DNA of 64,000 nt from Olsenella sp. An285 (GTDB taxonomy: Bacteria; Actinomycetota; Coriobacteriia; Coriobacteriales; Atopobiaceae). Shown here one piece after another: positions 1 to 64,000 of the stretch (within the stretch, counting starts at the first letter, position 1; the number at the start of each line of letters is the position of its first letter). The DNA is taken from positions 62,001-126,000 of the forward strand of contig NZ_NFIZ01000004.1 of NCBI RefSeq assembly GCF_002159625.1, read 5' to 3'. The notes below the pieces were generated by a model. It was not told where the DNA came from, made no database searches, and saw nothing but the letters and a program-made list of their open reading frames with translations. A program made the position numbers and the translations under genes.

Positions 1-113
1 GGTGGGCGGTGCCGTCCGCGCGCACGCGCAGGTTGAGCCTGCGGACGCGCTTGCGCTCGACCTCGACCTCGACGCCCCCCCACGACGAGGGTCCGGGTTG
101 CCCGAGCTCCCAC
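1..113 (-). CDS. YgjP-like metallopeptidase, N-terminal fragment
   Basis: Partial gene running off the left edge. It starts at GTG 113, two codons after the stop of the XRE gene in the same frame, so no longer N-terminus is possible. The visible residues read like the first beta strands of YgjP/WLM-type zinc metallopeptidases: VEVERKRVRRLNLRVRADG, a basic stretch before R-x-D-G. The catalytic HExxH would lie outside the window. The four-base gap to the XRE gene suggests co-transcription. Identification rests on about 37 residues, so it is tentative. Confidence 0.45.
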   Translation of the reverse strand, partial: MGARATRTLVVGGRRGRGRAQARPQAQPARARGRHRP

Positions 114-116
114 GCC

Positions 117-704
117 CTAGCCGCCGACCCTCATGAGCGCCTCGATGGCGAGGGCGAGCGGCACGCCCTTGAGCGCCCAGCCAAGGAAGGTGAGCGGGTA
201 CTCGTTGTCATCCGGGCGCGCGCCGTTCTCGATGTAGTCGGCGACGTCGCGCGCCGTCTTCAGGCCCGCCTCGCGCTCGAGGGAGAAGGCGCGCCAGGAG
301 AGCCACAGCGTGGGCAGGAGGAGCGCGGCGTAGACGGCCCAGTGCACCTGCCCGAGGCCGAGGATGCGAGCGATCTCGATCGCGAACACGGCCACCCAGC
401 CGAGGCAGAGGGCCCCGTAGATGGTCTTGAGCTCCGAGCGCGACGCCTCGGCGAGCTCCGCCATGCGCCTCCTCTCGTCCTCGCCCAGAAGCTCCGGGAG
501 GCCCATGCCCAGCGTGGATGCCGCGCCCACGAGGCTCTGGATGTCGGGGAGCGTCTTGCCGCGCTCCCAGTTGGAGACCGTCTGCCTCGAGACGTGGAGC
601 TCCTCCGCGAGCGCCTCCTGCGTGAGGCCGCGCCCCTCGCGCGTCTGACGCAGCCGCTCGCCCACCCGCTCCCTGTCGCAGTCCTCCATGCGCACCTTGC
701 CCAC
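117..704 (-). CDS. XRE-family regulator with C-terminal membrane helices
   Basis: A 195-residue protein from GTG 704, preceded by a good ribosome site (GGGAGGT, about 710-716). Residues 14-68 form a classical XRE/Cro helix-turn-helix (RLRQTREGRGLTQEALAEEL, then VSRQTVSNWERGKTLPD). The C-terminal half holds two hydrophobic segments (about residues 98-118 and 122-138), then a short amphipathic end. This is the layout of small membrane-tethered XRE proteins. It is divergent from the ABC exporter at 902, so it may control it, which is inference. The target and signal are unknown. Confidence 0.8.
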   Translation of the reverse strand: MGKVRMEDCDRERVGERLRQTREGRGLTQEALAEELHVSRQTVSNWERGKTLPDIQSLVGAASTLGMGLPELLGEDERRRMAELAEASRSELKTIYGALCLGWVAVFAIEIARILGLGQVHWAVYAALLLPTLWLSWRAFSLEREAGLKTARDVADYIENGARPDDNEYPLTFLGWALKGVPLALAIEALMRVGG

Positions 705-901
705 GGCGCACCTCCCTTCGTCCGCTCAGAGTATGGCACGACGGCGCGACGGTGTCTGTCAAAAGTCTTTTGCGGCGCGGGTTTTCCGAGGTCGCGTGAG
801 AGGGACAAACCGTGCGACCGAGCCACCCGGTCGTGCGGGCAGGTCTGCGCGAGGGGTCGTTTGGGTACCATGAAGTGGTCGAGGCACCATCTGGAGGACC
901 C
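705..901. promoter_or_regulatory. Divergent intergenic region, XRE gene / ABC exporter
   Basis: This 197-nt gap separates the XRE regulator (leftward) from the ABC exporter (rightward). It holds the XRE ribosome site near 710-716 and the exporter ribosome site GGAGG at about 892-896. I see no clear -35/-10 pair and no strong palindrome, so the promoters cannot be placed with confidence. Confidence 0.4.
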
Positions 902-3900
902 ATGCTCGAGCTCAAGGACATCTGCAAGCGCTACACCACCGACTCCTTCACCCAGGTCGCGCTCGACCACGTCTCCGTCGCCTTTCGCGACAACGAGTTC
1001 GTGGCCGTGCTGGGGCCCTCGGGCTCGGGCAAGACCACGATGCTCAACATCGTGGGCGGCCTCGACCACTTTGACGAGGGCGACCTCGTGATCGACGGCA
1101 TCTCCACCCGCGAGTACCGCGACCGCGACTGGGACACCTACCGCAACAACCGCATCGGCTTCGTCTTCCAGAGCTACAACCTCATCCCGCACCAGACGAT
1201 CCTCGCCAACGTGGAGCTCGCGCTCACGCTCTCGGGCGTGGGGCGCTCCGAGCGCCGGCGCCGCGCGCTCGACGCCCTCGCGCGCGTGGGCCTCGCCGAC
1301 CATGTGAACAAGCGCCCGAGCCAGCTCTCCGGCGGCCAGATGCAGCGCGTGGCCATAGCTCGCGCCCTCATCAACGACCCCGAGATCCTGCTCGCCGACG
1401 AGCCCACGGGCGCCCTCGACTCCGCCACCTCCGTGCAGGTCATGGACCTCCTCAAGGAGGTCGCGCGGGACCGCCTGGTGGTCATGGTCACGCACAACCC
1501 CGAGCTCGCGCGCCAGTACGCCACCCGCATCGTGGAGCTGCGCGACGGCCACATCACCGCCGACTCCGACCCCCTCGACCCCAACGCCGTCCCCCGGCGC
1601 GAGGCCAAGCGGGCGCGCCGAACCTCCATGAGCTTCCTCACCGCGCTCGGGCTCTCGTTCAACAACCTCATGACCAAGAAGGGCCGCACCATCATGACGG
1701 CCTTCGCCGGGTCCATCGGCATCATCGGCATCGCCGCGATCCTGGCGCTCGCAAACGGCGTGAACGACTACATCGCCAAGGTGGAGGAGGACACCCTCTC
1801 CAGCTACCCGCTCTCCATCACCAAGCAGAGCATGGACATCTCCGGGATGCTCTCGGAGGACGGGACGAGCGAGGGCCAGGCTGCCGAGAAGGACGACGAC
1901 CCCACCCAGATCCCCGAGTTCATGATGCTCACGGACATGTTCGCCTCCGTGGGCTCCAACGACCTCTCAGGGCTCAGGTCCTACCTCGAGACGAACCCCG
2001 ATGGCCTTGACTCCCACGTCAACGCGATCCAGTACGACTACGGCCTCACGCCGCTCGTCTACAAGCCCGACACCTCGGGCGGCGCGGTGCAGCTCAATCC
2101 CAACGCGCTCGGCACCGCCATGACGGGAGGCGCCTCCGGTGCGGCCACGGCCGGCATGTCGACGGGGGGCATGTCCGTCTTCAACGAGATGATCGACGAC
2201 CAGGAGCTCCTCGAGTCCCAGTACGACGTCGTGGCCGGCCGCTGGGCCACGGGGGCGGACGAGTGCGTGCTCGTGCTCACGCAGAGCGGGCGCATCAGCG
2301 ACTACACGCTCTACGGCATAGGCGTCCTCGACCCGGCGGAGCTCACGGAGATGGTTACCTCCGCCATGAGCGGCACGGCGGGGGAGACGGACATCGAGCA
2401 GGGGGAGGTCGACTTCACCTACGACGACGCCCTGGCGCTCTCCTTCAAGGTCATCAGCCCCGCGGACGAGTACCGCAAGAACGAGGAGACCGGCGGCTGG
2501 ACGGACATGTCCTCCGACGAGCAGTTCATGGTCGATGCCGTGAACAATGGCCTCGACCTGCACGTGGTGGGCGTCGTGCGCCCCAACGAGTCCTCGGACG
2601 CCAAGGCGCTCTCCGCGGGCATCGCCTACACCCCGGCGCTCACGACCGCGCTCATGGAGCGCGCGGACCAGTCCCAGATCGTCCAGCAGCAGCTGGCCAA
2701 CCCCGAGGTGGACGTCTTCACCGGCAAGAGCTTCGACACCCTCCAGGAGGAGGCGCGGGCGGGCGTCGACCTCGAGAGCCTCTTCTCCGTTGACGAGCAG
2801 CAGCTTCGCTCCGCGTTCTCCTTCGACACGAGCGGGCTCTCGGCCGCGTTCGACCCGTCGGGCATCGACCTCTCCGGCGTCTCCGTCGACCTCTCGAGCG
2901 TGGCGAGCTCCGTCGACGTGGAGTCGCTCGTGGCGGGCGCGCCCTCACCGGACTTCTCCTCCATCCTCGAGGAGGCGGTGACGGACCCGCCGGTCACGCT
3001 CGAGCAGCTCGAGGAGGCGGCGCGCCTGGGCGGCGAGCTCACGAGCGGCTTCGTCCGCTGGTGGGGCGAGAACGCGGGCGCCCTCGACCCCAACGACGAG
3101 GGCTTCGTCCAGGGCGTCATAGACCTCATGGGGCAGTACCTGGAGACCGAGGAGGCCCAGGTTCTTCTCGCCCAGATCGACGAGGTGGCGGGCCAGCCGG
3201 TGCGCGAGCGCGTGGAGAAGATCGTCTCCGACTACGTGGCGGACGAGCTCGCCCCGTACCTGCAGACCTTCCTCCAGAGCATGTCCGCCCAGATAGGGGA
3301 CGCCATCTCGGCCCAGCTCCAGTCCGCGATCTCGCAGATCATGGGCAGCTACGCGAGCCAGGTCTCCGCCGGCCTCTCGGGCCTGCAGGACGCGTTCTCC
3401 GTGGACGTGGACGCGCTCTCCTCGTCCATACACTTCAACATGGACGCAGAGGACCTGACCTCGCTCATGGAGAGCTACGCAAACGCGAGCCAGCTCACCT
3501 ATGACAACAACCTCCAGACGCTCGGCTACGCCACGCCGGACGATCCGGCGGCCATCCAGATCTACCCCAAGGACTTCGAGGCCAAGGAGAGCGTGCTCGA
3601 CATCATCGAGGGGTACAACGACGAGCAGCGTGCGGCGGGCAACGACGACGCGGTAATCACCTACACGGACTACATGGGCGTCATCATGGGCAGCGTGACC
3701 GACATCGTGAACATGATCTCGCTCGTGCTCATCGCCTTCGTGAGCATCTCCTTGGTGGTGAGCTCCATCATGATCGGCATCATCACCTACATCTCCGTGC
3801 TCGAGCGCAAGAAGGAGATCGGCATCCTGCGCGCCATCGGCGCCTCCAAGGGCAACGTCGCGAGCGTCTTCAACGCCGAGACCTTCATCGAGGGTCTCAT

Positions 3901-4117
3901 CTCCGGCGTCTTTGCCATCGCCGTGGTGGTGATCGTGTCCGTTCCCGTGAACGCGTGGGTCCTCGCGGACTTCAACGTGGAGAACATCATGAGCCTGCCG
4001 TGGACGTCCGCGGCCGTGCTCGTGTGCATCTCCGTGGCGCTCACGCTGGTCGCCGGCCTCATCCCGTCGAGCGCCGCCAGCCGTCGCGACCCGGTGGAGG
4101 CCCTTCGCAGCGAGTAA
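902..4117 (+). CDS. ABC exporter, fused ATPase and FtsX-type permease (MacB/YknYZ-like)
   Basis: A 1,071-residue protein. The start is ATG 902, with GGAGG a few bases upstream; a longer frame begins at 812 but lacks a ribosome site. Residues 1-225 are an ABC ATPase: Walker A GPSGSGKT (38-45), signature LSGGQ (142-146), Walker [13 protein letters not shown] (from 162). A basic linker leads to a first membrane segment near residues 255-275, then a very large extracellular region (about 275-930) rich in D, S, A and Q with coiled-coil potential. Three C-terminal membrane helices form the FtsX domain ([14 protein letters not shown] signature). Such mechanotransmission-type exporters move lipoproteins, peptides or antibiotics; the substrate here is unknown. 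Confidence 0.85.
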
Positions 4118-4121
4118 TGGC

Positions 4122-4158
4122 GTAACATGACAAAGGGACTGTCCCCTTGTCATGTTAC
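4122..4158. repeat. Dispersed hairpin with GGGACTGTCCCC-type centre (copy A)
   Basis: Two 18-nt arms, 4122-4139 (GTAACATGACAAAGGGAC) and 4141-4158 (GTCCCCTTGTCATGTTAC), pair with one mismatch around a single T. The hairpin starts five bases after the exporter stop codon and ends just before the ribosome site of the next gene. It belongs to a family also seen at 7048, 24529, 49967 and, more degenerate, near 52270 and 52861. Confidence 0.85.
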
Positions 4159-4171
4159 GTGAGGAGCTCGC

Positions 4172-4564
4172 ATGCTGCAGAAGGACTACATCCTTGAGAT
4201 AGTCGGCCAGTTCGTGGATGGCGTGTCCGACGCGCTCAGGCGCGCCGTGGCGGGGGAGGCCTCCGGCACGGACGACGTCGAGCGCCAGATCGGCGAGCTT
4301 CTCGAGCTCGACCCGGCCACCGCGCTCGTCCTCGCGCCCGACTCGCTCGTGACGATGATGGTGATCTCCGGCATGGCGGACTCCGTGGCGAGCTACGTCT
4401 GCTACGCGCTCGACCGCCTGGCGACCGTGTACGAGCGCGAGGGCAACGACGACCTCGCCGGGCTGCGTCGCCTCCAGGCGCAGGCCGTCGCGGATTCGTT
4501 CGGGTGCGACCCCGCCGACGTCCCCCAGGAGCTCGCCGCGCTCGACTCCGAGCTCTTCTCGTAG
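4172..4564 (+). CDS. DUF6483-like small helical protein
   Basis: A 130-residue, mostly helical acidic protein from ATG 4172, with GAGGAG (about 4160) as ribosome site. It has no signal peptide or membrane segment. It resembles the DUF6483 family of Firmicutes and Coriobacteriia: an N-terminal LQKDYILEIVGQF, a central ATALVLAPDSLVTMM patch and a C-terminal ADSFG segment. The function is unknown. It follows the ABC exporter after only a hairpin, so read-through from the exporter promoter is possible. Confidence 0.6.
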   Translation: MLQKDYILEIVGQFVDGVSDALRRAVAGEASGTDDVERQIGELLELDPATALVLAPDSLVTMMVISGMADSVASYVCYALDRLATVYEREGNDDLAGLRRLQAQAVADSFGCDPADVPQELAALDSELFS

Positions 4565-4821
4565 AGGCTCGGGGGTCTCGCGGACCGCATCCCTTTTCTG
4601 CGCGTATGGGCCCTTCCGTGGTGTACGATGGAAGACCCGCGACTGCGCTCGACGGCCTTTACCGCGGGGACCGCGGATTGGTCGTTGACTCCTACCGCCA
4701 GACGGTTCTTGAAAGGCTCCGACCGCGGTCCCCCGCACTTCTCGCCCCTCCGCCCCTCACATCCTCTCCCAAACGGGAAGAGTCTACGTGTAGGCAAGAC
4801 TCGGCCCCGGGAGGTGGAACC
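4565..4821 (+). other. Non-coding left flank of IS110 element; candidate bridge-RNA region
   Basis: These 257 nt lie between the DUF6483-like stop and the recombinase start; an in-frame extension of the recombinase upstream to 4504 has no ribosome site and overlaps the previous gene. In IS110-group elements the 5' non-coding end encodes the bridge RNA that pairs with target and donor DNA (known for IS621). Here an inverted repeat is visible, GCGGGGACCGCGG (4664-4676) against CCGCGGTCCCCCGC (4723-4736), with a smaller pairing near the start codon. The loops that would be guides cannot be assigned without a covariance model. A copy of CCGCACTTCTCG lies at about 4733-4744. Confidence 0.4.
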
Positions 4822-6009
4822 ATGATCGCCGTTGGCATCGACGTGGCTAAGGACAAGCACGACTGCCTGGTCATCGGGGGAGGAGGGGAGATTCTCGCGG
4901 ACTCCTTCGTCATCCCCAACAGCCAGGAGGGCTTCCTGCAGCTTCTGGGGAGGATCGGCGAGTGCGTCGAGGGGTGCGAGCGCGGGCGCGAGGAGGTGCG
5001 CGTGGGCCTCGAGGCGACGGGCCACTACGGCACCAACCTCCTGGCGTTTCTCGTCGATGCCGGCCTCTCCGTCTACGTGCTCAACCCCCTCTCCACCAAC
5101 CTCTACCGCAAGAGCCTGAGCCTGCGGAAGACCAAGACCGACCGCGTGGACGCCCGCACCATCGCCGCCATGCTCATGTCGGACTCCGGACTCGTCCCGT
5201 ACCGCGCGGAGGCACGCCGCACGGAGGACCTCAAGTCGCTCACGCGCTACCGCTTTGACAAGGTGCGCGAGCGCGCCAAGCTCAAGCAGTCCATCTCGCG
5301 CCTCGTGTGCATACTCTTCCCCGAGCTCGAGAGGATCGTGCCCTCGCTCCACATGCGCTCGGTCTACGAGCTGCTCGGCGCCTTCCCCGGGGCCGAGCAG
5401 GTGGCGGGCGCCAGCGTCTCGGAGCTCTCGGACCTCCTTGAGCGGAGCTCCAAGGGCCACTACAAGCGCAGCGCCGCGGAGGAGATACGCGAGGCCGCGC
5501 GAGCCTCCATCGGCACCCGCGCGCCCGCAAAGTCCCTCGAGCTCCAGCACACCATCCGCCTCGCGCGGGAGCTCGGAAGCGAGGTGGACGAGGTCGAGCG
5601 CTTCATCAAGGCGATCCTGCTCGAGATCGCCTCTCCCATCACCACCATCCCCGGTCTGGGCTTCAGGATGGCGGCGATGATCATCGCGGAGGCGGGGGAC
5701 TTCTCGCGCTTCGAGTCCGCGGACAAGCTCCTGGCGTACGCGGGGATGTCCCCCTCGACCTACCAGTCCGGCCAGCTCAGGAACTGCTACCCCCACATGG
5801 AGAAGCGCGGGTCGCGATACCTGCGCTACGCCCTCTACAACGCCACCAAGCACGTCTGCCGCTACGACCCCACCTTCGCGGCGTACCTGGGGAAGAAGTG
5901 CTCCGAGGGCAAGCACTACAACGTGGCCATCTCGCACGCGTGCAAGAAGCTCGTGCGCGTCATCCTGGCGCTGGAGCGCTCCGGCGAGCCGTACCGCCCG
6001 GCGGCGTAG
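4822..6009 (+). mobile_element. IS110-family recombinase (transposase)
   Basis: A 395-residue protein from ATG 4822, with GGGAGGTGG just upstream. The N-terminal RuvC-like DEDD domain is intact: GIDVAKDKHD (first Asp), VGLEATGHYG (Glu) and KTKTDRVDARTIA (Asp pair). The C-terminal Transposase_20 domain holds PGLGFRMAAMIIAEAGDFSRF and the region GMSPSTYQSGQ, containing the expected catalytic serine. Length and order match functional IS110 transposases, which recombine a circular intermediate without terminal inverted repeats. No frameshift is seen, so the element may be active. Its right boundary should lie close after 6009, near the large palindrome at 6036. The host target site cannot be defined from one copy. 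Confidence 0.9.
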
Positions 6010-6035
6010 CGCGGGGCGCCGTGGTATCGTGGCGG

Positions 6036-6158
6036 AACCTGACAGTTTGCCCGGGCCCGGCCTGACAGTTTGCCCGGGTCCAGCTGTCAAGTTGGCCAAC
6101 AGCTTGACAGCTGGACCCGGGCAAACTGTCAGGCCGGGCCCGGGCAAACTGTCAGGTT
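6036..6158. repeat. 56-bp perfect inverted repeat with four copies of an 18-mer
   Basis: The arms 6036-6091 and 6103-6158 are exact reverse complements over 56 nt, separated by 11 nt (TTGGCCAACAG). Each arm contains CCTGACAGTTTGCCCGGG twice, so the 18-mer is present four times, two in each orientation. It lies 26 nt after the IS110 recombinase stop and 28 nt before the PP2C-like start. The 13-mer GGGCAAACTGTCA from this repeat recurs at 43750-43762. A perfect palindrome this long is unusual in a chromosome. Confidence 0.95.
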
Positions 6159-6186
6159 GGCGGCTGGCGAGAAGAACGGGGGTCCC

Positions 6187-7050
6187 ATGGCGAGGTCGTT
6201 CTGCATCACGGATCGCGGAAACGCGGCGAACGAGGACTTCGTCCGGGTGGCGGACTCGTACGGGGTCGTGATCGACGGGGCCTCCGGACTTGCGGGCGCC
6301 CCGCTCTTCGCGGGCCGCTTCGCCTCGAACGCGCAGTGGCTGGCTCACGTCGTGGGCGCCGCCGTCTGCGAGGCGCTCGACGCGGGCGCGCGGGCGGAGG
6401 AGGCGCTCGAGGGGGCGGTCTCGCTCGCTCGGGGTGAGCTCGAGACGGCCGCGGGAACGCCCCTCGCGGAGATGGACCCCCTCGCCGTCCCCTCGGCGAC
6501 GCTCGCGCTCGTGGTCGTTGGCGACGAGTCGGTCGAGCTCTACGGCCTGGGAGACTCACCCATGGCGGCCCTCATGCGGGACGGCTCGCTCGTCGTCTCC
6601 ACCGACGACGTCCTCGAGGAGCTCGACGCGCGAGCGGTCGCCCTCATGTCGGAGCGCGACCCCGGCCTCGCCCTCACCGGCCCCGAGCGCCGCCGGCTCG
6701 TGGACGACGTCGTGCGCGCGCACCGGCTGCTCCGCAACACGGAGGGCGGCTACTGGAGCCTGGATCCCACGGGGGCGGCCCTCGCGCACCTGAGGCGCCG
6801 CTCGCTCCCCAGGGACGAGGTGGCTTCCGTCGCGGGCATGAGCGACGGCTTCTGGCGCGCGTTCGCGCGTTCCGGCCCCGCTGCGTTTGGCGTGGCGGAC
6901 CCGGCGGCGGAACTCGCCCGCCTCACGCCCGAGAGGTCCCGCACTATCCTGGTGCGCCTCCGCGAGCTCGAGGCCTCGGACCCCGACTATCTCCGCTTCC
7001 CGCGCCTCAAGCGCTCCGACGACGCAAGCCTCTTCTGGCTCGAAGGCTGA
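6187..7050 (+). CDS. PP2C-like protein phosphatase domain protein
   Basis: A 287-residue protein from ATG 6187. The N-terminus reads ITDRGNAANEDF, then VVIDGASG, matching the RGxxxxNED and DG(A/M)xG metal-binding motifs of PP2C serine/threonine phosphatases. LYGLGDSPMAAL (about residue 119) matches the later GDS strand, and a C-terminal helical part contains an ASVAGMSDGF motif. This is a divergent, compact, soluble PP2C with no kinase gene next to it. The substrate is unknown. A copy of CGAGAAGAAC (6168-6177) precedes the start, and the stop codon is part of the hairpin at 7048-7074. Confidence 0.65.
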   Translation: MARSFCITDRGNAANEDFVRVADSYGVVIDGASGLAGAPLFAGRFASNAQWLAHVVGAAVCEALDAGARAEEALEGAVSLARGELETAAGTPLAEMDPLAVPSATLALVVVGDESVELYGLGDSPMAALMRDGSLVVSTDDVLEELDARAVALMSERDPGLALTGPERRRLVDDVVRAHRLLRNTEGGYWSLDPTGAALAHLRRRSLPRDEVASVAGMSDGFWRAFARSGPAAFGVADPAAELARLTPERSRTILVRLRELEASDPDYLRFPRLKRSDDASLFWLEG

Positions 7051-7074
7051 CAAAGGGGACAGGGTACTTTGTCA
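7048..7074. repeat. Dispersed hairpin family, copy B, overlapping a stop codon
   Basis: TGACAAAG (7048-7055) pairs with CTTTGTCA (7067-7074) around GGGACAGGGTA. The TGA is the stop codon of the PP2C-like gene. The arm sequence (TGACAAAGGGGAC) matches copy A at 4122 and copy C at 24529, though the right half is diverged. Confidence 0.75.
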
Positions 7075-7128
7075 TGTCCGGCGCCCACGCCCCCTTTTGC
7101 GAAGTTAGATTCAGGTGATCTGTCCGTA

Positions 7129-7587
7129 CTACGAGGCGATCTTTGTGCGCGGCCTTCCCGGGCGAGCTCCCTCTTGAATCCTGCGCTCTACGCTGGTCAC
7201 GGTCACGTATGTGTGACGTCCGATTCGATACCCGTCAAGCGCGCCCGATGCGATCAGGTGCGTTACGCGCCCCGCGCTTACTCCGAGTCTGCGCGCGGCT
7301 TCCGCTGCGCTCATGCGCTCCCCAGGCACCACATATGAGGCGTCCGTCTCAAAGTAGACGGGAACTGCTTCCTCAGATTCGTCAACCTTGGCAAACGTCG
7401 GCTCGGGGAGCGGACTGCCATGGAGCATGAGCGAGGCGACATAGGTCCTCATGGCGTCTGCTGCCATGGCGAGGGCGGACATGCGGTCGTCCCCAAACGA
7501 GAAGCACCCTGGAAGATCGGGCACCCTCACGTCATAGCCGCCTCCTTCTGCGGGGGAGAGCACAGCTTCGTAGATGTGTCCGGTCAT
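7129..7587 (-). CDS. hicB: HicB-family antitoxin with C-terminal helix-turn-helix
   Basis: A 152-residue protein. Start ATG 7587 overlaps the hicA stop (ATGA), the usual translational coupling; a longer frame to 7641 would lie inside hicA. Residues 1-60 are the HicB partial RNase H fold (YEAVLSPAEGGGYDVRVPDLPGCFSFGD). Residues about 95-140 form an excisionase-type helix-turn-helix (MSAAEAARRLGVSAGRVTHL) that should bind the operator upstream of hicA. The protein would neutralise HicA and repress the operon. Confidence 0.9.
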   Translation of the reverse strand: MTGHIYEAVLSPAEGGGYDVRVPDLPGCFSFGDDRMSALAMAADAMRTYVASLMLHGSPLPEPTFAKVDESEEAVPVYFETDASYVVPGERMSAAEAARRLGVSAGRVTHLIASGALDGYRIGRHTYVTVTSVERRIQEGARPGRPRTKIAS

Positions 7588-7793
7588 CCCTTGTTGCCTC
7601 TCTCTTCGAGCCATCCCGCCGCGCGCGCTATGTTTCGCCACGTGCCAATGGGCAGCTCCCTCTTTGACGTCGGCACAACCAGTATCCTGCCCGCTCTTCG
7701 GAACACGACGTGGCTGCCGCGACCGGGCTCAGACTCCCAACCCTCTCGCGCGAGTCTGCGAAGAACCTCTCGCACCTCACGTTCCTTGGGCAT
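7584..7793 (-). CDS. hicA: HicA-family mRNA interferase toxin
   Basis: A 69-residue basic protein (MPKEREVREVLRRLAREGWE). I chose ATG 7793 because AGAGGTGC sits six bases upstream; an alternative ATG at 7808 lies before that site. It has the small dsRNA-binding-like fold of HicA, with the catalytic histidine in RGSHVVF and the conserved IPIGT-type segment (LPIGTWRNIARAAG). HicA toxins cleave mRNA on translating or free transcripts. It is first in a two-gene operon with hicB, driven from the promoter at 7811-7839. Confidence 0.9.
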   Translation of the reverse strand: MPKEREVREVLRRLAREGWESEPGRGSHVVFRRAGRILVVPTSKRELPIGTWRNIARAAGWLEERGNKG

Positions 7794-7810
7794 GCGTGCA
7801 CCTCTCATAA

Positions 7811-7840
7811 AAGATAAACACTTGACAGTTATCGGTCAAG
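7811..7840 (-). promoter_or_regulatory. hicAB promoter with overlapping palindromic operator
   Basis: On the minus strand TTGACC (7834-7839) and TATCTT (7811-7816) are separated by 17 nt, a good sigma-70 promoter. The -35 box lies inside the palindrome CTTGACagttatcgGTCAAG (7821-7840). An operator over the -35 fits autorepression by the HicB helix-turn-helix. Confidence 0.7.
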
Positions 7841-8015
7841 TCGCATCGCGTCTCTGATGTGACTTCAAGGTCACCGATGCTAGCGGGCGTCGTCGAACGC
7901 CGTCTGCCCGTTTGCTTGCACGGAGCTCCCACGGCAGGTGGGGACATGGGGAGCCTGTGTGCTGTCGCTCGGTATTCGGTAAGTGGCCCAGTATGTCCGC
8001 TAAACGCCGTTGCAC

Positions 8016-8087
8016 CTGACGGATTCCTCGGGTCAAACTCTCAAGTGTGGGCAAGCTCCTGACAGCTTGGCTCGAGGAATCCGTCAG
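8016..8087. repeat. Intergenic inverted repeat, 15-bp perfect arms
   Basis: CTGACGGATTCCTCG (8016-8030) and CGAGGAATCCGTCAG (8073-8087) are perfect complements 42 nt apart. The interior holds a smaller pair, CAAGC/GCTTG, and a GACAG segment like that of the 6-kb palindrome. The element occupies the 5' region of the membrane-protein gene at 8121. The rest of the gap back to hicA (7841-8015) shows nothing I can name. Confidence 0.8.
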
Positions 8088-8120
8088 ATCCACGCGCGGG
8101 AGCGGACGAGGGGAGCGAAC

Positions 8121-9101
8121 ATGGACGAGCTCGAGAGGACGCGCCTGGAGGGGTTGCCGGAGACGGGGCCAGAGTACGAGGTGCCCGAGGAGTTGGCACC
8201 GCGCCCGGACGTCGTGATGGACGGGATCTATCGCTGGAGGAGGGTGCTCGCGGCCGTCCTGGTCCTTCTCGCCCTCGTGTCCGCCCTCCCGCTGGCGGAG
8301 GTCTTCTCCAGGCCGGAGACCTATGCCGCAACCATTGAGACGCTGGACGAGAAGAAGGCAAACGTCACGGCGCTCGTTGCCTCGTCCACGGGGCTCTCCG
8401 CCGCCATCACGGCCATCCCGGACGACGTGGGCACGCCCGTTGCGGACAAGCTCATGGACGTGAGCTCCGATCTGGGCATCGTCCTCATGGTCATCTACCT
8501 CGAGAAGTACCTGCTCACGATCTTTGGCCTCGCGGCCTTCAGGGTGCTCGTCCCGGTGGGCTGCGCCCTGCTCGTGGGCTCGCTCCTTCTGATGCGGCGC
8601 TCGGCCGTGACCGGCCCCCTCGCGCGCCTTGGCGTGAAGGCCCTGCTCATGGCCGTGGTGCTGTTTGCCGTGGTCCCGGCCAGCGTGGCCGTGACGGACA
8701 TGGTGGACAGGACCTACGAGGTCTCCGCACAGGCCCAGGCCGCCGCCGAGCAGGGCGCGGACGACGCCGGAGAGCAGTCCCAGGAGGAGGGAGACGGCTC
8801 CATCCTGGACTTCATAACCGGTATCCCCGAGATGCTGGCAGACGGCGTCTCCAGCCTCACGGACGAGGTGCTCGACCAGGTCAACCGCCTCATAGAGAGC
8901 CTCGCCGTCATGATAGTCACCTCGTGCGTCATCCCCGTGGTGGTGCTCCTGTTCTTCCTGTGGGTGGCCAACGCGCTCCTGGGCGTGGACATGTCCGGCG
9001 CCCTCGGGGCCGCGCGGGGACGCGTGCGCGGCGCCGCCCGCTCCGCCCGCCGGCAGGCGCAGGCCGCCGTGGTCGGGCGTCATGGAGGGTCTTCCAGGTA
9101 G
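8121..9101 (+). CDS. Multi-pass membrane protein of unknown function
   Basis: A 326-residue protein from ATG 8121 (GGGGAGCG upstream). Hydrophobic segments lie near residues 41-61, 130-156, 170-195 and 265-290, separated by an extracytoplasmic loop (60-125) and an acidic Q/E-rich stretch near 208-225. It ends in a basic cytoplasmic tail (RGRVRGAARSARRQ). I do not recognise the family. A CTTCTCG copy lies in the first membrane helix (GTCCTTCTCG, 8272-8281). It is a single-gene unit, with a GC-rich hairpin just after the stop. Confidence 0.55.
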   Translation: MDELERTRLEGLPETGPEYEVPEELAPRPDVVMDGIYRWRRVLAAVLVLLALVSALPLAEVFSRPETYAATIETLDEKKANVTALVASSTGLSAAITAIPDDVGTPVADKLMDVSSDLGIVLMVIYLEKYLLTIFGLAAFRVLVPVGCALLVGSLLLMRRSAVTGPLARLGVKALLMAVVLFAVVPASVAVTDMVDRTYEVSAQAQAAAEQGADDAGEQSQEEGDGSILDFITGIPEMLADGVSSLTDEVLDQVNRLIESLAVMIVTSCVIPVVVLLFFLWVANALLGVDMSGALGAARGRVRGAARSARRQAQAAVVGRHGGSSR

Positions 9102-9210
9102 CCCCGCCCGGGGCGGGTGGCTCCCGTCCCTCGGCTACAATAAAAAGTTCGACAGACGGCCGCAGATCCCGCGGCCCGGAAGAACGAGCCGAGAAGAACG
9201 GGAGGCCGCC

Positions 9211-11517
9211 ATGCGCTACGCGAGCGTCGCGCTCGACATACCAACGCGCCAGCTCGACGGCACGTTCTCCTACGCCGTGCCGGACGAGCTCGCGGACGCC
9301 GGCGTGACGACGGGCGCCACGGTGCTCGTGTCCTTCTCGCGCAGGCTCGCCGTGGGCTACGTGATGGCGGTCTCCACGGAGCCCCCCGAGGGGGTGGACC
9401 CCACGAGGGTGCTTCCCGTCGAGCAGCTCCTGGCGCCCCCCGCCTTTGACGACGCGGCGGCGCGCGTTGCCACGTGGATGGCGCGGGAGTACGCGTGCCC
9501 CCTCTGCGAGGCGGTGCGCCCCTTCCTGGCTCCCGGGCAGAAGGTGCGCGTGACCCGCGCCTCGGACGACGCCCCCTGGGAGCTCGTCTGCGAGCGCGCG
9601 GGCGCCGTGGACGCGCGCTGGGCCGCGCTCGAGCCCGCTGCCAACGACTACGTCCCGCCGCGCACGGCCTCTCGCCAGCGCGCGGTGATCGAGGCCCTGC
9701 GCGAGGGGCCGCAGCGCGTGTCCGAGCTCTCCGCCACCATACCCGGTGCCGCGAGCGCCGTCTCCGCCCTGGAGCGCCGCGGCGTCGTGGCGGTCACGCG
9801 CAGGCGCGAGCTGCGAGGGACGGGCGACACCACGCTCTCTTCCGCCTCCGCCCCGCGTCCCGAGCGCCTCACCGCGGGCCAGCTCGAGGCGCTTGCTGCC
9901 ATCGACGAGGCTCGCGCCGGCGCCCGGGGGGACGTCGTGCTGGTCGACGGGGTCACGGGCTCCGGCAAGACGGAGGTCTACCTCGCCGCCATCGAGCGCG
10001 CCCTCGCGGCGGGTCGCGGCGCGCTCGTGCTCGTGCCGGAGATCTCCCTCACTGCCCAGACCGTGGGGCGCTTTCGCAGCCGCTTCGGCGACGAGGTTGC
10101 CGTGCTGCACTCGCGCCTCTCCGCGGGCGAGCGCTTCGACCAGTGGGACCTCGTCCGGGCGGGGCGCGCCCGCGTGGTGGTGGGCGCCCGCTCGGCGCTC
10201 TTCGCGCCGCTCGCGGACCCTGGCCTCATCATCATCGACGAGGAGCACGAGGGCTCCTACAAGCAGGACAATTCCCCGCGCTACCACGCCCGCGAGGTCG
10301 CGGCCGAGCTCGCGCGCGAGCGCGGGGCGGCGCTCGTCCTGGGGTCTGCCACGCCCTCCCTCGAGGCGCTCGCGCGCTGCCGCGAGGGCGCCTTTCGCGG
10401 AGCGCGCTGGGTGCGCGTGGAGATGCCGGAGCGGCCGGCGGGCTCCGTGCTGCCGCGCGTCACCGTGGTGGACATGGCGGAGCAGTTCCGCTCGGGGGGC
10501 CGCTCGATCTTCTCGGCACCGCTTGTCGAGGCCCTGCGCGGCGTGGTCGAGCGGCGTGAGAAGGCCGTCCTCATGCTCAACCGCCGCGGCTTCGCCAACT
10601 TCCTCATGTGCCGCGAGTGCGGGTGCGTGCCCGAGTGCCCGCACTGCTCCACGGCGCTCACCTATCACGAGCGCGGGCACATGCTCGCCTGCCACACGTG
10701 CGGGAGAAGCTGGCCCGTGCGCGCCTACCCCGACCCGTCCACCACGTGCCCCAACTGCGGCAGCCGCTACCTCGCCGCCTTTGGCGTGGGCACCCAGCGC
10801 GTGGAGGACGAGCTCTCCATGCTCCTGCCCGCAGACGTCGAGGTCATCCGGATGGACGCGGACACCACGCGGGCGAAGGGCGCCCACCAGCGCCTGCTCG
10901 AGCAGTTTGACGCGGCCGAGTGCGCCGTGCTCGTGGGCACGCAGATGATTGCCAAGGGGCTCGACTTCCCGGAGGTCACGCTCGTGGGCGTGATCAACGC
11001 GGACACCATGCTCAAGCTGCCGGACTTCCGCGCCGCCGAGCGCACCTACGACCTCCTGGAGCAGGTTGCGGGCCGCGCGGGGAGGGGCAGGCGCCCCGGC
11101 GAGGTCGTGGTGCAGACGTACTGGGCCTCGCACCCCGCCATGCGCGCCGTTTCCGCCCACGATCGCGCCCTCTTCCTCGAGCCCGAGCTCGCGGAGCGCG
11201 CCGAGGCCAGCTACCCTCCCTACAGCCGGCTCTCCAACGTGGTGGCGTGGGGCCGCTCCGAGCGCGACGTCCGCGCCGCCACGGCAGACCTCGCCGACGC
11301 CCTGCGCGGGCGCGTGGGCACGACCCCGGGCTGGGAGGTGCTGGGCCCCGCGGACTGCGCGCGTGCCCGTGCCAAGGACCAGGTGCGCCGCCACGTGATG
11401 GTGAAGGCCCCTCCCGGCGCGGACGTGGGTCCCGTGCTCAAGGAGTGCGTCGCATCGCTCGGGCGGCGCGCGGGTATTAACATTGCTGTGGACGTTGACG
11501 CGTACGACATGATGTGA
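9211..11517 (+). CDS. priA: Primosomal protein N' (replication restart helicase PriA)
   Basis: A 768-residue protein from ATG 9211 with GGGAGG upstream. The N-terminal DNA-binding domain is followed by the helicase core: Walker A VTGSGKTEVYL, box II IIIDEEHEGSYKQ and the superfamily-2 motif VLGSATPSLEA. The inserted zinc-binding region carries four cysteine pairs (CRECGCVPECPHC, then CHTC and CPNCGS). The C-terminal lobe contains IAKGLDFPEVTLVG and EQVAGRAGRG. PriA reloads the replisome at stalled forks. A plausible -10 box, TACAAT (9136-9141), follows the hairpin near 9102-9118, and one CGAGAAGAAC copy (9190-9199) sits just ahead of the ribosome site. It begins the priA-def-fmt-rsmB group. 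Confidence 0.95.
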   Translation: MRYASVALDIPTRQLDGTFSYAVPDELADAGVTTGATVLVSFSRRLAVGYVMAVSTEPPEGVDPTRVLPVEQLLAPPAFDDAAARVATWMAREYACPLCEAVRPFLAPGQKVRVTRASDDAPWELVCERAGAVDARWAALEPAANDYVPPRTASRQRAVIEALREGPQRVSELSATIPGAASAVSALERRGVVAVTRRRELRGTGDTTLSSASAPRPERLTAGQLEALAAIDEARAGARGDVVLVDGVTGSGKTEVYLAAIERALAAGRGALVLVPEISLTAQTVGRFRSRFGDEVAVLHSRLSAGERFDQWDLVRAGRARVVVGARSALFAPLADPGLIIIDEEHEGSYKQDNSPRYHAREVAAELARERGAALVLGSATPSLEALARCREGAFRGARWVRVEMPERPAGSVLPRVTVVDMAEQFRSGGRSIFSAPLVEALRGVVERREKAVLMLNRRGFANFLMCRECGCVPECPHCSTALTYHERGHMLACHTCGRSWPVRAYPDPSTTCPNCGSRYLAAFGVGTQRVEDELSMLLPADVEVIRMDADTTRAKGAHQRLLEQFDAAECAVLVGTQMIAKGLDFPEVTLVGVINADTMLKLPDFRAAERTYDLLEQVAGRAGRGRRPGEVVVQTYWASHPAMRAVSAHDRALFLEPELAERAEASYPPYSRLSNVVAWGRSERDVRAATADLADALRGRVGTTPGWEVLGPADCARARAKDQVRRHVMVKAPPGADVGPVLKECVASLGRRAGINIAVDVDAYDMM

Positions 11518-11564
11518 CGCCGACCCACCCGGCACGACGCCGGGGCCGGCAGAAGGAGGAACCC

Positions 11565-12110
11565 ATGAACGAGCTCAGCCAGATCGTGCTCTCGCCCGAC
11601 CCGCGCCTCAAGGAGGAGTGCGCGCCCATCGAGGTCATCGACGACGAGGTCCGCGCCCTTGCCAAGCGCATGCTCAAGGTCATGTACGCCGCGGACGGCT
11701 GCGGCCTCGCGGGCCCGCAGATCGGCGAGATGCGCCAGATCGTGGTCATCGACGTCGACTACGCCGGCAAGGGCGGCAAGAAGAACCCCTACGTGCTCAT
11801 CAACCCGCGCATCATCACGGCGGACGGCCCCGAGCGCGAGGGCTCCGAGGGCTGCCTCTCGTTCCCCGGCGTCTCCGTGCGCGTGAGCCGGCCCTCCCAC
11901 GTGGTGGTGCAGGCCAAGAACCTGGACGGCGACCTCATGCAGTACGAGGCGGCGGACAACCTGCTCGCCGTGTGCCTCCAGCATGAGATCGACCACGTCC
12001 ACGGCGTGACGATGTTCGACCATCTGGCGCCGATGCGCCGCGCCGAGGCGGAGCGCGAGTACCAGGAGGCGCTCGCCGCGGGCGCCCGCCCCGGCGACAC
12101 CGAGGTCTAG
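11565..12110 (+). CDS. def: Peptide deformylase
   Basis: A 181-residue protein from ATG 11565, with AGAAGGAGGA as a strong ribosome site. The three deformylase motifs are intact: GLAGPQIG, EGCLSFPG (metal-binding Cys) and QHEIDHVHG (HExxH zinc/iron site). It removes the formyl group from nascent N-terminal methionine. It is followed after 10 nt by fmt, the enzyme that adds the formyl group to initiator tRNA, the common actinobacterial arrangement. Confidence 0.97.
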   Translation: MNELSQIVLSPDPRLKEECAPIEVIDDEVRALAKRMLKVMYAADGCGLAGPQIGEMRQIVVIDVDYAGKGGKKNPYVLINPRIITADGPEREGSEGCLSFPGVSVRVSRPSHVVVQAKNLDGDLMQYEAADNLLAVCLQHEIDHVHGVTMFDHLAPMRRAEAEREYQEALAAGARPGDTEV

Positions 12111-12120
12111 GGAGGCTCGC

Positions 12121-13080
12121 ATGACTGCCGAGAAGAACGTGGGTACGGGGGCGGACGGCGCCAGGCTCCGCGTGGTCTTCATGGGCACGCCCGACTTCGC
12201 CGTGCCCTCCCTCGAGGCGCTCGCCGCGGCGCACGACGTTGAGCTCGTGCTTACGCGCCCGGACGCCGTGCGCGGCCGCGGGAGGGCGCTCGTGCCCTCG
12301 CCGGTCAAGGCCCGGGCGCTCGAGCTCGGCCTTCCCGTGCTCGAGGCCTCGCGCGTGACGCCCGAGGTCATGGACGCGCTGCGCGCCGCCGCGCCCGACG
12401 TGGTCTGCGTGGCCGCCTACGGCTGCATCCTGCCGGACGAGGTCCTCGAGCTCGCGCCCGCCGGCTGCGTGAACGTGCACGCCTCGCTCCTGCCGCGCTG
12501 GCGCGGCGCCGCCCCCATCCAGCGCGCCATCCTCGCCGGGGACGCCGAGACGGGCGTCTCCATCATGCGGATAGGCCACGGGGTGGACACGGGCGCATAC
12601 TGCGCGCAGGCAGCCACCGCGGTCGCCGGGAAGGGGACCGAGGAGCTCACGGCCGAGCTCGCGCGCATGGGCGCGAAGCTCCTGGCGGAGACGCTGCCCT
12701 CGGTGGTGGACGGCACTGCCGTCTGGACGGAGCAGGACGAGGCGCTCGTCACCCATGCCGCCAAGGTGGGCAAGGCCGAGATGCTGCTCGACCCGGCGGA
12801 CGCGGTCGAGAAGAACCTCGCGCGCGTGCTCGCGTCCGGGGACACCGCGCCGGCGCGCTGCTCCGTGGCTGGTCGCGGGGCGCGCGTGTGCGCCGCCGCG
12901 GCAGGGGAGAGGGACGTGGCCGCCGGGTCCGTGCTCGTGGCGCGCGGCCGCGTCTGGCTCGGCTGCGAGGGCGGCTCGATCGAGGTCCTGCGCGTGAAGC
13001 CGGACGGCAAGCGCGAGATGGAGGCCTCCGCGTGGGCGGCCGGCCTGCGCGGGGACGGCATCTCCTGGGAGCGGGCGTAG
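12121..13080 (+). CDS. fmt: Methionyl-tRNA formyltransferase
   Basis: A 319-residue protein from ATG 12121 with GGGAGG six bases upstream. The Rossmann part begins VVFMGTPDFAVPSLEAL, and the catalytic region contains NVHASLLPRWRGAAPIQRAI (the Asn/His pair) and the folate-loop motif MRIGHGVDTG. The C-terminal OB-like domain completes the family length. Codons 3-6 (AEKN) are encoded by the over-represented 10-mer CGAGAAGAAC. The stop codon overlaps the GTG start of rsmB by one base. Confidence 0.96.
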   Translation: MTAEKNVGTGADGARLRVVFMGTPDFAVPSLEALAAAHDVELVLTRPDAVRGRGRALVPSPVKARALELGLPVLEASRVTPEVMDALRAAAPDVVCVAAYGCILPDEVLELAPAGCVNVHASLLPRWRGAAPIQRAILAGDAETGVSIMRIGHGVDTGAYCAQAATAVAGKGTEELTAELARMGAKLLAETLPSVVDGTAVWTEQDEALVTHAAKVGKAEMLLDPADAVEKNLARVLASGDTAPARCSVAGRGARVCAAAAGERDVAAGSVLVARGRVWLGCEGGSIEVLRVKPDGKREMEASAWAAGLRGDGISWERA

Positions 13081-14414
13081 TGGCCCGCGCCACGGCGGCC
13101 CGTCGCTGCGCGCTCGCCCTGCTGGGGGAGCGCCGGCGCCGCGACGCCCGCGCCCGCGACCTCCTGCGGGGGTCCGAGGCGCTCTCGGGGCTCCCCGAGC
13201 GCGACCGCGCCTTCGCAACGCGCCTCGTCCTTGGCGCCACCGCCGCCGAGGACGCCCTCGACCGCGCCGTCGACGCGCACCTGCGCCGTGGCGCGCACCT
13301 GGAGCCCCGCGTGAGGGACGCCCTGCGCCTGGCCGCCTTCGAGCTCCTCTATCTGGGGGAGCGCTCGGACGTGGCGGTGAGCCAGGGGGTCGAGCTCGTG
13401 CGCGGCGTGGCGCCGCGAGCCGCCGGACTTGCCAACGCCGTGCTGCGCCGCGTGGCCGAGGGTGACGCCCCCGCGCTCGCCGCGGCGCGCGAGCGCGTGG
13501 CGAGCGGGAGCTCTGACGCCTCTGACCTCGCCCTCGTTGGCGCTCTTCCCGAGTGGCTCTGCGAGCGGGCGCTTGCCTCGCTCGGACCCGCGGACGCCTC
13601 CGCGTGGGCGATGGGCGCGCTGGGCCCTGCGGGCGCCTGGGTGGCCGCCAACCGCGCGCGGCTTTCCCTCCGCGAGGCAGAGACCCTTCTCGCCAAGGCC
13701 GGCTGCGACCCCGTCGCGGGCCCCGTGGCGGGGTCGTTCCTGCTGGGCGCGCCCGCGCGCCTCGCACCCTCCGGTCTCGTCGAGCGCGTGGACGTGCTGC
13801 CCTGTGACCTTGCGGCGCAGGAGGCTGCGCTCGCCGCCGCGCCCGAGCCCGGCAGCCGCGTGCTCGAGGTGGGGCAGGGGCGTGGCACCAAGACCGTGCT
13901 GCTCGAGGGCGCTGCCGTCGCCGCGGGAGGCCCCTGCGAGATCGTCGCCGTGGAGCTCGGCCCGCGCAAGTCCGCGCTCGCGGCGCGCCGCATGGAGGCC
14001 GCGGGGGTGGCGGAGCACGTCGCGTGCGTTGCGGCCGACGGGCGCGCGCTTGGCGGGGATGACCTGCCCGACGTTCTTCTCGGTACGTTTGACCTGGTCT
14101 TTGTTGATGCGCCGTGCACCGGCACGGGCACGCTCGCCCGCCACCCGGAGATCGCGTGGTCGCTTGAGTCGAGCGCGCCCGAGGAGCTCGCGGCGCTGCA
14201 GGGGGAGATTCTCTCGGCTGCCGCCGCGCGCGTGGCTCCCGGCGGCAGGCTCGTGTACGCCACCTGCTCCGTCCTCGCCGAGGAGGACGAGCGCGTTGTC
14301 GACGCGTTTCTCTCCAGTGCCACCGGCGCGGGCTTCGAGCTCGTGGCGGCGTCGCGCACGCCCGTCCGCCCCAACACGGACACGCACTTCCACGCCGAGC
14401 TTCGCCGGCGGTAG
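13080..14414 (+). CDS. rsmB: 16S rRNA (cytosine-967-C5)-methyltransferase
   Basis: A 444-residue protein starting at GTG 13080, whose G is the last base of the fmt stop. The N-terminal NusB-like helical domain (about 1-140) is followed by a SAM-dependent methyltransferase domain. The SAM motif is VLEVGQGRGTKT. Both catalytic cysteines are present, in DAPCTGTGTLARHPEI and YATCSV. Gly-Gln-Gly replaces the more usual AAPGGK-type glycine loop, a modest deviation. It acts on the small ribosomal subunit RNA and is co-transcribed with priA, def and fmt. Confidence 0.92.
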   Translation: MARATAARRCALALLGERRRRDARARDLLRGSEALSGLPERDRAFATRLVLGATAAEDALDRAVDAHLRRGAHLEPRVRDALRLAAFELLYLGERSDVAVSQGVELVRGVAPRAAGLANAVLRRVAEGDAPALAAARERVASGSSDASDLALVGALPEWLCERALASLGPADASAWAMGALGPAGAWVAANRARLSLREAETLLAKAGCDPVAGPVAGSFLLGAPARLAPSGLVERVDVLPCDLAAQEAALAAAPEPGSRVLEVGQGRGTKTVLLEGAAVAAGGPCEIVAVELGPRKSALAARRMEAAGVAEHVACVAADGRALGGDDLPDVLLGTFDLVFVDAPCTGTGTLARHPEIAWSLESSAPEELAALQGEILSAAAARVAPGGRLVYATCSVLAEEDERVVDAFLSSATGAGFELVAASRTPVRPNTDTHFHAELRRR

Positions 14415-14896
14415 GGACTGTCAAGCGCGCCTGCCCGGAGGCGACGTCAAGCTTGCGTGGTGGACTTCCCCGCGGTTCTGGGGACGGGGCGTCGATCGTG
14501 CCTGTCATAATCGCCCTGCGATTGGGTGGTCCGGGCTCGCCGCGTTCCTTGTTCGCGCCCCTCCGTGCAGAATCCGGTGCGATTGGGCAATGTCTTTTAT
14601 ATCAAGTCCCGACGTAATCAAAGATGCTGCCCAATCGCGCCCGCTTTCTGACGAGAAGAACAAGCGGGACTTTATCTCTCCGCTTGCGCTTGCCCGCAAG
14701 ATGGCGAGCCCATCAAAGATGTTGCCCAGTCGCAAGGGGATTTCGCAGGACGCCGCGTGAGAGGGGACTCCGGGGGAGAGCGGCATGCCTGCGAGGAGCG
14801 CAACGCCTGTGGGGAGTCGCCGGCGGAGGACGGGGTGCCGGTAGAGATGCGCTCGGGGCGAGAAGGTCGCGGCGCGCCTGGCCTGGCCGTCTGGCC
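14415..14896. repeat. Intergenic region with GCGATTGGGCA repeat cluster
   Basis: This 482-nt gap between rsmB (+) and the HAD gene (-) holds no credible gene. A core GCGATTGGGCAACATCTTTG appears four times: a short form at 14519-14527, near 14580-14602, and inverted at about 14617-14639 and 14711-14733. Copies 2 and 3 can fold into a long hairpin. A smaller hairpin, CCCGCTT/AAGCGGG (14640-14669), carries the motif CGAGAAGAAC (14652-14661) in its loop. The gap also lies between convergent genes, so some elements may terminate transcription. Confidence 0.75.
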
Positions 14897-15580
14897 TCAG
14901 CCCACGAGCCCCTCCCAGCCCTCGATCGCAAGGTCCGCCTCGCGGCGAAGCTCGCCCCAGGGCTGACGCGGGTCCTCGCAGCGCACGGCCACGGCGCGCA
15001 TGCCCGCGCGATGGGCGGACATCACGCCGGGCAGGATGTCCTCGAAGACGCAGCAGCCCTCGGGGGCAACGCCCAGCCGACGAGCCGCCTCGAGGTAGAT
15101 GTCCGGATGGTCCTTGCCGCGCGCGACCTCGCGCCCGCAGACCACCATGTCAAAGAGGCCGTAGACGTCCACGTGCCGCATCGCTCCCAGCACGTGCGGG
15201 TCGTTGGTGGTGGCAAGGGCCAGCGGGACGCCCGCCCCTCTCAGCGCCCGAAGGTACGCCTCGGCGTCCGGGCGCAGCTCCACGGAGGTCTCGTAGAGGG
15301 CCGCCCCCAGGCGATTCCACTCGTCCACGATGTCGGAGACCTCGTCCCGCAGGCGGTAGCGCTCCACGCACCACTGCGCCCCTGCGGCGAAGCCCAGCGT
15401 GGCCAGCATGGCCGAGGCGTCCTCGTCGAACTCGAGCCCCCGCGAGGAGAAGAAGATCTCGTCCACCCGGCGCCAGAGGTGCCAGGTCTCTGCAAGCGTG
15501 CCGTCGAAGTCGAGAATCGCGGCCGAGAAGGACGGCGGCCAGAGGCCCGCCCGGCGCTTCGCGCTGCTGCCCGGCGTCAT
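14897..15580 (-). CDS. HAD-superfamily hydrolase (phosphatase/mutase-like)
   Basis: A 227-residue protein whose ATG 15580 overlaps the stop of the TPR gene (ATGA). HAD motif I is ILDFDGTLAET, motif II TTNDPHV, motif III the K in GKDHPDIYLEAARRLG, and motif IV CVFEDILPGVMSAHRAGM. The alpha-helical cap between motifs I and II is of the phosphoglycolate phosphatase/beta-phosphoglucomutase type. The substrate is not deducible. It is the last gene of a minus-strand operon with the TPR and probably DUF1015 genes. Confidence 0.85.
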   Translation of the reverse strand: MTPGSSAKRRAGLWPPSFSAAILDFDGTLAETWHLWRRVDEIFFSSRGLEFDEDASAMLATLGFAAGAQWCVERYRLRDEVSDIVDEWNRLGAALYETSVELRPDAEAYLRALRGAGVPLALATTNDPHVLGAMRHVDVYGLFDMVVCGREVARGKDHPDIYLEAARRLGVAPEGCCVFEDILPGVMSAHRAGMRAVAVRCEDPRQPWGELRREADLAIEGWEGLVG

Positions 15581-17805
15581 CGGTCCGGCTCGTCCTCGAT
15601 CGAGCGGAGCATGCCAAAGTGGACGTCGTCGCGGGAGAGGGCGCAGAGCTCGCGCATGAGGTCGCGCGCCACGGTGAAGACACCGGCGTTCGTGGCGGCG
15701 CGGGCAGCCTCCAGGAGCGCGGTGCCCACCTCCTCCGTGGGGGCGAGCGGTATGCCCGCCGCGCGCAGGACGGAGTCGGCCTGGTCCCCCTCGAGCGAGC
15801 TCCCGGCGGAGAGCCCAACGTGGCCGATGAGCGCCACGACGGCGAGTCCCGCCATGAGGGCGGGGGCGCCCAGGTGGCGCGTCGCGCGCTGGTAGCACGC
15901 CTGGGCGGCGAGCACGTGGCCGTGCTGCCACTGGAGCTGCGCCATCCCCAGGTAGCCGATGCCCAGGCCCTCGGGGTCGTGCGCGAGCGAGAGGAGGCGC
16001 CTGAGCTCCTCCTCGGCCGCCTCCGTGTCTCCCGCTGCCTCGAGGCACTGGGCGAGGTTCGCGCTCGCCTGCGAGGAGAGCGGCGCCACCTCCGCGGCGC
16101 GTCGGGCGTGCGCGACGGCGTTCTCAACCCGCCCGCGCGCGATGTCGGCCGCTGCGGCGATCATGTGGGCCTCGAGGTAGGGTGCCGGCGCGAGCCGGCA
16201 CTCCTCGCCGGGGCGGGCAAGGAGCCGGTTGTAGAGTGCGCGGTCCGTGTACGATCCAAACGAGCGCCAGCTCACGGTATCCGTGTCGTCATAGGTGCCG
16301 AGCCCGTCGACAGGCAGGAGCGCCTCGGTCACGGCGCGCCCCGCGGCGTCGAGGTCGCGCGAGACGAGGGCGTCCCGGGCGCGCGAGCAGGCGCGGGCGA
16401 GGTCCGTCCCCTCCACGAGTGCCTCCTCGATGGCGAAGGGGTCGTCCGGGAGCGTGCCTTCCACCAGCATCGAGGCGCAGCGGCGGGCGGCGTCGAGCAC
16501 GTCCTCGTGCCCGTCCTCGCGCGCGGCGGAGAGCAGCATGCGCACGTTCTTCTCGGTGGAGTCGCCGAGCTCCCTCACGAGCTCGGAGGCGACGCGCTGC
16601 CGGTGTGCCCGCTCGTTGGCAGAGAGCCCGTCCACGCGCGCGCACCCCAGGGCGCTCGCCGCGGCCCCTCCCAGCGTGCGCTCGGAGAGCTCCGGCGGGT
16701 CGTAGCGCTCGGGCGGGCAGAGCCGCTCGTCGTCGAGCGAGAAGGTCTGGCGGACCGGCGAGAGCGTCCTGTCGTCCTCCTCCAGGGCAAAGCCCGCCGC
16801 ACGCAGCACGGCGAGGGCGTCGAAGGAGCCCGTGAGGTCCACCTCGGCCAGTCCCGAGCGCCTGAGGGTGCCGGAGTAGTAGCAGGCGTGGTCAGAGGAC
16901 GTGTCCACCACGCCGGCGATCCACACCTCGGAGACCTGTGGCGCCACGGCAAAGGCGTAGCCCGCCGCCAGGACGGCGAGGCGGGCGTTGTAGTCCGTCG
17001 CGGCGCGGCGGCGCATCTCTCGCGTGGCGGGCACGATGCCGAGGCCGTCCACGTAGCACGTTGCCGCCCAGGCGTCGGGCGGCACGAGGTCGAGCTCGAA
17101 GGCGGCGGTGCCGCGGGCGACGTTCACGCGGAAGCGCGCGGTGAGGCGATAGGGGAGGCGAAAGGACTCGACGCCCAGGGCAAGGGCGCGGCGGACGTCC
17201 CACTCGCCCACGGCGGGCGCGTCGGCGTGCGAGACCACGTCCGCCACCTGCGCGGTCACGGAGCGGGCGACGCGCTGCTCGGCGCGCACGATCTCCTCCA
17301 GCGTGGCGTCGTCGGGGCTCGGCAGCACGCGGCTGGCAAGGAGCACGGAGTTCAGCGCGGCCTCTATGCGGATGACGCGGACGAGCGCGAGGTATGAGAC
17401 CTGGGAATCGTCAAGGCGCAGGTAGAAGAGATCGGAGGTGCGCGGCCGGACGACGTGGAGGCTCGGGAGCTCGACGTCGGTCTCGAGAAGGCCCGCCTCC
17501 ACGAGGCGCGTGGCGAGGTGGACCTCGAGCGGGCTCGGCGGCAGCACGGGGGAGCCGCCTGAGGCGTCTGCCCCGATGCGGCCCCTCACGTCCACCACGA
17601 GGCCGGATAGGAGCGCCATCGGGTCGGGCGAGGCGGCGAGGGAGCGCGAGAGGCCCTCGACGTCGAGGACGGTGGTGTTGCCGTCCGGTGCGCTCGCGCC
17701 GTCCGGGGAGTCCTCGCCCACGTTGGGCAGGGGGTCGTCGTCCACGCTCACGAGCGCGGCGAAGAGCCTGCCCAGCCTTCCGCGGCCGCTGGTCTCGTCT
17801 GACAT
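15577..17805 (-). CDS. TPR-repeat protein of unknown function
   Basis: A 742-residue protein from ATG 17805, with GGGAGGTGCC directly upstream; a longer frame to 18225 overlaps the DUF1015 gene. The N-terminal half is an acidic mixed domain without a recognised motif. Residues about 530-640 look like tetratricopeptide repeats (AVAHARRAAEVAPLSSQASA, then NLAQCLEAAGDTEAAEEELR), suggesting a scaffold role. There is no signal peptide or membrane segment. It is coupled to the HAD gene by ATGA overlap. A copy of the 10-mer (16546-16555, reading EKN) lies inside. Confidence 0.65.
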   Translation of the reverse strand: MSDETSGRGRLGRLFAALVSVDDDPLPNVGEDSPDGASAPDGNTTVLDVEGLSRSLAASPDPMALLSGLVVDVRGRIGADASGGSPVLPPSPLEVHLATRLVEAGLLETDVELPSLHVVRPRTSDLFYLRLDDSQVSYLALVRVIRIEAALNSVLLASRVLPSPDDATLEEIVRAEQRVARSVTAQVADVVSHADAPAVGEWDVRRALALGVESFRLPYRLTARFRVNVARGTAAFELDLVPPDAWAATCYVDGLGIVPATREMRRRAATDYNARLAVLAAGYAFAVAPQVSEVWIAGVVDTSSDHACYYSGTLRRSGLAEVDLTGSFDALAVLRAAGFALEEDDRTLSPVRQTFSLDDERLCPPERYDPPELSERTLGGAAASALGCARVDGLSANERAHRQRVASELVRELGDSTEKNVRMLLSAAREDGHEDVLDAARRCASMLVEGTLPDDPFAIEEALVEGTDLARACSRARDALVSRDLDAAGRAVTEALLPVDGLGTYDDTDTVSWRSFGSYTDRALYNRLLARPGEECRLAPAPYLEAHMIAAAADIARGRVENAVAHARRAAEVAPLSSQASANLAQCLEAAGDTEAAEEELRRLLSLAHDPEGLGIGYLGMAQLQWQHGHVLAAQACYQRATRHLGAPALMAGLAVVALIGHVGLSAGSSLEGDQADSVLRAAGIPLAPTEEVGTALLEAARAATNAGVFTVARDLMRELCALSRDDVHFGMLRSIEDEPDR

Positions 17806-17849
17806 GGCACCTCCCTCGTCCTTCTCGCCCCGCGCGTCGTGCCCGCGGC

Positions 17850-19136
17850 CTACCCCTGCTGCTCCAGGCGCCTCTTGGCGGCGTCGAGCACGCTCTCCCG
17901 ATGGCTTACGCGCCGGATGAAGAGCCCGCTCATGAGCTTGGGCTCGAACCACGTGGACTTGGGCGGCATGAGGAGGTCGGCGTCCGCCACGTCCATGAGC
18001 TCGGCCACCGAGGTGGGGAAGAGCGTGAAGGCCACGCCCCCCGTGCCGGCGCGACGCTCGAGCCCTGCGGTGCCGGCGGTCCTGCCCACGAAGGAGACGC
18101 GCCCGTCCTCGCGCGGGTCCCCGACGCCGAGGACGGGCCCGAGCACGCGGTCCTGCAGGAGCGACACGTCGAGCGAGGCCACCGGGTCGTCCGGGCGCTC
18201 GCCGGCGAAGGAGAGCTCGCGCCACGCGCCGAAGGCGTACATGCCCAGGCGCCCGCGCACGGAGGGCTCGACGGCGGTCCCGCGGCGGGGCCCCACCACG
18301 AAGCCCGCCCCCTCGAGCGCCGCGACGAGCTCGTCCTCCGAGAGGCCGCCCGCGTCCGCCACCACGCGGTCGTAGGGCAAGACGGTGAGCTGGCTCGCGG
18401 GGAAGAGCGCGCAGAGCAGGAAGTTGTATGCCTCGGTGCCGGTGTGGCGCCCTCCCGCCTCCGTGCGCATCCGCTGGCAGACGCGCGCCGCGGAGGCGGC
18501 CCTGTGGTGGCCGTCCGCGATGTAGGCGCGCGGCACGTGCTCGAACATCATGCGCAGCGACTCCACCGCCGCCGGGCGCGCCACGCGCCAGACGGTGTGG
18601 CGGACGCCGGCCTCGTCCGTGAAGTCAAAGAGCGGGTCGGCCGTCTTGGCGGCCTCGATGAGCGCCTCGAGGACGGGGTTGTCGCGGTACGCGAGGAAGA
18701 TCGGCCCCGTCTGGCAGCCCGTCGCCTCTATGTGGCGCGCGCGGTCGTCCTCCTTGCTCCTGCGCGTGAGCTCGTGGCGGCGGATGATGCCGTTGTTGTA
18801 GTCGTCGAAGGAGCACGCGGCCACCACGCCCGTCTGGGCGCGGCCGTTGCGCACGAGGCGGTAGAGGTAGAAGCACGGGGTGCCGTCGCGCAGGAGCGTG
18901 CCGTCTGCCACGCGCTCCGCCAGGAGGTCGTGCGCCTTCTGATAGACGTCGTCCGCGTACATGTCGTGCTCGGGCGGGAAGGCGGTCTCCGGGCGGTCGA
19001 TCGCGAGGAACGAGGACGGGTGCTCCGCCACGTAGGCCGCGGCACCCGCGCGGTCGAAGACGTCGTACGGAGGCGAGACGAACTCCGCGACGGACTCCGG
19101 TCGCGGGCGGTAGCAGGTGATGGGCTCGACGCGCAT
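17850..19136 (-). CDS. DUF1015 family protein
   Basis: A 428-residue cytoplasmic protein from ATG 19136, with GGAGGG eight bases upstream. It has the DUF1015 hallmarks: an N-terminal SPPYDVF, a central YIADGHHRAASA with the conserved D-G-H-H, and a C-terminal LMPPKSTWFEPKLMSGLFI. The family is widespread in anaerobes, sometimes near serine biosynthesis genes; its activity is not established from this sequence. It heads the minus-strand group DUF1015-TPR-HAD, with a 44-nt gap to the TPR gene. Confidence 0.85.
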   Translation of the reverse strand: MRVEPITCYRPRPESVAEFVSPPYDVFDRAGAAAYVAEHPSSFLAIDRPETAFPPEHDMYADDVYQKAHDLLAERVADGTLLRDGTPCFYLYRLVRNGRAQTGVVAACSFDDYNNGIIRRHELTRRSKEDDRARHIEATGCQTGPIFLAYRDNPVLEALIEAAKTADPLFDFTDEAGVRHTVWRVARPAAVESLRMMFEHVPRAYIADGHHRAASAARVCQRMRTEAGGRHTGTEAYNFLLCALFPASQLTVLPYDRVVADAGGLSEDELVAALEGAGFVVGPRRGTAVEPSVRGRLGMYAFGAWRELSFAGERPDDPVASLDVSLLQDRVLGPVLGVGDPREDGRVSFVGRTAGTAGLERRAGTGGVAFTLFPTSVAELMDVADADLLMPPKSTWFEPKLMSGLFIRRVSHRESVLDAAKRRLEQQG

Positions 19137-19289
19137 GGTTCCCTCCAGAGGTCATGGGATGTAGCCATGATACCCCGTGCGCGGCGTCTGTCCTCATGAC
19201 TCGCCGGACGGCCCCCTCGGGCCGGTGCGGCCCGCAACGGCCGCGACGTGCTACGCTTGGCACGGCAAATTCGGCGGGAAGGGGGCCTC

Positions 19290-19967
19290 ATGGCGCTCAC
19301 GGGCGAGGACGTCACGGGCCGCGAGCTCGTGATCTTTGACTTTGACGGCACGCTGGCGGACACGGTGGAGGGCATCTGCGCCACGGCGCGCACGGTGCTC
19401 TCCGCCCACGGCGTCCCCGAGGAGGACCTCGAGCGCGTGCCGCTCATCATAGGCCCGCCCTTCCCGCAGGCGTTCTCCCTCGTCTTTGGCCTCTCGTCCG
19501 AGGAGGCGGGCCAGGTCACGGCCGAGTACCGCGCCATCTACAAGGACCTCGGCATCGAGGGCTGGCCGCTCTATCCGGGCGTGCGCGAGCTCCTGGAGGA
19601 CCTGCGCGCCGCGGGGCGCCGGCTCGCCGTCGCCTCGTCCAAGCGCGAGCCGCTCGTGATGCGGGCGGTGGCGGACAACGGCGTGGAGGGGCTCTTCGAC
19701 GTCTGCCTCGGCAAGACGTCTGACGAGCAGGCGGACAAGTCGCAGACCATCGCCCGCGCGATCGAGGCGCTGGGCCTCGCGCCGTCCGATGCCGTCATGG
19801 TGGGGGACCGCTACCACGACGTCGACGCCGCTGCCGCCTGTGGGGTGCCGTGCGTGGGCGTCACGTACGGGGGCACGGCCGCCCCGGGGGAGCTCGAGGG
19901 CGCGGGCGCCTGCGCCGTCGCGTCAAGCGTGGAGGGGCTCAGAGAGGTTCTTCTCGGCCGCGAGTGA
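19290..19967 (+). CDS. HAD hydrolase, phosphoglycolate phosphatase-like
   Basis: A 225-residue protein from ATG 19290 (GGGAAGGGGG upstream). HAD motif I is VIFDFDGTLADT, the serine motif VASSKREPLV, the lysine lies near KTSDEQADKSQ, and motif IV is VMVGDRYHDVDAAAACGV. The cap and overall length match Gph/PgmB-like phosphatases of small phosphorylated metabolites. It is divergent from DUF1015 across a 153-nt gap. A GTTCTTCTCG copy (19947-19956) lies at its 3' end, where it encodes VLLG. Confidence 0.8.
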   Translation: MALTGEDVTGRELVIFDFDGTLADTVEGICATARTVLSAHGVPEEDLERVPLIIGPPFPQAFSLVFGLSSEEAGQVTAEYRAIYKDLGIEGWPLYPGVRELLEDLRAAGRRLAVASSKREPLVMRAVADNGVEGLFDVCLGKTSDEQADKSQTIARAIEALGLAPSDAVMVGDRYHDVDAAAACGVPCVGVTYGGTAAPGELEGAGACAVASSVEGLREVLLGRE

Positions 19968-20080
19968 CGCCTGCCCGGCTGAGCGCCCCGTCACCGAAAT
20001 CCCGGCGCACCGGATGGGTAGAAGGGTGACCATAAAGCTGACGCGTCGGGCGTCTCCAGAACGCGAGAAGGGAGCACACC

Positions 20081-20431
20081 ATGTCTGACTTCGATGTGAC
20101 CGAGGGCCTGAAGAAGCTCTTCCTTGCCAGCGTCGGCGCCGTTGCCATGGGCGCCGAGAAGTCCCAGGAGGTGGTCGACGACCTCGTGAAGAAGGGCGAG
20201 CTCACGGTGGAGCAGGGCAAGACGCTCAACCAGGAGCTCACGCGCAAGGCCAGGGAGGTCATCGACGGCACCGCCGACAAGGCGCTGCGCTCCCGCCTCG
20301 AGGCCATGACGCCCGAGGAGCGGGCGGCCTATGCCGCCAAGGTGGCCGAGATGTCCGCCGAGCTCGACGCCCAGGCCGTGAAGGTGGACGTCGAGGAGGC
20401 CGCGGACGAGGCCGGGGACGACGACAAGTAG
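20081..20431 (+). CDS. Phasin-like small helical protein
   Basis: A 116-residue protein from ATG 20081, with AGAAGGGAG upstream. It is almost entirely helical with an amphipathic pattern (GLKKLFLASVGAVAMGAEK, then VVDDLVKKGELTVEQGKTL), as in the polyhydroxyalkanoate granule-associated (PhaF/phasin) family and similar UbiB-linked proteins. The acidic C-terminus (EEAADEAGDDDK) is low-complexity. It lies 16 nt before the UbiB-like kinase, a conserved pairing in several bacteria. It may partner that kinase at the membrane; direct evidence is absent. Confidence 0.7.
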   Translation: MSDFDVTEGLKKLFLASVGAVAMGAEKSQEVVDDLVKKGELTVEQGKTLNQELTRKAREVIDGTADKALRSRLEAMTPEERAAYAAKVAEMSAELDAQAVKVDVEEAADEAGDDDK

Positions 20432-20447
20432 CCGCTAGGGGAGCCGC

Positions 20448-22502
20448 GTGACGCAAGCAGGACGCGAGGACGACCGGGAGCTCGGGGAGAACCGGGCCCC
20501 GGTCGCCGAGAGAGAGGACGAGAAGAACGACGGGCCAGCGGAGGGCGCGACGTCGCCCGACGCCGGCTCGTCTGCTGCCGTCTCGCCGGAGCCCGCACCC
20601 GCGTCCGGGCCTGTGTCCGAGCCGGAATCGACGGCAGCGTCCGAGCCCGAGCCCGCCGCCGCGGGCGATGCCCCCGCGTACGTCCCGCGCCCCAAGCCCG
20701 AGCCCGCCCCCGCCGAGGAGCGCCGCTCCTGGGGCAACATCATGGGCACGGAGCTGCCGCGCCGGCAGATGCCCACCACCTCCAAGACCCCTGACGACAT
20801 CCTCGACGCCTGGTACGCCGCCGTGAAGAAGCGCGAGGCGCGGCGCGAGCCCTCCCAGACGATCGGCATCTTCGGGGGGCGCGCCGCCGGCGCGGAGGAC
20901 TACGGGCTCACCACCGCCTCGCGCCTCGCCCGCATAGGCGAGATGGTCAAGATCGTCCGGCGCTACGACATCTTCCACGGCCTCACGCCCGAGGGGCTGC
21001 GTCGCATGCTCGAGGAGCTGGGGCCCACCTTCGTCAAGGCGGGGCAGATCCTCTCCATGAGGTCCGAGATCCTCCCGGAGAGCTTCACGCGCGAGCTGGG
21101 CAAGCTCAGGACGAGCGTGGAGCCCATGGACCGCGAGACCGTGATCGAGGCCATCCGCGCGGAGTACGAGACCCCGCTCGAGGAGATCTTCGACGCCATC
21201 GACGACCGTCCGCTGGGCTCGGCCTCGGTGGCGCAGGTCCACAAGGCGCGCCTGGTCTCGGGCGAGCTCGTGGCCGTCAAGATACAGCGCCCGCACGTGC
21301 AGGAGATCATGGCGCAGGACATCTCCATCATCCGCTCGCTCGCGCGCTACGCGAGCCGCTTCATGGGGGACGACCAGTTCGTCGACCTGCAGTCCGTGGT
21401 GGACGAGCTCTGGCAGTCCTTCCGCGAGGAGACGGACTTCCTCGTGGAGGCAAGGAGCCTCGAGGAGTTCCGCCGCAACAACGCCGGCTGCGCCTTCATC
21501 GACTGCCCCAAGCCCTATCCCGCGCTCTGCACGCGGCACGTGGTGGTCATGGACTACGTCGAGGGCATCCCCATCAACGACACCGCGCGCCTCGTGGCCG
21601 AGGGCTACGACCTCGCCGAGATTGGCACCAAGCTCGCGGACAACTACACCACCCAGATGCTCGACGACGGCTTCTTCCACGCGGACCCGCACCCGGGCAA
21701 CCTCGTGATCCGCGGGGGCAAGATCGTCTACATGGACCTCGGCATCATGGGACGCCTCTCCGCGCACGACCGCCAGGCCGTGAGCGACATGGTGCTCGCC
21801 GTGGGCAGGCGCGACTCCGCCGCGCTCGCGGACGGCCTCATGCGCTTCTCGGTCTCGAGCATCGCCAACGTTGACCAGGCGCACCTGCTCGCGGACCTCG
21901 ACGCCATCGTCGCGGACTACGGGACGGCCGACCTCTCCGAGCTCGACATCGGCGCCTTCATGAACTCGATCATCTCCATGGCGCAGAAGAACGGCATCGA
22001 GCTCCCCGGCTCCATCACCATGCTCGCGCGCTCGCTCGTGACCCTCGAGGGCGTGGTGCACCAGCTCCTGCCGGACGCCTCGATCGTGGACATCATCCAG
22101 AGCCACGTGCGCGCCCACACCGCGCTGGACCAGCTCACCGCCGACGAGCTCAAGCGCCTCGCGAGCGAGAGCGTGGCCGCCACGCACGGGCTTCTCGGCG
22201 CGGCGGGCGAGCTCGGCCTTGCCATGCGCATGCTCACGCGCGGCCAGCTCCGCGTGAACCTCGACCTCGCCGGCACCGAGGACCCGCTCGAGGACGTCTC
22301 GCGCATCGCCAACCGCCTCACGATGAGCGTCATCGTGGCGGGCCTCTTCATCGGCTCCTCGGTCGTCTACTACGCGCGCATCCAGCCGGTCATCTTTGGC
22401 ATCCCCATCATCGGGTTCGTCGGCTACCTGGTCGCCTTTGTCCTGGGCGTCTGGGTTGCCCAGGACATCCTGAGGGAGAACCGCCGGCGCCGTCGTCGCT
22501 AG
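20448..22502 (+). CDS. UbiB/ABC1-family atypical kinase, membrane-anchored
   Basis: A 684-residue protein from GTG 20448, with GGGGAG upstream. An N-terminal 100-residue Pro/Ala/Glu-rich disordered region precedes the kinase-like core: the KxGQ motif KAGQILSMRSEILPE (Lys 197), the nucleotide-binding Ala-rich loop SASVAQVHKARLVSG, the catalytic ADPHPGNL and the DLGIMGRL metal motif. Two membrane helices close the protein (MSVIVAGLFIGSSVVYYA and IIGFVGYLVAFVLGVWVA). UbiB proteins support isoprenoid quinone or lipid homeostasis and act as ATPases; whether this organism makes a quinone cannot be judged here. The long low-complexity N-terminus is unusual. Confidence 0.88.
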   Translation: MTQAGREDDRELGENRAPVAEREDEKNDGPAEGATSPDAGSSAAVSPEPAPASGPVSEPESTAASEPEPAAAGDAPAYVPRPKPEPAPAEERRSWGNIMGTELPRRQMPTTSKTPDDILDAWYAAVKKREARREPSQTIGIFGGRAAGAEDYGLTTASRLARIGEMVKIVRRYDIFHGLTPEGLRRMLEELGPTFVKAGQILSMRSEILPESFTRELGKLRTSVEPMDRETVIEAIRAEYETPLEEIFDAIDDRPLGSASVAQVHKARLVSGELVAVKIQRPHVQEIMAQDISIIRSLARYASRFMGDDQFVDLQSVVDELWQSFREETDFLVEARSLEEFRRNNAGCAFIDCPKPYPALCTRHVVVMDYVEGIPINDTARLVAEGYDLAEIGTKLADNYTTQMLDDGFFHADPHPGNLVIRGGKIVYMDLGIMGRLSAHDRQAVSDMVLAVGRRDSAALADGLMRFSVSSIANVDQAHLLADLDAIVADYGTADLSELDIGAFMNSIISMAQKNGIELPGSITMLARSLVTLEGVVHQLLPDASIVDIIQSHVRAHTALDQLTADELKRLASESVAATHGLLGAAGELGLAMRMLTRGQLRVNLDLAGTEDPLEDVSRIANRLTMSVIVAGLFIGSSVVYYARIQPVIFGIPIIGFVGYLVAFVLGVWVAQDILRENRRRRRR

Positions 22503-22800
22503 GTTTCGCGTGCGACCGCACTTCTCGTTGTTGCCCTCCGGTGCGACCGCACTTCTCGATGTCTGCCGGGAGCGGCCCCGCACTTCTCGATGTCTGTTGT
22601 AGGTGCGGTCTGGCCCGCACTCCTTGCGCGCACCTGCGCGTTTCGACCGAGAGACTGGCCGCACTTGGCGCAGCGAGGCCCCGGATTTGCCCGCACTCCT
22701 GGCGCCTCGCTCCCGGCGCGAACGCACGTCTCGTGCGGGGGCGCCCCCCGAAAAAAAGATCGTTGTCCCGTGCAAGAATCTGGCCCCCTGAATCGTGTCT
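22503..22800. repeat. Intergenic mosaic repeat of CCGCACTT/CCCGCACTCC units
   Basis: At least six short units of the type (G/C)CCGCACTNC are packed into about 220 nt. Three carry CGCACTTCTCG (at about 22518, 22550 and 22581), two of them followed by ATGTCTG. Later units read GGCCGCACTT, GCCCGCACTCC and GCGCACCTGCGC. The same modules, in different order, occur at 30910-31105. I see no gene here. A run of seven A's (about 22752) follows a GC-rich segment. Confidence 0.75.
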
Positions 22801-22844
22801 GTAGTGAGGGGCGGATGCCCCGTGGACACGAGAGGGTGGTAGAG

Positions 22845-23171
22845 ATGCTGAGAAGAGCAAGGGCGGCGCTGGCGGTTGCCGGGGCGCTTGCGCTGGCGGG
22901 GCTCGGACTCGCGGCGCAGCCGGCGCTCGCGACGGGGCGCGGCGCGGCGGGGTCGGGCGGCTCGTGCCCGACGGAGTGCTGCCCGACGGAGTGGTGCCAG
23001 ACGCAGGGCTGTCGCGTTGCCGATGACTGCCGCGGCGGGGGCTGCGGATACGTCGACGCCGACGGCGACGGCGTCTGCGACAACCGGGCGGACGGCGAGG
23101 GACGCGGAGCAGGCATCTGCCATGGCGCCGGCCACCATGCCGGGCATCGCTGCGGGCGCTGCGGCTGGTAG
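22845..23171 (+). CDS. Small secreted Cys/His-rich protein
   Basis: A 108-residue protein. I chose ATG 22845 because the product then begins with a textbook signal peptide (MLRRARAALAVAGALALAGL, cleaved near AQPALA); ATG 22815 is an in-frame alternative. The mature part is short, Gly-rich and carries over ten cysteines (CPTECCPTEWCQTQGC), a DADGDGVCDN calcium-loop-like motif and a C-terminal CHGAGHHAGHRCGRCGW. This suggests metal binding or disulfide-stabilised secretion. It precedes an ECF sigma/anti-sigma pair by 32 nt and may belong to that regulon. Confidence 0.7.
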   Translation: MLRRARAALAVAGALALAGLGLAAQPALATGRGAAGSGGSCPTECCPTEWCQTQGCRVADDCRGGGCGYVDADGDGVCDNRADGEGRGAGICHGAGHHAGHRCGRCGW

Positions 23172-23203
23172 CATGTGACGGGAGACGGACGCTAGGAGGG
23201 TGC

Positions 23204-23689
23204 GTGAGGGACTCGCGGGACGTGGAGCGCGCGATGGGCGAGCACGCTGACGCCGTGTGGCGCGCGTGCCTGCTCTACCTGCCCGCGTGCGACGCGGAGG
23301 ACGTCTTCCAGGAGACGTTCCTCAAGCTCGCGCGTCGCGACAAGCCCTTCCGCGACGCCTCCCACGAGCGCGCGTGGCTCCTGCGCGTGGCCATGAACGG
23401 GTGCAAGGACCAGCTCAGGTCTGCGCACAGGAGGGACGTCTCGCTCGACGAGCGGCTCGAGCGCGTGGGGGACGAGGGCCTGGGTGCCGAGGCTCCCTCG
23501 GAAACCGGCCTGCGCGAGGTGCTCGCCGCGATGGACGAGCTCGGGGACCCTCCCCGGACCCAGCTCTACCTCTCTCTGGTGGAGGGGTACGGCGCGCGGG
23601 AGATCTCCAGGATCTGCGACATGCCGGTGGGGACGGTCTACTCCTGGATCTCCCGCGGCAAGAGAAGGCTCAGGGAGGTGCTGTCATGA
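23204..23689 (+). CDS. ECF-type RNA polymerase sigma factor
   Basis: A 161-residue protein from GTG 23204, with AGGAGG at 23194-23199. Region 2 is visible as CDAEDVFQETFLKLARRDKP and HERAWLLRVAMNGCKDQLRS; region 4 as GYGAREISRICDMPVGTVYS, then WISRGKRRLREVL. There is no region 3, as expected for ECF factors. Its stop overlaps the start of the RsgI-like gene (ATGA), which fits a sigma/anti-sigma pair. Confidence 0.93.
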   Translation: MRDSRDVERAMGEHADAVWRACLLYLPACDAEDVFQETFLKLARRDKPFRDASHERAWLLRVAMNGCKDQLRSAHRRDVSLDERLERVGDEGLGAEAPSETGLREVLAAMDELGDPPRTQLYLSLVEGYGAREISRICDMPVGTVYSWISRGKRRLREVLS

Positions 23690-24525
23690 GCGGTGCCAGG
23701 CGGAACGGGGCGGAGCGTCGCGTGATCGAGGCCTTCGAGGGCGTCCATGCCCCGGAGGACCTGAAGGCCCGGACGCTCGCCAGGGTGGAGGACGCCCGTC
23801 GCGCCGAGAAGAGCGAGGGCGCCCCCGACCTCTCGGCGGGAGGGCAGATCGTCCCCTTCGACGCCCGTGCGGCGCGTCGCCGGTGGCTCGTCCCGCGCGC
23901 CGCCGCCGTGGCTTGCCTCGTCCTCGCCCTTCTCGGCGTGGGCGGGGCGTACGTGGCCCTTACTCCCACGGCCTACGTGGACATCGACGTCAACCCCTCG
24001 ATCGAGCTCGGTGTGAACCGCTTTGACGGTGTGGTGAGCGCGAAGGCGCTGAACGAGGACGGCGAGCGCGTGCTCTCGGAGGCGAGCGTGCTGTGGCGCG
24101 GCTACGAGGACGCCGTCGAGGCGCTGGGGGAGGAGCTCGAGGAGGCTGGCTATCTCACGGACGGCTCCGTGGTCTCGGTGACGGTCTCGTGCGACGACGA
24201 GCGACAGTACGCTGCGATATCGTCCGCGAGCCACGAGTGCCTGGCGGGATCTGCCGGCGAGGTTCGCTGCGACCATGCGAGCGAGGAGGAGCACCACGCG
24301 GCGCACGACGCCGGGATGGGCGTGGGGAGGTGGCGCGTCTGGCGGGAGCTCGTCGACTCCGGCGTCGACCTCTCGGCCGAGGGCGCCTCGGAGATGACCA
24401 TGCGCGAGCTCCGCGACCTCTGCGAGGGATATGACTCGGCCGACACCGAGACGGATGTCGCGTCGCCCGGGGGAGCGTCATCCTCCCAGGGGCATCACGG
24501 CTCCGGTCGGGGTCACCACGACTGA
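23686..24525 (+). CDS. RsgI-like transmembrane anti-sigma factor with His-rich tail
   Basis: A 279-residue protein from ATG 23686. The N-terminal 65 residues are cytoplasmic, followed by one membrane helix (about 70-92: AAAVACLVLALLGVGGAYVA). Just outside lies the RsgI signature YVDIDVNPSIELGVNRFDGV, then SAKALNEDGE, found in anti-SigI proteins where the segment self-cleaves. The extracytoplasmic part ends in a histidine-rich tail (SQGHHGSGRGHHD) with two cysteines upstream. It should hold the ECF sigma factor inactive; the His/Cys content hints at metal or redox sensing, which is inference. Confidence 0.82.
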   Translation: MSGARRNGAERRVIEAFEGVHAPEDLKARTLARVEDARRAEKSEGAPDLSAGGQIVPFDARAARRRWLVPRAAAVACLVLALLGVGGAYVALTPTAYVDIDVNPSIELGVNRFDGVVSAKALNEDGERVLSEASVLWRGYEDAVEALGEELEEAGYLTDGSVVSVTVSCDDERQYAAISSASHECLAGSAGEVRCDHASEEEHHAAHDAGMGVGRWRVWRELVDSGVDLSAEGASEMTMRELRDLCEGYDSADTETDVASPGGASSSQGHHGSGRGHHD

Positions 24526-24528
24526 GCC

Positions 24529-24559
24529 ACTTGACAAAGGGACTGTCCCCTTGTCAAGT
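24529..24559. repeat. Dispersed hairpin family, copy C
   Basis: ACTTGACAAAGGGAC (24529-24543) pairs with GTCCCCTTGTCAAGT (24545-24559) with one mismatch. It lies between the convergent RsgI-like and GntR genes, abutting the GntR stop codon at 24561. It may serve as a bidirectional terminator. The sequence is nearly the same as copy A at 4122. Confidence 0.85.
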
Positions 24560-24560
24560 T

Positions 24561-25331
24561 TTACACCACGTTGACTTCCCTCAGCTCTCCGCGGGTGCCC
24601 TCGTAGCGCGAGACCGAGTACTCGAAGGGCGTGCCGTCGTCGAGGAAGCCCACCTGCGCGATCTCCAGCATGGGGACGCCCGGCCTGGTGTCGAGCCGCT
24701 CGGCCTCCTCCTCGGTGGCGGGGACGGCGCGCAGGATGCGGTGGAAGCTCGAGATCTTGAGCCCCAGGGTGTTCTGGATGTAGTCGTAGACCGAGGCGTA
24801 GAGCTGCGAGCGCTTGAGGCCGGGGATGAGGTCGAGCGGCATGTAGGTGTACTCGATGACCATGGGCTGATCGTCGAGGCAGCGCGCGCGGCAGTGGTGG
24901 TACGCGAAGTCCTCCGGGTGGATGCTGAGGTGGCGGGCGATGTTCGCCGGCGGGTTCACGATGGAGAAGTCGTATACGACGGAGGAGATCTTCTTGCCCT
25001 CGCCCTCGTGCTCCTTGGTGAAGCCCGCGGCGCGGTCGGAGTGCGAGAACGCGAAGGAGTCGTCGTCGACGTCCGCCGCGGTGCCGTCGATGCGCTCGAT
25101 GCCGGTCTGCTCGAAGAGCTCGGTGGTGTTCTTGACGTAGGTGCCCGAGCCGCGCCTGCTGGAGATGAGGCCCTTGTCGGTGAGAAGGTCGATGGCGCGC
25201 TTGATGGTGATCTTGCTCACGCCGTAGGCCTCGCAGAGCTCCACCACGGTGGGGAGCTTCGAGTTTGGCCGCAGGGCGCCCGCCTCGATGCTGCGCTGGA
25301 TGTCCGCTGCGATGGCCTGGTACTTCAGCAT
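24561..25331 (-). CDS. GntR-family (HutC/UTRA type) regulator of the beta-glucoside locus
   Basis: A 256-residue protein from ATG 25331, with GGGAGGTCGCC just upstream. The N-terminal winged helix is LPTVVELCEAYGVSKITIKR, then AIDLLTDKGLISSRRGSGTY. The C-terminal 160 residues form a UTRA effector domain (SRYEG-type end). These regulators bind phosphorylated sugars. The gene is divergent from the GH1/PTS operon, so the effector is probably a phospho-beta-glucoside such as cellobiose-6-phosphate, by inference. Confidence 0.9.
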   Translation of the reverse strand: MLKYQAIAADIQRSIEAGALRPNSKLPTVVELCEAYGVSKITIKRAIDLLTDKGLISSRRGSGTYVKNTTELFEQTGIERIDGTAADVDDDSFAFSHSDRAAGFTKEHEGEGKKISSVVYDFSIVNPPANIARHLSIHPEDFAYHHCRARCLDDQPMVIEYTYMPLDLIPGLKRSQLYASVYDYIQNTLGLKISSFHRILRAVPATEEEAERLDTRPGVPMLEIAQVGFLDDGTPFEYSVSRYEGTRGELREVNVV

Positions 25332-25652
25332 GGCGACCTCCCTCGGTGCTCGGGACGCCACTCCTGCCGCCCGCGAACGGTAGATAATGAGCCGTCAACG
25401 GTTCTTCTCGCCAAATCATCGAAAAAAAATGTCGAACGTTCACCGCAGTGCGCTCACGAAACAGCCAATAAACCGCTGGTAGAAACGATTTGCTAGCGCT
25501 GTTGTACCTATTATGGCCCAAGCATCGCGCTTCTATACCTAGAAAATCCCCCTCCTTAGAAATAATTAGAGCGCTATAATCATGCCAACAAAGCGTGATA
25601 GCTGAAAAGGCGTCACGCGAGAATTACAGGAGCACTGTTGAACGGAGGGCAC
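25332..25652. promoter_or_regulatory. Control region between GntR gene and beta-glucoside operon
   Basis: This 321-nt gap is notably AT-rich for the window. A -10 box TATAAT (25575-25580) points right toward the GH1 gene; no strong -35 is visible. A 14-bp palindrome, TTCTAtaccTAGAA (25531-25544), lies about 30 nt before it and is a likely GntR operator. A GTTCTTCTCG copy sits at 25401-25410, followed by an A-run near 25425. The GH1 ribosome site is CGGAGGGC. Confidence 0.6.
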
Positions 25653-27059
25653 ATGTCAGAGCTTACCCTACCGGAGAGCTTCTTCTTCGGTGCGGCCATG
25701 TCTGGTCCGCAGACGGAGGGCGGATGGAACGTGGGCGGCAAGCTGGAGAACCTCTGGGACACCTGGTCCATGGAGGACATCAGCTCGTTCTACAACCAGG
25801 TCGGCTCCTACGTGGGCAACGACTTCATGCACCACTACAAGGAGGACCTCGTCCTTCTCAAGAGCATGGGGATGGACAACTACCGCACCTCGATCCAGTG
25901 GAGCCGCCTGCTCGACCAGGACGGCAACATCAACCCCGAGGGCGCGGCGTGGTACCACGAGCTGTTCGCCGCCTCCAAGGAGGCCGGGCTCGAGGTCTTT
26001 GTGAACCTCTACCACTTTGACCTGCCCACCTACCTCTACCGCCGCGGCGGCTGGCTCAACCGCGAGGTCTGCGAGGCCTACGCCAACTACGCCTACAAGG
26101 CGTTCTGTGAGTTCGGCCAGGAGGTCCGCTGCTGGTTCACGTTCAACGAGCCCATCGTCGAGCCCGAGAACCGCTACTGGCACCCCATCTGGTACCCGCA
26201 GCACCACAGCTTCCAGGAGGCCTGCACCGCCCAGTACAACATCTCGATCGCCCACGCGCTGGCAGTTGCCCGCTACCACCAGGCCGTCTCCGAGGGCCGC
26301 ATGCTCCCGGACGCGCGCATCGGCATGATCTGCAACTTCAGCCCCTCCTACACCAAGGACGACCCCACGCCGGCCGACCTCGAGGCCCTGCGGATGAACG
26401 ACGGCCTCACCAACCGCTGGTGGCTCGACCTCGTGACCAAGGGGGCGCTGCCCGAGGACGTCATCAAGACCCTGACCGAGGACCTCGGCATCGTGCTGCC
26501 CATCCGCCCCTATGACGACCAGGTCCTCGCCAGCGGCGTGGTGAACTGGATCGGCTGCAACTACTACCAGCCGAGCCGCGTCCAGGCTCCCTCCAGGAGC
26601 CACGACGAGTGGGGCAACCCGCTCTTCGCCGAGCCCTACATCTGGCCCGAGCGCGTGATGAACGAGTCCCGCGGCTGGGAGATCTACCCCAAGGGCATCT
26701 ACGACTTTGGCATGAAGTGCAAGAACGAGTACCCCGAGCTCGAGTGGTACGTCTCCGAGAACGGAATCGGCATCGAGCGCGAGTACCTCAACAAGGACCC
26801 GAAGACCCAGCAGGTCATCGACGACTACCGCGTCGACTTCGTGCGCCAGCACCTCGAGTGGATCTCCCGCGCCATCGCCGACGGTGCCAAGTGCGTGGGC
26901 TACCACTACTGGGGCATGATCGACAACTGGTCCTGGGCCAACGCCTACAAGAACCGCTACGGCTTCGTCGAGGTCGACCTCATGGAGAACTACGAGCGCA
27001 GGCCCAAGAAGTCGGCCGCCTGGCTCACCGAGGTCGCGACGTCGCACGTCGTCAAGTAA
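25653..27059 (+). CDS. GH1 6-phospho-beta-glucosidase
   Basis: A 468-residue enzyme from ATG 25653, preceded by GGAGGGCAC. It is a family 1 glycosidase of normal length: acid/base Glu 166 in FTFNEPIVE, nucleophile Glu 369 in WYVSENGIG, and the barrel segments FFFGAAMSGPQTEGG and NYRTSIQWSRL. Linkage to a Lac-family PTS strongly suggests it hydrolyses phosphorylated beta-glucosides delivered by that system. It is the first gene of the operon under GntR control. A strong hairpin (27077-27116) follows it. Confidence 0.92.
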   Translation: MSELTLPESFFFGAAMSGPQTEGGWNVGGKLENLWDTWSMEDISSFYNQVGSYVGNDFMHHYKEDLVLLKSMGMDNYRTSIQWSRLLDQDGNINPEGAAWYHELFAASKEAGLEVFVNLYHFDLPTYLYRRGGWLNREVCEAYANYAYKAFCEFGQEVRCWFTFNEPIVEPENRYWHPIWYPQHHSFQEACTAQYNISIAHALAVARYHQAVSEGRMLPDARIGMICNFSPSYTKDDPTPADLEALRMNDGLTNRWWLDLVTKGALPEDVIKTLTEDLGIVLPIRPYDDQVLASGVVNWIGCNYYQPSRVQAPSRSHDEWGNPLFAEPYIWPERVMNESRGWEIYPKGIYDFGMKCKNEYPELEWYVSENGIGIEREYLNKDPKTQQVIDDYRVDFVRQHLEWISRAIADGAKCVGYHYWGMIDNWSWANAYKNRYGFVEVDLMENYERRPKKSAAWLTEVATSHVVK

Positions 27060-27076
27060 GTCCTCCTTCTTGCGCG

Positions 27077-27116
27077 GGCGAGAAGGACGGTGAGGCCAGC
27101 CTCCGTCCTTCTCGCC
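27077..27116 (+). terminator. Hairpin built from inverted copies of the CTTCTCG motif
   Basis: GGCGAGAAGGACGG (27077-27090) and CCGTCCTTCTCGCC (27103-27116) form a perfect 14-bp stem with a 12-nt loop, 17 nt after the GH1 stop. There is no U-run, so it may be an mRNA-processing or attenuation structure. Both arms contain the one-change variant of the over-represented 10-mer. Confidence 0.7.
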
Positions 27117-27232
27117 GGCGTATCCCTCGCGCCGCCCGGCGGCGCACGACCAATCTTGTTGCAAGGGACGCGCTCTTCAGGGAGAGGGAGCGTCTGAAGT
27201 AGGCACTGTTCTAAAGGTAAGGAGTGAAAACA

Positions 27233-28609
27233 ATGGCCAACGGTCAGAGCTTCCTTGACAAGTTCTCGGAGGTTTCCGCAAGGATCGGCAACCAGGTGCA
27301 CCTCCGCTCGCTGCGCGACGGCTTCGCCACCATCATGCCGGTCTTCATCCTCGCCGGTCTTGCGGCACTGTTCAATAACGTCCTCTTCACGTTCCTGTGG
27401 AGCGTCAACCCCGCGAGCCCGGGCATCTTCCCCAACGCCGACATCCTGGCGACCGCCCAGTACTGGGGCGCCGCGCTCTCCCAGGGTGCGCTCTCGATCT
27501 CCGCGATCCTGCTGTGCGGCATGGTCGGCTACAGCCTGGCCACCAACAAGCGCTTTGACAACCCGATCTCCTGCGTTGTCGTCTCGCTCGCCGTGTTCTT
27601 CATCATGATGCCGCAGACCGTGACGGCCAACCTCGCCGCCACCTCTCCGCTCGTCACCGATGAGGTCACCTCCGCTGCGGTCACCGGTGCCTTCATCACC
27701 AACTACACGGGTACCAACGGCATGTTCACCGCCATCATCATCGGCCTGCTCGCGCCCACGCTCTTCATCAAGGTCTCGGGCGTCGAGAAGCTGCGCATCA
27801 AGATGCCCGAGGGCGTGCCCCCCGCGGTCGAGAAGTCCTTCAACGTCCTGATCCCGATGCTGCTCACCCTGGGCGCCTTCGGCGTGCTCTCGATGGTTCT
27901 CTACGCAGGCTTCCAGACTGACGTCACTGCTCTCATCAACACCTTCATCCAGACCCCGCTGCGAGCCCTCACCACCAACCCGATCGGCCTCGTGGTGATC
28001 TACTCGCTCGGTGTGTTCCTGTTCACCCTCGGCATCCACCAGTCCACTATCAACGGCGTGCTCGTCGAGCCCGTCCTCACGATCGTCCTCACCGAGGCCA
28101 TGGAGCTCTACGCCACCGGCGGCATAGACGCGGTCATCGCCCGCCCGGACCTCTACCTCAACATGAACGTCATCAACGTGTACGCCCTCATGGGCGGCTC
28201 CGGCTGCACCCTGGCCCTGCTCATCGCCACCTTCATCTGCGGCAAGTGGAAGCCCTCCAAGGAGATCGCCAAGCTCGGCCTCCTGCCCGGCATCTTCAAC
28301 ATCAACGAGCCGGTCATCTACGGCTACCCGATCGTCTTCAACATCCCGCTGATGGTCCCGTTCGTGCTCAACACCATCATCGGCATCCTCGTCGGCTACT
28401 TTGCCACGGTCATCGGCCTCGTCAGCCCTACCTGCATCCAGGTCCCCTGGACCACGCCGATCATCGCCTCCGGCCTGCTCTCCACGGGCATGGACTGGCG
28501 TGCGGCCGTCCTGCAGGTGGTCCTCCTTGCCCTCTACGTGGTGATCTACATCCCGTTCATGAAGGCTTCCGAGGCTGCCCAGCGCAAGCAGTTTGAGATG
28601 GCGGAGTAG
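27233..28609 (+). CDS. PTS system EIIC component, lactose/cellobiose family
   Basis: A 458-residue membrane protein from ATG 27233, with AAGGAG upstream (GTG 27224 is less likely). It starts with a short amphipathic segment (FLDKFSEVSARIGNQVHLRS) and has about ten hydrophobic helices. Family motifs are LRDGFATIMPVFILAGLAAL near the N-terminus and FNINEPVIYGYPIVFNI near residue 355, where the substrate-contacting Asn-Glu pair lies. It imports and presents beta-glucosides for phosphorylation by the EIIB encoded next. Confidence 0.93.
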   Translation: MANGQSFLDKFSEVSARIGNQVHLRSLRDGFATIMPVFILAGLAALFNNVLFTFLWSVNPASPGIFPNADILATAQYWGAALSQGALSISAILLCGMVGYSLATNKRFDNPISCVVVSLAVFFIMMPQTVTANLAATSPLVTDEVTSAAVTGAFITNYTGTNGMFTAIIIGLLAPTLFIKVSGVEKLRIKMPEGVPPAVEKSFNVLIPMLLTLGAFGVLSMVLYAGFQTDVTALINTFIQTPLRALTTNPIGLVVIYSLGVFLFTLGIHQSTINGVLVEPVLTIVLTEAMELYATGGIDAVIARPDLYLNMNVINVYALMGGSGCTLALLIATFICGKWKPSKEIAKLGLLPGIFNINEPVIYGYPIVFNIPLMVPFVLNTIIGILVGYFATVIGLVSPTCIQVPWTTPIIASGLLSTGMDWRAAVLQVVLLALYVVIYIPFMKASEAAQRKQFEMAE

Positions 28610-28635
28610 CGCGCGCCGCTCGATACCATCCCGGG

Positions 28636-28671
28636 GCCGCAGGCGAATCCACATCTCCCTGCGCCTGCGGC
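28636..28671 (+). other. Intercistronic hairpin EIIC-EIIB
   Basis: GCCGCAGGCG (28636-28645) pairs perfectly with CGCCTGCGGC (28662-28671) around a 16-nt loop, between the EIIC stop and the EIIB ribosome site. It lacks a U-tract and may set the EIIC:EIIB ratio by mRNA protection. Confidence 0.6.
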
Positions 28672-28759
28672 TCACCCTTTGAGTTAGCATTACCTTTGAA
28701 CTGCACGTTTGCCCGCAAGGGCTGAGTCGGGGCGCAAGCCCCAGAGAAAGGAGCGTCCC

Positions 28760-29059
28760 ATGAAGATCATGCTCTGCTGCAACGCTGGTATGTCGACGAG
28801 CCTGCTCGTGCAGAAGATGCAGAAGGAGGCGGCGTCCCGCGGCCAGGACGTGACCATCGAGGCCCGTCCCATGAACGAGGCCATGGACCACATCGACGAG
28901 GCCGACGTCATCCTCCTCGGGCCCCAGATCGGCTATGCCAAGGGCGACTTCGAGAAGGCCGTCAACGGCCGCTGCCCCGTCACCGTCATCCCGATGGTCG
29001 ACTACGGCCGCATGAACGCGCCGAAGATCCTCGACGACATCGCCGCCCTTCTCGGCTAG
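28760..29059 (+). CDS. PTS system EIIB component, lactose/cellobiose family
   Basis: A 99-residue protein from ATG 28760, with AAAGGAG upstream. It begins MKIMLCCNAGMSTSLLVQKM; Cys 7 in the loop CNAGMSTS is the phosphorylated residue of the family. The rest keeps the alpha/beta Rossmann-like layout (ADVILLGPQIGYAKGDF). It passes phosphate from EIIA to the incoming sugar on EIIC. Confidence 0.95.
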   Translation: MKIMLCCNAGMSTSLLVQKMQKEAASRGQDVTIEARPMNEAMDHIDEADVILLGPQIGYAKGDFEKAVNGRCPVTVIPMVDYGRMNAPKILDDIAALLG

Positions 29060-29098
29060 TTCCGCGAGACCGACACCAAGACAGGGGGAGGGACTCCA

Positions 29099-29434
29099 AT
29101 GGACGAAGAGATGGAGATGATCTGCTTCCAGATCATCAGCTGCGTGGGCACCGCCAAGTCCTGCTACATCAACTCGATCGCCAAGGCCCAGGAGGGCGAC
29201 TTCGAGGCGGCGGCCGAGCTCGTCAAGCAGGGCGACGAGGCCTATGCCGGCGGCCACGACGTTCACATGCAGCTCCTGACGGCCGAGGCCAACGGCGAGC
29301 GCAAGAGCACCCCGCTGCTGCTCCTGCACGCCGAGGACCAGATGGCCGGCGCCGAGACCTGCAAGCTCATGGCGCAGAACTTCGCCAACGTCTACCGCGA
29401 GCTCATCGAGCTTCGCGCCAAGGTGGCCGAGTAG
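29099..29434 (+). CDS. PTS system EIIA component, lactose/cellobiose family
   Basis: A 111-residue, all-helical protein from ATG 29099 with GGGGGAGGG upstream. Lac-type EIIA proteins are trimeric helix bundles phosphorylated on a histidine near residue 78; here His 77 lies in TPLLLLHAEDQMAGAE. It accepts phosphate from HPr, not encoded here. It is the last PTS gene before a terminator. Confidence 0.95.
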   Translation: MDEEMEMICFQIISCVGTAKSCYINSIAKAQEGDFEAAAELVKQGDEAYAGGHDVHMQLLTAEANGERKSTPLLLLHAEDQMAGAETCKLMAQNFANVYRELIELRAKVAE

Positions 29435-29490
29435 CCTGAGCGACGTCGGCGCCGCCGCGCCGCGACAACCGCATGCACATCGCACTTTGA

Positions 29491-29522
29491 AGGGCGCTGC
29501 CGGAGACGGTAGCGCCCTTTTG
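29491..29522 (+). terminator. Rho-independent terminator after EIIA
   Basis: AGGGCGCT (29491-29498) pairs with AGCGCCCT (29511-29518), followed by a T-run to 29521. It separates the GH1-PTS operon from the GH4 gene, which must rely on read-through or its own promoter. Confidence 0.85.
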
Positions 29523-29562
29523 AGAAATCTGACAGCTTATTCCGACAGAAGGGAGCCAGAAC

Positions 29563-30909
29563 ATGGCCGAGAAGAACGTGGGCGCCCCGGAGCGCCGCCC
29601 GATCAAGATCGCCACCATCGGAGGCGGCTCGAGCTACACCCCGGAGCTTGTGGAGGGCTTCATCAAGCGCTATGACTCCTGCCCGGTGCGCGAGCTCTGG
29701 CTCGTCGATATCCCCGAGGGCGAAGAGAAGCTCAAGATCGTGGGCGGCCTCGCCCAGCGCATGGTCAAGGCCGCGGGCCTGCCGATGGAGGTGCACCTCA
29801 CACTCGACCGCCGCGAGGCGCTCGCCGGCGCCGACTTCGTGACCACACAGTTCCGCGTGGGGCAGCTCGACGCCCGCATCAAGGACGAGCGCATCGCCCT
29901 CAAGCACGGCCTGATCGGCCAGGAGACCAACGGCGCCGCGGGCATGTTCAAGGCCCTGCGCACCATTCCCGTGATCTTCGACATCATCCGCGACATGGAG
30001 GAGCTCTGCCCGGACGCGTGGCTCGTCAACTTCACCAACCCGGTGGGCATCGTGACCGAGGCCGTGCTGCGCTACACCAACTGGAAGAAGATCATCGGTC
30101 TGTGTAACTGCCCGATCTCGATGCGCTTTGGCATTGCCAAGTGGATGGACGTGGACCCCGACCGCGTGCGCATGGAGCTCTCCGGCCTCAACCACCACTT
30201 CTTCGTGACCGACGTCTTCATCGACGGCAAGAGCCGCTTCGACGAGGTGCTCGAGCGCTACTGCACGCTGCCTGTCGACGAGCTGGGCACCATGAAGAAC
30301 ATCATGGCGATCCCCTGGTCCAACCGCCTGGTCCGCGGCCTGCACGCCATCCCGGTGTCCTACCTCAACTACTACTTCTCCACGCGCGAGGAGCTCGAGC
30401 AGCTCGAGAAGGACTATCAGGCCCACGGCGTGCGCGCCGAGGTTGTCAAGCAGTTGGAGGCCGGGCTCTTCGAGCTCTACAAGGACGCCGAGCTGCACGT
30501 CAAGCCAAAGCAGCTCGAGGAGCGCGGCGGCGCCCACTACTCCGATGCCGCCTGCTCCGTGATCGACTCCATCGTGAACGACCGCGGCGACGTCCAGTAC
30601 GTGGACGTCCAGAACCGCGGCACGGTCACGAGCCTGCCCTACGAGTCCGCCGTGGAGTGCGCCTGCGTGATCACCGGGGACGGCCCTAAGCCCATCGTGG
30701 TGGGAGAGCTCTCGCCCGCGATCAACGGCACCATCCAGATGATCAAGAGCTTCGAGCGCATGGTGGCAGAGGCCGCCGTGACCGGCAACAAGGACGTGGC
30801 CGTGGCGGCGCTGGTTGCCAACAAGCTCTGCGACTCCGATGCCGTTGCCAACGAGGTGTTCGACGAGCTCTGCGAGGCCCACAAGGACTACCTCCCCGAG
30901 TTCAACTAG
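29563..30909 (+). CDS. GH4 6-phospho-beta-glucosidase
   Basis: A 448-residue protein from ATG 29563 with AGAAGGGAG upstream. Family 4 glycosidases need NAD and a divalent metal: the NAD loop is TIGGGSSYTPELVEG, and the metal/catalytic residues lie in LCNCPISMRFG (Cys) and SGLNHHFFV (His). GLIGQETNGAAGMFKALRT and FTNPVGIVTEA complete the family pattern. Substrates of the nearest types are 6-phospho-beta-glucosides, matching the adjacent PTS. Having a redox-type GH4 beside a GH1 enzyme gives two chemistries for the same product class. Codons 3-6 are the 10-mer CGAGAAGAAC. Confidence 0.92.
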   Translation: MAEKNVGAPERRPIKIATIGGGSSYTPELVEGFIKRYDSCPVRELWLVDIPEGEEKLKIVGGLAQRMVKAAGLPMEVHLTLDRREALAGADFVTTQFRVGQLDARIKDERIALKHGLIGQETNGAAGMFKALRTIPVIFDIIRDMEELCPDAWLVNFTNPVGIVTEAVLRYTNWKKIIGLCNCPISMRFGIAKWMDVDPDRVRMELSGLNHHFFVTDVFIDGKSRFDEVLERYCTLPVDELGTMKNIMAIPWSNRLVRGLHAIPVSYLNYYFSTREELEQLEKDYQAHGVRAEVVKQLEAGLFELYKDAELHVKPKQLEERGGAHYSDAACSVIDSIVNDRGDVQYVDVQNRGTVTSLPYESAVECACVITGDGPKPIVVGELSPAINGTIQMIKSFERMVAEAAVTGNKDVAVAALVANKLCDSDAVANEVFDELCEAHKDYLPEFN

Positions 30910-31135
30910 CGGCCTTCCGCCCGCACCTCTCGCCACAATCCGAGTGACTGGCCGCACCTCCTTCTGCGCCCTCTGAGTGCGCTCTGTCGCGCACTCAGAG
31001 GGCGCACTTGCGTGTGAAGCACGGGAGCGTGGCCGCACTTGAGCAGGGGTCGCAGGATATTAGCCCGCACTCCCGCACCGCACCTGCGCTGTTCGGTCCA
31101 CGATGCTGGGGTGGAGCATGCCTGGACCGAAGCGC
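30910..31135. repeat. Second copy of the CCGCAC mosaic repeat with 18-bp hairpin
   Basis: The gap between the convergent GH4 and adhesin genes contains GGCCGCACCTCC, GGCCGCACTTG, GCCCGCACTCC and CGCACCTGCGC modules that also occur at 22503-22800. In the middle, TGCGCCCTCTGAGTGCGC (30965-30982) and its exact complement (30989-31006) form an 18-bp hairpin with a 6-nt loop. No gene is visible. Confidence 0.8.
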
Positions 31136-34100
31136 CTAGTGCCGTCTCCTCAGGAGATGGCGGACCCTCAGCGCCGCGCCCACGACGGCCACTCCTGCCC
31201 CGAACACGCCGAGCAGCGGCGCGGGGTCGGCCTCTCCGGTGCCGGGGAGGGATCCTCCGTCCGAGGCCGTCACCCCAGAGCCTCCCGAGGTCGGTCCGGA
31301 CGGGCCGATCGTCTCGTCCGTTTTGTCCTTCTCGCCCGTCACGCGGACCTCCTCCGTGGAGGAGAGGGGCTCGTCGAGCTCCGTCGCCTCGAGCGTGGCC
31401 GTGTTCTCGAGCGTGGTCCCGGCAAGAGAGTCGTCCTCGACGGTGACGCGGTAGGAGACCTCGACCGTCTCTCCCGCGACCAGGTCTCCCAGCTCGATGG
31501 AGAATCCCGTGCCGTCCATGGACGGGGCCACGTCCTCGAGCGTCTCGCCCGCCACCGTCACGACGATGCTGTCCTCGTCTATGGCCGTGCCCTCGGGCAG
31601 GCCGGAGTCGGTCACCACCGCGTTCGTGAGGTCTTTCTCCGGGGTGACGGAGACGGTGTAGGCGACGTCCTCTCCGACGTTCGCCTCTTCCCCGTCCGCC
31701 TCCTTGGCGATGATTTCCCTCGGTTCGCCCTCGGGGTCGTCTCCCGGCTCCTCCTCGTCCCTCGTGACGTCCACCACCACGGTGTCCTCCGCGGGCTCCG
31801 GGAGGTCGGGGCTCTGGAGGGAGGCGGTGTTCGTCAGGTCCTCCACCTCCTCGGGCAGGGACTCGACCACGGCTTCGTAGGCAAGCTCCACGACGTCCCC
31901 GGCGCTCAGGTCTCCCAGCGCTACCGAGAAGTCCGTGCCCTCGAAGATGGGCTCGCACATGACCTCCTCGCCGCTCACCGTTACCCTGAGGCTCTCCGGG
32001 TCTATCGCGATGCCCCCGGGAAGGCCGGAGTCGGAGAGGGTCGCCTCGGTGAGGTCTGCGCCCGCGGTCGCAACCACGGCGTAGACGATGGAGTCCCCAA
32101 CCTGAGCGCTCGTGACGGAGGCGGCCTTGTCGAGGACGGTCTCGCCCTCGTCGGCAACGCGGACCGTGGCGTCATCCTCGAGGGGCTCGTCCAGCGAGTC
32201 GCTCGTGAGCCTGGCCACGTTCGTCACGCTGGTTCCCATGTGGGACTCGTCGCGCACCTGGGCGCGGTAGGTGATGGTGACGTCGCCTCCTGCCTCGAGG
32301 TCTCCCAGGTGGGTGGAGAAGCCGTTGCCGTCCCACTCGAGCGCGTCGTGCGTGACGTCCGCGCCGTCCTTCTTGACGGTGATGGAGTCTTTGTCGATGG
32401 GCATGGAGTCCGGAAGGCTCATGTCGCTGATCACGACGTTCTTTGCCGGACTGTCGGCCACCTGGGCCCTGATGGTGTAGGTGGCCCACTCCATGAAGCG
32501 GGCCGTCTCCCTGTCGACGGACTTGTCGAGCGTGACCGTGGCGTAGGGGTCGACGACGCTGACGAGGTTGTCGTCGGTTCCGCCGACCGTGTTGGTCGCG
32601 TTGGCCTGGGCGACGTTGTGGAGCGTCGTTCCGGCCTTCTCGAAGGTGACGTCGTAGGTGACCGTGACGGACTCCTCGTCCGCGAGGTCGACGCCGGTCG
32701 CGAGCGTGAAGCCCACGATCTTGCCGGAATCGTCGGAGACGTACTCGGGCTCGACCGCGATGGGCTGCCCGTCGGGGCCGGTAGCCTTCACGGACCCGTG
32801 GACGATGGAGGCGACGTCGCGCTCGTCCATGAGGTCAGAGATTACGACGCCCTTCGCGACGTTATCCTCGCGCGTCTGCGTTGCCACGAGGGTGTAGCGC
32901 GCGGTCTCGCCCACCTGGTAGAGGTCCCTGTCGGAGGACTTGGCGATGACGAGCTTCGGCCCCTTGACGTCTACGACCTCGTCGTCGGTCGTGGAGGTGT
33001 TGGGCTCGTCGGAGACCACGAGCGCCGTGTTGTCGACCGTCTGGCCCGCGAGCTCGCCGTCGTTGATCTTGACGCGGTACTCGACCACGAGCTCGGTCTC
33101 GCAGGAGAGGCTGCCCATGCGCGGGTTCTCCCAGTCGATGCCGAGCGGGTTGGAGCCGTCGAGCCACTCGATGGCGCCGTCGCGCCAGGTGGGGCGACCG
33201 GGGACGGCCTCAGTGACGCTGTCGTGGTCCGCCCCCTTGTCGTCCTCGACGGCCTGGCGGATCTGGGCGCAGGTCTCGTCGAAGCTCGCCTCGTCCGTGC
33301 AGGCCATGAGCTGCTCGTAGAGGTCGCGCACGTCATCGGTCATGCCCGCGACGAGGTCGCGGTGCGTCTCCACGATGAAGGTCTCGGCGTCATGGGGGTT
33401 GTTCTTGTAGGAGACGGTGCAGGTGTCGGTGATGTCTCTGCCGGTGGTGTCGTACACCCTGATGGTGTCGTGCAGGAGCTCCACGCCCTGCGTGTGGGCG
33501 AGGTCGGAGACTACGACGTTGCGCCCGAGCGTGCCGGGGGTCGTGTTGGTGACCTTGACGCTGTAGAGAATCTCGTCGTTCACCTGGAAGCGGTCGTTGG
33601 ACGCCTGCTTGTCGATGGCAAAGTGCGGCTGGTTCACCCATACGACAGCAATGTCATCGTCAGGTTGGGAGTTGTCCGCCGTGACCTCGGCCCTGTTCTC
33701 GATCTCCCAGCCCGAGACGGAGCCCTCCGGGTAGGCTCGGTAGACGACCTTGATGTCATGGCCGGATGCCAGGTGGTCGATCGTCATCTTCCAGCCGGTG
33801 CCCTTGGGGCTGATGCTCCACTGGGGCGTCACGGCTGCGGTCTGGTCGTGCTCGAAGTCGCCCTCGTGTGGGTCCTGGTCCGCGGCCTCGCCCACGCGGT
33901 ACTGGATGTCGGAGAGCGAGCCCGAGTACCGGTCCTGGTCCTTATTCATCTGGACCTCGGCGTCGTTCTCCCTCACGGACGTGATCATGAGCGAGCCGTC
34001 GTCATTCCGACCGAGCCTCATGCCCTCGGGGAGGCTGTCGTCGGTGAGTACGACGCCGTTGGCGACGGTGCCGGCCTGGGTGTTGCGAAGCGTCACGGCG

Positions 34101-36040
34101 TACTCGAAGAAGCCCGGGTCCTCGTCCGAGGGGCCCACATAACCCTCGTAGCGGTCCACGTCCTTGGTGACCTCGACTTTGGCGGTGTTGGCCCAGATCT
34201 CCTCCGGGTCGTCGGCGTCCATGGCGTTGTTGGCGTGGATGCCCGCGTTGTTGACGATCTCCTCGCCGTTGCCGGACTGCCGAACGCGCGCCTGGTAGGT
34301 GACCACGAGCTCGTCCCCGAAGTTGAACTTGTCAAAGTCGAGGGACCACTCGTTGCCGCTCGTCTCGATGGGAGGGAGGTCCTTGGTCCCCGTGGCCTGG
34401 ACGGTCTCCGGCAGGAGCTCGAGGAACTCGGGGAGGTTGTCGGAGACGATAGTCTGACGGGCCTGCGCGTTCTCGACGGTCTGCAGGTAGGCGACCCTGT
34501 AGGAGACGACGTCGCCGACCTCGTACTCATAGGCGTCCGCCCCCTTGTCCACCGTGAGGACCGGTTCGAGGAGGTTGGTCACGACCTCGTTGGAGTGGTT
34601 CTTCTCGGTCCTGTTGATGAGCGCATAGGAGCCGTTGGTGACAAAGAGATAGCCGTTGGCTGGGTACTCCGTGAGCACTGCCCGGAAGACAAAGCGGTAG
34701 TGCTCGCCCTCCATGGGCATCTGCTGCAGGTAGTCTGCCTCGAACTCAAAGCGCACCGTGTTCTCGGTCGGGTTCTCGTTGTCTCCCTCGTAGATGACGG
34801 TGCCCGCGCGCTCGGTGACGTCGGCGCCCGTGGAATCGTAGAGGCGTCCGGAGCCGTCCACGTAGCGCATCTCCGCCGGCAGAACGTCCACGAGGTCGAG
34901 CGCCGTATAGTGGTAGCCCCACCGGCAGTTGAAGCCCTGCTCGTGTGCGGTGTAGTCGATGGTGTACTCGACCTCGTCGTCAATGGAGATCCTGTCCTCG
35001 CCGGTCTTGTCGGCGGACTTCACAATCTCCGTTGGCTCGTCGTTGGGCGGGGGAGAGGTGATGTACTCCGTGTTGAGGAAGAACACCGACTCCGCCGTGT
35101 CCCCCGCGCCCCACGAGGTGCCGAACCAGAACAGCAGGGGCTCGTCGGCACGGTCTCCCGTGGTGTCAAAGTACGCCTCGACGAGGCCGTTCCTGTAGTC
35201 AACGGGTTCTTGGTCGTCGAGCCAGTGCGCGCCTGAGTCGACCGTGGTCCCGTTGTCCACGATCTCGAGGACGTCGTTGTCTGCGGCGATCTTTCCCCTC
35301 GTGCACGCGCCGCCAAAGGAGAATCGCTGGTAGACGTCAAGGTCGGTCGTGGTGAGGTGTCCCATCATCTCCACGGGGTCCGACGTTCCCGCATGGACGA
35401 AGCGCACGCTCACCACCAGCTCGTCAAGGCCGAGGGTATAGAAGTTCCAACTGTCTATTCCCTCTCCGGAATCGGCGAGGGTGTGCCACTCGTCCGCGAT
35501 GTAGACTCCGGGTCTGAAGGTCTCCCAGTAGGAGCTCTCGCCGCCGTACTGCGGGATTGAGGAGAATCCTCCCGGCGGCTCTCGATAGGTCCAGTCCTCG
35601 AGCGTGACGATGGCATCGATGGGCGTGCCCTCGTAGCTGCCACCCGTGTAGCGCAGCGAGAAGGACCCCTTCTCCGTGTTCCCGTCGATGAACGCGGCGT
35701 AGCCCGGGGTTCCCACGTACTCGTTGCGGAACCCCTCGGACACATGGCCTCCCGCGCTGAGGTACTGCCCTATGTTCTCCTCCCGGCTGAAGCCCTCGAT
35801 GACCTGAGATTCCTCGAAGCCTATGGACCAGGCGTACCCGGGGTCCTCGAACTCGTCCTCGGCAATCTCGTCGATGGTGACTGCCGGAAACGGGCTCGTC
35901 ACCGCACGGGCGTCCCGGGGCAGCGCCATGCCCATCAGACAGCTGAGCACGAGCACCAGCGTCGCGATCACCCAGCTCGGATGCTCGCCGCGCCTCTTGC
36001 GGGGGCGCGGATCCCTTGTCGCTCTCATTCTCCTTCTCAT
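31136..36040 (-). CDS. LPXTG-anchored surface adhesin with eight DUF11/isopeptide-type repeats
   Basis: A 1,634-residue protein if started at ATG 36040 (GAGGAAGGG upstream); ATG 36028 is an alternative. A basic N-terminus precedes a signal helix (SWVIATLVLVLSCLMGMAL). The N-terminal about 300 residues form an adhesin-like beta domain. Eight successive beta-sandwich repeats follow, each opening with a K-x-x-D segment and containing V(V/T)xSD..LP, as in DUF11 and fimbrial isopeptide D2 domains. The end is a sorting signal: LPGTG, a hydrophobic helix and RHLLRRRH. It should be attached to peptidoglycan by a sortase encoded elsewhere. Mutual similarity of repeats 6-8 suggests recent internal duplication. 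Confidence 0.88.
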   Translation of the reverse strand: MRRRMRATRDPRPRKRRGEHPSWVIATLVLVLSCLMGMALPRDARAVTSPFPAVTIDEIAEDEFEDPGYAWSIGFEESQVIEGFSREENIGQYLSAGGHVSEGFRNEYVGTPGYAAFIDGNTEKGSFSLRYTGGSYEGTPIDAIVTLEDWTYREPPGGFSSIPQYGGESSYWETFRPGVYIADEWHTLADSGEGIDSWNFYTLGLDELVVSVRFVHAGTSDPVEMMGHLTTTDLDVYQRFSFGGACTRGKIAADNDVLEIVDNGTTVDSGAHWLDDQEPVDYRNGLVEAYFDTTGDRADEPLLFWFGTSWGAGDTAESVFFLNTEYITSPPPNDEPTEIVKSADKTGEDRISIDDEVEYTIDYTAHEQGFNCRWGYHYTALDLVDVLPAEMRYVDGSGRLYDSTGADVTERAGTVIYEGDNENPTENTVRFEFEADYLQQMPMEGEHYRFVFRAVLTEYPANGYLFVTNGSYALINRTEKNHSNEVVTNLLEPVLTVDKGADAYEYEVGDVVSYRVAYLQTVENAQARQTIVSDNLPEFLELLPETVQATGTKDLPPIETSGNEWSLDFDKFNFGDELVVTYQARVRQSGNGEEIVNNAGIHANNAMDADDPEEIWANTAKVEVTKDVDRYEGYVGPSDEDPGFFEYAVTLRNTQAGTVANGVVLTDDSLPEGMRLGRNDDGSLMITSVRENDAEVQMNKDQDRYSGSLSDIQYRVGEAADQDPHEGDFEHDQTAAVTPQWSISPKGTGWKMTIDHLASGHDIKVVYRAYPEGSVSGWEIENRAEVTADNSQPDDDIAVVWVNQPHFAIDKQASNDRFQVNDEILYSVKVTNTTPGTLGRNVVVSDLAHTQGVELLHDTIRVYDTTGRDITDTCTVSYKNNPHDAETFIVETHRDLVAGMTDDVRDLYEQLMACTDEASFDETCAQIRQAVEDDKGADHDSVTEAVPGRPTWRDGAIEWLDGSNPLGIDWENPRMGSLSCETELVVEYRVKINDGELAGQTVDNTALVVSDEPNTSTTDDEVVDVKGPKLVIAKSSDRDLYQVGETARYTLVATQTREDNVAKGVVISDLMDERDVASIVHGSVKATGPDGQPIAVEPEYVSDDSGKIVGFTLATGVDLADEESVTVTYDVTFEKAGTTLHNVAQANATNTVGGTDDNLVSVVDPYATVTLDKSVDRETARFMEWATYTIRAQVADSPAKNVVISDMSLPDSMPIDKDSITVKKDGADVTHDALEWDGNGFSTHLGDLEAGGDVTITYRAQVRDESHMGTSVTNVARLTSDSLDEPLEDDATVRVADEGETVLDKAASVTSAQVGDSIVYAVVATAGADLTEATLSDSGLPGGIAIDPESLRVTVSGEEVMCEPIFEGTDFSVALGDLSAGDVVELAYEAVVESLPEEVEDLTNTASLQSPDLPEPAEDTVVVDVTRDEEEPGDDPEGEPREIIAKEADGEEANVGEDVAYTVSVTPEKDLTNAVVTDSGLPEGTAIDEDSIVVTVAGETLEDVAPSMDGTGFSIELGDLVAGETVEVSYRVTVEDDSLAGTTLENTATLEATELDEPLSSTEEVRVTGEKDKTDETIGPSGPTSGGSGVTASDGGSLPGTGEADPAPLLGVFGAGVAVVGAALRVRHLLRRRH

Positions 36041-36437
36041 GTCCCTTCCTCTCGCCGCGGGCGGACGCAATCCGCCCCTGCCGTTTTCTTGGATCTGCCT
36101 CCTTTCCAAAGAGGTGCGTGTCCGATCGCCTGTCCTTCGACGGGGCGCTCCGATGCGGGCGTGCGGCGTCTGTGCTTCGTTTTGGCTGGGACGTTGGTGC
36201 GGCAGGCTGCTCGCCTCGGGTGGCAGGGGAGCGTATCACGGGGCAGCTTGCGCGCGTCTCCTTCCATGCGTACACGGAGCTGCCGCGGCCGCTCTCGGGA
36301 TGGGCGAGCCGTGAAGGTTTCGAACTCTATCGGCGGGCGGTGTCTTTCCGCCCGCGGGCGCGTGCCGTGAGAGGGGTCGTCCACGCAGGGGATACCATTG
36401 GTGCCCAGACGTGACCGGAGGCAACGGAGGCCCCGCT
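36041..36437. other. Divergent gap, adhesin / macro-domain gene
   Basis: This 397-nt gap has open frames but none with a credible ribosome site or protein-like composition. A hairpin CGGGCGG/CCGCCCG lies near 36335-36355 and a weaker CCTC-TTT/AAA-GAGG stem near 36098-36114, close to the adhesin start. I looked for a cyclic-di-GMP riboswitch ahead of the adhesin and did not find its core. Promoters cannot be assigned. Confidence 0.4.
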
Positions 36438-37436
36438 ATGCCCTTCTCGATAGTCAGGAACGACCTCGCGCGCGTGCATGCGGACGTGCTCGTAAACGCC
36501 GCCAACGAGCGGCTGGCTCCCGGGGGAGGCGTCTGCGGGGCGATCTTTGCCGGCGCGGGCTACGACGACATGCTCCGTGCGTGCGAGGAGATTGGCGGCT
36601 GCCCCACCGGATCGGCGGTCACCACGCCGGGCTTCGCCCTTCCGTGCTGTTGGGTCGTCCATGCCGTGGGGCCTGTCTGGCGTGGGGGAGGGCACGGCGA
36701 GGAGCGGCTTCTCAGGGGCTGCTACCAGAGCGTCTTTGCCGAGGTCGATCGCCTTGGGGCGGCGTCCGTGGCTCTGCCCCTCATATCCGCCGGGATCTTT
36801 GGCTACCCGGCGCGAGAGGCGCTCGAGGTGGTTCGCGAGGAGGCGGACGCCTTCCTCGGCCCCCACCCGGACGTCGACGTGACCCTCGTGGTGTTCTCCC
36901 GGGACGTCGTTGCCGCGGGCGTGGGCCTCATGGGCGCGCTCCGCGAGTTCATCGGAGACGCCTATGTGGACGAGAGCCCCTTCATGTACGACCGCCGCGT
37001 GGAGCTCGAGCGCATGGCGCCACCTGCGGGCATGGCTCTCGGAGCCCCGCGTCTTGCGGAGAGGGACGACCTGGCGGAGCGCCTCTCCCATCTCGACGCG
37101 TCCTTCTCGCAGGCCCTTCTCGCCCTCATAGACGAGCGCGGCCTCACGGACGCAGAGGTCTACCACCGCGCCAACCTGAGCCGCCAGCTCTTCTCCAAGA
37201 TTCGCTCACGCGCAGACTACAGGCCGAGCAAGCCCACCGCGGTGGCCCTTGCCATGGCGCTCGGGCTCACGCTGCCGGAGACCCGCGAGCTTCTCGCCCG
37301 CGCGGGCCTCGCGCTCTCGCGAAGCAGCAAGTTCGACGTGATCGTGGAGTTCTACCTCTCTCGCGGCGTGCGTGACGTCATGACGGTGAACGAGGCGCTC
37401 TTCGCCTTTGACCAGCCGCTCCTTGGCTCCTCCTAG
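36438..37436 (+). CDS. Macro-domain protein with C-terminal helical (HTH-like) domain
   Basis: A 332-residue protein from ATG 36438 with GGAGG seven bases upstream. Residues 1-180 are a macro domain: DVLVNAANERLAPGGGVCGA holds the ADP-ribose-binding Asn pair and Gly loop, and PLISAGIFGYP the second phosphate loop. Residues about 215-332 form a separate helical domain (LLALIDERGLTDAEVYHRAN, then LSRQLFSKIR) resembling a small XRE-like helix-turn-helix, ending in NEALFAFDQPLLG. Macro domains of this class remove ADP-ribose or bind OAADPR. It lies 109 nt before a vWA gene and 23 kb from three ADP-ribosyl-transferase-like sirtuins. Confidence 0.85.
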   Translation: MPFSIVRNDLARVHADVLVNAANERLAPGGGVCGAIFAGAGYDDMLRACEEIGGCPTGSAVTTPGFALPCCWVVHAVGPVWRGGGHGEERLLRGCYQSVFAEVDRLGAASVALPLISAGIFGYPAREALEVVREEADAFLGPHPDVDVTLVVFSRDVVAAGVGLMGALREFIGDAYVDESPFMYDRRVELERMAPPAGMALGAPRLAERDDLAERLSHLDASFSQALLALIDERGLTDAEVYHRANLSRQLFSKIRSRADYRPSKPTAVALAMALGLTLPETRELLARAGLALSRSSKFDVIVEFYLSRGVRDVMTVNEALFAFDQPLLGSS

Positions 37437-37545
37437 GCCCTGGGGGTCCGGGTCGGTCGCAGATGTCGCCTCTCGGTTTACCTCTTGCCGCACGGGACCG
37501 CGTAACCTTCCAGTCGTACCGCAGGTCACGACCGAGGAGGCAGAC

Positions 37546-38205
37546 ATGGGCAAGAACGTGCAGCGGGCGGAGATCGTCTTCATCCTGGATGCGAGCGGCT
37601 CGATGGCGGGCTTGGAGGACGACACGGTCGGGGGCTTCAACAGCCTCGTCGAGAAGAACCGCGAGGAGCCGGGGGAGGCCACGGTCTCCACGATTCTCTT
37701 CTCCAGCGAGTCTCGCGTGGTCCACGACCGCCTGGACATCCGTCGAGTGCCGCGCCTCACGCGAGACGACTACCGCTGCTGCGGCTGCACGGCGCTGCTC
37801 GACGCCGTGGGTGGCGCCATCAAGCACGTCGACCTGGTGCAGAGCGTGCTGCCCGAGGGCTATCGCGCGGACAGGGTGCTCTTTGTCATCACCACGGACG
37901 GCATGGAGAACGCCAGCCGCCGCTTCACGTACTCCAAGGTGAGGCACATGATCGAGAGGAGGCGCCAGAGGGGGTGGGAGTTCCTCTTTATTGGCGCCAA
38001 CATCGACGCTGCGGCAGAGGCGGGGCAGCTGGGAATAGCCCCCGACCGCGCCGCGGACTACCTCGCCGACGCCCGCGGGACAAAGGTCCTCTACGACGCC
38101 ATGGCTACGGCGGTGGCACAGGTGCGCGCCTGCGCGCCTGGCGCGGCGTTTGGCGACGCGTGGCGCGAGGGGATAGACGCGGACGTCCGGGCGCGCAGAC
38201 GGTAG
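37546..38205 (+). CDS. von Willebrand A domain protein (TerY-like)
   Basis: A 219-residue soluble protein from ATG 37546 with GAGGAGG upstream. A complete MIDAS metal site is visible: DASGSMAG (DxSxS), the Thr in CGCTALLDAVGG and the Asp in FVITTDGMENAS. No signal or membrane segment is present, so it acts in the cytoplasm. The C-terminus has GWEFLFIGANIDAAAEA. Such proteins occur with macro-domain, phosphatase and tellurite-type (Ter) stress proteins; the partner here is probably the macro protein just upstream. Function unproven. Confidence 0.82.
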   Translation: MGKNVQRAEIVFILDASGSMAGLEDDTVGGFNSLVEKNREEPGEATVSTILFSSESRVVHDRLDIRRVPRLTRDDYRCCGCTALLDAVGGAIKHVDLVQSVLPEGYRADRVLFVITTDGMENASRRFTYSKVRHMIERRRQRGWEFLFIGANIDAAAEAGQLGIAPDRAADYLADARGTKVLYDAMATAVAQVRACAPGAAFGDAWREGIDADVRARRR

Positions 38206-38294
38206 CATGTGCGGCAGCCATTCTCAGCTGGCGGCTGAGGTCCGGGCCGCCCGTGTGGCGTACCATGACGTCATCTCGATTGGGGGAGGGAGCC

Positions 38295-38663
38295 ATGGGC
38301 TGTCTGGGGACGCTTTTCAACATCATCTGGATCCTGACGGGCGGGTGGATGACCGCGCTCGCGTTTCTTGTCGCCGGAGCGCTCTGCTATCTCACCGTCA
38401 TTGGCATCCCGCTGGGGCGCCAGGCGTTCAAGATGGCGTCGCTCACGCTCGCACCGTTTGGAAAGACGATCTCCTACGGCGGCGGCGCGCCCTCGCTTGT
38501 TGCCAACGTGATCTGGGTCGTTCTCGTTGGTCTCTGGACCGCGATCGGTTACGCCATCGAAGGCGCGCTCTTCTGTTGCACCATCGTTGGCATCCCCTTT
38601 GGCCTGCAGCTCTTTAAGATGGCCAAGCTCGCCCTGTGCCCGTTTGGCGCCACGGTGCGGTAG
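38295..38663 (+). CDS. YccF-family inner-membrane protein
   Basis: A 122-residue protein from ATG 38295 with GGGGGAGGG upstream. It contains two YccF modules, each a hydrophobic segment followed by TVIGIPLGRQAFKMASLTLA or TIVGIPFGLQLFKMAKLAL, plus a conserved PFG. Four membrane helices are likely. The molecular role of the family is not known. Confidence 0.9.
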   Translation: MGCLGTLFNIIWILTGGWMTALAFLVAGALCYLTVIGIPLGRQAFKMASLTLAPFGKTISYGGGAPSLVANVIWVVLVGLWTAIGYAIEGALFCCTIVGIPFGLQLFKMAKLALCPFGATVR

Positions 38664-38747
38664 GGGCAACGCCAGCTCGTCGCGCTGGCTCGCTCGTCAC
38701 GCTACACTGTGAGCTCCCTGCTCTTTTCACCGACGAAACGGAGCCAC

Positions 38748-39344
38748 ATGACCGCGCTCGACCTCATGCGCTCGGACGAGCCGTACGCCATCCACTACCT
38801 CGACATGCCCAACCACCTGCAGGGCGCAGCACAGGAGCTCTGCTGGCGGTTCAACCAGCTGCGGCCCTCAGACGTGGAGGGCCGCTCGGAGATTCTTCGG
38901 GAGCTTCTGGGCACCTGGCATCCGCGTGCGACGGTCAAGCCCGTCTTCCGGTGCGACTACGGCTTCAACATCCACTTTCGCGGCTTCGCGCTCGTGAACT
39001 ACAACTGTGCGTTCCTGGACACCTCGCCCATCCGCATCGGCGAGGGAACGTTCATCGCCCCGGGCTGCGTGCTCGCGTGTGCGGGACACGCCGTTGACCC
39101 GGCGCAGCGCGCCGAGGGCGTGCAGACGTCGGCGCCCATCACCATCGGTGACAACGTCTGGCTGGGCGCCAACGTCACCGTGTGCGGCGGCGTGACCATT
39201 GGTGACGGTGCGGTCGTGGCGGCGGGGAGCGTGGTCACGCGCGACGTGCCCGCGTGCGTGCTCGCCGCCGGGGTGCCGTGCCGCGTGATTCGCGAGGTGG
39301 GGCCGGACGACCGCGTGACGCCCGTCGTCCCGGACGGGGAGTAG
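38748..39344 (+). CDS. Sugar O-acetyltransferase, hexapeptide-repeat type
   Basis: A 198-residue protein from ATG 38748 with CGGAGCC upstream (a longer frame to 38709 lacks a ribosome site). It is a left-handed beta-helix acetyltransferase of the maltose/NodL group: FRCDYGFNIHFRGFALVNYN, the IRIGEGTFIAPGC turns, catalytic His in AGHAVDP and the C-terminal AAGSVVTRDVPACVLAAGVP. It transfers acetyl from acetyl-CoA to a sugar hydroxyl. It is nearly contiguous with the DUF1294 gene (5-nt gap). Confidence 0.9.
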   Translation: MTALDLMRSDEPYAIHYLDMPNHLQGAAQELCWRFNQLRPSDVEGRSEILRELLGTWHPRATVKPVFRCDYGFNIHFRGFALVNYNCAFLDTSPIRIGEGTFIAPGCVLACAGHAVDPAQRAEGVQTSAPITIGDNVWLGANVTVCGGVTIGDGAVVAAGSVVTRDVPACVLAAGVPCRVIREVGPDDRVTPVVPDGE

Positions 39345-39349
39345 GGGCC

Positions 39350-39979
39350 GTGCACGACCTCCTCTCCGCGGCAGCGCCCGAACCGCTGCCGGTCTACCTC
39401 GCGGTCATGAGCCTCGCGACGCTTGCGGTTTCTGCTCTGGACGGGTGGCGGCGAGGCCGTCGCGGACAGGATGCGGGCGTCTCCCATGCGGCGCTCTCGC
39501 TGCTCTCGTTCGCCGGCGGGGCTGCGGGCGGCGTCCTTGGGTTTCTCCTGTTTGACCGGCGCAGCAACAAGCGCAACGTCACGTGGCACGTCTTCTCGCT
39601 CGTGGCCCTCATGGCCTGGGCGCTCGTGCTCGTCTCCCTCTACGTGGGGCCGCTCGACGCCGGCGCGCTGCGCGGGGCGCTCGCGCGCGACCACACCGTC
39701 CTTCTCGCCTATCTTGGCGGGGCGAGCGCCGTGACCTTTGTCGCCTTCGTGGCGGACAAGCTCGTGGCGATGCACAACGGCCGCGGGCATGACGCCTCTC
39801 GCCTGCCGGAGATGCTGCTCCTGCTGCTGGCGCTCGCGGGCGGGGCGCCGGGAGGGCTGCTGGCCATGCTCCTTGCGCGGCACAAGATCAGAAAGCCCGC
39901 CTTTGCCGCCGGGCTTCCCATGATGCTCGTGGTCCAGGCGGGCGCGGTTGCGTACCTGATTCAATTTGGGCTGGCGTAG
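39350..39979 (+). CDS. Membrane protein with two DUF1294-like halves
   Basis: A 209-residue protein from GTG 39350, five bases after the acetyltransferase stop. About six hydrophobic segments form two similar halves. The second half keeps the full DUF1294 pattern (VAFVADKLVAMHNGRG, GGAPGGLLAMLLARHKIRKP); the first is degenerate (SFAGGAAGGVLGFLLF, RRSNKRNVTW). The family role is unknown. A GTCCTTCTCG copy (39698-39707) encodes a V-L-L segment. Confidence 0.75.
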   Translation: MHDLLSAAAPEPLPVYLAVMSLATLAVSALDGWRRGRRGQDAGVSHAALSLLSFAGGAAGGVLGFLLFDRRSNKRNVTWHVFSLVALMAWALVLVSLYVGPLDAGALRGALARDHTVLLAYLGGASAVTFVAFVADKLVAMHNGRGHDASRLPEMLLLLLALAGGAPGGLLAMLLARHKIRKPAFAAGLPMMLVVQAGAVAYLIQFGLA

Positions 39980-40077
39980 GGCGCGCCCCGTGTTTCCGAC
40001 GTCGAAAAAATGTCGCAACCAACCCTCCCAGCTGTCCTATAATGCAGGCCGGCGCTCATCGCGCTGACGTTGACAAG

Positions 40078-40162
40078 CAAGCTGGGGGTGCTCGCACGAG
40101 CTGAGAGGGACGTCTCCCAACCCCTTGAACCTGATCTGGTTTGTACCAGCGTAGGGAAGCTT
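40078..40162 (+). promoter_or_regulatory. TPP (thi-box) riboswitch
   Basis: The region contains the two invariant parts of the thiamine pyrophosphate aptamer: GCTGAGAGGGA (about 40100-40110) and CCCTTGAACCTGATCTGG (40122-40139), followed by TACCAGCGTAGGGAAGC (40144-40160). The GGGGGTGC arm begins at about 40084. It lies 106 nt upstream of ykoF and should turn off the ykoFEDC operon when TPP is abundant. Confidence 0.95.
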
Positions 40163-40267
40163 TCTCGCGCCCGTCTCCTGACGGGGCGGGGGTTTGGGGC
40201 GTGCCCCTTCAAGTGGCGGAGACCATCGCGCGGCTGGCGCGGCATCCCGCCGGACGAAGGGGAAGCC

Positions 40268-40906
40268 ATGACGCAAAGCTGCTCGTGCTCGTGCAACCGC
40301 GACGACCTGCCGTGGGCCGGTCGCGGCACGGACCTCGACATCTCGGGGTGCCGCTTCACGCTCTATCCCATGAGCGACGACTTCATCGACATCATCCTCG
40401 GCGCGCTCGAACAGACGGACACCTCGTACGTCTGGAGCCAGACCGACGCCCTCTCCACCGTGTACCGCGGCAAGCTCCCCTACGTGATGGACGCCGTCGC
40501 GGCCCTCTTTGCCAACGCGTGGCGCGAGGGGGTTCACATGGCCATCGAGGGCCAGATCTCCAAGGGCTGCCCCGGCGACATCTCGGGGGACTCCGTCCTC
40601 ACCTGCACGGGTGACGCCCCCAACGCCCGTGTGGTGGCCGAGCGGGGAGACCATCCCGTCCACGCCAAGTTCGCCCTCTACCCGCTGGGGGTCGAGGACT
40701 ACATCGACGACATCGCCCAGGTCTGGCGCCTGGCCGAACAGCGCGGCCTCGAGCCCACGAGCGTCCACTACTGCACGCGCCTCGAGGGAACCATCTCCGA
40801 GGCCTTTGCGTTTCTCCAGGAGGTCTGCGAGCTCATGGAGAAGACCGTCTCGCACTACGTCGTGCACTTCACGATGAACGTCAACAGCCCCACCGAGGAG
40901 GAGTAG
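40268..40906 (+). CDS. ykoF: YkoF-type thiamine/HMP-binding protein
   Basis: A 212-residue cytoplasmic protein from ATG 40268 with GGGGAAG upstream. It has two ferredoxin-like halves of the YkoF family: GCRFTLYPMSDDFIDIILGA near residue 28 and KFALYPLGVEDYIDDIAQVW near residue 135, each forming a ligand pocket. YkoF binds thiamine or hydroxymethylpyrimidine. It is the first gene of the riboswitch-controlled operon and is followed after 2 nt by ykoE. The N-terminal CSCSC cluster is extra. Confidence 0.93.
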   Translation: MTQSCSCSCNRDDLPWAGRGTDLDISGCRFTLYPMSDDFIDIILGALEQTDTSYVWSQTDALSTVYRGKLPYVMDAVAALFANAWREGVHMAIEGQISKGCPGDISGDSVLTCTGDAPNARVVAERGDHPVHAKFALYPLGVEDYIDDIAQVWRLAEQRGLEPTSVHYCTRLEGTISEAFAFLQEVCELMEKTVSHYVVHFTMNVNSPTEEE

Positions 40907-40908
40907 CC

Positions 40909-41517
40909 ATGGCACAAAGCAAGGGCGCGGAGAAGAAGGACTACGGCTGGAAGCTCCAGGAGATCGTCTTCGTGGCGATGAGCTGCATCGTTTTGGGTGT
41001 CGTCTACCTGGCGGCGGTCTACCTCTCCGCCTTCATCAACACCGCGGGGACGCCCGTGGGGCTGGGCTTCCTCGGCAACGAGCTGCTCTTTGGCGTGTGG
41101 TTCATGGCATCGACCTTTGCCGCCTACATCATCCAGAAGCCGGGCGTGGCGCTGGTCTCCGAGATTCTGGCCGCGCTCATCGAGGTGCTCCTGGGCAACA
41201 TGTACGGCCCCATGGTCATAGTCACCGGACTCGTCCAGGGCATCGGCTCGGAGATCGCGTTCGCGGCGTTCCGCTACCGTCGCTTCGACTGGACGACCAT
41301 GACGCTCGCGGCCTTCCTCTGCTGCGTCATCAGCTTCGTCTGGAGCTTCGTTCGCTCCGGCTACGGCGAGCTCGCCTTTGGCCTGCTCGTGCTGTTCTTC
41401 GTCATCCGCCTCGTGAGCTCCGTCGTCTTCTGCGACGTCATCTGCAAGGTCGTGGCGGACAGGCTGGCGGGCACGGGTCTGCTCAAGGGCTACGCTCTCG
41501 GCCGCTCGCATGAGTAG
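40909..41517 (+). CDS. ykoE: YkoE substrate-specificity membrane component, thiamine-precursor ECF transporter
   Basis: A 202-residue membrane protein from ATG 40909, with GAGGAG in the end of ykoF. About six helices; the family region GNMYGPMVIVTGLVQGIGSE, then IAFAAFRYRRFDW, is intact. It should be the S-component that binds the HMP/thiamine ligand for the YkoD ATPase and YkoC transmembrane subunit. Its last codons overlap the ykoD start by 8 nt. Confidence 0.94.
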   Translation: MAQSKGAEKKDYGWKLQEIVFVAMSCIVLGVVYLAAVYLSAFINTAGTPVGLGFLGNELLFGVWFMASTFAAYIIQKPGVALVSEILAALIEVLLGNMYGPMVIVTGLVQGIGSEIAFAAFRYRRFDWTTMTLAAFLCCVISFVWSFVRSGYGELAFGLLVLFFVIRLVSSVVFCDVICKVVADRLAGTGLLKGYALGRSHE

Positions 41518-43024
41518 GGCGGACGAGAAGAACGAGGGCCTCGCAGCTGCCGGGACGGGCTCCGCCGCCCCGGCGCTCGCGTGCCGCGATCTGACCTTCC
41601 GCTACGCCGAGGGGGACGAGCCCGTCTTCGAGCGGGTCTCCCTCACGGTGGGGAAGGGGGAGGTCGTGCTCGTGATGGGGGCCTCCGGCTGCGGGAAGTC
41701 CACGCTCGCGTACTGCCTGGCCGGGCTCTACCCCGACTACGCGGGCGTGCTCGAGGGCTCCGTCGAGGTCGAGGGACACCCCGTCGCCGAGCTCGGCCCG
41801 CAGGAGCGATCGCGTGCGGTCTCCATCCTCTTCCAGAACCCGGACAACCAGTTCTGCATGGACACCGTCCGCCACGAGGTCCTCTTTGCCCTGGAGAACG
41901 TGGACTACGCCGGCGACCTCGAGGGTCGGGCGGCGGAGCTCCTGCGCGAGGCCGGCCTTTGGGAGTATGCCGAGCGCCCCGTGCGCGAGCTCTCGGGCGG
42001 CACCAAGCAAAAGCTCGCCCTGGTGACGGCCCTTGCCACCGGAGCCCGCACGCTCGTCCTGGACGAGCCCTTCGCCAACCTCGACCCCATCTCGTGCAGG
42101 AGGCTCGCGGGCGAGCTGCGCACCCTCAACGAGCGGGGAATCACCCTGCTCGTGGTGGACCACCGCCCCGGTTGGTGGCTCCCCTTCGCGGACCGCGTGG
42201 TCTTCATGGAGCGCGAGGGCTCTCTCGACGAGAGGTCCTTCTCGCCCTCCGGGGTCGCCGCCCGTCGTGACGAGTTTGGGGAGCGCGGACTTTTCCTGGG
42301 GTCGGAGTGGCTGCGGGGCTACGCGCCTCCAGAGGTCTCAGCGGATGCGCCCGCGGCCCTGCGGGCGCGCGGGCTCTGCGTCGGGCACGGCAGGCGGGAC
42401 GTTCTCTCCGGGGTCTCCCTCGAGCTTCCCCGCGGAAGCGTCACGTCCATTCTCGGCACGTGCGGCTCCGGCAAGTCGACGCTGCTCATGGCCCTTGCCG
42501 GTGCCGCCAGGAGCACGGGGGACCTCAGGGTCTCCGGGCACGTGGGGCTCGTCTTCCAGAACCCCCGCTTCCAGTTCCTCGCGCTCAGCGTGCTCGAGGA
42601 GGTCATGGTGACGCTCCGCGCTGCGCGGCCCGGCTCCCCGGACGAGGAGCTCGAGCCCGAGGCGCGGGAGCTCCTGGAGGAGTTCGGGCTCTCCTCGCGC
42701 GCCGCGGCCTCGCCCTACGAGCTCTCCCAGGGCCAGCAGCGTCGCCTGGCGCTTCTCTCCATGCTCGCCGCATCCTGCGACGTGCTGCTGCTCGACGAGC
42801 CCACCTACGCCCAGGACGAGCGCTCCACGCGCTTCATCCTCGACCTCCTCATGGAGCGCGTGGCCCGCGGGCTCGCCGTCCTCGTTGCCACGCACGACGT
42901 CGAGCTCGCCCGCGCCATCTCCAACCAGGTGCTCCTTGCCGAGGACGGCGCTGTTCGCGCGCTGTCCCCGGCCGAGCTGGACCGCTACGTCGGCGAACGA
43001 GAGGAGCCCGCATGCGATCTCTGA
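41510..43024 (+). CDS. ykoD: YkoD duplicated ABC ATPase of the thiamine-precursor transporter
   Basis: A 504-residue protein from ATG 41510, inside the end of ykoE. Two ABC modules: Walker A VMGASGCGKSTLAYCL with LSGGTKQKLALVTALA (first half), and ILGTCGSGKSTLLMAL with LSQGQQRRLALLSMLA plus Walker B VLLLDEPTYAQDE (second half). The second signature, LSQGQ, is a tolerated variant. This is the energising unit for YkoE/YkoC. The first codons (DEKNEG) carry the 10-mer CGAGAAGAAC (41524-41533). Confidence 0.95.
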   Translation: MSRADEKNEGLAAAGTGSAAPALACRDLTFRYAEGDEPVFERVSLTVGKGEVVLVMGASGCGKSTLAYCLAGLYPDYAGVLEGSVEVEGHPVAELGPQERSRAVSILFQNPDNQFCMDTVRHEVLFALENVDYAGDLEGRAAELLREAGLWEYAERPVRELSGGTKQKLALVTALATGARTLVLDEPFANLDPISCRRLAGELRTLNERGITLLVVDHRPGWWLPFADRVVFMEREGSLDERSFSPSGVAARRDEFGERGLFLGSEWLRGYAPPEVSADAPAALRARGLCVGHGRRDVLSGVSLELPRGSVTSILGTCGSGKSTLLMALAGAARSTGDLRVSGHVGLVFQNPRFQFLALSVLEEVMVTLRAARPGSPDEELEPEARELLEEFGLSSRAAASPYELSQGQQRRLALLSMLAASCDVLLLDEPTYAQDERSTRFILDLLMERVARGLAVLVATHDVELARAISNQVLLAEDGAVRALSPAELDRYVGEREEPACDL

Positions 43025-43731
43025 ACCCGGGCCTCAAGCTGCTTGCGACGGTGATAGCCTCGCTCATGCTGTCGCTCACCTACAACGTGCCGGTGAACCT
43101 TGTCGTGGCGGCGTCCTGCCTCCTGGTGACGCTCCTCACCCCCGGCGTCAATCGCAGGAGGCTCGCGCTCACGATGGTCCCCTTTGCGCTCACGGCGCTC
43201 GCCTTCTTCACCACGGGGCTCTTCTTCGGGACGGCGGGCGATGCCTCGGGCGTCCAGACGAGCGCGTTTGGCCAGCGCACCCTCTACGCCACGGACTGGA
43301 CCACCGCCATGCAGCTTGCGAGCCGCGTTCTGGCGTACGGCGGCCTGGGCGTGCTCTTTGCCTTCACGAGCAACGCGTTCGAGCTCGTCATGAGCCTCAT
43401 GCAGCAGTTCAGGCTCCCGCCCAAGTTCGCCTACGGCGTCCTTGCCGCGTACCACTTCTTTCCCGTGGTGACGGAGGAGTTCACCGTCGTGGGTGCGGCG
43501 CTCAAGGTGCGCGGCGTGAGGGCGTCGCCCTTCTCGACAAAGCGGCTGCTGCCCATGCTGGCGCATGCCCTCGAGCGCTCCGAGAGCCTCGCCATGGCGA
43601 TGGAGTCTCGTGGGTTCGAGGACGGAGCGCCCCGCCGCGTGGCGTTTCGCGTGCCGGTGAGGGCGCGCGACGTCTTCTTTCTCGTTGCCGTTCCCGCGGC
43701 GATAGCCGCGGGGCTGATCCTTCTTCGCTAG
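43012..43731 (+). CDS. ykoC: YkoC transmembrane coupling component (ECF T-protein)
   Basis: A 239-residue protein from ATG 43012, overlapping the ykoD end by 13 nt. Four or five hydrophobic helices precede the cytoplasmic coupling helices with the Ala-Arg-Gly-type motifs; here the last is MESRGFEDGAPR. It transmits ATPase movement to YkoE. This ends the canonical ykoFEDC order. Confidence 0.94.
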   Translation: MRSLNPGLKLLATVIASLMLSLTYNVPVNLVVAASCLLVTLLTPGVNRRRLALTMVPFALTALAFFTTGLFFGTAGDASGVQTSAFGQRTLYATDWTTAMQLASRVLAYGGLGVLFAFTSNAFELVMSLMQQFRLPPKFAYGVLAAYHFFPVVTEEFTVVGAALKVRGVRASPFSTKRLLPMLAHALERSESLAMAMESRGFEDGAPRRVAFRVPVRARDVFFLVAVPAAIAAGLILLR

Positions 43732-43734
43732 GGG

Positions 43735-43763
43735 TTGACAGATGGCTCAGGGCAAACTGTCAA
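43735..43763. repeat. TTGACAG/CTGTCAA hairpin sharing a 13-mer with the 6-kb palindrome
   Basis: TTGACAG (43735-43741) pairs with CTGTCAA (43757-43763). The segment GGGCAAACTGTCA (43750-43762) is identical to the unit present four times in the palindrome at 6036-6158. It lies three bases after the ykoC stop and over an upstream ATG (43742) of the next gene. Confidence 0.7.
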
Positions 43764-43774
43764 AGGTGGGGGAG

Positions 43775-45037
43775 ATGGAGCGGCTGCTCTCCGAGCACCC
43801 GTCCTTCTCGCCCTTCGCGCTGCTCAAGATTTCGATGACATGCCACGGTGCCCGGCTGTCCCGCCGCGCGCTCGAGCGGCTCCAGGAGCCTGACTATCGC
43901 TTCGGCACGCCCGAGGCGGCATCCCCCGGAGGCGCCGCTTCCAACTCCTTCGACATCGAGTTCGAGGGGAGGCCCGCCGGCCTCGTCATGCCGGGGGCGG
44001 TGCTGCTGCGCGACTCGACCTTCGTCTACGTCAACTGGGGAGAGACCTACGAGGATCCCTTCCTCGTGGACTACGACCCGGAGCTCGGGGCGTTCCTGCT
44101 CAGGGAGTCCCTCGAGGGGGACCCTGCCATAGACGTGGTGGACTTCGTGCCTCGGCCGGCGATCTTTGGGCGACGGACCTCGCGCGGGACCCTCATGGAC
44201 TCGCTCGTTGACGTGAGGCCGCAGAAGCTCATCTTCACCGCGTACCGCCGCTGCAGGTTCTGGGAGGGCGGGGAGCAGTGCCTCTTCTGCGCCTTCTTCA
44301 CCAAGGACCCGGCCGACCCCGCCGTCGACCCCGAGGACCTCTACGAGACGGTCCACGCTGCGCTCGAGGAGCCGGGGAGGTACTCCGAGCTCTACCTCTC
44401 CGGCGGGACGGACTACTCCGGCTCCGAGCCCTTCGAGAACGAGGTGGAGCGCTACATCCGCTGCCTGCGCGCGATGGGCCGGGACTTCTCCGGCGGACGC
44501 TTCCCCTGCCAGCTCATGGCGCCCGCCTACCCGCGCCACCTGCTCGAGCGCATCCGGCGCGAGACGGGGATAACCGCCTACGGCGCGGACATCGAGGTCT
44601 GGGACAGGCGGCTCTTCGAGTCGCTCTGCCCCGGCAAGGCCCGCGTTGTGGGCCGCGACGAGTGGGTGAGAAGAACCGTCGACGCCGTGGAGGTCTTTGG
44701 CCGGGGGAACGTGTACACGCAGGTCGTGGCGGGGGCCGAGCTCGCGCGCCCGGGCGGGCTGCCGAGCGAGTCCGCGGCGCTCGCGTCCAACCTCGAGGCG
44801 TGCGAGTTCTTTGCGGAGCATGACGTGAACTGCATGTTCATCATCTGGCGACCGCACCGTCGCGCGCTCCTGGGCTGGCAGGAGATCCCCTCCGTGGACT
44901 ACTACGTCCGGCTGGCGGAGGGCTTCCACGACATTCGCGCCGCGCACGGGCTCTTCTCCGCCGACGACGACTACAAGACGTGCGGGAACCACCCCTGTGC
45001 GGACCTCGAGAGGACGGACGAGAGATGCTGGGCGTAG
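43775..45037 (+). CDS. Radical SAM protein with unusual Cys spacing, in the TPP-regulated cluster
   Basis: A 420-residue protein. I chose ATG 43775, with AGGTGG five bases upstream, over ATG 43742, which lies in a hairpin without a clear ribosome site. The likely iron-sulfur site is YRRCRFWEGGEQCLFCAFF, a C-x8-C-x2-C spacing instead of the classic C-x3-C-x2-C. Downstream, LYLSGGTDYSGSEP and TAYGADIEVWDRRLFESLCP fit a partial radical SAM TIM barrel with the glycine-rich SAM strand. Late cysteines (CGNHPC) could hold another cluster. It follows ykoC after 43 nt, suggesting a role in cofactor (perhaps thiamine-related) salvage; this is inference. Confidence 0.75.
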   Translation: MERLLSEHPSFSPFALLKISMTCHGARLSRRALERLQEPDYRFGTPEAASPGGAASNSFDIEFEGRPAGLVMPGAVLLRDSTFVYVNWGETYEDPFLVDYDPELGAFLLRESLEGDPAIDVVDFVPRPAIFGRRTSRGTLMDSLVDVRPQKLIFTAYRRCRFWEGGEQCLFCAFFTKDPADPAVDPEDLYETVHAALEEPGRYSELYLSGGTDYSGSEPFENEVERYIRCLRAMGRDFSGGRFPCQLMAPAYPRHLLERIRRETGITAYGADIEVWDRRLFESLCPGKARVVGRDEWVRRTVDAVEVFGRGNVYTQVVAGAELARPGGLPSESAALASNLEACEFFAEHDVNCMFIIWRPHRRALLGWQEIPSVDYYVRLAEGFHDIRAAHGLFSADDDYKTCGNHPCADLERTDERCWA

Positions 45038-45534
45038 GGGACTTCCTCCCGGTGGGCGAGGAGCTGGCGGCGGCGCTGGGCGATGGGGTGGCGCGCGCGG
45101 CGGTGACGGTGCCGGGGCACGATGGCGCGATTGCCTGCGACCTGCTGCTCGTTCGCGCGAGCGACGCCGGGGCGGGAAAGCTCGCGCTCGTGCTGGCCGT
45201 TCGCGAGGAGAGGACCGACCTCGGCGCCGGGCTCGTGCGCGGGCTCTGGTACGACGCTCCCGTGGAGGTGCGGGCGTGCCTGGGGGACGGAACGTCCTGG
45301 CTCGTTGTGGCGCGCGTGTGGCGCTGCTGCATCGCGGGGAGGCTCTTCTCGGACGTCCTGGGGCGCGAGCGCACGGCGGGCACGGAGGATGTGGCCTCCG
45401 CGTGGGAGCTGCGCGTGCTCGGCGCGAGGAGGGTCGAGGGGTCCGACGTCCCTGCGGCCGTCGAGCCGTCCCGGGCGCCGCGCGAGGAGCTCCACCTGGA
45501 CGTCCTCGCACGGCGCGGCGGGCTCTCTGGCTAG
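45025..45534 (+). CDS. Conserved hypothetical protein, possibly split-barrel fold
   Basis: A 169-residue protein from ATG 45025, which overlaps the radical SAM gene by 13 nt, so the two are translationally coupled. It is beta-rich and soluble (DLLLVRASDAGAGKLALVLA, YDAPVEVRACLGDGTSWLVV, RVWRCCIAGRLFSDVL), loosely like an FMN-binding split barrel, but no certain motif is visible. Its tight pairing with the radical SAM protein suggests a shared reaction. Its stop shares the palindromic CTAG with the convergent dipeptidase. Confidence 0.5.
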   Translation: MLGVGDFLPVGEELAAALGDGVARAAVTVPGHDGAIACDLLLVRASDAGAGKLALVLAVREERTDLGAGLVRGLWYDAPVEVRACLGDGTSWLVVARVWRCCIAGRLFSDVLGRERTAGTEDVASAWELRVLGARRVEGSDVPAAVEPSRAPREELHLDVLARRGGLSG

Positions 45535-46991
45535 CCGTCGCTCCTGGAGAAGGCGTTTCTCATGCGCATGCTGGCCTCGTAGAGGACCTTGTCGAGCAGG
45601 TCCTCCGTCTGGCGGCGGCACTCGTCCGCGATCGCGGCGTTGCACGCCTCGAGGCTGCCGCCCTTTGCGTCGCACGCGCGGATGAGCGCCGCGCAGCGTG
45701 CGGGGAGCGCCTGCTGATAGCGCTCCACGTGCGGCAGGCACGCGCCGTAGGCGGCGTCGGCGAGCGCGCCCACCAGGCGGTTTGCCCAGTAGAAGCTCTC
45801 GCTCGTCACGCGCGTGGTGGTGTCCTCGAAGTACGCCGGAGTCTCCGTGACGCTGGCGTAGAGCGGAACGAGCGCGTTGAAGGCGTTGGAGCCGTACGCG
45901 ATCCACTGCAGAGCCGCGCGCTCCGGGGCGACGTCGGGGCGCAGCTGCAGGACGGCGAGCTGGCTGTTGCGGTTGATGCCGATGGGCCGGTAGCGTCCGC
46001 GCACGCCTGCGTGAGCGGGGTTGGTCCCGTACGGGTCGTAGGGCGTGCCCTGGTAGTGGAGGGAGAGGACGTACTTGACGTCCTCGATGGTCACCTTGCG
46101 CTCTGGCTCGCGGCACCAGGGGATGCGGTCGCTCTCCGGGCCGAAGTCCGCCGCCGGTGCCGCCGTGTCCCAGGGGCCTGCGTGCGGGCTCAGGAAGCGC
46201 TGCATCGCCCAAGCGCGCGGCGTGTTGTAGACGTGGTCGGAGTCCGAGTGGCTGCCAAACGCCTCGCGCGGGTTGAAGTGGGAGCCGCGCACGCCGAGCG
46301 TGAGGTCGAGGTGGTTGGCTGCCATCCACTCGCGAAGGTCCGCGGAGCAGAGGTGCTCCCCCTGTGCTCCGAAGGCGTCATCGAGATCGAAGTCGTCGAT
46401 GCCGAGCTGGTTGGGCATGGTGACGTAGGAGTCGTCCGGGACGCGGCGCGCGATCCAGTGGTGGCCTCCCACGGTCTCGAGCCACCAGATCTCGTCCGCG
46501 TCCGAGAAGGCGACGCCGTTCATCTCATAGGTGCCGCAGCGCTCCAGAAGCGCGCCCAGGCGAAGCACGCCGTCGCGGGCGCTCGTGGCGTAGGGCAGGA
46601 CCAGCGTGACCATGTCCTCCTCGCCGATGCCGCCGGGGGTGCCGGTTGCGGCGTCGTAGCGCACGAGCGGGTCCGCGGCGAGCACGCGCTCGTTGGTGGT
46701 GATGGTCTCCGTGGCGCTCATGCCCACGTTGCGCTCGTTGAAGCCGGCCTCCTCCCAGAGGCCCTCCTTGAGGTCGGCGTTGGGCATGGCGGTGTAGCGC
46801 ATGCCGGGCTCGGAGAGCTCGATCTCCAGGTGCGAGATGACGCTCCTGTAGACAGCGCCAGCCTTAGGCGCCTCGCGCGCCACGAAGCGCTTGGGGCAGA
46901 ACTCCCCGTTGGAGGAGTCCTCGTTGCGGGCGACGATCGTTGAGCCGTCGTAGCTGGCCTTCTTGCCAACAAGGATGGTGGTGCAGGGCAT
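45531..46991 (-). CDS. C69-family dipeptidase
   Basis: A 486-residue protein from ATG 46991 with AGAAGGAGGC upstream. The N-terminus is MPCTTILVGKKASYDGSTIV; Cys 3 is the catalytic nucleophile exposed after autoprocessing in this Ntn-hydrolase family. Other family features are ARNEDSSNGEFCPKRF and the EEDMVTLVLPYATSARDGV region. It cleaves dipeptides in the cytoplasm or cell envelope. The stop overlaps the convergent gene stop (shared CTAG), leaving no room for a terminator. Confidence 0.93.
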   Translation of the reverse strand: MPCTTILVGKKASYDGSTIVARNEDSSNGEFCPKRFVAREAPKAGAVYRSVISHLEIELSEPGMRYTAMPNADLKEGLWEEAGFNERNVGMSATETITTNERVLAADPLVRYDAATGTPGGIGEEDMVTLVLPYATSARDGVLRLGALLERCGTYEMNGVAFSDADEIWWLETVGGHHWIARRVPDDSYVTMPNQLGIDDFDLDDAFGAQGEHLCSADLREWMAANHLDLTLGVRGSHFNPREAFGSHSDSDHVYNTPRAWAMQRFLSPHAGPWDTAAPAADFGPESDRIPWCREPERKVTIEDVKYVLSLHYQGTPYDPYGTNPAHAGVRGRYRPIGINRNSQLAVLQLRPDVAPERAALQWIAYGSNAFNALVPLYASVTETPAYFEDTTTRVTSESFYWANRLVGALADAAYGACLPHVERYQQALPARCAALIRACDAKGGSLEACNAAIADECRRQTEDLLDKVLYEASMRMRNAFSRSDG

Positions 46992-47475
46992 GGTGCCTCC
47001 TTCGTGCGCGCCGTGGGCACGGCACGCCGTCGTTTGCTTCGGCATCATCTTAGCGATTGACCGGACTCGTGGCACGGCGATACCCTGCGCGCAAAACCAT
47101 CGTTCGGGTCAGTGGTCCTGCGGCGCAAAAGCAAAACGGGCCTTCGGGCCGGTGGATTTTGGGCTCTGTGGCGCCCCACTCATGGGGATGCTTTTCATAA
47201 TCCAGGCAGAACGTTGTGATCTAGGCCGTCGAGGACGAGACGTTTCGCCAGAATCCACCGACCCGAAGACCCGTTTTGCGGCGGAGTCTCCCATCCGCCG
47301 GCCCGAACGCGTTATCTGCAGAAGAATCTGGGGACGCCAGCCCCGTAGAAGGCTGGCAGCCCGGAAGAGGCCGTCATGTCCCGATTCGTCTTTAACATCG
47401 GTTTTCGGCGTTGTGCGTCCGCTGCCCGACGCGCGATAATACAACGCGCACGTCCCACACGCCCGGAGGTAACAC
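46992..47475. repeat. Intergenic region with 30-bp imperfect inverted repeat, upstream of aroF
   Basis: The arms GCAAAACGGGCCTTCGGGCC (47131-47150, extending to about 47163) and its near complement at 47246-47280 pair with only about four mismatches in more than 30 nt. Extra short copies of the GCCCGAACG/CGTTCGGG type flank it (about 47101 and 47301). A GCCAGCC/GGCTGGC hairpin lies at 47336-47357. The 484-nt gap separates the divergent dipeptidase and aroF genes and has no credible reading frame. Confidence 0.75.
47411..47440 (+). promoter_or_regulatory. Candidate aroF promoter
   Basis: TTGTGC (47411-47416) and GATAAT (47435-47440) are separated by 18 nt, 36 nt before the start codon; the ribosome site GGAGGT follows at about 47465-47470. 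Confidence 0.45.
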
Positions 47476-48504
47476 ATGGCAATGAAGTTCAAGCGTCTCC
47501 TTCCCATCCCCAAGGACATCCGTGCCGAGATGCCTCTCTCCGAGGAGATGGCTGCTCGCAAGGAGGCCTTTGACGGGAGCGTGGCCGACGTTCTCACCGG
47601 GCGCGACGACCGCCTGCTGCTGATCATCGGCCCGTGCTCGGCGGATCGCGAGGACTCCGTGCTCGACTACGCCTGCCGGCTCGCCAGGCTGGCAGAGACG
47701 GTCAGGGACAAGATCGTGGTCATCCCGCGCGTCTACACCAACAAGCCGCGCACCAAGGGCACCGGGTACAAGGGTCTGCTCCACAACCCCAACCCCGAGG
47801 CGGCCGACGACCTGCTCGAGGGCGTGAAGGCAATCCGTCGCATGCACCTGCGCGTTGTTGAGGAGACGGGGCTCTTCACCGCGGACGAGATGCTCTATCC
47901 CACGAACTACCAGTACCTCATCGACGTGCTCGCCTACATCGCGGTGGGCGCGCGCTCGGTGGAGAACCAGGAGCACCGCCTCGTGGCCTCCGGCGTGCCC
48001 ATGCCGGTTGGCATGAAGAACCCCACGGGCGGCTCCACGGACGTCATGCTCAACTCCATCTACGCCGCCCAGCAGCGCCAGACCTTCATCTTCCGCAACT
48101 GGGAGGTCAACACCACGGGCAACCCGCTCGCGCACGCGGTCCTGCGCGGCTACGTGGGCCTGGACGGCATAAACTACCCCAACTACCACTACGAATACCT
48201 CGAGCGGCTGGCGGAGAAGTACACGTCTGCGAGCTTCGAGAACCCGGCCGCGATTATCGACTGCAACCACGACAACTCGGGCAAGCGGCCGTTCCAGCAG
48301 ATCCGCATCATCCACGAGGTACTCGACTCGATGAGCCGCTCGGATACCATCCGGGGGCTCGTGCGCGGCTTCATGGTGGAGTCCTACCTCGTGGACGGAA
48401 ACCAGCCCGTGGGCGGCGGCACCTACGGGCAGTCCATCACGGACGCCTGCATAGGATGGGAGAAAACCGAGCGTTTGGTGAGGGAGATCGCCGAGCGGGC
48501 GTAG
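47476..48504 (+). CDS. aroF: 3-deoxy-7-phosphoheptulonate (DAHP) synthase, type I
   Basis: A 342-residue protein from ATG 47476 with GGAGGT upstream. Type I AroF/G/H hallmarks are LLIIGPCSADREDSVLDYAC, VVIPRVYTNKPRTKGTGYKG, PVGMKNPTGGSTD and the C-terminal DCNHDNSGKRPFQQ. It condenses phosphoenolpyruvate and erythrose-4-phosphate at the entry to aromatic amino acid synthesis. The feedback specificity is not assigned. A terminator carrying a GTTCTTCTCG motif in its loop follows. Confidence 0.95.
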   Translation: MAMKFKRLLPIPKDIRAEMPLSEEMAARKEAFDGSVADVLTGRDDRLLLIIGPCSADREDSVLDYACRLARLAETVRDKIVVIPRVYTNKPRTKGTGYKGLLHNPNPEAADDLLEGVKAIRRMHLRVVEETGLFTADEMLYPTNYQYLIDVLAYIAVGARSVENQEHRLVASGVPMPVGMKNPTGGSTDVMLNSIYAAQQRQTFIFRNWEVNTTGNPLAHAVLRGYVGLDGINYPNYHYEYLERLAEKYTSASFENPAAIIDCNHDNSGKRPFQQIRIIHEVLDSMSRSDTIRGLVRGFMVESYLVDGNQPVGGGTYGQSITDACIGWEKTERLVREIAERA

Positions 48505-48530
48505 GCCCTGGCCTTCCTGGCCCTGTCAAG

Positions 48531-48577
48531 AATCCCGAGCTGCGCGTTCTTCTCGCCACGCGTAGCTCGGGTTTTTT
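48531..48577 (+). terminator. aroF terminator with GTTCTTCTCG in the loop
   Basis: CCCGAGCTGCGCG (about 48534-48546) pairs with CGCGTAGCTCGGG (48559-48571), followed by TTTTTT. The loop is essentially the motif GTTCTTCTCGCC. The arm sequence AATCCCGAGCTACG recurs in the next hairpin. Confidence 0.85.
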
Positions 48578-48591
48578 CCCAAGCGGGCACA

Positions 48592-48645
48592 AATCCCGAG
48601 TTAGGCGTGCAAAACTTCAAACCACGTCATACGTAGCTCGGGATT
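48592..48645 (-). terminator. pflA-side terminator from the same AATCCCGAGCTACG repeat
   Basis: AATCCCGAGTTAGGCGT (48592-48608) and ACGTAGCTCGGGATT (48631-48645) pair around a 22-nt loop. Together with the aroF terminator this makes four copies of the same arm in 115 nt between convergent aroF and pflA. Confidence 0.7.
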
Positions 48646-48663
48646 CTGGGCGTACGGCACGCG

Positions 48664-49476
48664 CTACTTTCCGCGCTCGGCCCGGCGCGCGGCGCGTGCG
48701 GCGAGCGCCACCTGGCGCAGCTCCTTCGCACGCGCGGCGTTCATTGCCTTCACGCCCTTGAGGGGGTAGTCGATGCCGAGCTTCTCGTACTTGGTCTTGC
48801 CGAGCGTGTGGTAGGGGAGGAAGTCGAGCCCCACGACGTTGTCCCAGTCGCCGATGATGCGGCCCACGGCGGCGCACTCCTCCTCGGAGTCGGTGAGGCC
48901 GGGCACGACCACGTGACGGATCAGCGTGGGGATGCGCCTGCGGGCAAGCTCCTCTCCGAGCTCGATGGCATGGCTCGCGGGCAGGCCGCAGAGGGTCTCG
49001 TGCAGCGCCGGGTCCGAGGTCTTGATGTCAAGGAGCACCATGTCGGTCGCGTCCAGCAGCGCGGAGAAGCGGTCGGCGTGCTCCGCGGAGAACGTGGCCG
49101 CCGAGGTGTCCAGGCACGTGTGGATGCGCCCGGCGGGCGCGGCGTGCGCGGCGCGGAACAGGGCGGCCACGAAGTCGGGCTGCGCCATGGGCTCGCCGCC
49201 GGTGACCGTGATGCCGCCGGTGCGGTAGAAGGGGCGGTTGCGCTCGTAGCGCTCGAGGAGCTCGCCGACGGTCACGCTCGTGCCGGGGCCGGTGCCGTCA
49301 GCGCGGGCGAACTCCCAGGTGTCGGGGTTGTGGCAGTACTGGCAGCGCATCGGGCAACCCTGGCAGAACACGACGAACCGCGTGCCGGGCCCGTCCACCG
49401 TCCCAAAGCTCTCGGTGGAGTGAACCCGCCCGATCACGTCGACGTCCCGCACGTTCTTCTCGGTATCCACAGTCAC
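48664..49476 (-). CDS. pflA: Pyruvate formate-lyase-activating enzyme
   Basis: A 270-residue radical SAM activase. I place the start at GTG 49476, with GGAAGG seven bases upstream; the longer frame begins with an unsupported TTG at 49506. The cluster motif is CQGCPMRCQYCHNPDTW (C-x3-C-x2-C), preceded by the activase hallmark ESFGTVDGPGTRFVVF. SAM-binding GGITVTGGEP and DIKTSDPALHE follow. It makes the glycyl radical, here on the separate GrcA-like subunit. It is upstream-adjacent in transcription order to nothing else on the minus strand before it but lies 149 nt after the split pfl genes. Confidence 0.94.
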   Translation of the reverse strand: MTVDTEKNVRDVDVIGRVHSTESFGTVDGPGTRFVVFCQGCPMRCQYCHNPDTWEFARADGTGPGTSVTVGELLERYERNRPFYRTGGITVTGGEPMAQPDFVAALFRAAHAAPAGRIHTCLDTSAATFSAEHADRFSALLDATDMVLLDIKTSDPALHETLCGLPASHAIELGEELARRRIPTLIRHVVVPGLTDSEEECAAVGRIIGDWDNVVGLDFLPYHTLGKTKYEKLGIDYPLKGVKAMNAARAKELRQVALAARAARRAERGK

Positions 49477-49625
49477 ATCCGCACCTTCCACCCAGACATG
49501 CAACAAGACGATGATAGACAGAAGCGGGCCGGGAGATTGCGAAGCAGAGCTTCTGAGCGCCGAAAGGCGCGAAGCGCTCTGCGGAGCAACCTCCCGGCCC
49601 GCCCTACGGACAGGTCAGGTTGACC

Positions 49626-49868
49626 TTACATCGCCTCGTGGAAAGTACGGGAGATGACGTCGTCCTGCTGCTTCTTGGTGAGGGAGTTGAACTTCACCGC
49701 GTAGCCGGAGACGCGAATGGTGAGCTGGGGGTACTTCTCGGGGTGGGCCTGGGCGTCAAGCAGCGTCTCCTTGGTGAAGACGTTGACGTTGAGGTGGTGG
49801 CCACCCTCCTCGACGTAGCCGTCGATCATGCTGACGAGGTTGTCGACCTGCTCGGCAGAAGCGCTCAT
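49626..49868 (-). CDS. grcA: Stand-alone glycyl-radical domain of pyruvate formate-lyase
   Basis: An 80-residue protein from ATG 49868 with AAAGGA upstream. It equals the C-terminal domain of a normal [23 protein letters not shown], then [20 protein letters not shown], with the radical glycine at residue 55 in RVSGYAV. The adjacent pfl gene lacks this domain, so the enzyme must be assembled from two polypeptides. In other bacteria similar small proteins (YfiD/GrcA) only repair oxygen-damaged PFL; here it seems to be an essential subunit. Confidence 0.92.
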
Positions 49869-49966
49869 GTGAGTTCCTTTCTCGTATGGGTCGCCCGCGA
49901 GGGGCGACCCGCTGTTTCTCACAGTGTACCCGATAATTGCCACCATGCTAGTAACAATTACCGAAT

Positions 49967-49997
49967 CTGCAAATTGGGGACTGTCCCCAATTTGCAG
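49967..49997. repeat. Dispersed hairpin family, copy D, between the two halves of PFL
   Basis: CTGCAAATTGGGGAC (49967-49981) and GTCCCCAATTTGCAG (49983-49997) are perfect complements around one T. The hairpin abuts the pfl stop codon (50000-50002). It shares the GGGACTGTCCCC core with copies A and C but has a different outer arm. Confidence 0.85.
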
Positions 49998-49999
49998 GA

Positions 50000-52090
50000 C
50001 TAGCAGCAGCCGCAGTCGGGGGCGGGGTTCTCGATCTGGATGTCCACGCCGAGAGCGTCGAGGTCGAGCTCGCCGAACATGACCTCGCCGTCCTTGCCGA
50101 GGGCGTTGGGCACGATGGAGAACGTGTTGGAGATGCCGTCCTGCGCGTCCTTGAACGGGAGCTTGGCGACGGAGGCCAGCGAGGCGACGGCGCCGTGGGT
50201 GTCACGACGGTGCATCGGGTTGGCGCCCGGGGCGAAGGGCTCGCCGGCGCGACGGCCGTCGGGCGTGTTGCCGGTGGCGTTGCCGTAGACCACGTTCGAG
50301 GTGATGGTGAGGATCGAGGTCGTGGGCACGGAGTTGCGGTAGGTGTCGGTCTCGCGGACGTACTTCATGAAGACCTCGACCACGTCGTGGGCGATCTGGT
50401 CCACGCGGTCGTCGTCGTTGCCGTACTTGGGGAAGTCGCCCTCGACCTGGTAGTCGGTCACGAGACCGGTCTCGTCACGGACGACCTTGACCTTCGCGTA
50501 CTTGATCGCGGAGAGGGAGTCGGCCACGACGGAGAGGCCAGCGATGCCCGTGGCGAACCAGCGGTGGACGTGCTCGTCGTGCAGGGCCATCTGCAGGCGC
50601 TCGTAGCAGTACTTGTCGTGCATGTAGTGGATGATGTTGAGGGAGTTGACGTAGACCTCGGCCAGCCACTGCATCATGTCGCGGTACTTGGAGACGACGT
50701 CGTCGTAGTCGAGGTAGTCGCCCTCAACCGGACGGAACTTCGGGCCCACCTGCTCGCCGGTCTTCTCGTCGCGGCCGCCGTTGATGGCGTAGAGGAGGCA
50801 CTTGGCGAGGTTGGCGCGGGCGCCGAAGAACTGCATCTCCTTGCCGATGCGCATGGAGGACACGCAGCAGGCGATCGCGTAGTCGTCGCCGTGGTAGACG
50901 CGCATGAGGTCGTCGTTCTCGTACTGGATGGAGCTCGTGGTGATGGAGATCTTGGCGCAGTAGCGCTTGAAGGCCTCGGGCAGGCGGGTGGACCAGAGCA
51001 CCGTGAGGTTGGGCTCGGGGCTGGTGCCCATGTTCTCGAGGGTGTGGAGATAGCGGAAGGCGGTCTTGGTGACCATGGAGCGGCCGTCGACGCCCATGCC
51101 GCCGATGGACTCGGTGACCCACTGCGGGTCGCCGGAGAAGAGCTCGTTGTACTCGGGGGTGCGGGCGAACTTGACCATGCGCAGCTTCATGACCAGGTGG
51201 TCGATGATCTCCTGGGCCTCGGCCTCGGTGATCTTGCCGGCCTTGAGGTCGCGCTCGGCGTAGATGTCGAGGAAGGTGGAGTTGCGGCCGATGGACATGG
51301 CGGCGCCGTTCTGCTCCTTGACCGCGGCGAGGTAGCCGAAGTACAGCCACTGCACGGCCTCCTGGAAGGAGGCGGCGGGCTTGGAGATGTCGAAGCCGTA
51401 GATCTTGCCGAGCTGGTTGAGCTCCTGGAGGGCGCGGATCTGCTCCGCGAGCTCCTCGCGGTGGCGAATGGTGGCCTCGTTCATGGTCTTCTGGGTGCCG
51501 GCGTGCTCGGCCTTCTTCTCCTCGATGAGGCGGTCGACGCCGTAGAGGGCAACACGGCGGTAGTCGCCGATGATGCGGCCGCGGCCGTAGGCGTCGGGCA
51601 GGCCGGTGATGATGTGGCTGTGACGGCAGGCGCGCATCTCGGGCGTGTAGCAGTCAAAGACGCCCGCGTTGTGGGTCTTGCGGTAGTTCGTGTAGATGTT
51701 CACGATCTCCGGGTCGACCTCGTAGCCGTTCTGCTTGCACGCGGCCACGGCCATGCGGATGCCGCCGTTGACCATGAGGGCGCGCTTGAGCGGCTTCTCG
51801 GTCTGAAGGCCCACGATCTTCTCGAGGGGCTGGTCGATGTAGCCCGCGGGGTGCGAGATGATCGTGGAGACGAGGTCGGTGTCCATGTCGAGGACGCCGT
51901 TGTGCTCGCGCTCCTGCTGGAAGAGGTCCATGACCTCGTCCCAGAGCTTGGAGGTGTTCTCCGTGGGGTCGGCGAGGAAGGACTCGTCGCCGTCATAGGG
52001 GGTGTAGTTCTTCTGGATGAAGTCGCGGACGTCAATCTCGTGCTCCCAGTTACCGCCGACAAACCCTTCCCAAGCTGCTACCTGACTCAC
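50000..52090 (-). CDS. pflB: Pyruvate formate-lyase core lacking the glycyl-radical domain
   Basis: A 696-residue protein from GTG 52090, with AAAGGAG eight bases upstream. It has the full catalytic barrel, including the thiyl pair Cys 408-Cys 409 in AIACCVSSM and [15 protein letters not shown] standard PFL continues for about 60 more residues with the radical loop; here the protein ends after [19 protein letters not shown] with a new tail ending CGCC. The missing part is encoded by the grcA gene next in the operon. It converts pyruvate and CoA to acetyl-CoA and formate during anaerobic growth. Confidence 0.93.
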
Positions 52091-52336
52091 TTGTCACGCT
52101 CCTTTGACGTGGTCGTTGCGTAGCCGTTGCTGTAACGGCACCCTACAAACTACCAGATATGTGAAGCGTTTGTGAGACAAATAAGTTAGAAAAGGTTGTC
52201 ACCTTGCAAACTACACAGTGAGACACAGCATGTTGTGTCATGCCTCGTCATGTGACTCAACTTGTAGTGGTATGCGTGACAGGGGGACGGGGCTTTGTCA
52301 CTGCTCCGTCCCCGCCGCCTCCTGTCGCACGCCCCC
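52091..52336. promoter_or_regulatory. pflB upstream region and gtrA 3' region
   Basis: This 246-nt AT-rich gap should contain the pfl promoter (minus strand). A palindrome TTTGTGAGACAAA (52169-52181) and a GACACAgcatgtTGTGTC segment (about 52224-52241) are candidate regulator sites; a Rex- or Fnr-type role is only a guess. Near 52265-52315 a degenerate member of the GGGAC hairpin family (GACAGGGGGACGGGG and CCGTCCCCGCC) lies next to the gtrA stop. Confidence 0.45.
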
Positions 52337-52828
52337 TTACTTGCCCGGCGCGATCCAGAGCTTGAGAACCGGGAAGCTCACCACCACCGCGAGCAGCGTG
52401 TTGACCACGGAGGCGATGGTCCCGGCGAGCGTGGCGTCGATGCCGAGCGTCTGCTGGCAGAAGCTCATCACGTAGTTGGGAAGCAGCAGGTTCACCACCA
52501 CAATGACGACGGCGAGCACGGCGTACTTCCACGCGGTCTCGCGGTAGGATGCGTCGGACTTGAAGACGAGCTTCATCTGGACAAAGAAGTTCACCACCTG
52601 CGCCATTACCTCGGCAATGAGAAACGCGATGAACGCGCCTAGGCCCGTGTCGCGGTAGTCGAAGATGAGAAACTGGAACGGCTGCGTCATCTTGAGCGCC
52701 TCGACGAAGATCGCCGTTCCCGCCGCCGTCAGCGCGATGCGGGTGATGGTGGAGATGTTGGAGAGCACGTTGAACTTGATGAACTCCCAGAGGCCCTGGT
52801 GCTCCTCGGTCCACGTCTTGAAGCTCAT
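52337..52828 (-). CDS. GtrA-like membrane protein
   Basis: A 163-residue protein from ATG 52828 with AAAGGAT upstream. Four hydrophobic helices of the GtrA/DPMS1 family are visible (IKFNVLSNISTITRIALTAA, LGAFIAFLIAEVMAQVVNFF, KYAVLAVVIVVVNLLLPNYV, GTIASVVNTLLAVVVSFPVL). Such proteins help move lipid-linked sugars across membranes. It follows the membrane-anchored GH3 gene, from which it is separated by one hairpin. Confidence 0.82.
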   Translation of the reverse strand: MSFKTWTEEHQGLWEFIKFNVLSNISTITRIALTAAGTAIFVEALKMTQPFQFLIFDYRDTGLGAFIAFLIAEVMAQVVNFFVQMKLVFKSDASYRETAWKYAVLAVVIVVVNLLLPNYVMSFCQQTLGIDATLAGTIASVVNTLLAVVVSFPVLKLWIAPGK

Positions 52829-52860
52829 GATGCGATCCTTTCTGCGGGGTGTGCAACGGG

Positions 52861-52889
52861 CGTGCAAAAGTGCCTGTCTCCTTTGCACG
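52861..52889. repeat. Hairpin abutting the GH3 stop codon (copy F, diverged)
   Basis: CGTGCAAA (52861-52868) pairs with TTTGCACG (52882-52889). The interior CTGTCTCC resembles the TGTCCCC core of the family. It ends one base before the GH3 stop codon. Confidence 0.6.
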
Positions 52890-52890
52890 G

Positions 52891-55377
52891 CTAGAGCTTG
52901 CTGGCGAGCGCGCGGTTGCGGATGAGGTTGGCGAGAAGCGCCCAGAGAATCGGCGCCACGATCCATGCCAGCCAGAGCAGGAGCCCCGCGACGGGCCCCC
53001 AGCCCAGGACAAGCGACAGGATGAGAAGAGCGATGCCGCCCCAGCCCCATCCGCGTGCCTCGCGCAGGATGGCGTCCACGACGCCCATGTCGGTGATGCC
53101 GCCGGTCATGATGCCCATGGCGCGCAGGGGCATGTTCCAGATGAACAGGACGTTGATGTCCGAGACCCCGCTCTTCTCTATGGCGCGCACGCGGGAACGT
53201 AGGACCAGCCACACGAGCCAGAGGATGCCCGAGCGCCCGTGATTGAGGTCTCGGAAGCACATGTTGGGGCCGATTTGTGGCGCGGCGTCGGGCACGGGTC
53301 GGCCGAGAAGCGCGGCGAAGTGCGCGTCGCTCACGTTGGTCACGTCGGCAGTCTCGTATGGCGCCACGTCGACGCCCTCGTAGGGGTTCGGCGCACCGGT
53401 ACCGGCGAGCTCGACCGTCCCCACAAGACGGACGTCCTCGCTCGAGGCGCCCACGCGGACCTCGTAGGTCCCCGACTCGATCTCCCAGCGGGCGGTCGCC
53501 ACGTTGAAGTAGGAGAAGGCACGCTCGTCGAGCGCGATCTCCACCGTTCGGGACTCGCCCGGGGCGAGCTCCACGCGGGCGAAGCCGCGCAGCTCCTGCT
53601 CGGGGCGGAAGACCTTGTGGTCGGGCTTTGCCACGTAGAGCTGCGCCACCTCGGCGCCCGAGCGCGTTCCGGTGTTGGTGACAATGAAGCTGGCACCGTG
53701 CTCGGTGGCCTTGAGGTCGGAGTAAGAGAAGGAAGTGTAGGAGAGGCCGAAGCCAAAGGGATAGGCCACCGGCACGTGCGCCGTCTGGAAGTAGCGGTAT
53801 CCCACGTAGATGCCCTCGCGGTACTCGGCGTGCAGGTCCTCGGCGGGGTAGTTGGCGGAGGAGGGGACGTCCTCGAGGCGGACGGGCCAGGTCTCCGTGA
53901 GCTTGCCCGACGGGCAGACGGCCCCCGTCACGACGTCGAGCGCCCCGCCCGCGCCTGCCTGGCCACCAAGCGCGCAGTAGAGGAGCGCGGGGGCGTCGGA
54001 CGCCCAGTCGCTCTCGACGCAGGAGCCCGCGCAGAGCAGCACCACGATGCGCGGGTTGACCTGGGCGAGCGCGTGGAGCAGCTCGACCTGGTTGGCGTTG
54101 AGCGCCATGGTGCGGCGCTCCGCCCCCTCGGTCTCGGCGGCCTCGTCGAGGCCAAGGGCAAGAAGCACCACCTCGGCGCGCGCGGCGAGGTCGAGCGCGG
54201 CCCTGAGCTTGGCGCGGTTCTCGCCGCCGTGCCGCTCGAAGCCGGGCTCGTACCCCACCAGCTCGAGGTCCGTCTCGCCCATGAGGCCGAGCAGGCTGTC
54301 CACCTTGGTGCTGTTGACCGCGGAGGAACCCGCGCCCTGATAGCGCGGGGTCTCGGCAAAGTCGCCAATCAGTGCAACGCGGGTGCGCGGAGCGAGCGGC
54401 AGGAGGTCGCCCTCGTTCTTGAGCAGGACGCAGCCCTCCGTGGCAGCCTTGCGGGCGAGCGCGTGGTGGGCCGCAGCGTCGAAGGTGGCCGGTGCCGCCT
54501 CGAGGCCTGCGCGTGTGGAGAGCACGAGCTCGATGGCCTCGTCGACGCGCTCGTCCACGTCCTTCTCGGCAAGCCGTCCGGAGCGTACGGCTTCGATGAG
54601 CTCGCGAGCCTCGCCCAGGCCGGGCGCCGGCATCTCAAAGGTGGAGCCCGCCGCCACGCCGGCGGCGTGGTCGTTGGAGCCGCCCCAGTCGGTCACGACG
54701 GCGCCGTCGAAGCCCCACTCGTTATGCAGGATGTCCTTGAGCAGGTGCTCGTTCTCGTTGGCGTAGGTGCCGTTCACGAGGTTGTAGGAGGTCATGATTG
54801 TCTTGGGAGCGGACTCGCGCACCACGGTCTCAAAGCTGGCAAGGTAAATCTCGCGCAGGGTCCGCTCGTCGATGACGGAGTCCGACGCCTGGCGGCGCGT
54901 CTCCTGGCTGTTGACGGCAAAGTGCTTGGGGCACGCCGCGATGCCGTTTGACTGCACGCCGCGCACGAAGGCCGCGGCCATCTTGCCGGACACCAGCGGG
55001 TCCTCCGAGAAGTACTCGAAGTTGCGGCCGCAGAGCGGGTTGCGCTTGATGCAGAGGCCGGGAGCGAGCAGTGTGCCCACCTTCTGGACGGCCGCCTCCT
55101 GGCCCATGGCCGCGCCCACGCGCTCCTCGAGCTCCTCGTCCCAGGTGTTGGCCATGGTGACGGCAGTGGGGAAGCACGTCGCGGGCTCCGAGCCGGAGAG
55201 GCCGAGGTGATCTGCGTGCTCTCCGGCCTGGTGGCGCACGCCGGACGGGCCGTCGGAGAACTCCATCTGCGGGATGCCCGCTTTCTCGAGCGGCCAGGTG
55301 CCGAAGGGCGTGGCGCCCTGCAGCAGGACGCACTTCTCCTCGAGCGTGAGCTTGGCGATGATGTCTGCGTGCTTCAT
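52891..55377 (-). CDS. GH3 beta-glucosidase-type enzyme with C-terminal membrane helices
   Basis: An 828-residue protein from ATG 55377. It has the usual GH3 order: TIM barrel (nucleophile Asp 230 in VVTDWGG, KHFAVNSQETRR), the second alpha/beta domain and an Fn3-like domain. An extra about 120 residues hold two or three membrane helices (GGIALLILSLVLGWGPVAGL, then LLWLAWIVAPILWALLANLI), anchoring it in the membrane. No signal peptide is seen, so the catalytic part may face the cytoplasm. It lies between the TetR and gtrA genes, all transcribed leftward. Confidence 0.88.
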   Translation of the reverse strand: MKHADIIAKLTLEEKCVLLQGATPFGTWPLEKAGIPQMEFSDGPSGVRHQAGEHADHLGLSGSEPATCFPTAVTMANTWDEELEERVGAAMGQEAAVQKVGTLLAPGLCIKRNPLCGRNFEYFSEDPLVSGKMAAAFVRGVQSNGIAACPKHFAVNSQETRRQASDSVIDERTLREIYLASFETVVRESAPKTIMTSYNLVNGTYANENEHLLKDILHNEWGFDGAVVTDWGGSNDHAAGVAAGSTFEMPAPGLGEARELIEAVRSGRLAEKDVDERVDEAIELVLSTRAGLEAAPATFDAAAHHALARKAATEGCVLLKNEGDLLPLAPRTRVALIGDFAETPRYQGAGSSAVNSTKVDSLLGLMGETDLELVGYEPGFERHGGENRAKLRAALDLAARAEVVLLALGLDEAAETEGAERRTMALNANQVELLHALAQVNPRIVVLLCAGSCVESDWASDAPALLYCALGGQAGAGGALDVVTGAVCPSGKLTETWPVRLEDVPSSANYPAEDLHAEYREGIYVGYRYFQTAHVPVAYPFGFGLSYTSFSYSDLKATEHGASFIVTNTGTRSGAEVAQLYVAKPDHKVFRPEQELRGFARVELAPGESRTVEIALDERAFSYFNVATARWEIESGTYEVRVGASSEDVRLVGTVELAGTGAPNPYEGVDVAPYETADVTNVSDAHFAALLGRPVPDAAPQIGPNMCFRDLNHGRSGILWLVWLVLRSRVRAIEKSGVSDINVLFIWNMPLRAMGIMTGGITDMGVVDAILREARGWGWGGIALLILSLVLGWGPVAGLLLWLAWIVAPILWALLANLIRNRALASKL

Positions 55378-55430
55378 GCGTCCTCCTCGACGGCGTCTGA
55401 GTCAGATGATACGGGGCGATGGAGCCCCGC

Positions 55431-56096
55431 CTACCTCTCTGTCACAACCGGCGCGCTGCGCGGCACAATCGGCGTTCCTCTCACGGAATCGAGCGCACAG
55501 AGGGTCGCGCGCGTAGCCAGGATGTGCATGCGGTACCAGTAGTCGTCCTTGTGCCAGCGCAGGGCTCGGTTGAGAAAGAAGGTGCCGTAGAGATCGCGAA
55601 GGTACATGAGCTCCGCCTCGCGACGGGTGAGTCCCCCGCGGCCCATGTAGAGCGGAACCGAGTTCTCGATCTCGGCCTGATAGATTCGGTGAATGACGTG
55701 CTCGGCAAGAGACTCGTCCATGAGAAGCGGCAGGTACTTCTCGTCGTTTGCCAGTCGTTGGCAGGCGGGCAGCAACGTCTCGTGGGCGCGAAGCTCGTTG
55801 GGTTCGGTCATTGCGGCGACGCGTCGGGCGTTGTCGAGCGTGCCCCCCGGCCCTCCGCTGCGGGTGTTTCTGCTTGAAACCTCGAAGCAGGCGTCAATGA
55901 GCTCGTCCACCACATCGGATAGGTTCGCGAAGTGCCTGTAGAACGTGGAACGCGTGACCCCCGCCTCGCGACAGAGCTCGGAGACGGAGAGCTCGTTGAA
56001 CCCGCGGGAAGCAAGAAGGACGAGCAGAGCGTCCTTGATGCGACCCTTTGTCCTGCGCGACCTCTGGTCCTCCGCACGCGTCCTCTGTCCTCTCAT
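55431..56096 (-). CDS. TetR-family regulator
   Basis: A 221-residue protein from ATG 56096 with GGAGGCG upstream. Residues 16-62 are the TetR helix-turn-helix (IKDALLVLLASRGFNELSVS, then ELCREAGVTRSTFYRHF). The C-terminal helical ligand domain has no recognised motif. It is encoded between two GH3 genes and is divergent from the second, so it likely controls both; CACAAatcaTTGTG (56133-56146) is a candidate operator. Confidence 0.87.
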   Translation of the reverse strand: MRGQRTRAEDQRSRRTKGRIKDALLVLLASRGFNELSVSELCREAGVTRSTFYRHFANLSDVVDELIDACFEVSSRNTRSGGPGGTLDNARRVAAMTEPNELRAHETLLPACQRLANDEKYLPLLMDESLAEHVIHRIYQAEIENSVPLYMGRGGLTRREAELMYLRDLYGTFFLNRALRWHKDDYWYRMHILATRATLCALDSVRGTPIVPRSAPVVTER

Positions 56097-56132
56097 GGCA
56101 CGCCTCCTCCAGTCCAGAGGGGACCGCCCCCT

Positions 56133-56146
56133 CACAAATCATTGTG
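56133..56146. promoter_or_regulatory. Candidate TetR operator
   Basis: The 14-bp palindrome CACAA-atca-TTGTG lies in the divergent gap between the TetR gene and the permuted GH3 gene. A second half-site-like CACAATCGGACAAC follows about 40 nt downstream. Confidence 0.45.
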
Positions 56147-56285
56147 TTCCATCTGCGCGCTCGGCGGTGAAGCACAATCGGACAACCTGTAGCGGAACTC
56201 GCCCGCTGGCGGAGGTGCGGGCGGTGCAGGTGGGGCAGCGGTGCGACCATTGCCCCAGGAAGTTCGTGAGAAAGGGGAGAAGAAC

Positions 56286-59162
56286 ATGCTGCAGATCGAC
56301 ATGGAGGACGTCTACGCGGTCCTTGGCCTCTGCCTGCCCTACCTCGTGGCAATCGGCGTCGCGCTCGTGGCGCTCGTCGTGGCCTTGGTGGCGGTCCGCG
56401 GCTTGCCCGGGCCCAAGAGATTCCTTGCGCGCTCCCAGGCCGCCATCGCCTGCGTGCTCGTGGTGGCAGTCTCGCTGAACCTGCTCTGCCTGGGGCCCAT
56501 GGCAACGCTCATCGGGCTTGCCACGAGCCCGGCGCTCACCGTCAGCGAGGAGACCGCCCAGGAGGCCCGCGACCTCACCGAGCGCATCACCGGGGAGGGC
56601 TTCGTCCTGCTGGAGAACGAGGGCGGCGCGCTGCCGCTTGCCCCGGACGCGAAGGTCAACCTCTTTGGCTACGCCTCCGAGAACCCCGTCTACTCCGGCG
56701 TGGGGTCCGGTGGCATCAACGACCTCTACGAGAAGGTCTCCATCAAAGACAGCCTCACCGCCGCCGGCATCGAGTACAACGAGGAGCTCAGCCAGTTCAA
56801 TGCGGACTTTGGTGCGGGCCCGGAGGTGAGCGAGCTCTCCCAGAGCTGGGACCTGCCCCAGCCCACCGTTGACGAGTATCCCGATGAGCTGATCTCCGGC
56901 GCGCGCGACTTCTCTGATACCGCCGTCATCGTGATCTCGCGCCTGGCAGGCGAGGGTCACAACGACATGCCCACGGACATGACGCAGGTGGCCTACGACA
57001 ACAACTCCGACGAGTACGCCGACTTTGAGGCCGGTGACCACTTCCTGCGCATCTCGCAGACCGAGAAGAACATGGTCGAGATGGTCTGCGACAACTTCGA
57101 CGAGGTCATCGTGGTCTACAACGGCTCCAACCCGATGGAGCTCGGCTGGGTGGAGGACTACGACCAGATTGCCGCCGTGATCTGGGCCGCCGGTCCCGGC
57201 AACACCGGCTTTGCCTCGCTTGGTCGCATCCTCACCGGTGAGGTCAACCCCTCTGGCCGCACTCCCGACACCTTTGTCTACGACATCATGGAGGCCCCGT
57301 ACTGGGAGAACGCCGTCAAGGCCGACTACACCAACATGGCGGACATGGGCGTTGAGGGCATGAACAACGGCGTGCCGCAGACCTACTACCCGGCCTACAT
57401 CAACTACGCCGAGAGCATCTACGTGGGCTACAAGTTCTACGAGACCGCCTACGCCGAGGCAGAGGCGGGGCGCATGGACTTTGACTACGACTCCTCCGTG
57501 CAGTACCCGTTTGGCTACGGTCTCTCCTACACCGCTTTCGAGCAGGAGATGAGCGACCTCACCGTCGACGGGGACACCGTGAGCTTCGACGTCACCGTGA
57601 CCAACACCGGCGACGTCACTGGCAGGGACGTGGTGGAGGTCTACTACACCCCGCCCTACGTCGACGGCGGAATCGAGAAGGCCGCGGCAAATCTCATTGA
57701 CTACGACAAGACCGAGCTGCTCGAGCCCGGAGCGTCCGAGACCGTGCACTTTGAGCTGGACGTGGAGGACATGGCCTCCTTCGACGTTGACGGTCGCGGC
57801 TGCTACGTGCTCGACGCCGGCGACTACGAGGTGAGCATCCGTGCGAACAGCCACGATGTGCTGGACAGCCGGTCCTTCTCGCTTGCCGAGGCCGAGGTCT
57901 TTGACGAGTCCAATCCGCGCGAGGGTGACGAGGCGGCGGCGACCGCGCGCTTTGCCGATATCGCCGGCAACGTGACCTATCTCTCTCGTGCGGGCGGCTT
58001 TGCCAACTACGACGAGGCGTGCGCGCCTGCCGCGAGCACCGAGATGACCGACGAGCAGCGCGCCGCGTACCATCTCAACTCCACCTTCGACTACACCACC
58101 TACCTCGACCCGGACGCCGAGATGCCCGTCACGGGCGCCGACAACGGCCTCGTGCTCGCCGACCTGCGCGACGCGGACTATGACGACCCGCGCTGGGACC
58201 AGCTCCTGGACCAGATGACTGTGGACGAGATGGTGGAGCTCATCTCCATGTCCGGCTACCAGACCCCTGCCGTCGACTCCGTTGGCAAGGTCCAGACCAT
58301 CGATGCGGACGGTCCCACCGCAATCAACCAGAATTTCACCGGCGAGGGGTCCATCGGCCTGCCGATTCCGGTGGTGCTTGCCTCCACGTGGAGCCCCGAC
58401 CTGCAGCACGAGTACGGTGAGGTCATGGGCAAGATGTGCCGCGAGATGGGCATCGAGGGTTGGTACGCCCCCGGCGTGAACATCCATCGCTCCGCCTTCG
58501 GCGCGCGCAACTACGAGTTCTACTCCGAGGACGGTACGATGTCCGGCCTCGTCGCGGCAGAGGCCGTCGCGGGTGCGCAGACCCAGGGCGTCTATGCCTA
58601 CGTCAAGCACTTCGCGCTCTACGACGGCAACGCCAAGATGGTCTGCGTCTGGGCGGACGAGCAGGCTGCGCGCGAGATCTACCTGCGCGCCTTTGAGATT
58701 CCCGTGAAGGATGCCGGGGCGAACGCGGTCATGGTGTCCTGGAACTTCCTCGGCACCCGCTGGAGCGGTGAGAACTCCGAGCTCATGAACGGCGTGCTGC
58801 GTGACGAGTGGGGCTTCCGCGGCATGGCGCTCACGGACTTCTTCCGCAACAACGGTCACGGCTTCATGAACGCGGACGCGGCTCTTGCCAACGGCGTCGA
58901 CGCGATGCTCTCCACCTACGGCGGCGGCCCCAACGTGCCGGCCGACGTGACCGACGCCTCCACGGTCGCCTATATGCGCCAGGCATCCAAGAACATCATG
59001 TACACCGTGGTGTCGAGCTGGGCGTACGAGGGTGACGGGACGCAGGACGGCCTGCCCGCGTGGCAGATGGCGCTCATCGGCGCAGATGTGGTGCTGGCGG
59101 CCGCTCTCGTGGGCTGCGAGGTACTGGTGCTTCGCGGCTACAAGAGGCGCATCTCGTCATAG
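56286..59162 (+). CDS. Circularly permuted, membrane-anchored GH3 enzyme
   Basis: A 958-residue protein from ATG 56286 with AGGGGAG upstream. Two N-terminal membrane helices (residues about 8-36 and 50-70) precede the GH3 C-terminal alpha/beta domain (GEGFVLLENEGGALPLAPDA, near residue 100), an Fn3-like domain (about 410-520), and only then the catalytic barrel (WYAPGVNIHRSAFGARNYEF, KHFALYDGN). The nucleophile is Asp 851 in MALTDFFRNNG. A third membrane helix ends the protein. The order is reversed relative to standard GH3; similar permutations are known in some rumen bacteria. The large middle part is probably outside the cell. Confidence 0.88.
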   Translation: MLQIDMEDVYAVLGLCLPYLVAIGVALVALVVALVAVRGLPGPKRFLARSQAAIACVLVVAVSLNLLCLGPMATLIGLATSPALTVSEETAQEARDLTERITGEGFVLLENEGGALPLAPDAKVNLFGYASENPVYSGVGSGGINDLYEKVSIKDSLTAAGIEYNEELSQFNADFGAGPEVSELSQSWDLPQPTVDEYPDELISGARDFSDTAVIVISRLAGEGHNDMPTDMTQVAYDNNSDEYADFEAGDHFLRISQTEKNMVEMVCDNFDEVIVVYNGSNPMELGWVEDYDQIAAVIWAAGPGNTGFASLGRILTGEVNPSGRTPDTFVYDIMEAPYWENAVKADYTNMADMGVEGMNNGVPQTYYPAYINYAESIYVGYKFYETAYAEAEAGRMDFDYDSSVQYPFGYGLSYTAFEQEMSDLTVDGDTVSFDVTVTNTGDVTGRDVVEVYYTPPYVDGGIEKAAANLIDYDKTELLEPGASETVHFELDVEDMASFDVDGRGCYVLDAGDYEVSIRANSHDVLDSRSFSLAEAEVFDESNPREGDEAAATARFADIAGNVTYLSRAGGFANYDEACAPAASTEMTDEQRAAYHLNSTFDYTTYLDPDAEMPVTGADNGLVLADLRDADYDDPRWDQLLDQMTVDEMVELISMSGYQTPAVDSVGKVQTIDADGPTAINQNFTGEGSIGLPIPVVLASTWSPDLQHEYGEVMGKMCREMGIEGWYAPGVNIHRSAFGARNYEFYSEDGTMSGLVAAEAVAGAQTQGVYAYVKHFALYDGNAKMVCVWADEQAAREIYLRAFEIPVKDAGANAVMVSWNFLGTRWSGENSELMNGVLRDEWGFRGMALTDFFRNNGHGFMNADAALANGVDAMLSTYGGGPNVPADVTDASTVAYMRQASKNIMYTVVSSWAYEGDGTQDGLPAWQMALIGADVVLAAALVGCEVLVLRGYKRRISS

Positions 59163-59274
59163 AGGCGGATGAGATTCCCATGGTCCTGCGGCGGTTCCCT
59201 CTCCGCCGCAGGGCCTCCCGCCTTGCGGAGAAGCGTCCGCTGCCCGTGCGCTGCGGGCATCCGATGTGGCGGGC

Positions 59275-59304
59275 TTGGCGAGACGTTTTGCTGTTATGGA
59301 TAAA
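59275..59304 (+). promoter_or_regulatory. Candidate promoter of the sirtuin operon
   Basis: TTGGCG (59275-59280) and GATAAA (59299-59304) are 18 nt apart, just ahead of the first sirtuin-like gene. A 10-bp hairpin at 59185-59212 (CCTGCGGCGG/CCGCCGCAGG) after the GH3 stop may separate the units. Confidence 0.35.
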
Positions 59305-59322
59305 GTACCAGTTTGTAGGTTT

Positions 59323-60134
59323 ATGGGCCGAGAAGAACTGGCGAGGTCTGCGCGCTGCTTCGCGATGCTGACGCCGTCATCATTGCCGCGAGCAATGGGC
59401 TTGACGTCGCCGACGGCTACAACCAGTTTTCCTGTGATCGGGAGTACCTGCGCGTCTTTGGCGACCTGCGACAGAGGTACGGCGTGGGAAGCATACTCAT
59501 GGGCCTTGCGTCCACCTGGGCGAACGAATCGCATCGATGGGAGTTCCTCAAGAGGCTTATCACATATGGGTACCGCTGCTATGTGCCGTCGCCGGCCATG
59601 CGGGCGCTCGACAGGCTCACGGCGAGCGTTCCGCGCTTCGTGGTGACGTGCAACTGCAACGGTCGCTTCGAGCGCGCGGGCTTCTCGTCGGACGGCATCC
59701 TGGAGACCGAGGGCAGCTACGCGCGCCTGTGCTGCTCGGCCGGCTGCTCGGACGAGACGTACGACGCCCTTGCGTTTTTCGGAGCGTCTGATGTCCCCCG
59801 TTGTCCGCGCTGCGGGGCGGCGCTCGACGTTGCTGTTGACGACACGGGACGCATCTCCCGCCTCGAGCCCTTTCACTCGCAGGAAGCGAACCTCCGTGCG
59901 TTTCTCGCCAGGCACGCAGACGAGCGCGTCTGCGTTCTCGAGCTTGGCGTGGGCCAGCGCAATCAGGCGATCAAGGCGCCGCTCATGGCGTGGGCGGAGT
60001 CGGCTCCGCTCGCGAGCTATGTCGTGCTCAATAGAGAAGACCCCATTCTCCCGTCTCTTTCGTCCGAGCGTGTCGCCTCCGCGTGCGGTGACCTTGGAGA
60101 GGCCCTTGTTGCCCTGGCGGAAGGAGCGCGATGA
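59323..60134 (+). pseudogene. First sirtuin-like gene, frameshifted and lacking catalytic residues
   Basis: ATG 59323 opens MGREELAR but that frame soon loses similarity; homology (CALLRDADAVIIAASNGLDV) continues in the frame ending at 60134, which has stop codons at 59301 and 59316 and no usable start before GTG 59484. A one-base frameshift near 59346 is the simplest explanation. Even in the homologous frame the NAD loop is degenerate (AASNGLDVADGY), the T-T-N-x-D segment is TCNCNGRF and the QGD is changed to EGS. Zinc-type cysteines are retained (CCSAGCSDE, CPRCG). It overlaps the next gene (ATGA). Confidence 0.65.
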
Positions 60135-61081
60135 GTCGCCTCATGGGGCTCTATGCCCAGCATCTTGGAGCCGAGCAGCGAAGCCCCTATGCAAGCAGGG
60201 GTGAGTACGAGGCTGCCGTCGCGCGCGCAGCCGAGCTTCTTGAGCGGGCGGACTACGTGGTTGCGGGCATCGGCTCGGGCATGTCGAGCGCGTGCGGGTA
60301 CGACCACTATCACCCCATTAGGGACTTTGAGGAGGGCGGTCGCCTCGAGCGCTTCCGACGAGCCCACGGTTTCGAAACCCTCATGGACGGCTACTACCAT
60401 CTCTACGCCTCGAACGAGGAGCGATGGGGCTTCATCGCGGCTTACGTCGACTACGTGGAGTCGGCTCCGGTTGGCCGACCATATCGCCAGCTCGCCGGGC
60501 TTCTCGCCAAGAAGGAGCACTTCGTGCTCACCACTAACGTGGACGGTCAGGTCCGTCGCGCTTTTGCTCCGGGGCGCACCTGGCTCTTCCAGGGTGACCT
60601 TGCGTTTCTGCAGTGCTCCCAGCCCTGCTGCGACGAGCTGTGGCCGGCAGACGGGTTTGTGCGGCGCGCCCTCGATGCCATGGGGGAGGGCCACGTCTCG
60701 GCGCCCTCCGAGCTTCTGCCGCGCTGTCCTCGCTGCGGTTGGCTCATGGCCCCCTGGGTGCGCGACGAGACGTTCCTCGAGGGGAGCCTCTGGCAGGAGC
60801 AGCGCAAGCGCTACGAGGCCTTTGTCGGGGAGGCCCTGGCGAGCGGCGGATGCGTGCTCTTTTTGGAGCTTGGCGTGGGAGGAATGACGCCTGGCGTGAT
60901 AGAGCTGCCGTTCTGGGACATGACGGCACACAACGACAATGCGTTCTACCTGCGCGTCAACCTGGGGAAGATCGATGAGCCGCGTCAGCTGGGGGAGCGC
61001 TCGCTCACGGTGTGCGCAGACATCGCGGATGTGACGGACGGGATGTGCGCGCTTCTCGGCGTGCGGGAGGAGGAGCGATGA
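60131..61081 (+). CDS. Class-M-like sirtuin (SirTM-type), likely protein ADP-ribosyltransferase
   Basis: A 316-residue protein from ATG 60131. The NAD loop is VVAGIGSGMSSACGY (residues about 43-57). The catalytic segment is FVLTTNVDGQ (Asn 136, Asp 138), and Gln 154 in FQGD stands where deacetylase sirtuins have His, the signature of SirTM enzymes reported to ADP-ribosylate proteins. Zinc-ribbon cysteines lie at QCSQPCC (162-167) and CPRCG. No GcvH-L or lipoate-ligase gene, the usual SirTM partners, is present in the window. It is translationally coupled to both neighbours by ATGA overlaps. Confidence 0.82.
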   Translation: MSRLMGLYAQHLGAEQRSPYASRGEYEAAVARAAELLERADYVVAGIGSGMSSACGYDHYHPIRDFEEGGRLERFRRAHGFETLMDGYYHLYASNEERWGFIAAYVDYVESAPVGRPYRQLAGLLAKKEHFVLTTNVDGQVRRAFAPGRTWLFQGDLAFLQCSQPCCDELWPADGFVRRALDAMGEGHVSAPSELLPRCPRCGWLMAPWVRDETFLEGSLWQEQRKRYEAFVGEALASGGCVLFLELGVGGMTPGVIELPFWDMTAHNDNAFYLRVNLGKIDEPRQLGERSLTVCADIADVTDGMCALLGVREEER

Positions 61082-62043
61082 CCCCGTATGAGCAGCTGGT
61101 TACGGCAACCCAGATGAACTTCGAGCGCTACCACGCCGCCTATGCGGCGGGCAGCGCACCCTACGAGCTCGCCGGCCCCGCGTCGCTCACGTACGACCAG
61201 CAGGTGCAGCGCCTGGTGCGCGAGATTGCGGAAGCTGACTGCGTGCTCGTGGGCGGCGCGTCCGGGCTCTCCGCTGCGGGCGGCGGCGACTTCTACTACG
61301 GCGACACGCCGTCCTTCCGAGAGCACTTCGGCAAGTTTGCCGAGAAGTACGGGGTGCGCGGCGCCTTCGACGGGAGCTTCCGCCGATGGGAGACGCCCGA
61401 GGAGAGGTGGGCGTACCTCTCCACGTTCCTTTACACCACGCAGACGGCACCAGTGCGCGCGCCGTATCTGGATCTTGACGCCCTTCTCGCGGGCAGGGAA
61501 TTCTTCGTGCTCACCACCAACCAGGACACGCAGTTCGTGAAGCTCTACCCTGAAGGACGGGTCGCCCAGATTCAGGGAGACCACCGCTTCTTCCAGTGTG
61601 CGCGCTGCTGCGTGGACGACACCTGGGACGCCGTGGAGCCTGTGCGTCAGATGGTCGAGGCGCAGGGAGACGACACGCGCATCCCCACCGAGCTCATCCC
61701 GCGCTGCCCGCACTGCGGCGGCGAGGCCTTCCCGTGGGTGCGCGGCTACGGCAACTTCCTGCAGGGAGAGAGGTACGAAGAGCAGTACCGCAAGGTCTCC
61801 GACTGGCTGGCAGCGCATGCCGAGAGACGCCTGCTGCTCCTGGAGCTGGGAGTCGGCCGCATGACGCCGATGTTCATCCAGGAGCCGTTCTGGAACCTCA
61901 CGCTGTCGCTTCCGCACGCGCGTTACGTGGCGGTGAACGACAAGCACGACCTGCTGCCCGCCCAGATTGCCGACAAGGGCATGGTCATCGTTGCCGACAT
62001 CGCGCGCGTGCTGGCGGATGCACGTGCGATGACGGGCGCGTAG
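61078..62043 (+). CDS. Second intact class-M-like sirtuin
   Basis: A 321-residue paralogue of the preceding gene from ATG 61078 (ATGA overlap, GGAGGAG upstream). The NAD loop is LVGGASGLSAAGGGD; the catalytic part FVLTTNQDTQF (Asn 148, Asp 150) with Gln 166 in IQGDH. Zinc ligands are QCARCC (174-178) and CPHCGG. The N-terminus has about 45 extra residues. A terminator that includes its stop codon follows (62038-62063). Identity of the target protein is unknown. Confidence 0.85.
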   Translation: MTPYEQLVTATQMNFERYHAAYAAGSAPYELAGPASLTYDQQVQRLVREIAEADCVLVGGASGLSAAGGGDFYYGDTPSFREHFGKFAEKYGVRGAFDGSFRRWETPEERWAYLSTFLYTTQTAPVRAPYLDLDALLAGREFFVLTTNQDTQFVKLYPEGRVAQIQGDHRFFQCARCCVDDTWDAVEPVRQMVEAQGDDTRIPTELIPRCPHCGGEAFPWVRGYGNFLQGERYEEQYRKVSDWLAAHAERRLLLLELGVGRMTPMFIQEPFWNLTLSLPHARYVAVNDKHDLLPAQIADKGMVIVADIARVLADARAMTGA

Positions 62044-62072
62044 GGGGAATTGCCGCCCTACGCGTTCTTCTT
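62038..62072 (+). terminator. Terminator of the sirtuin operon
   Basis: GCGTAGGG (62038-62045, containing the stop codon) pairs with CCCTACGC (62056-62063), followed by GTTCTTCTT. Confidence 0.6.
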
Positions 62073-62099
62073 GGCCTTGCCCTCGCGCAGTGCCGGATA
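62057..62099 (-). pseudogene. Remnant duplicate of the dedA 3' end
   Basis: On the minus strand this reads YPALREGKAKKNA and a stop, nearly the same as the true DedA C-terminus ILPALREGKEEKDA at 62547-62590. At the DNA level CTTGCCCTCGCGCAGTGCCG is identical in both places. Nothing upstream of it (62100 onward) resembles the rest of DedA, so only the end was copied or retained. Confidence 0.7.
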
Positions 62100-62235
62100 G
62101 CTAGGCTGCGCTCTCTCTGAGCTTGGCCCCGGGTCGCGGAATGGCACGGCCCGGGGCCTTGCGTGCTCGCAGTCCGCATTGTTTGTCGGCGTTGTCTCAT
62201 TTGGGGCTATGGCAGCAAATCGCGTCAGGGCGTTA

Positions 62236-62307
62236 TCGAATCTCGGGTCATGGCAGCTGGAGGGGGAGGGCCTTCCTTATGCGGGGCTGCCATGACCAGA
62301 GATTCGA
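62236..62307. repeat. Intergenic inverted repeat (TCGAATCTCxGGTCATGGCAGC)
   Basis: The arms 62236-62257 and 62286-62307 match over 22 nt with one mismatch, around a 28-nt loop. Shorter related pieces (GCTATGGCAGC near 62209, CCATGGCTCGAAT near 62394) flank it. The wider gap 62100-62480 has no credible gene; a GGCCCCGGG/CCCGGGGCC hairpin lies at 62125-62158. Confidence 0.8.
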
Positions 62308-62480
62308 CAACATGCGCGGAGCTCACGGCTGCCGCAGCTGTCAAATCCGCAACTTTCCGGCGCCCTTGCAGCCGTCATACGGAATCCTCGCCGCCATGGC
62401 TCGAATTATCGCAACGCGCTTTCGCCAAGAGCTGCCCTGGCCGCGATAAACGCAACGCCAGCGGCCCGCCGCACGAAGAA

Positions 62481-62517
62481 AGCCGAGAAGGACGTCTGAC
62501 GGAGGCCCTTCTCGGCT
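62481..62517 (-). terminator. DedA terminator built from inverted CTTCTCG motifs
   Basis: AGCCGAGAAGG (62481-62491) and CCTTCTCGGCT (62507-62517) are perfect complements around 15 nt, followed on the minus strand by TTCTT. Both arms carry the over-represented motif, as at 27077-27116. Confidence 0.75.
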
Positions 62518-62546
62518 GTTTGGTGTGGGACAGATGGGAGCGGCGG

Positions 62547-63191
62547 CTACGCGTCCTTCTCTTCCTTGCCCTCGCGCAGTGCCGGCAGGATGCGCTTGAC
62601 CACCCAGAAGATCACCGCCACGATCACGATGGCGATGATCACGTACTTGACCACGTCGGAGACCCACTCGGCCTGCTCGGTGACGGTCTCCCAGGCGCTG
62701 CCGGCTGCGGCGCCGAGCGAGCAGAGGATGGTGTTCCACACGGTGGAGCCCAGTAGCGTGTAGAGGGAGAACTTGAGGACGTTCATCTTGGCGGTGCCGG
62801 CGGGGATGGAGATGAGGCTGCGCACCACGGGGATGCAGCGGCAGATGAGCACCGTGACCTGGCCCTTGCGGTCGAACCAGTCCACGGCGCTGGAGATGTC
62901 CTCGGGCTTGAAGCCCAGGAGGCGCATCGGGCGCGTGCCGAAGAAGGCCATGAGGCGCTCGCGCGAGAGGATGCGGCCCACGCCGTAGAGGATGTAGGCG
63001 CCGGTGACCGATCCGATGGTGGCGGCGATGATCACGCCCGGGAGCGTGAGGTCGGTCGTGGTGGTGAAGAAGCCCGAGAGCGGCAGGATGAGCTCGCTCG
63101 GGATGGGCGGAAAGACGTTCTCGAAGAAGATGAGGAACCAAACGCCGATGTAGCCGAACTGGCTGATGAGGTTGGTGAACAGGTCCTCCAT
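62547..63191 (-). CDS. DedA-family membrane protein
   Basis: A 214-residue protein from ATG 63191 with GGGAGTCCC upstream. It has the DedA/SNARE-associated pattern: FFENVFPPIPSELILPLSGF with the conserved E-x-x-x-P-x-P, then GRKG-type RCIPVVRSLISIPAGTAKM and about five hydrophobic segments. Members act as lipid (undecaprenyl- or phosphatidyl-) flippases or in membrane homeostasis. The end of this gene has a duplicated remnant at 62057. Confidence 0.9.
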   Translation of the reverse strand: MEDLFTNLISQFGYIGVWFLIFFENVFPPIPSELILPLSGFFTTTTDLTLPGVIIAATIGSVTGAYILYGVGRILSRERLMAFFGTRPMRLLGFKPEDISSAVDWFDRKGQVTVLICRCIPVVRSLISIPAGTAKMNVLKFSLYTLLGSTVWNTILCSLGAAAGSAWETVTEQAEWVSDVVKYVIIAIVIVAVIFWVVKRILPALREGKEEKDA

Positions 63192-63308
63192 GGGACTCCC
63201 TTGTCTCGGAGACACAACGTTCCTATTATCGCCGCGCCACCGCGCTGCGGGGGAAAATCAAGGATTGCACAGAAGTGGGGCGCGGGCCGGGCGGCCGGCG
63301 GGCCGAGC

Positions 63309-63360
63309 CCTGGGTGCGAGCGGACGGTTTTGGCGAGAAGAACGTCCGCGCGCACCCAGG
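63309..63360. repeat. 18-bp hairpin with CGAGAAGAAC in the loop
   Basis: CCTGGGTGCGAGCGGACG (63309-63326) pairs with CGTCCGCGCGCACCCAGG (63343-63360) with one mismatch. The loop (63327-63342) with its first stem base contains the motif CGAGAAGAAC at 63334-63343. It lies in the gap between the DedA start and the dehydrogenase terminator. Confidence 0.8.
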
Positions 63361-63410
63361 ACGCCGCTGGCAGCGGGGGTCTTGGGCGCACGCGGACGCC
63401 TCCGAACACG

Positions 63411-63451
63411 AAAACGTCCCGCCGCGCCCAGAGCCGGGCGCGGCGGGACGT
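63411..63451 (-). terminator. Terminator of the iron-dependent alcohol dehydrogenase gene
   Basis: ACGTCCCGCCGCGCCC (63414-63429) and GGGCGCGGCGGGACGT (63436-63451) form a perfect 16-bp stem with a 6-nt loop; on the minus strand it is followed by TTTTCGTGTT. Confidence 0.92.
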
Positions 63452-63474
63452 CGTGACGTGCGGGCGGGACTTGC

Positions 63475-64000
63475 CTACAGGCAGGACTCGTAGATCGCGC
63501 GGGCGTCTTCCATCGTGAGGCGCTGGAGCTCCCCGAAGACGGCACCCTTGTTCTGCTCGAGGGTCCCCAGCAGCGCGGGGACGTCCTCCGCGGTGACCCC
63601 GAGCTCGCCGAGCGTGCACGGCATGCCCATGGAGACGAAGAAGGCCTGGAGCTCGTCGATCGTGGCGGCAACGGCGTCGGCGACGGCCTCCTCGGGCGTC
63701 ACCTCCACGCCGTCGGCATCGGCGTCGACCGGCTCGATGCCAAAGACGTCGCGCCCGAAGGAGAGGAAGCGCTCGGGGGCGCTGTGCCACACGTAGCGCA
63801 TCCAGGCGGGGAAGACCACGGCGAGACCGGCGCCGTGCGTGATCTGGGTGTGGTGCGCGGAGAGCTCGTGCTCGAGGCCGTGGCTCTCCCAGCCGCCCGC
63901 GCGCCCGCCGGGCTTGGTGTTGCGGCCGAGGCCGGCGATGTCGTTGTGCGCGAGGGCGCCCGCCCACATGATGTTGGCGCGCGCGTCGTAGTCCTCGGGG
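63475..64000 (-). CDS. Iron-containing alcohol dehydrogenase, C-terminal part (truncated by window edge)
   Basis: About 175 C-terminal residues of a family-III (YqhD/butanol dehydrogenase-like) enzyme; the start lies beyond 64000. The sequence PEDYDARANIMWAGALAHND, then GLEHELSAHHTQITHGAGLA, contains the metal-binding histidines, and VVFPAWMRYVWHSAPERF is the typical following helix. The usual length is about 385 residues, so roughly half is visible. It reduces aldehydes or oxidises alcohols with NAD(P)H and Fe/Zn in fermentation. Confidence 0.9.
   Translation of the reverse strand, partial: PEDYDARANIMWAGALAHNDIAGLGRNTKPGGRAGGWESHGLEHELSAHHTQITHGAGLAVVFPAWMRYVWHSAPERFLSFGRDVFGIEPVDADADGVEVTPEEAVADAVAATIDELQAFFVSMGMPCTLGELGVTAEDVPALLGTLEQNKGAVFGELQRLTMEDARAIYESCL

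Follow-up and report, generated by a model that had tools for sequence, protein, structure and literature searches.

A variant radical SAM protein and its split-barrel partner linked to the YkoFEDC operon: possible participants in the salvage of a thiamine vitamer

Results of our analysis indicate that a radical SAM protein of Olsenella sp. An285 and its small partner protein represent a clade whose genes are linked to the thiamine-uptake operon ykoFEDC. In 17 of 17 genomes carrying this clade, its genes adjoin ykoEDC and a TPP riboswitch scoring over the gathering score, and the query that retrieved these loci was the radical SAM sequence and not the riboswitch. The linkage is kept across three gene orders, namely the riboswitch followed by ykoFEDC and the radical SAM gene (13 loci), the riboswitch followed by the radical SAM gene and then the transporter genes (three loci), and the riboswitch followed by ykoEDCF and the radical SAM gene (one locus). 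This survey of gene neighbourhoods supports the proposal, made in a preliminary description of the same DNA, that a radical SAM protein without an assigned role is part of the thiamine regulon. The reading that we prefer is repair, or salvage of altered thiamine, and we see about even chances that the operon serves to salvage a thiamine vitamer, with the importer and the pair turning a non-standard vitamer into thiamine.

In the window, i.e., the whole analysed stretch of 64,000 nucleotides, the operon is located on the forward strand and is headed by a TPP riboswitch (THI element; 40074..40174), whose presence had been proposed preliminarily and is confirmed by the match to Rfam RF00059 (76.4 bits vs. 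the gathering score of 54.3). The genes that follow encode the thiamine/HMP-binding protein YkoF of 212 aa (40268..40906; Pfam PF07615 Ykof, 1.4e-48; alignment with B. subtilis YkoF 1s7h, 4.3e-38), the ECF S component YkoE of 202 aa (40909..41517; PF09819 and an alignment with 5edl), the fused double ECF ATPase YkoD of 504 aa (41510..43024; two stretches matching PF00005), and the ECF T component YkoC of 239 aa (43012..43731; PF02361, 1.4e-20). The components of a YkoFEDC transporter operon, namely the TPP riboswitch, YkoF, YkoE, the double ATPase, and the CbiQ-like T component, are present. Besides ykoFEDC, the neighbours of the gene encoding the 431 aa radical SAM protein (43742..45037) are the gene of its 169 aa partner (45025..45534), which overlaps it by 13 nt, consistent with the coupling claimed earlier, and a C69 dipeptidase gene. 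The start of the radical SAM gene assumed previously (43775) is too late. We prefer the start at 43742, because the conserved residues K8 (14/14) and E11 (5/5) precede position 43775, and thus the gap after the ykoC stop amounts to 10 nt rather than 43 nt. Such a gap is too small to accommodate a promoter or a terminator between the two genes. A consensus scan of positions 43400-45700 revealed no promoter-like site, and the three terminator-like sites found there (0.9 expected) are all within ykoC; hence, nothing that would separate the pair from ykoC was detected in this region.

The radical SAM protein contains the cluster motif C171-RFWEGGEQ-C180-LF-C183, in agreement with the C-x8-C-x2-C pattern described preliminarily, and its three cysteines occur in every one of the 14 relatives aligned. 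Three further cysteines, Cys296, Cys354, and Cys414, are invariant in the 14 aligned thiamine-linked proteins as well and are an addition of this clade to the features of NCBIfam NF045502 (variant_rSAM). The latter, a domain model with no role or reaction assigned, is the only NCBIfam model that the protein matches above the cut-off (155.5 bits vs. 125); the score for the MSMEG_0568 family model TIGR04043 (41.5 bits) is below the cut-off of 303.7. The motif spacing indeed differs from the classic C-x3-C-x2-C, but its novelty was ruled out, as it also occurs in L003 (172.2 bits) and in the L112 group (397-464 bits), which are assigned to NF045502 as well and have other neighbours. The distinctive feature of the window protein is its linkage to the thiamine-uptake operon. 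No match to PF04055 or to any other Pfam family was found up to E 0.1. Variant cluster-motif spacings occur in radical SAM proteins, and the relatives L109a and L111 (under its cut-off) and L112 (over it) do match PF04055; therefore, neither the missing match nor the non-classic spacing excludes the protein from the superfamily. A sequence search of solved structures gave only chance-level matches. The AlphaFold model predicts a barrel of the lipoyl synthase/BioB/ThiH type, resembling lipoyl synthase 4u0o (Z 17.8, rmsd 3.2, 241 residues aligned) and ThiH 7pd2 (Z 15.4, rmsd 3.6, 235 aligned), and this predicted TIM-type barrel, together with the invariant three-cysteine motif for a [4Fe-4S] cluster, supports superfamily membership. 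Lipoyl synthase has a second cluster motif, C-x4-C-x5-C, near its N terminus. In the window protein, C34 is the sole cysteine ahead of residue 171, and this lipoyl synthase motif is absent.

The AlphaFold model of the partner (pLDDT 88.7) is predicted to have the FMN-binding split-barrel fold, as indicated by its alignments with HupZ 7kq2 (Z 11.7, rmsd 3.3, 115 residues aligned), FMN-binding protein 3in6 (Z 10.9, rmsd 2.8, 118 aligned), and HutZ 3tgv (Z 9.7, rmsd 3.4, 114 aligned); with Foldseek by itself, nothing was detected at E 0.001. The partner is probably a flavin- or ligand-binding protein. None of the 14 members matched a Pfam family (PNPOx and the like) at E 0.001; a single chance match had E of 0.27. 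A search of solved structures with the partner profile gave no matches, and that with the profile of SsuA-linked partners gave four weak ones (E 0.23-0.52), all to HupZ or flavin-binding split-barrel proteins.

Natural gene fusions and sequence distances bear on the salvage reading as well. In four loci (G136, G175, L016, and L108), the partner and the radical SAM protein form a single fusion protein, and in one (L022) the partner is joined to YkoF. The distances between radical SAM proteins correlate with those between YkoE proteins (r 0.805 for 15 loci, a value reached in 0 of 9999 permutations), which speaks for co-inheritance. A point against is that radical SAM and Yko protein distances correlate less well (r 0.75-0.81) than those among the Yko proteins themselves (0.91-0.97). 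Two of the 17 linkage loci, L024 with a broken radical SAM gene and L026 cut by a contig end, were excluded from the alignments, the distance test, and the comparison of YkoE residues. The pair decays in places, another point against: the radical SAM gene of L024 is broken, and the protein of L108 is the one of 15 that lacks the conserved C-terminal DDYxxCGNHP motif. The ykoE gene of L024 (Absicoccus) is cut. The clade is rare, being present in 5 of 296 Coriobacteriia and 2 of 392 Lachnospirales genomes. The order-level search gave matches in 18 of 392 genomes, the 16 others being distant relatives, and the regions of 15 of those, without the weakest (G479), were examined. A scan of genome contigs with the single protein as a query revealed no relative, and that with the alignment revealed 13 loci. 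Two further matches were not counted: G081 (E 5e-4; 26% identity along some 150 residues) is probably due to chance, and G048 (26%) is a remote variant_rSAM protein that lacks the operon.

The tree of 31 radical SAM proteins has long branches, and we relied on it for the thiamine clade and the sister group of this clade alone; in it, the proteins linked to thiamine uptake constitute a branch of their own (support 100/99). The sister radical SAM proteins, from the Lachnospirales loci L109-L111, show 29-36% identity and are also members of NF045502. Like the window operon, the sister loci contain a partner-like gene directly downstream and an ABC importer, and their radical SAM proteins share the C[PH]GK and DD[YF]RRCG motifs. 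Unlike in the window, YkoFEDC is replaced by an SsuA-family binding protein (over the cut-off in L110 and L111, just under it in L109), there is no TPP riboswitch, and the cluster motif is C-x9-C-x2-C. In L109, the partner-like genes were identified from their position and alignment only, and for L110 and L111 tblastn added to this evidence; the partner profile search included these genes and so is not an independent test. Since the sister clade joins both proteins to SsuA-type importers, the set of an importer, a radical SAM protein, and a partner is a recurrent one.

A possible hint at the imported compound comes from the ligand-binding residues of YkoE. According to PMC5037267, Asp131 of B. 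subtilis YkoE contacts the thiazole ring, and this protein binds thiamine at about 4.5 nM, which is why the importer of the window may simply carry thiamine. The window YkoE retains Trp49, Glu77, and Gln95 of the B. subtilis protein, while Tyr46 is replaced by Phe and Asp131 by Ser. In the 15 YkoEs linked to the pair, the pyrimidine contacts Glu77 and Gln95 are retained throughout (15/15), and residue 131 is Ser in 12, His in two, and Asp in one. The sole linked YkoE that keeps Asp131 is that of L108, whose radical SAM protein has lost the C-terminal motif. Of the 23 YkoEs that lack the pair, 22 have an acidic residue 131, vs. 1 of 15 with the pair, the absence of the pair having been judged within the retrieved stretches (some contigs being short; B. 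subtilis excluded). On the tree, the substitution traces back to only one or two independent changes. Among those 23, 17 lack Glu77 and most are distant; five of the six with Glu77 are acidic at position 131. The substitution is not pair-specific, since the YkoE encoded by an E. gallinarum plasmid (L175), where YkoFEDC occurs without the pair, has Gly at this position.

Thiamine metabolism genes were searched for in 15 carrier genomes (L024 excluded), with G360 added for TenA only. Thiamine pyrophosphokinase is encoded by all 15, ThiC by one, ThiE above the cut-off by three (one marginal), and a ThiM-type HK above the cut-off by two; TenA is present in 3 of 16. G330 carries ThiC, ThiE, and ThiM, and G323 carries ThiE and ThiM. 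In the window's host and four other Coriobacteriia carriers, two of them with single-contig genomes, no match to ThiC, ThiE, HK, or TenA was found at E 0.001. As the host has thiamine pyrophosphokinase and no matches to ThiC, ThiE, ThiM, or TenA, it is probably limited to ready-made thiamine. In at least 4 of 10 Clostridia carriers searched, a second TPP riboswitch precedes a ThiT gene (Pfam PF09515), and thus plain thiamine import is covered there, which, like the thiamine genes of G330 and G323, speaks against the salvage reading.

TPP riboswitches normally shut genes off when TPP is plentiful and allow their expression when it is scarce. In the salvage that we prefer, scarcity of TPP would permit expression of the operon, YkoE, YkoD, and YkoC would import, and YkoF would bind, a compound that has the pyrimidine of thiamine and whose thiazole side is altered and possibly uncharged. 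The radical SAM protein would act on it by means of the 5'-deoxyadenosyl radical generated at its [4Fe-4S] cluster, assisted by the split-barrel partner, and the product would be thiamine, to be converted to TPP by thiamine pyrophosphokinase. Here, we infer the direction of the reaction, the identity of the substrate, the cofactor of the partner, and the radical chemistry itself. More tentatively, and with clearly less confidence than in vitamer salvage as such, we propose that in anaerobes the YkoFEDC variants without the acidic thiazole contact import altered, uncharged thiamine (e.g., oxidised or ring-opened), and that carbon-sulfur or ring chemistry carried out by the pair restores the thiazolium, which would let bacteria with the pyrophosphokinase alone live on the damaged vitamin.

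Another explanation, which we consider unlikely, is that the pair is a maturase, whose radical SAM protein would act on a protein required at low thiamine (YkoF, the importer, or a TPP-sparing enzyme), either modifying or activating it. Radical SAM activases are common, and the partner-YkoF fusion of L022 would be in line with such a function. The authors of PMC11423573 do not decide whether the radical SAM protein IsrB, involved in isethionate assimilation, acts on the substrate or activates the enzyme. Nevertheless, a likely client gene is not evident next to the operon in the region listed, at 40-48 kb of the window, the flanks vary among the three carrier Coriobacteriia genera, that of the window included (those of G136 and G175, from one genus, are alike), and the association of the sister clade with importers favours an imported substrate. 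Somewhat less probable still is a new route by which the pair would make the precursors HMP or HET usable, as had been suggested preliminarily. The listing of YkoEDC also as an HMP transporter in PMC6593275 and the retention in YkoE of the pyrimidine but not the thiazole contacts would agree with this. However, HMP requires ThiE and a thiazole source, and the host and most other carriers have no matches for the HMP- or HET-using enzymes, which makes such a salvage unlikely. It is improbable that thiamine, or a breakdown product of it, is stripped of sulfur or carbon by the pair, in catabolism or to scavenge sulfur, a role that its relatives near SsuA-type importers may have: while the sister clade is found beside SsuA-family importers, with a metK-like gene at two of the three loci, and more distant relatives adjoin nitrogenase-like genes and NMT1-domain importers, a riboswitch that is off at plentiful TPP is the opposite of what catabolism needs, and most carriers appear to be thiamine-dependent. 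Chance hitch-hiking of a pair unrelated to thiamine, for which the rarity of the clade and the existence of YkoFEDC operons without the pair could speak, is very improbable in view of the linkage in 17 of 17 genomes over three gene orders and of the fusions that join the partner to YkoF or to the radical SAM protein.

The radical SAM chemistries of thiamine metabolism include those of ThiC and ThiH. If the preferred reading is true, a further one would stand beside them, and one branch of the variant C-x8-C-x2-C proteins would gain a testable role. Also, some gut bacteria seemingly unable to make vitamin B1 might convert an imported unusable form to a usable one. In PMC6593275, 354 of 2,228 gut bacterial genomes are scored as using only intact thiamine. 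Thiamine is an exchanged and contested gut vitamin, and such predictions of its use would change if the pair broadens the range of usable forms.

No paper linking a radical SAM protein with a YkoFEDC operon was found among the matches listed, most subscription papers being outside the search; certain known systems are, in turn, similar in organization. The IsrB protein of isethionate reductase is, according to PMC11423573, a radical SAM protein essential for the anaerobic use of a compound imported by SsuCAB. Nitrogenase-like genes likewise adjoin those of some proteins remotely related to the window protein. The thiamine operon has no nitrogenase-like HDK genes of the Isr type beside it. The HutW-HutZ and HmuW haem operons, the latter described in an anaerobe (PMC10404700), combine nutrient uptake with a radical SAM enzyme, and HutZ adds a split-barrel protein; they concern haem and not thiamine and are an analogy only. 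In biotin auxotrophs that have BioB only, a lone radical SAM enzyme has been proposed to convert imported dethiobiotin to biotin (PMC6593275), which is comparable to the salvage suggested here, with the difference that the vitamin is biotin and the reaction is a known sulfur insertion.

The radical SAM (rSAM) gene of the window (43742-45037, forward strand) lies directly after ykoC, with a gap of 10 nt, in an operon in which a TPP riboswitch (40074-40174, forward strand) heads ykoF, ykoE, ykoD and ykoC. It is followed by the partner gene (45025-45534, forward strand), the two reading frames overlapping by 13 nt, and then by a convergent C69 dipeptidase gene. A TPP-controlled module of rSAM and partner genes, as noticed in the preliminary description, is thus real, and a scan of 43400-45700 for a promoter or terminator that could isolate the pair found no promoter-like sites, and terminator-like matches only inside ykoC. 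The rSAM start proposed there, at 43775, is too late, as residues conserved in relatives fall upstream of it. Also, the C-x8-C-x2-C cysteine spacing is not borne out as a novelty; the novelty lies in a TPP-controlled, patchily distributed module with fusions.

The linkage is conserved among relatives, which were searched for by the rSAM sequence and not via the riboswitch. The Coriobacteriia sample (296 genomes, including the host) contained four further genomes with close rSAM relatives, the genome_contigs database yielded 13 rSAM loci, two of them from genomes already counted, and 392 Lachnospirales genomes added one more, which gives a thiamine clade of 17 genomes, window included. All 17 have a TPP riboswitch over the gathering score, and in all of them the ykoE, ykoD and ykoC genes adjoin the rSAM gene. 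The gene order is that of the window in 13; in three (loci L022, L023, and L024) the riboswitch is followed directly by the rSAM gene and the transporter comes afterwards, and in one (locus L108) ykoE, ykoD, ykoC and ykoF, in this sequence, precede the rSAM gene. Of the 17, 10 encode the partner in a gene of its own next to rSAM, four have it fused to rSAM (genomes G136 and G175, loci L016 and L108) and one has it fused to YkoF (L022); two were left unscored (L024, which is broken, and L026, which is cut by a contig end). At L024 of Absicoccus porci, an interruption breaks the rSAM frame (7950-9341), which continues into a truncated ykoE, and a search for YkoF gave no match; this indicates that the operon decays in some lineages.

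Pairwise distances of rSAM and YkoE proteins were correlated (r 0.805 at 15 loci, 0 of 9999 permutations being as high); correlations among the yko proteins were higher (0.91-0.97). YkoE matches occurred in 7/296 genomes of the Coriobacteriia sample at E <1e-25, five of which have the pair, and in 21/296 at E 0.001. Within the host's genus the rSAM gene was found in the window genome only (1/31), and the other same-genus genomes of the class sample gave no YkoE match; these absences suggest that the operon was gained as a unit.

The rSAM protein scores over the cut-off of the NCBIfam family NF045502 (variant_rSAM) and has no Pfam matches. Its AlphaFold model (pLDDT 83.6, pTM 0.87) is a predicted radical SAM barrel. 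Among known structures, lipoyl synthases match this model best (4u0o: Z 17.8, 241 residues aligned at rmsd 3.2), followed by HydE, HydG, NosL, ThiH, MqnE, and biotin synthase (Z 15-16, rmsd 3-5, about 220-255 residues aligned); these matches inform on the predicted fold, not on the reaction. Further invariant cysteines, Cys296, Cys354, and Cys414 (14/14 aligned), could serve as a hydrogen donor or as ligands of a second cluster. The partner, in its AlphaFold model (pLDDT 88.7), has the predicted fold of an FMN-binding split barrel; HupZ matched it with Z 11.7 (115 residues aligned at rmsd 3.3), followed by numerous proteins that bind FMN or haem, at Z about 10. Foldseek alone gave no match to this model at E 0.001, and none of 14 partners matched a Pfam family at E 0.001.

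A study of Bacillus subtilis YkoE (PMC5037267) describes the pyrimidine as held by Trp49, Glu77, and Gln95 and the thiazole ring by Asp131 and Tyr46, the thiazole contacts being less conserved than the pyrimidine ones. Of 15 pair-linked YkoEs, all retain Glu77 and Gln95 and 12 retain Trp49, but at position 131 Ser is present in 12, His in two and Asp in one. Among 23 other YkoEs (22 loci without an rSAM match in the stretch fetched and the B. subtilis chain), this position is Asp or Glu in 22, the exception being a plasmid operon of Enterococcus gallinarum with Gly. Glu77 is missing in 17 of these 23, and most are distant; of the six that have it, five are acidic at 131. The only linked YkoE with Asp131 is that of L108, whose rSAM lost the C-terminal DDYxxCGNHP motif. 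On the tree, the position-131 changes represent one or two events. These residues hint that the importer may be retuned to a ligand with the pyrimidine of thiamine but without its positively charged ring.

Thiamine pyrophosphokinase was matched in all 15 carrier genomes and ThiC in one. ThiE was over the cut-off in three of the 15 (one marginal; five at E 0.001), a ThiM-type kinase in two (four at E 0.001), and TenA was matched in 3/16. In the host and the four other Coriobacteriia carriers, ThiC, ThiE, ThiM-type kinase and TenA gave no match at E 0.001; the host genome is 95% complete, and two of these five genomes are single contigs. Since the enzymes using precursors are mostly unmatched and the pyrophosphokinase is matched throughout, thiamine itself is, judging by these matches, the only end product that most carriers could use.

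A second TPP-riboswitch-like site was found in 13 of 15 carrier genomes. In Coriobacteriia, such sites at L075, L072, and L070 (42.7, 52, and 56.8 bits; cut-off 54.3) precede a small Thiamine_BP protein (PF01910) and a ThiXY-like transporter (the latter assigned by eye); despite these genes, the three genomes have no ThiE match. ThiT (PF09515) follows the second site at four Clostridia loci (L057, L063, L064, and L068), and a ThiT-like frame (by eye) at L052 and L065. At L066 (genome G330) the site lies before ThiW-like and ThiM-like genes (by eye), ThiM being also supported by a separate kinase match.

Our preferred reading, to which we give about even odds, is that the operon and the pair salvage non-standard thiamine. 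YkoEDC would import it, YkoF would bind the imported vitamer, the pair would convert it, and thiamine pyrophosphokinase would pyrophosphorylate the resulting thiamine. The basis of this proposal is gene order, riboswitch match, linkage, fusions, predicted folds, the lack of precursor-enzyme matches, and the changed YkoE residue; the substrate, product, cofactor and direction of the pair's reaction are inferred.

In a 31-row tree, a single branch (100/99) unites the rSAM proteins linked to thiamine, with SsuA-linked ones (98/95) as its neighbours. This sister clade comprises four proteins of Lachnospirales (29-36% identical), which retain Cys296 and Cys414 (4/4) and have a partner-like gene downstream. 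Their loci adjoin SsuA-family importers (two of them, L110 and L111, scoring above the cut-off and L109 slightly below it), two of the three have a metK-like gene, and none has a TPP riboswitch. At L110, a GA-cis RNA (RF02987, 68.7 bits; 8257-8352) is located between the variant rSAM gene and the partner-like gene and may therefore control the latter. L109 (468-11579) has two rSAM/partner pairs with one common SsuA-like importer cluster and an adjoining metK-like gene; upstream are class-V aminotransferase (NifS-like) and NifU_N genes, with a YeiH-like gene (below cut-off) nearby. It is a candidate locus of anaerobic organosulfur use.

More distant NF045502 members adjoin nitrogenase-like genes (by Pfam at L112, elsewhere by eye) and NMT1-domain importers (the SsuA model reaches just 52 bits at L112, cut-off 163.5); some loci also have split barrels of the PNPOx type and a gene of the phosphorylase family resembling MTA nucleosidase. 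Lachnospirales clusters at L112, L113, L114, L117, and L119 combine nitrogenase-like genes, NMT1-type importers and variant rSAM genes, of which L113 and L114 each have two. Some of these clusters also contain metK, a gene resembling a nucleosidase and a split barrel of the PNPOx type, and they may represent isethionate reductase or a relative. In Rhodobacter capsulatus, according to PMC11423573, isethionate is imported by SsuCAB, and its anaerobic use requires the rSAM protein IsrB, whose gene lies next to nitrogenase-like genes; what precisely IsrB does is left open there. The common theme is an importer with a variant rSAM, frequently accompanied by a split barrel or partner, and organosulfur compounds, thiamine among them, may recur in it; by this analogy, carbon-sulfur or ring chemistry would be a reasonable guess for the pair, and no more. 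The rSAM module adds a new branch to a known class of proteins and has a testable putative role in vitamin B1 salvage.
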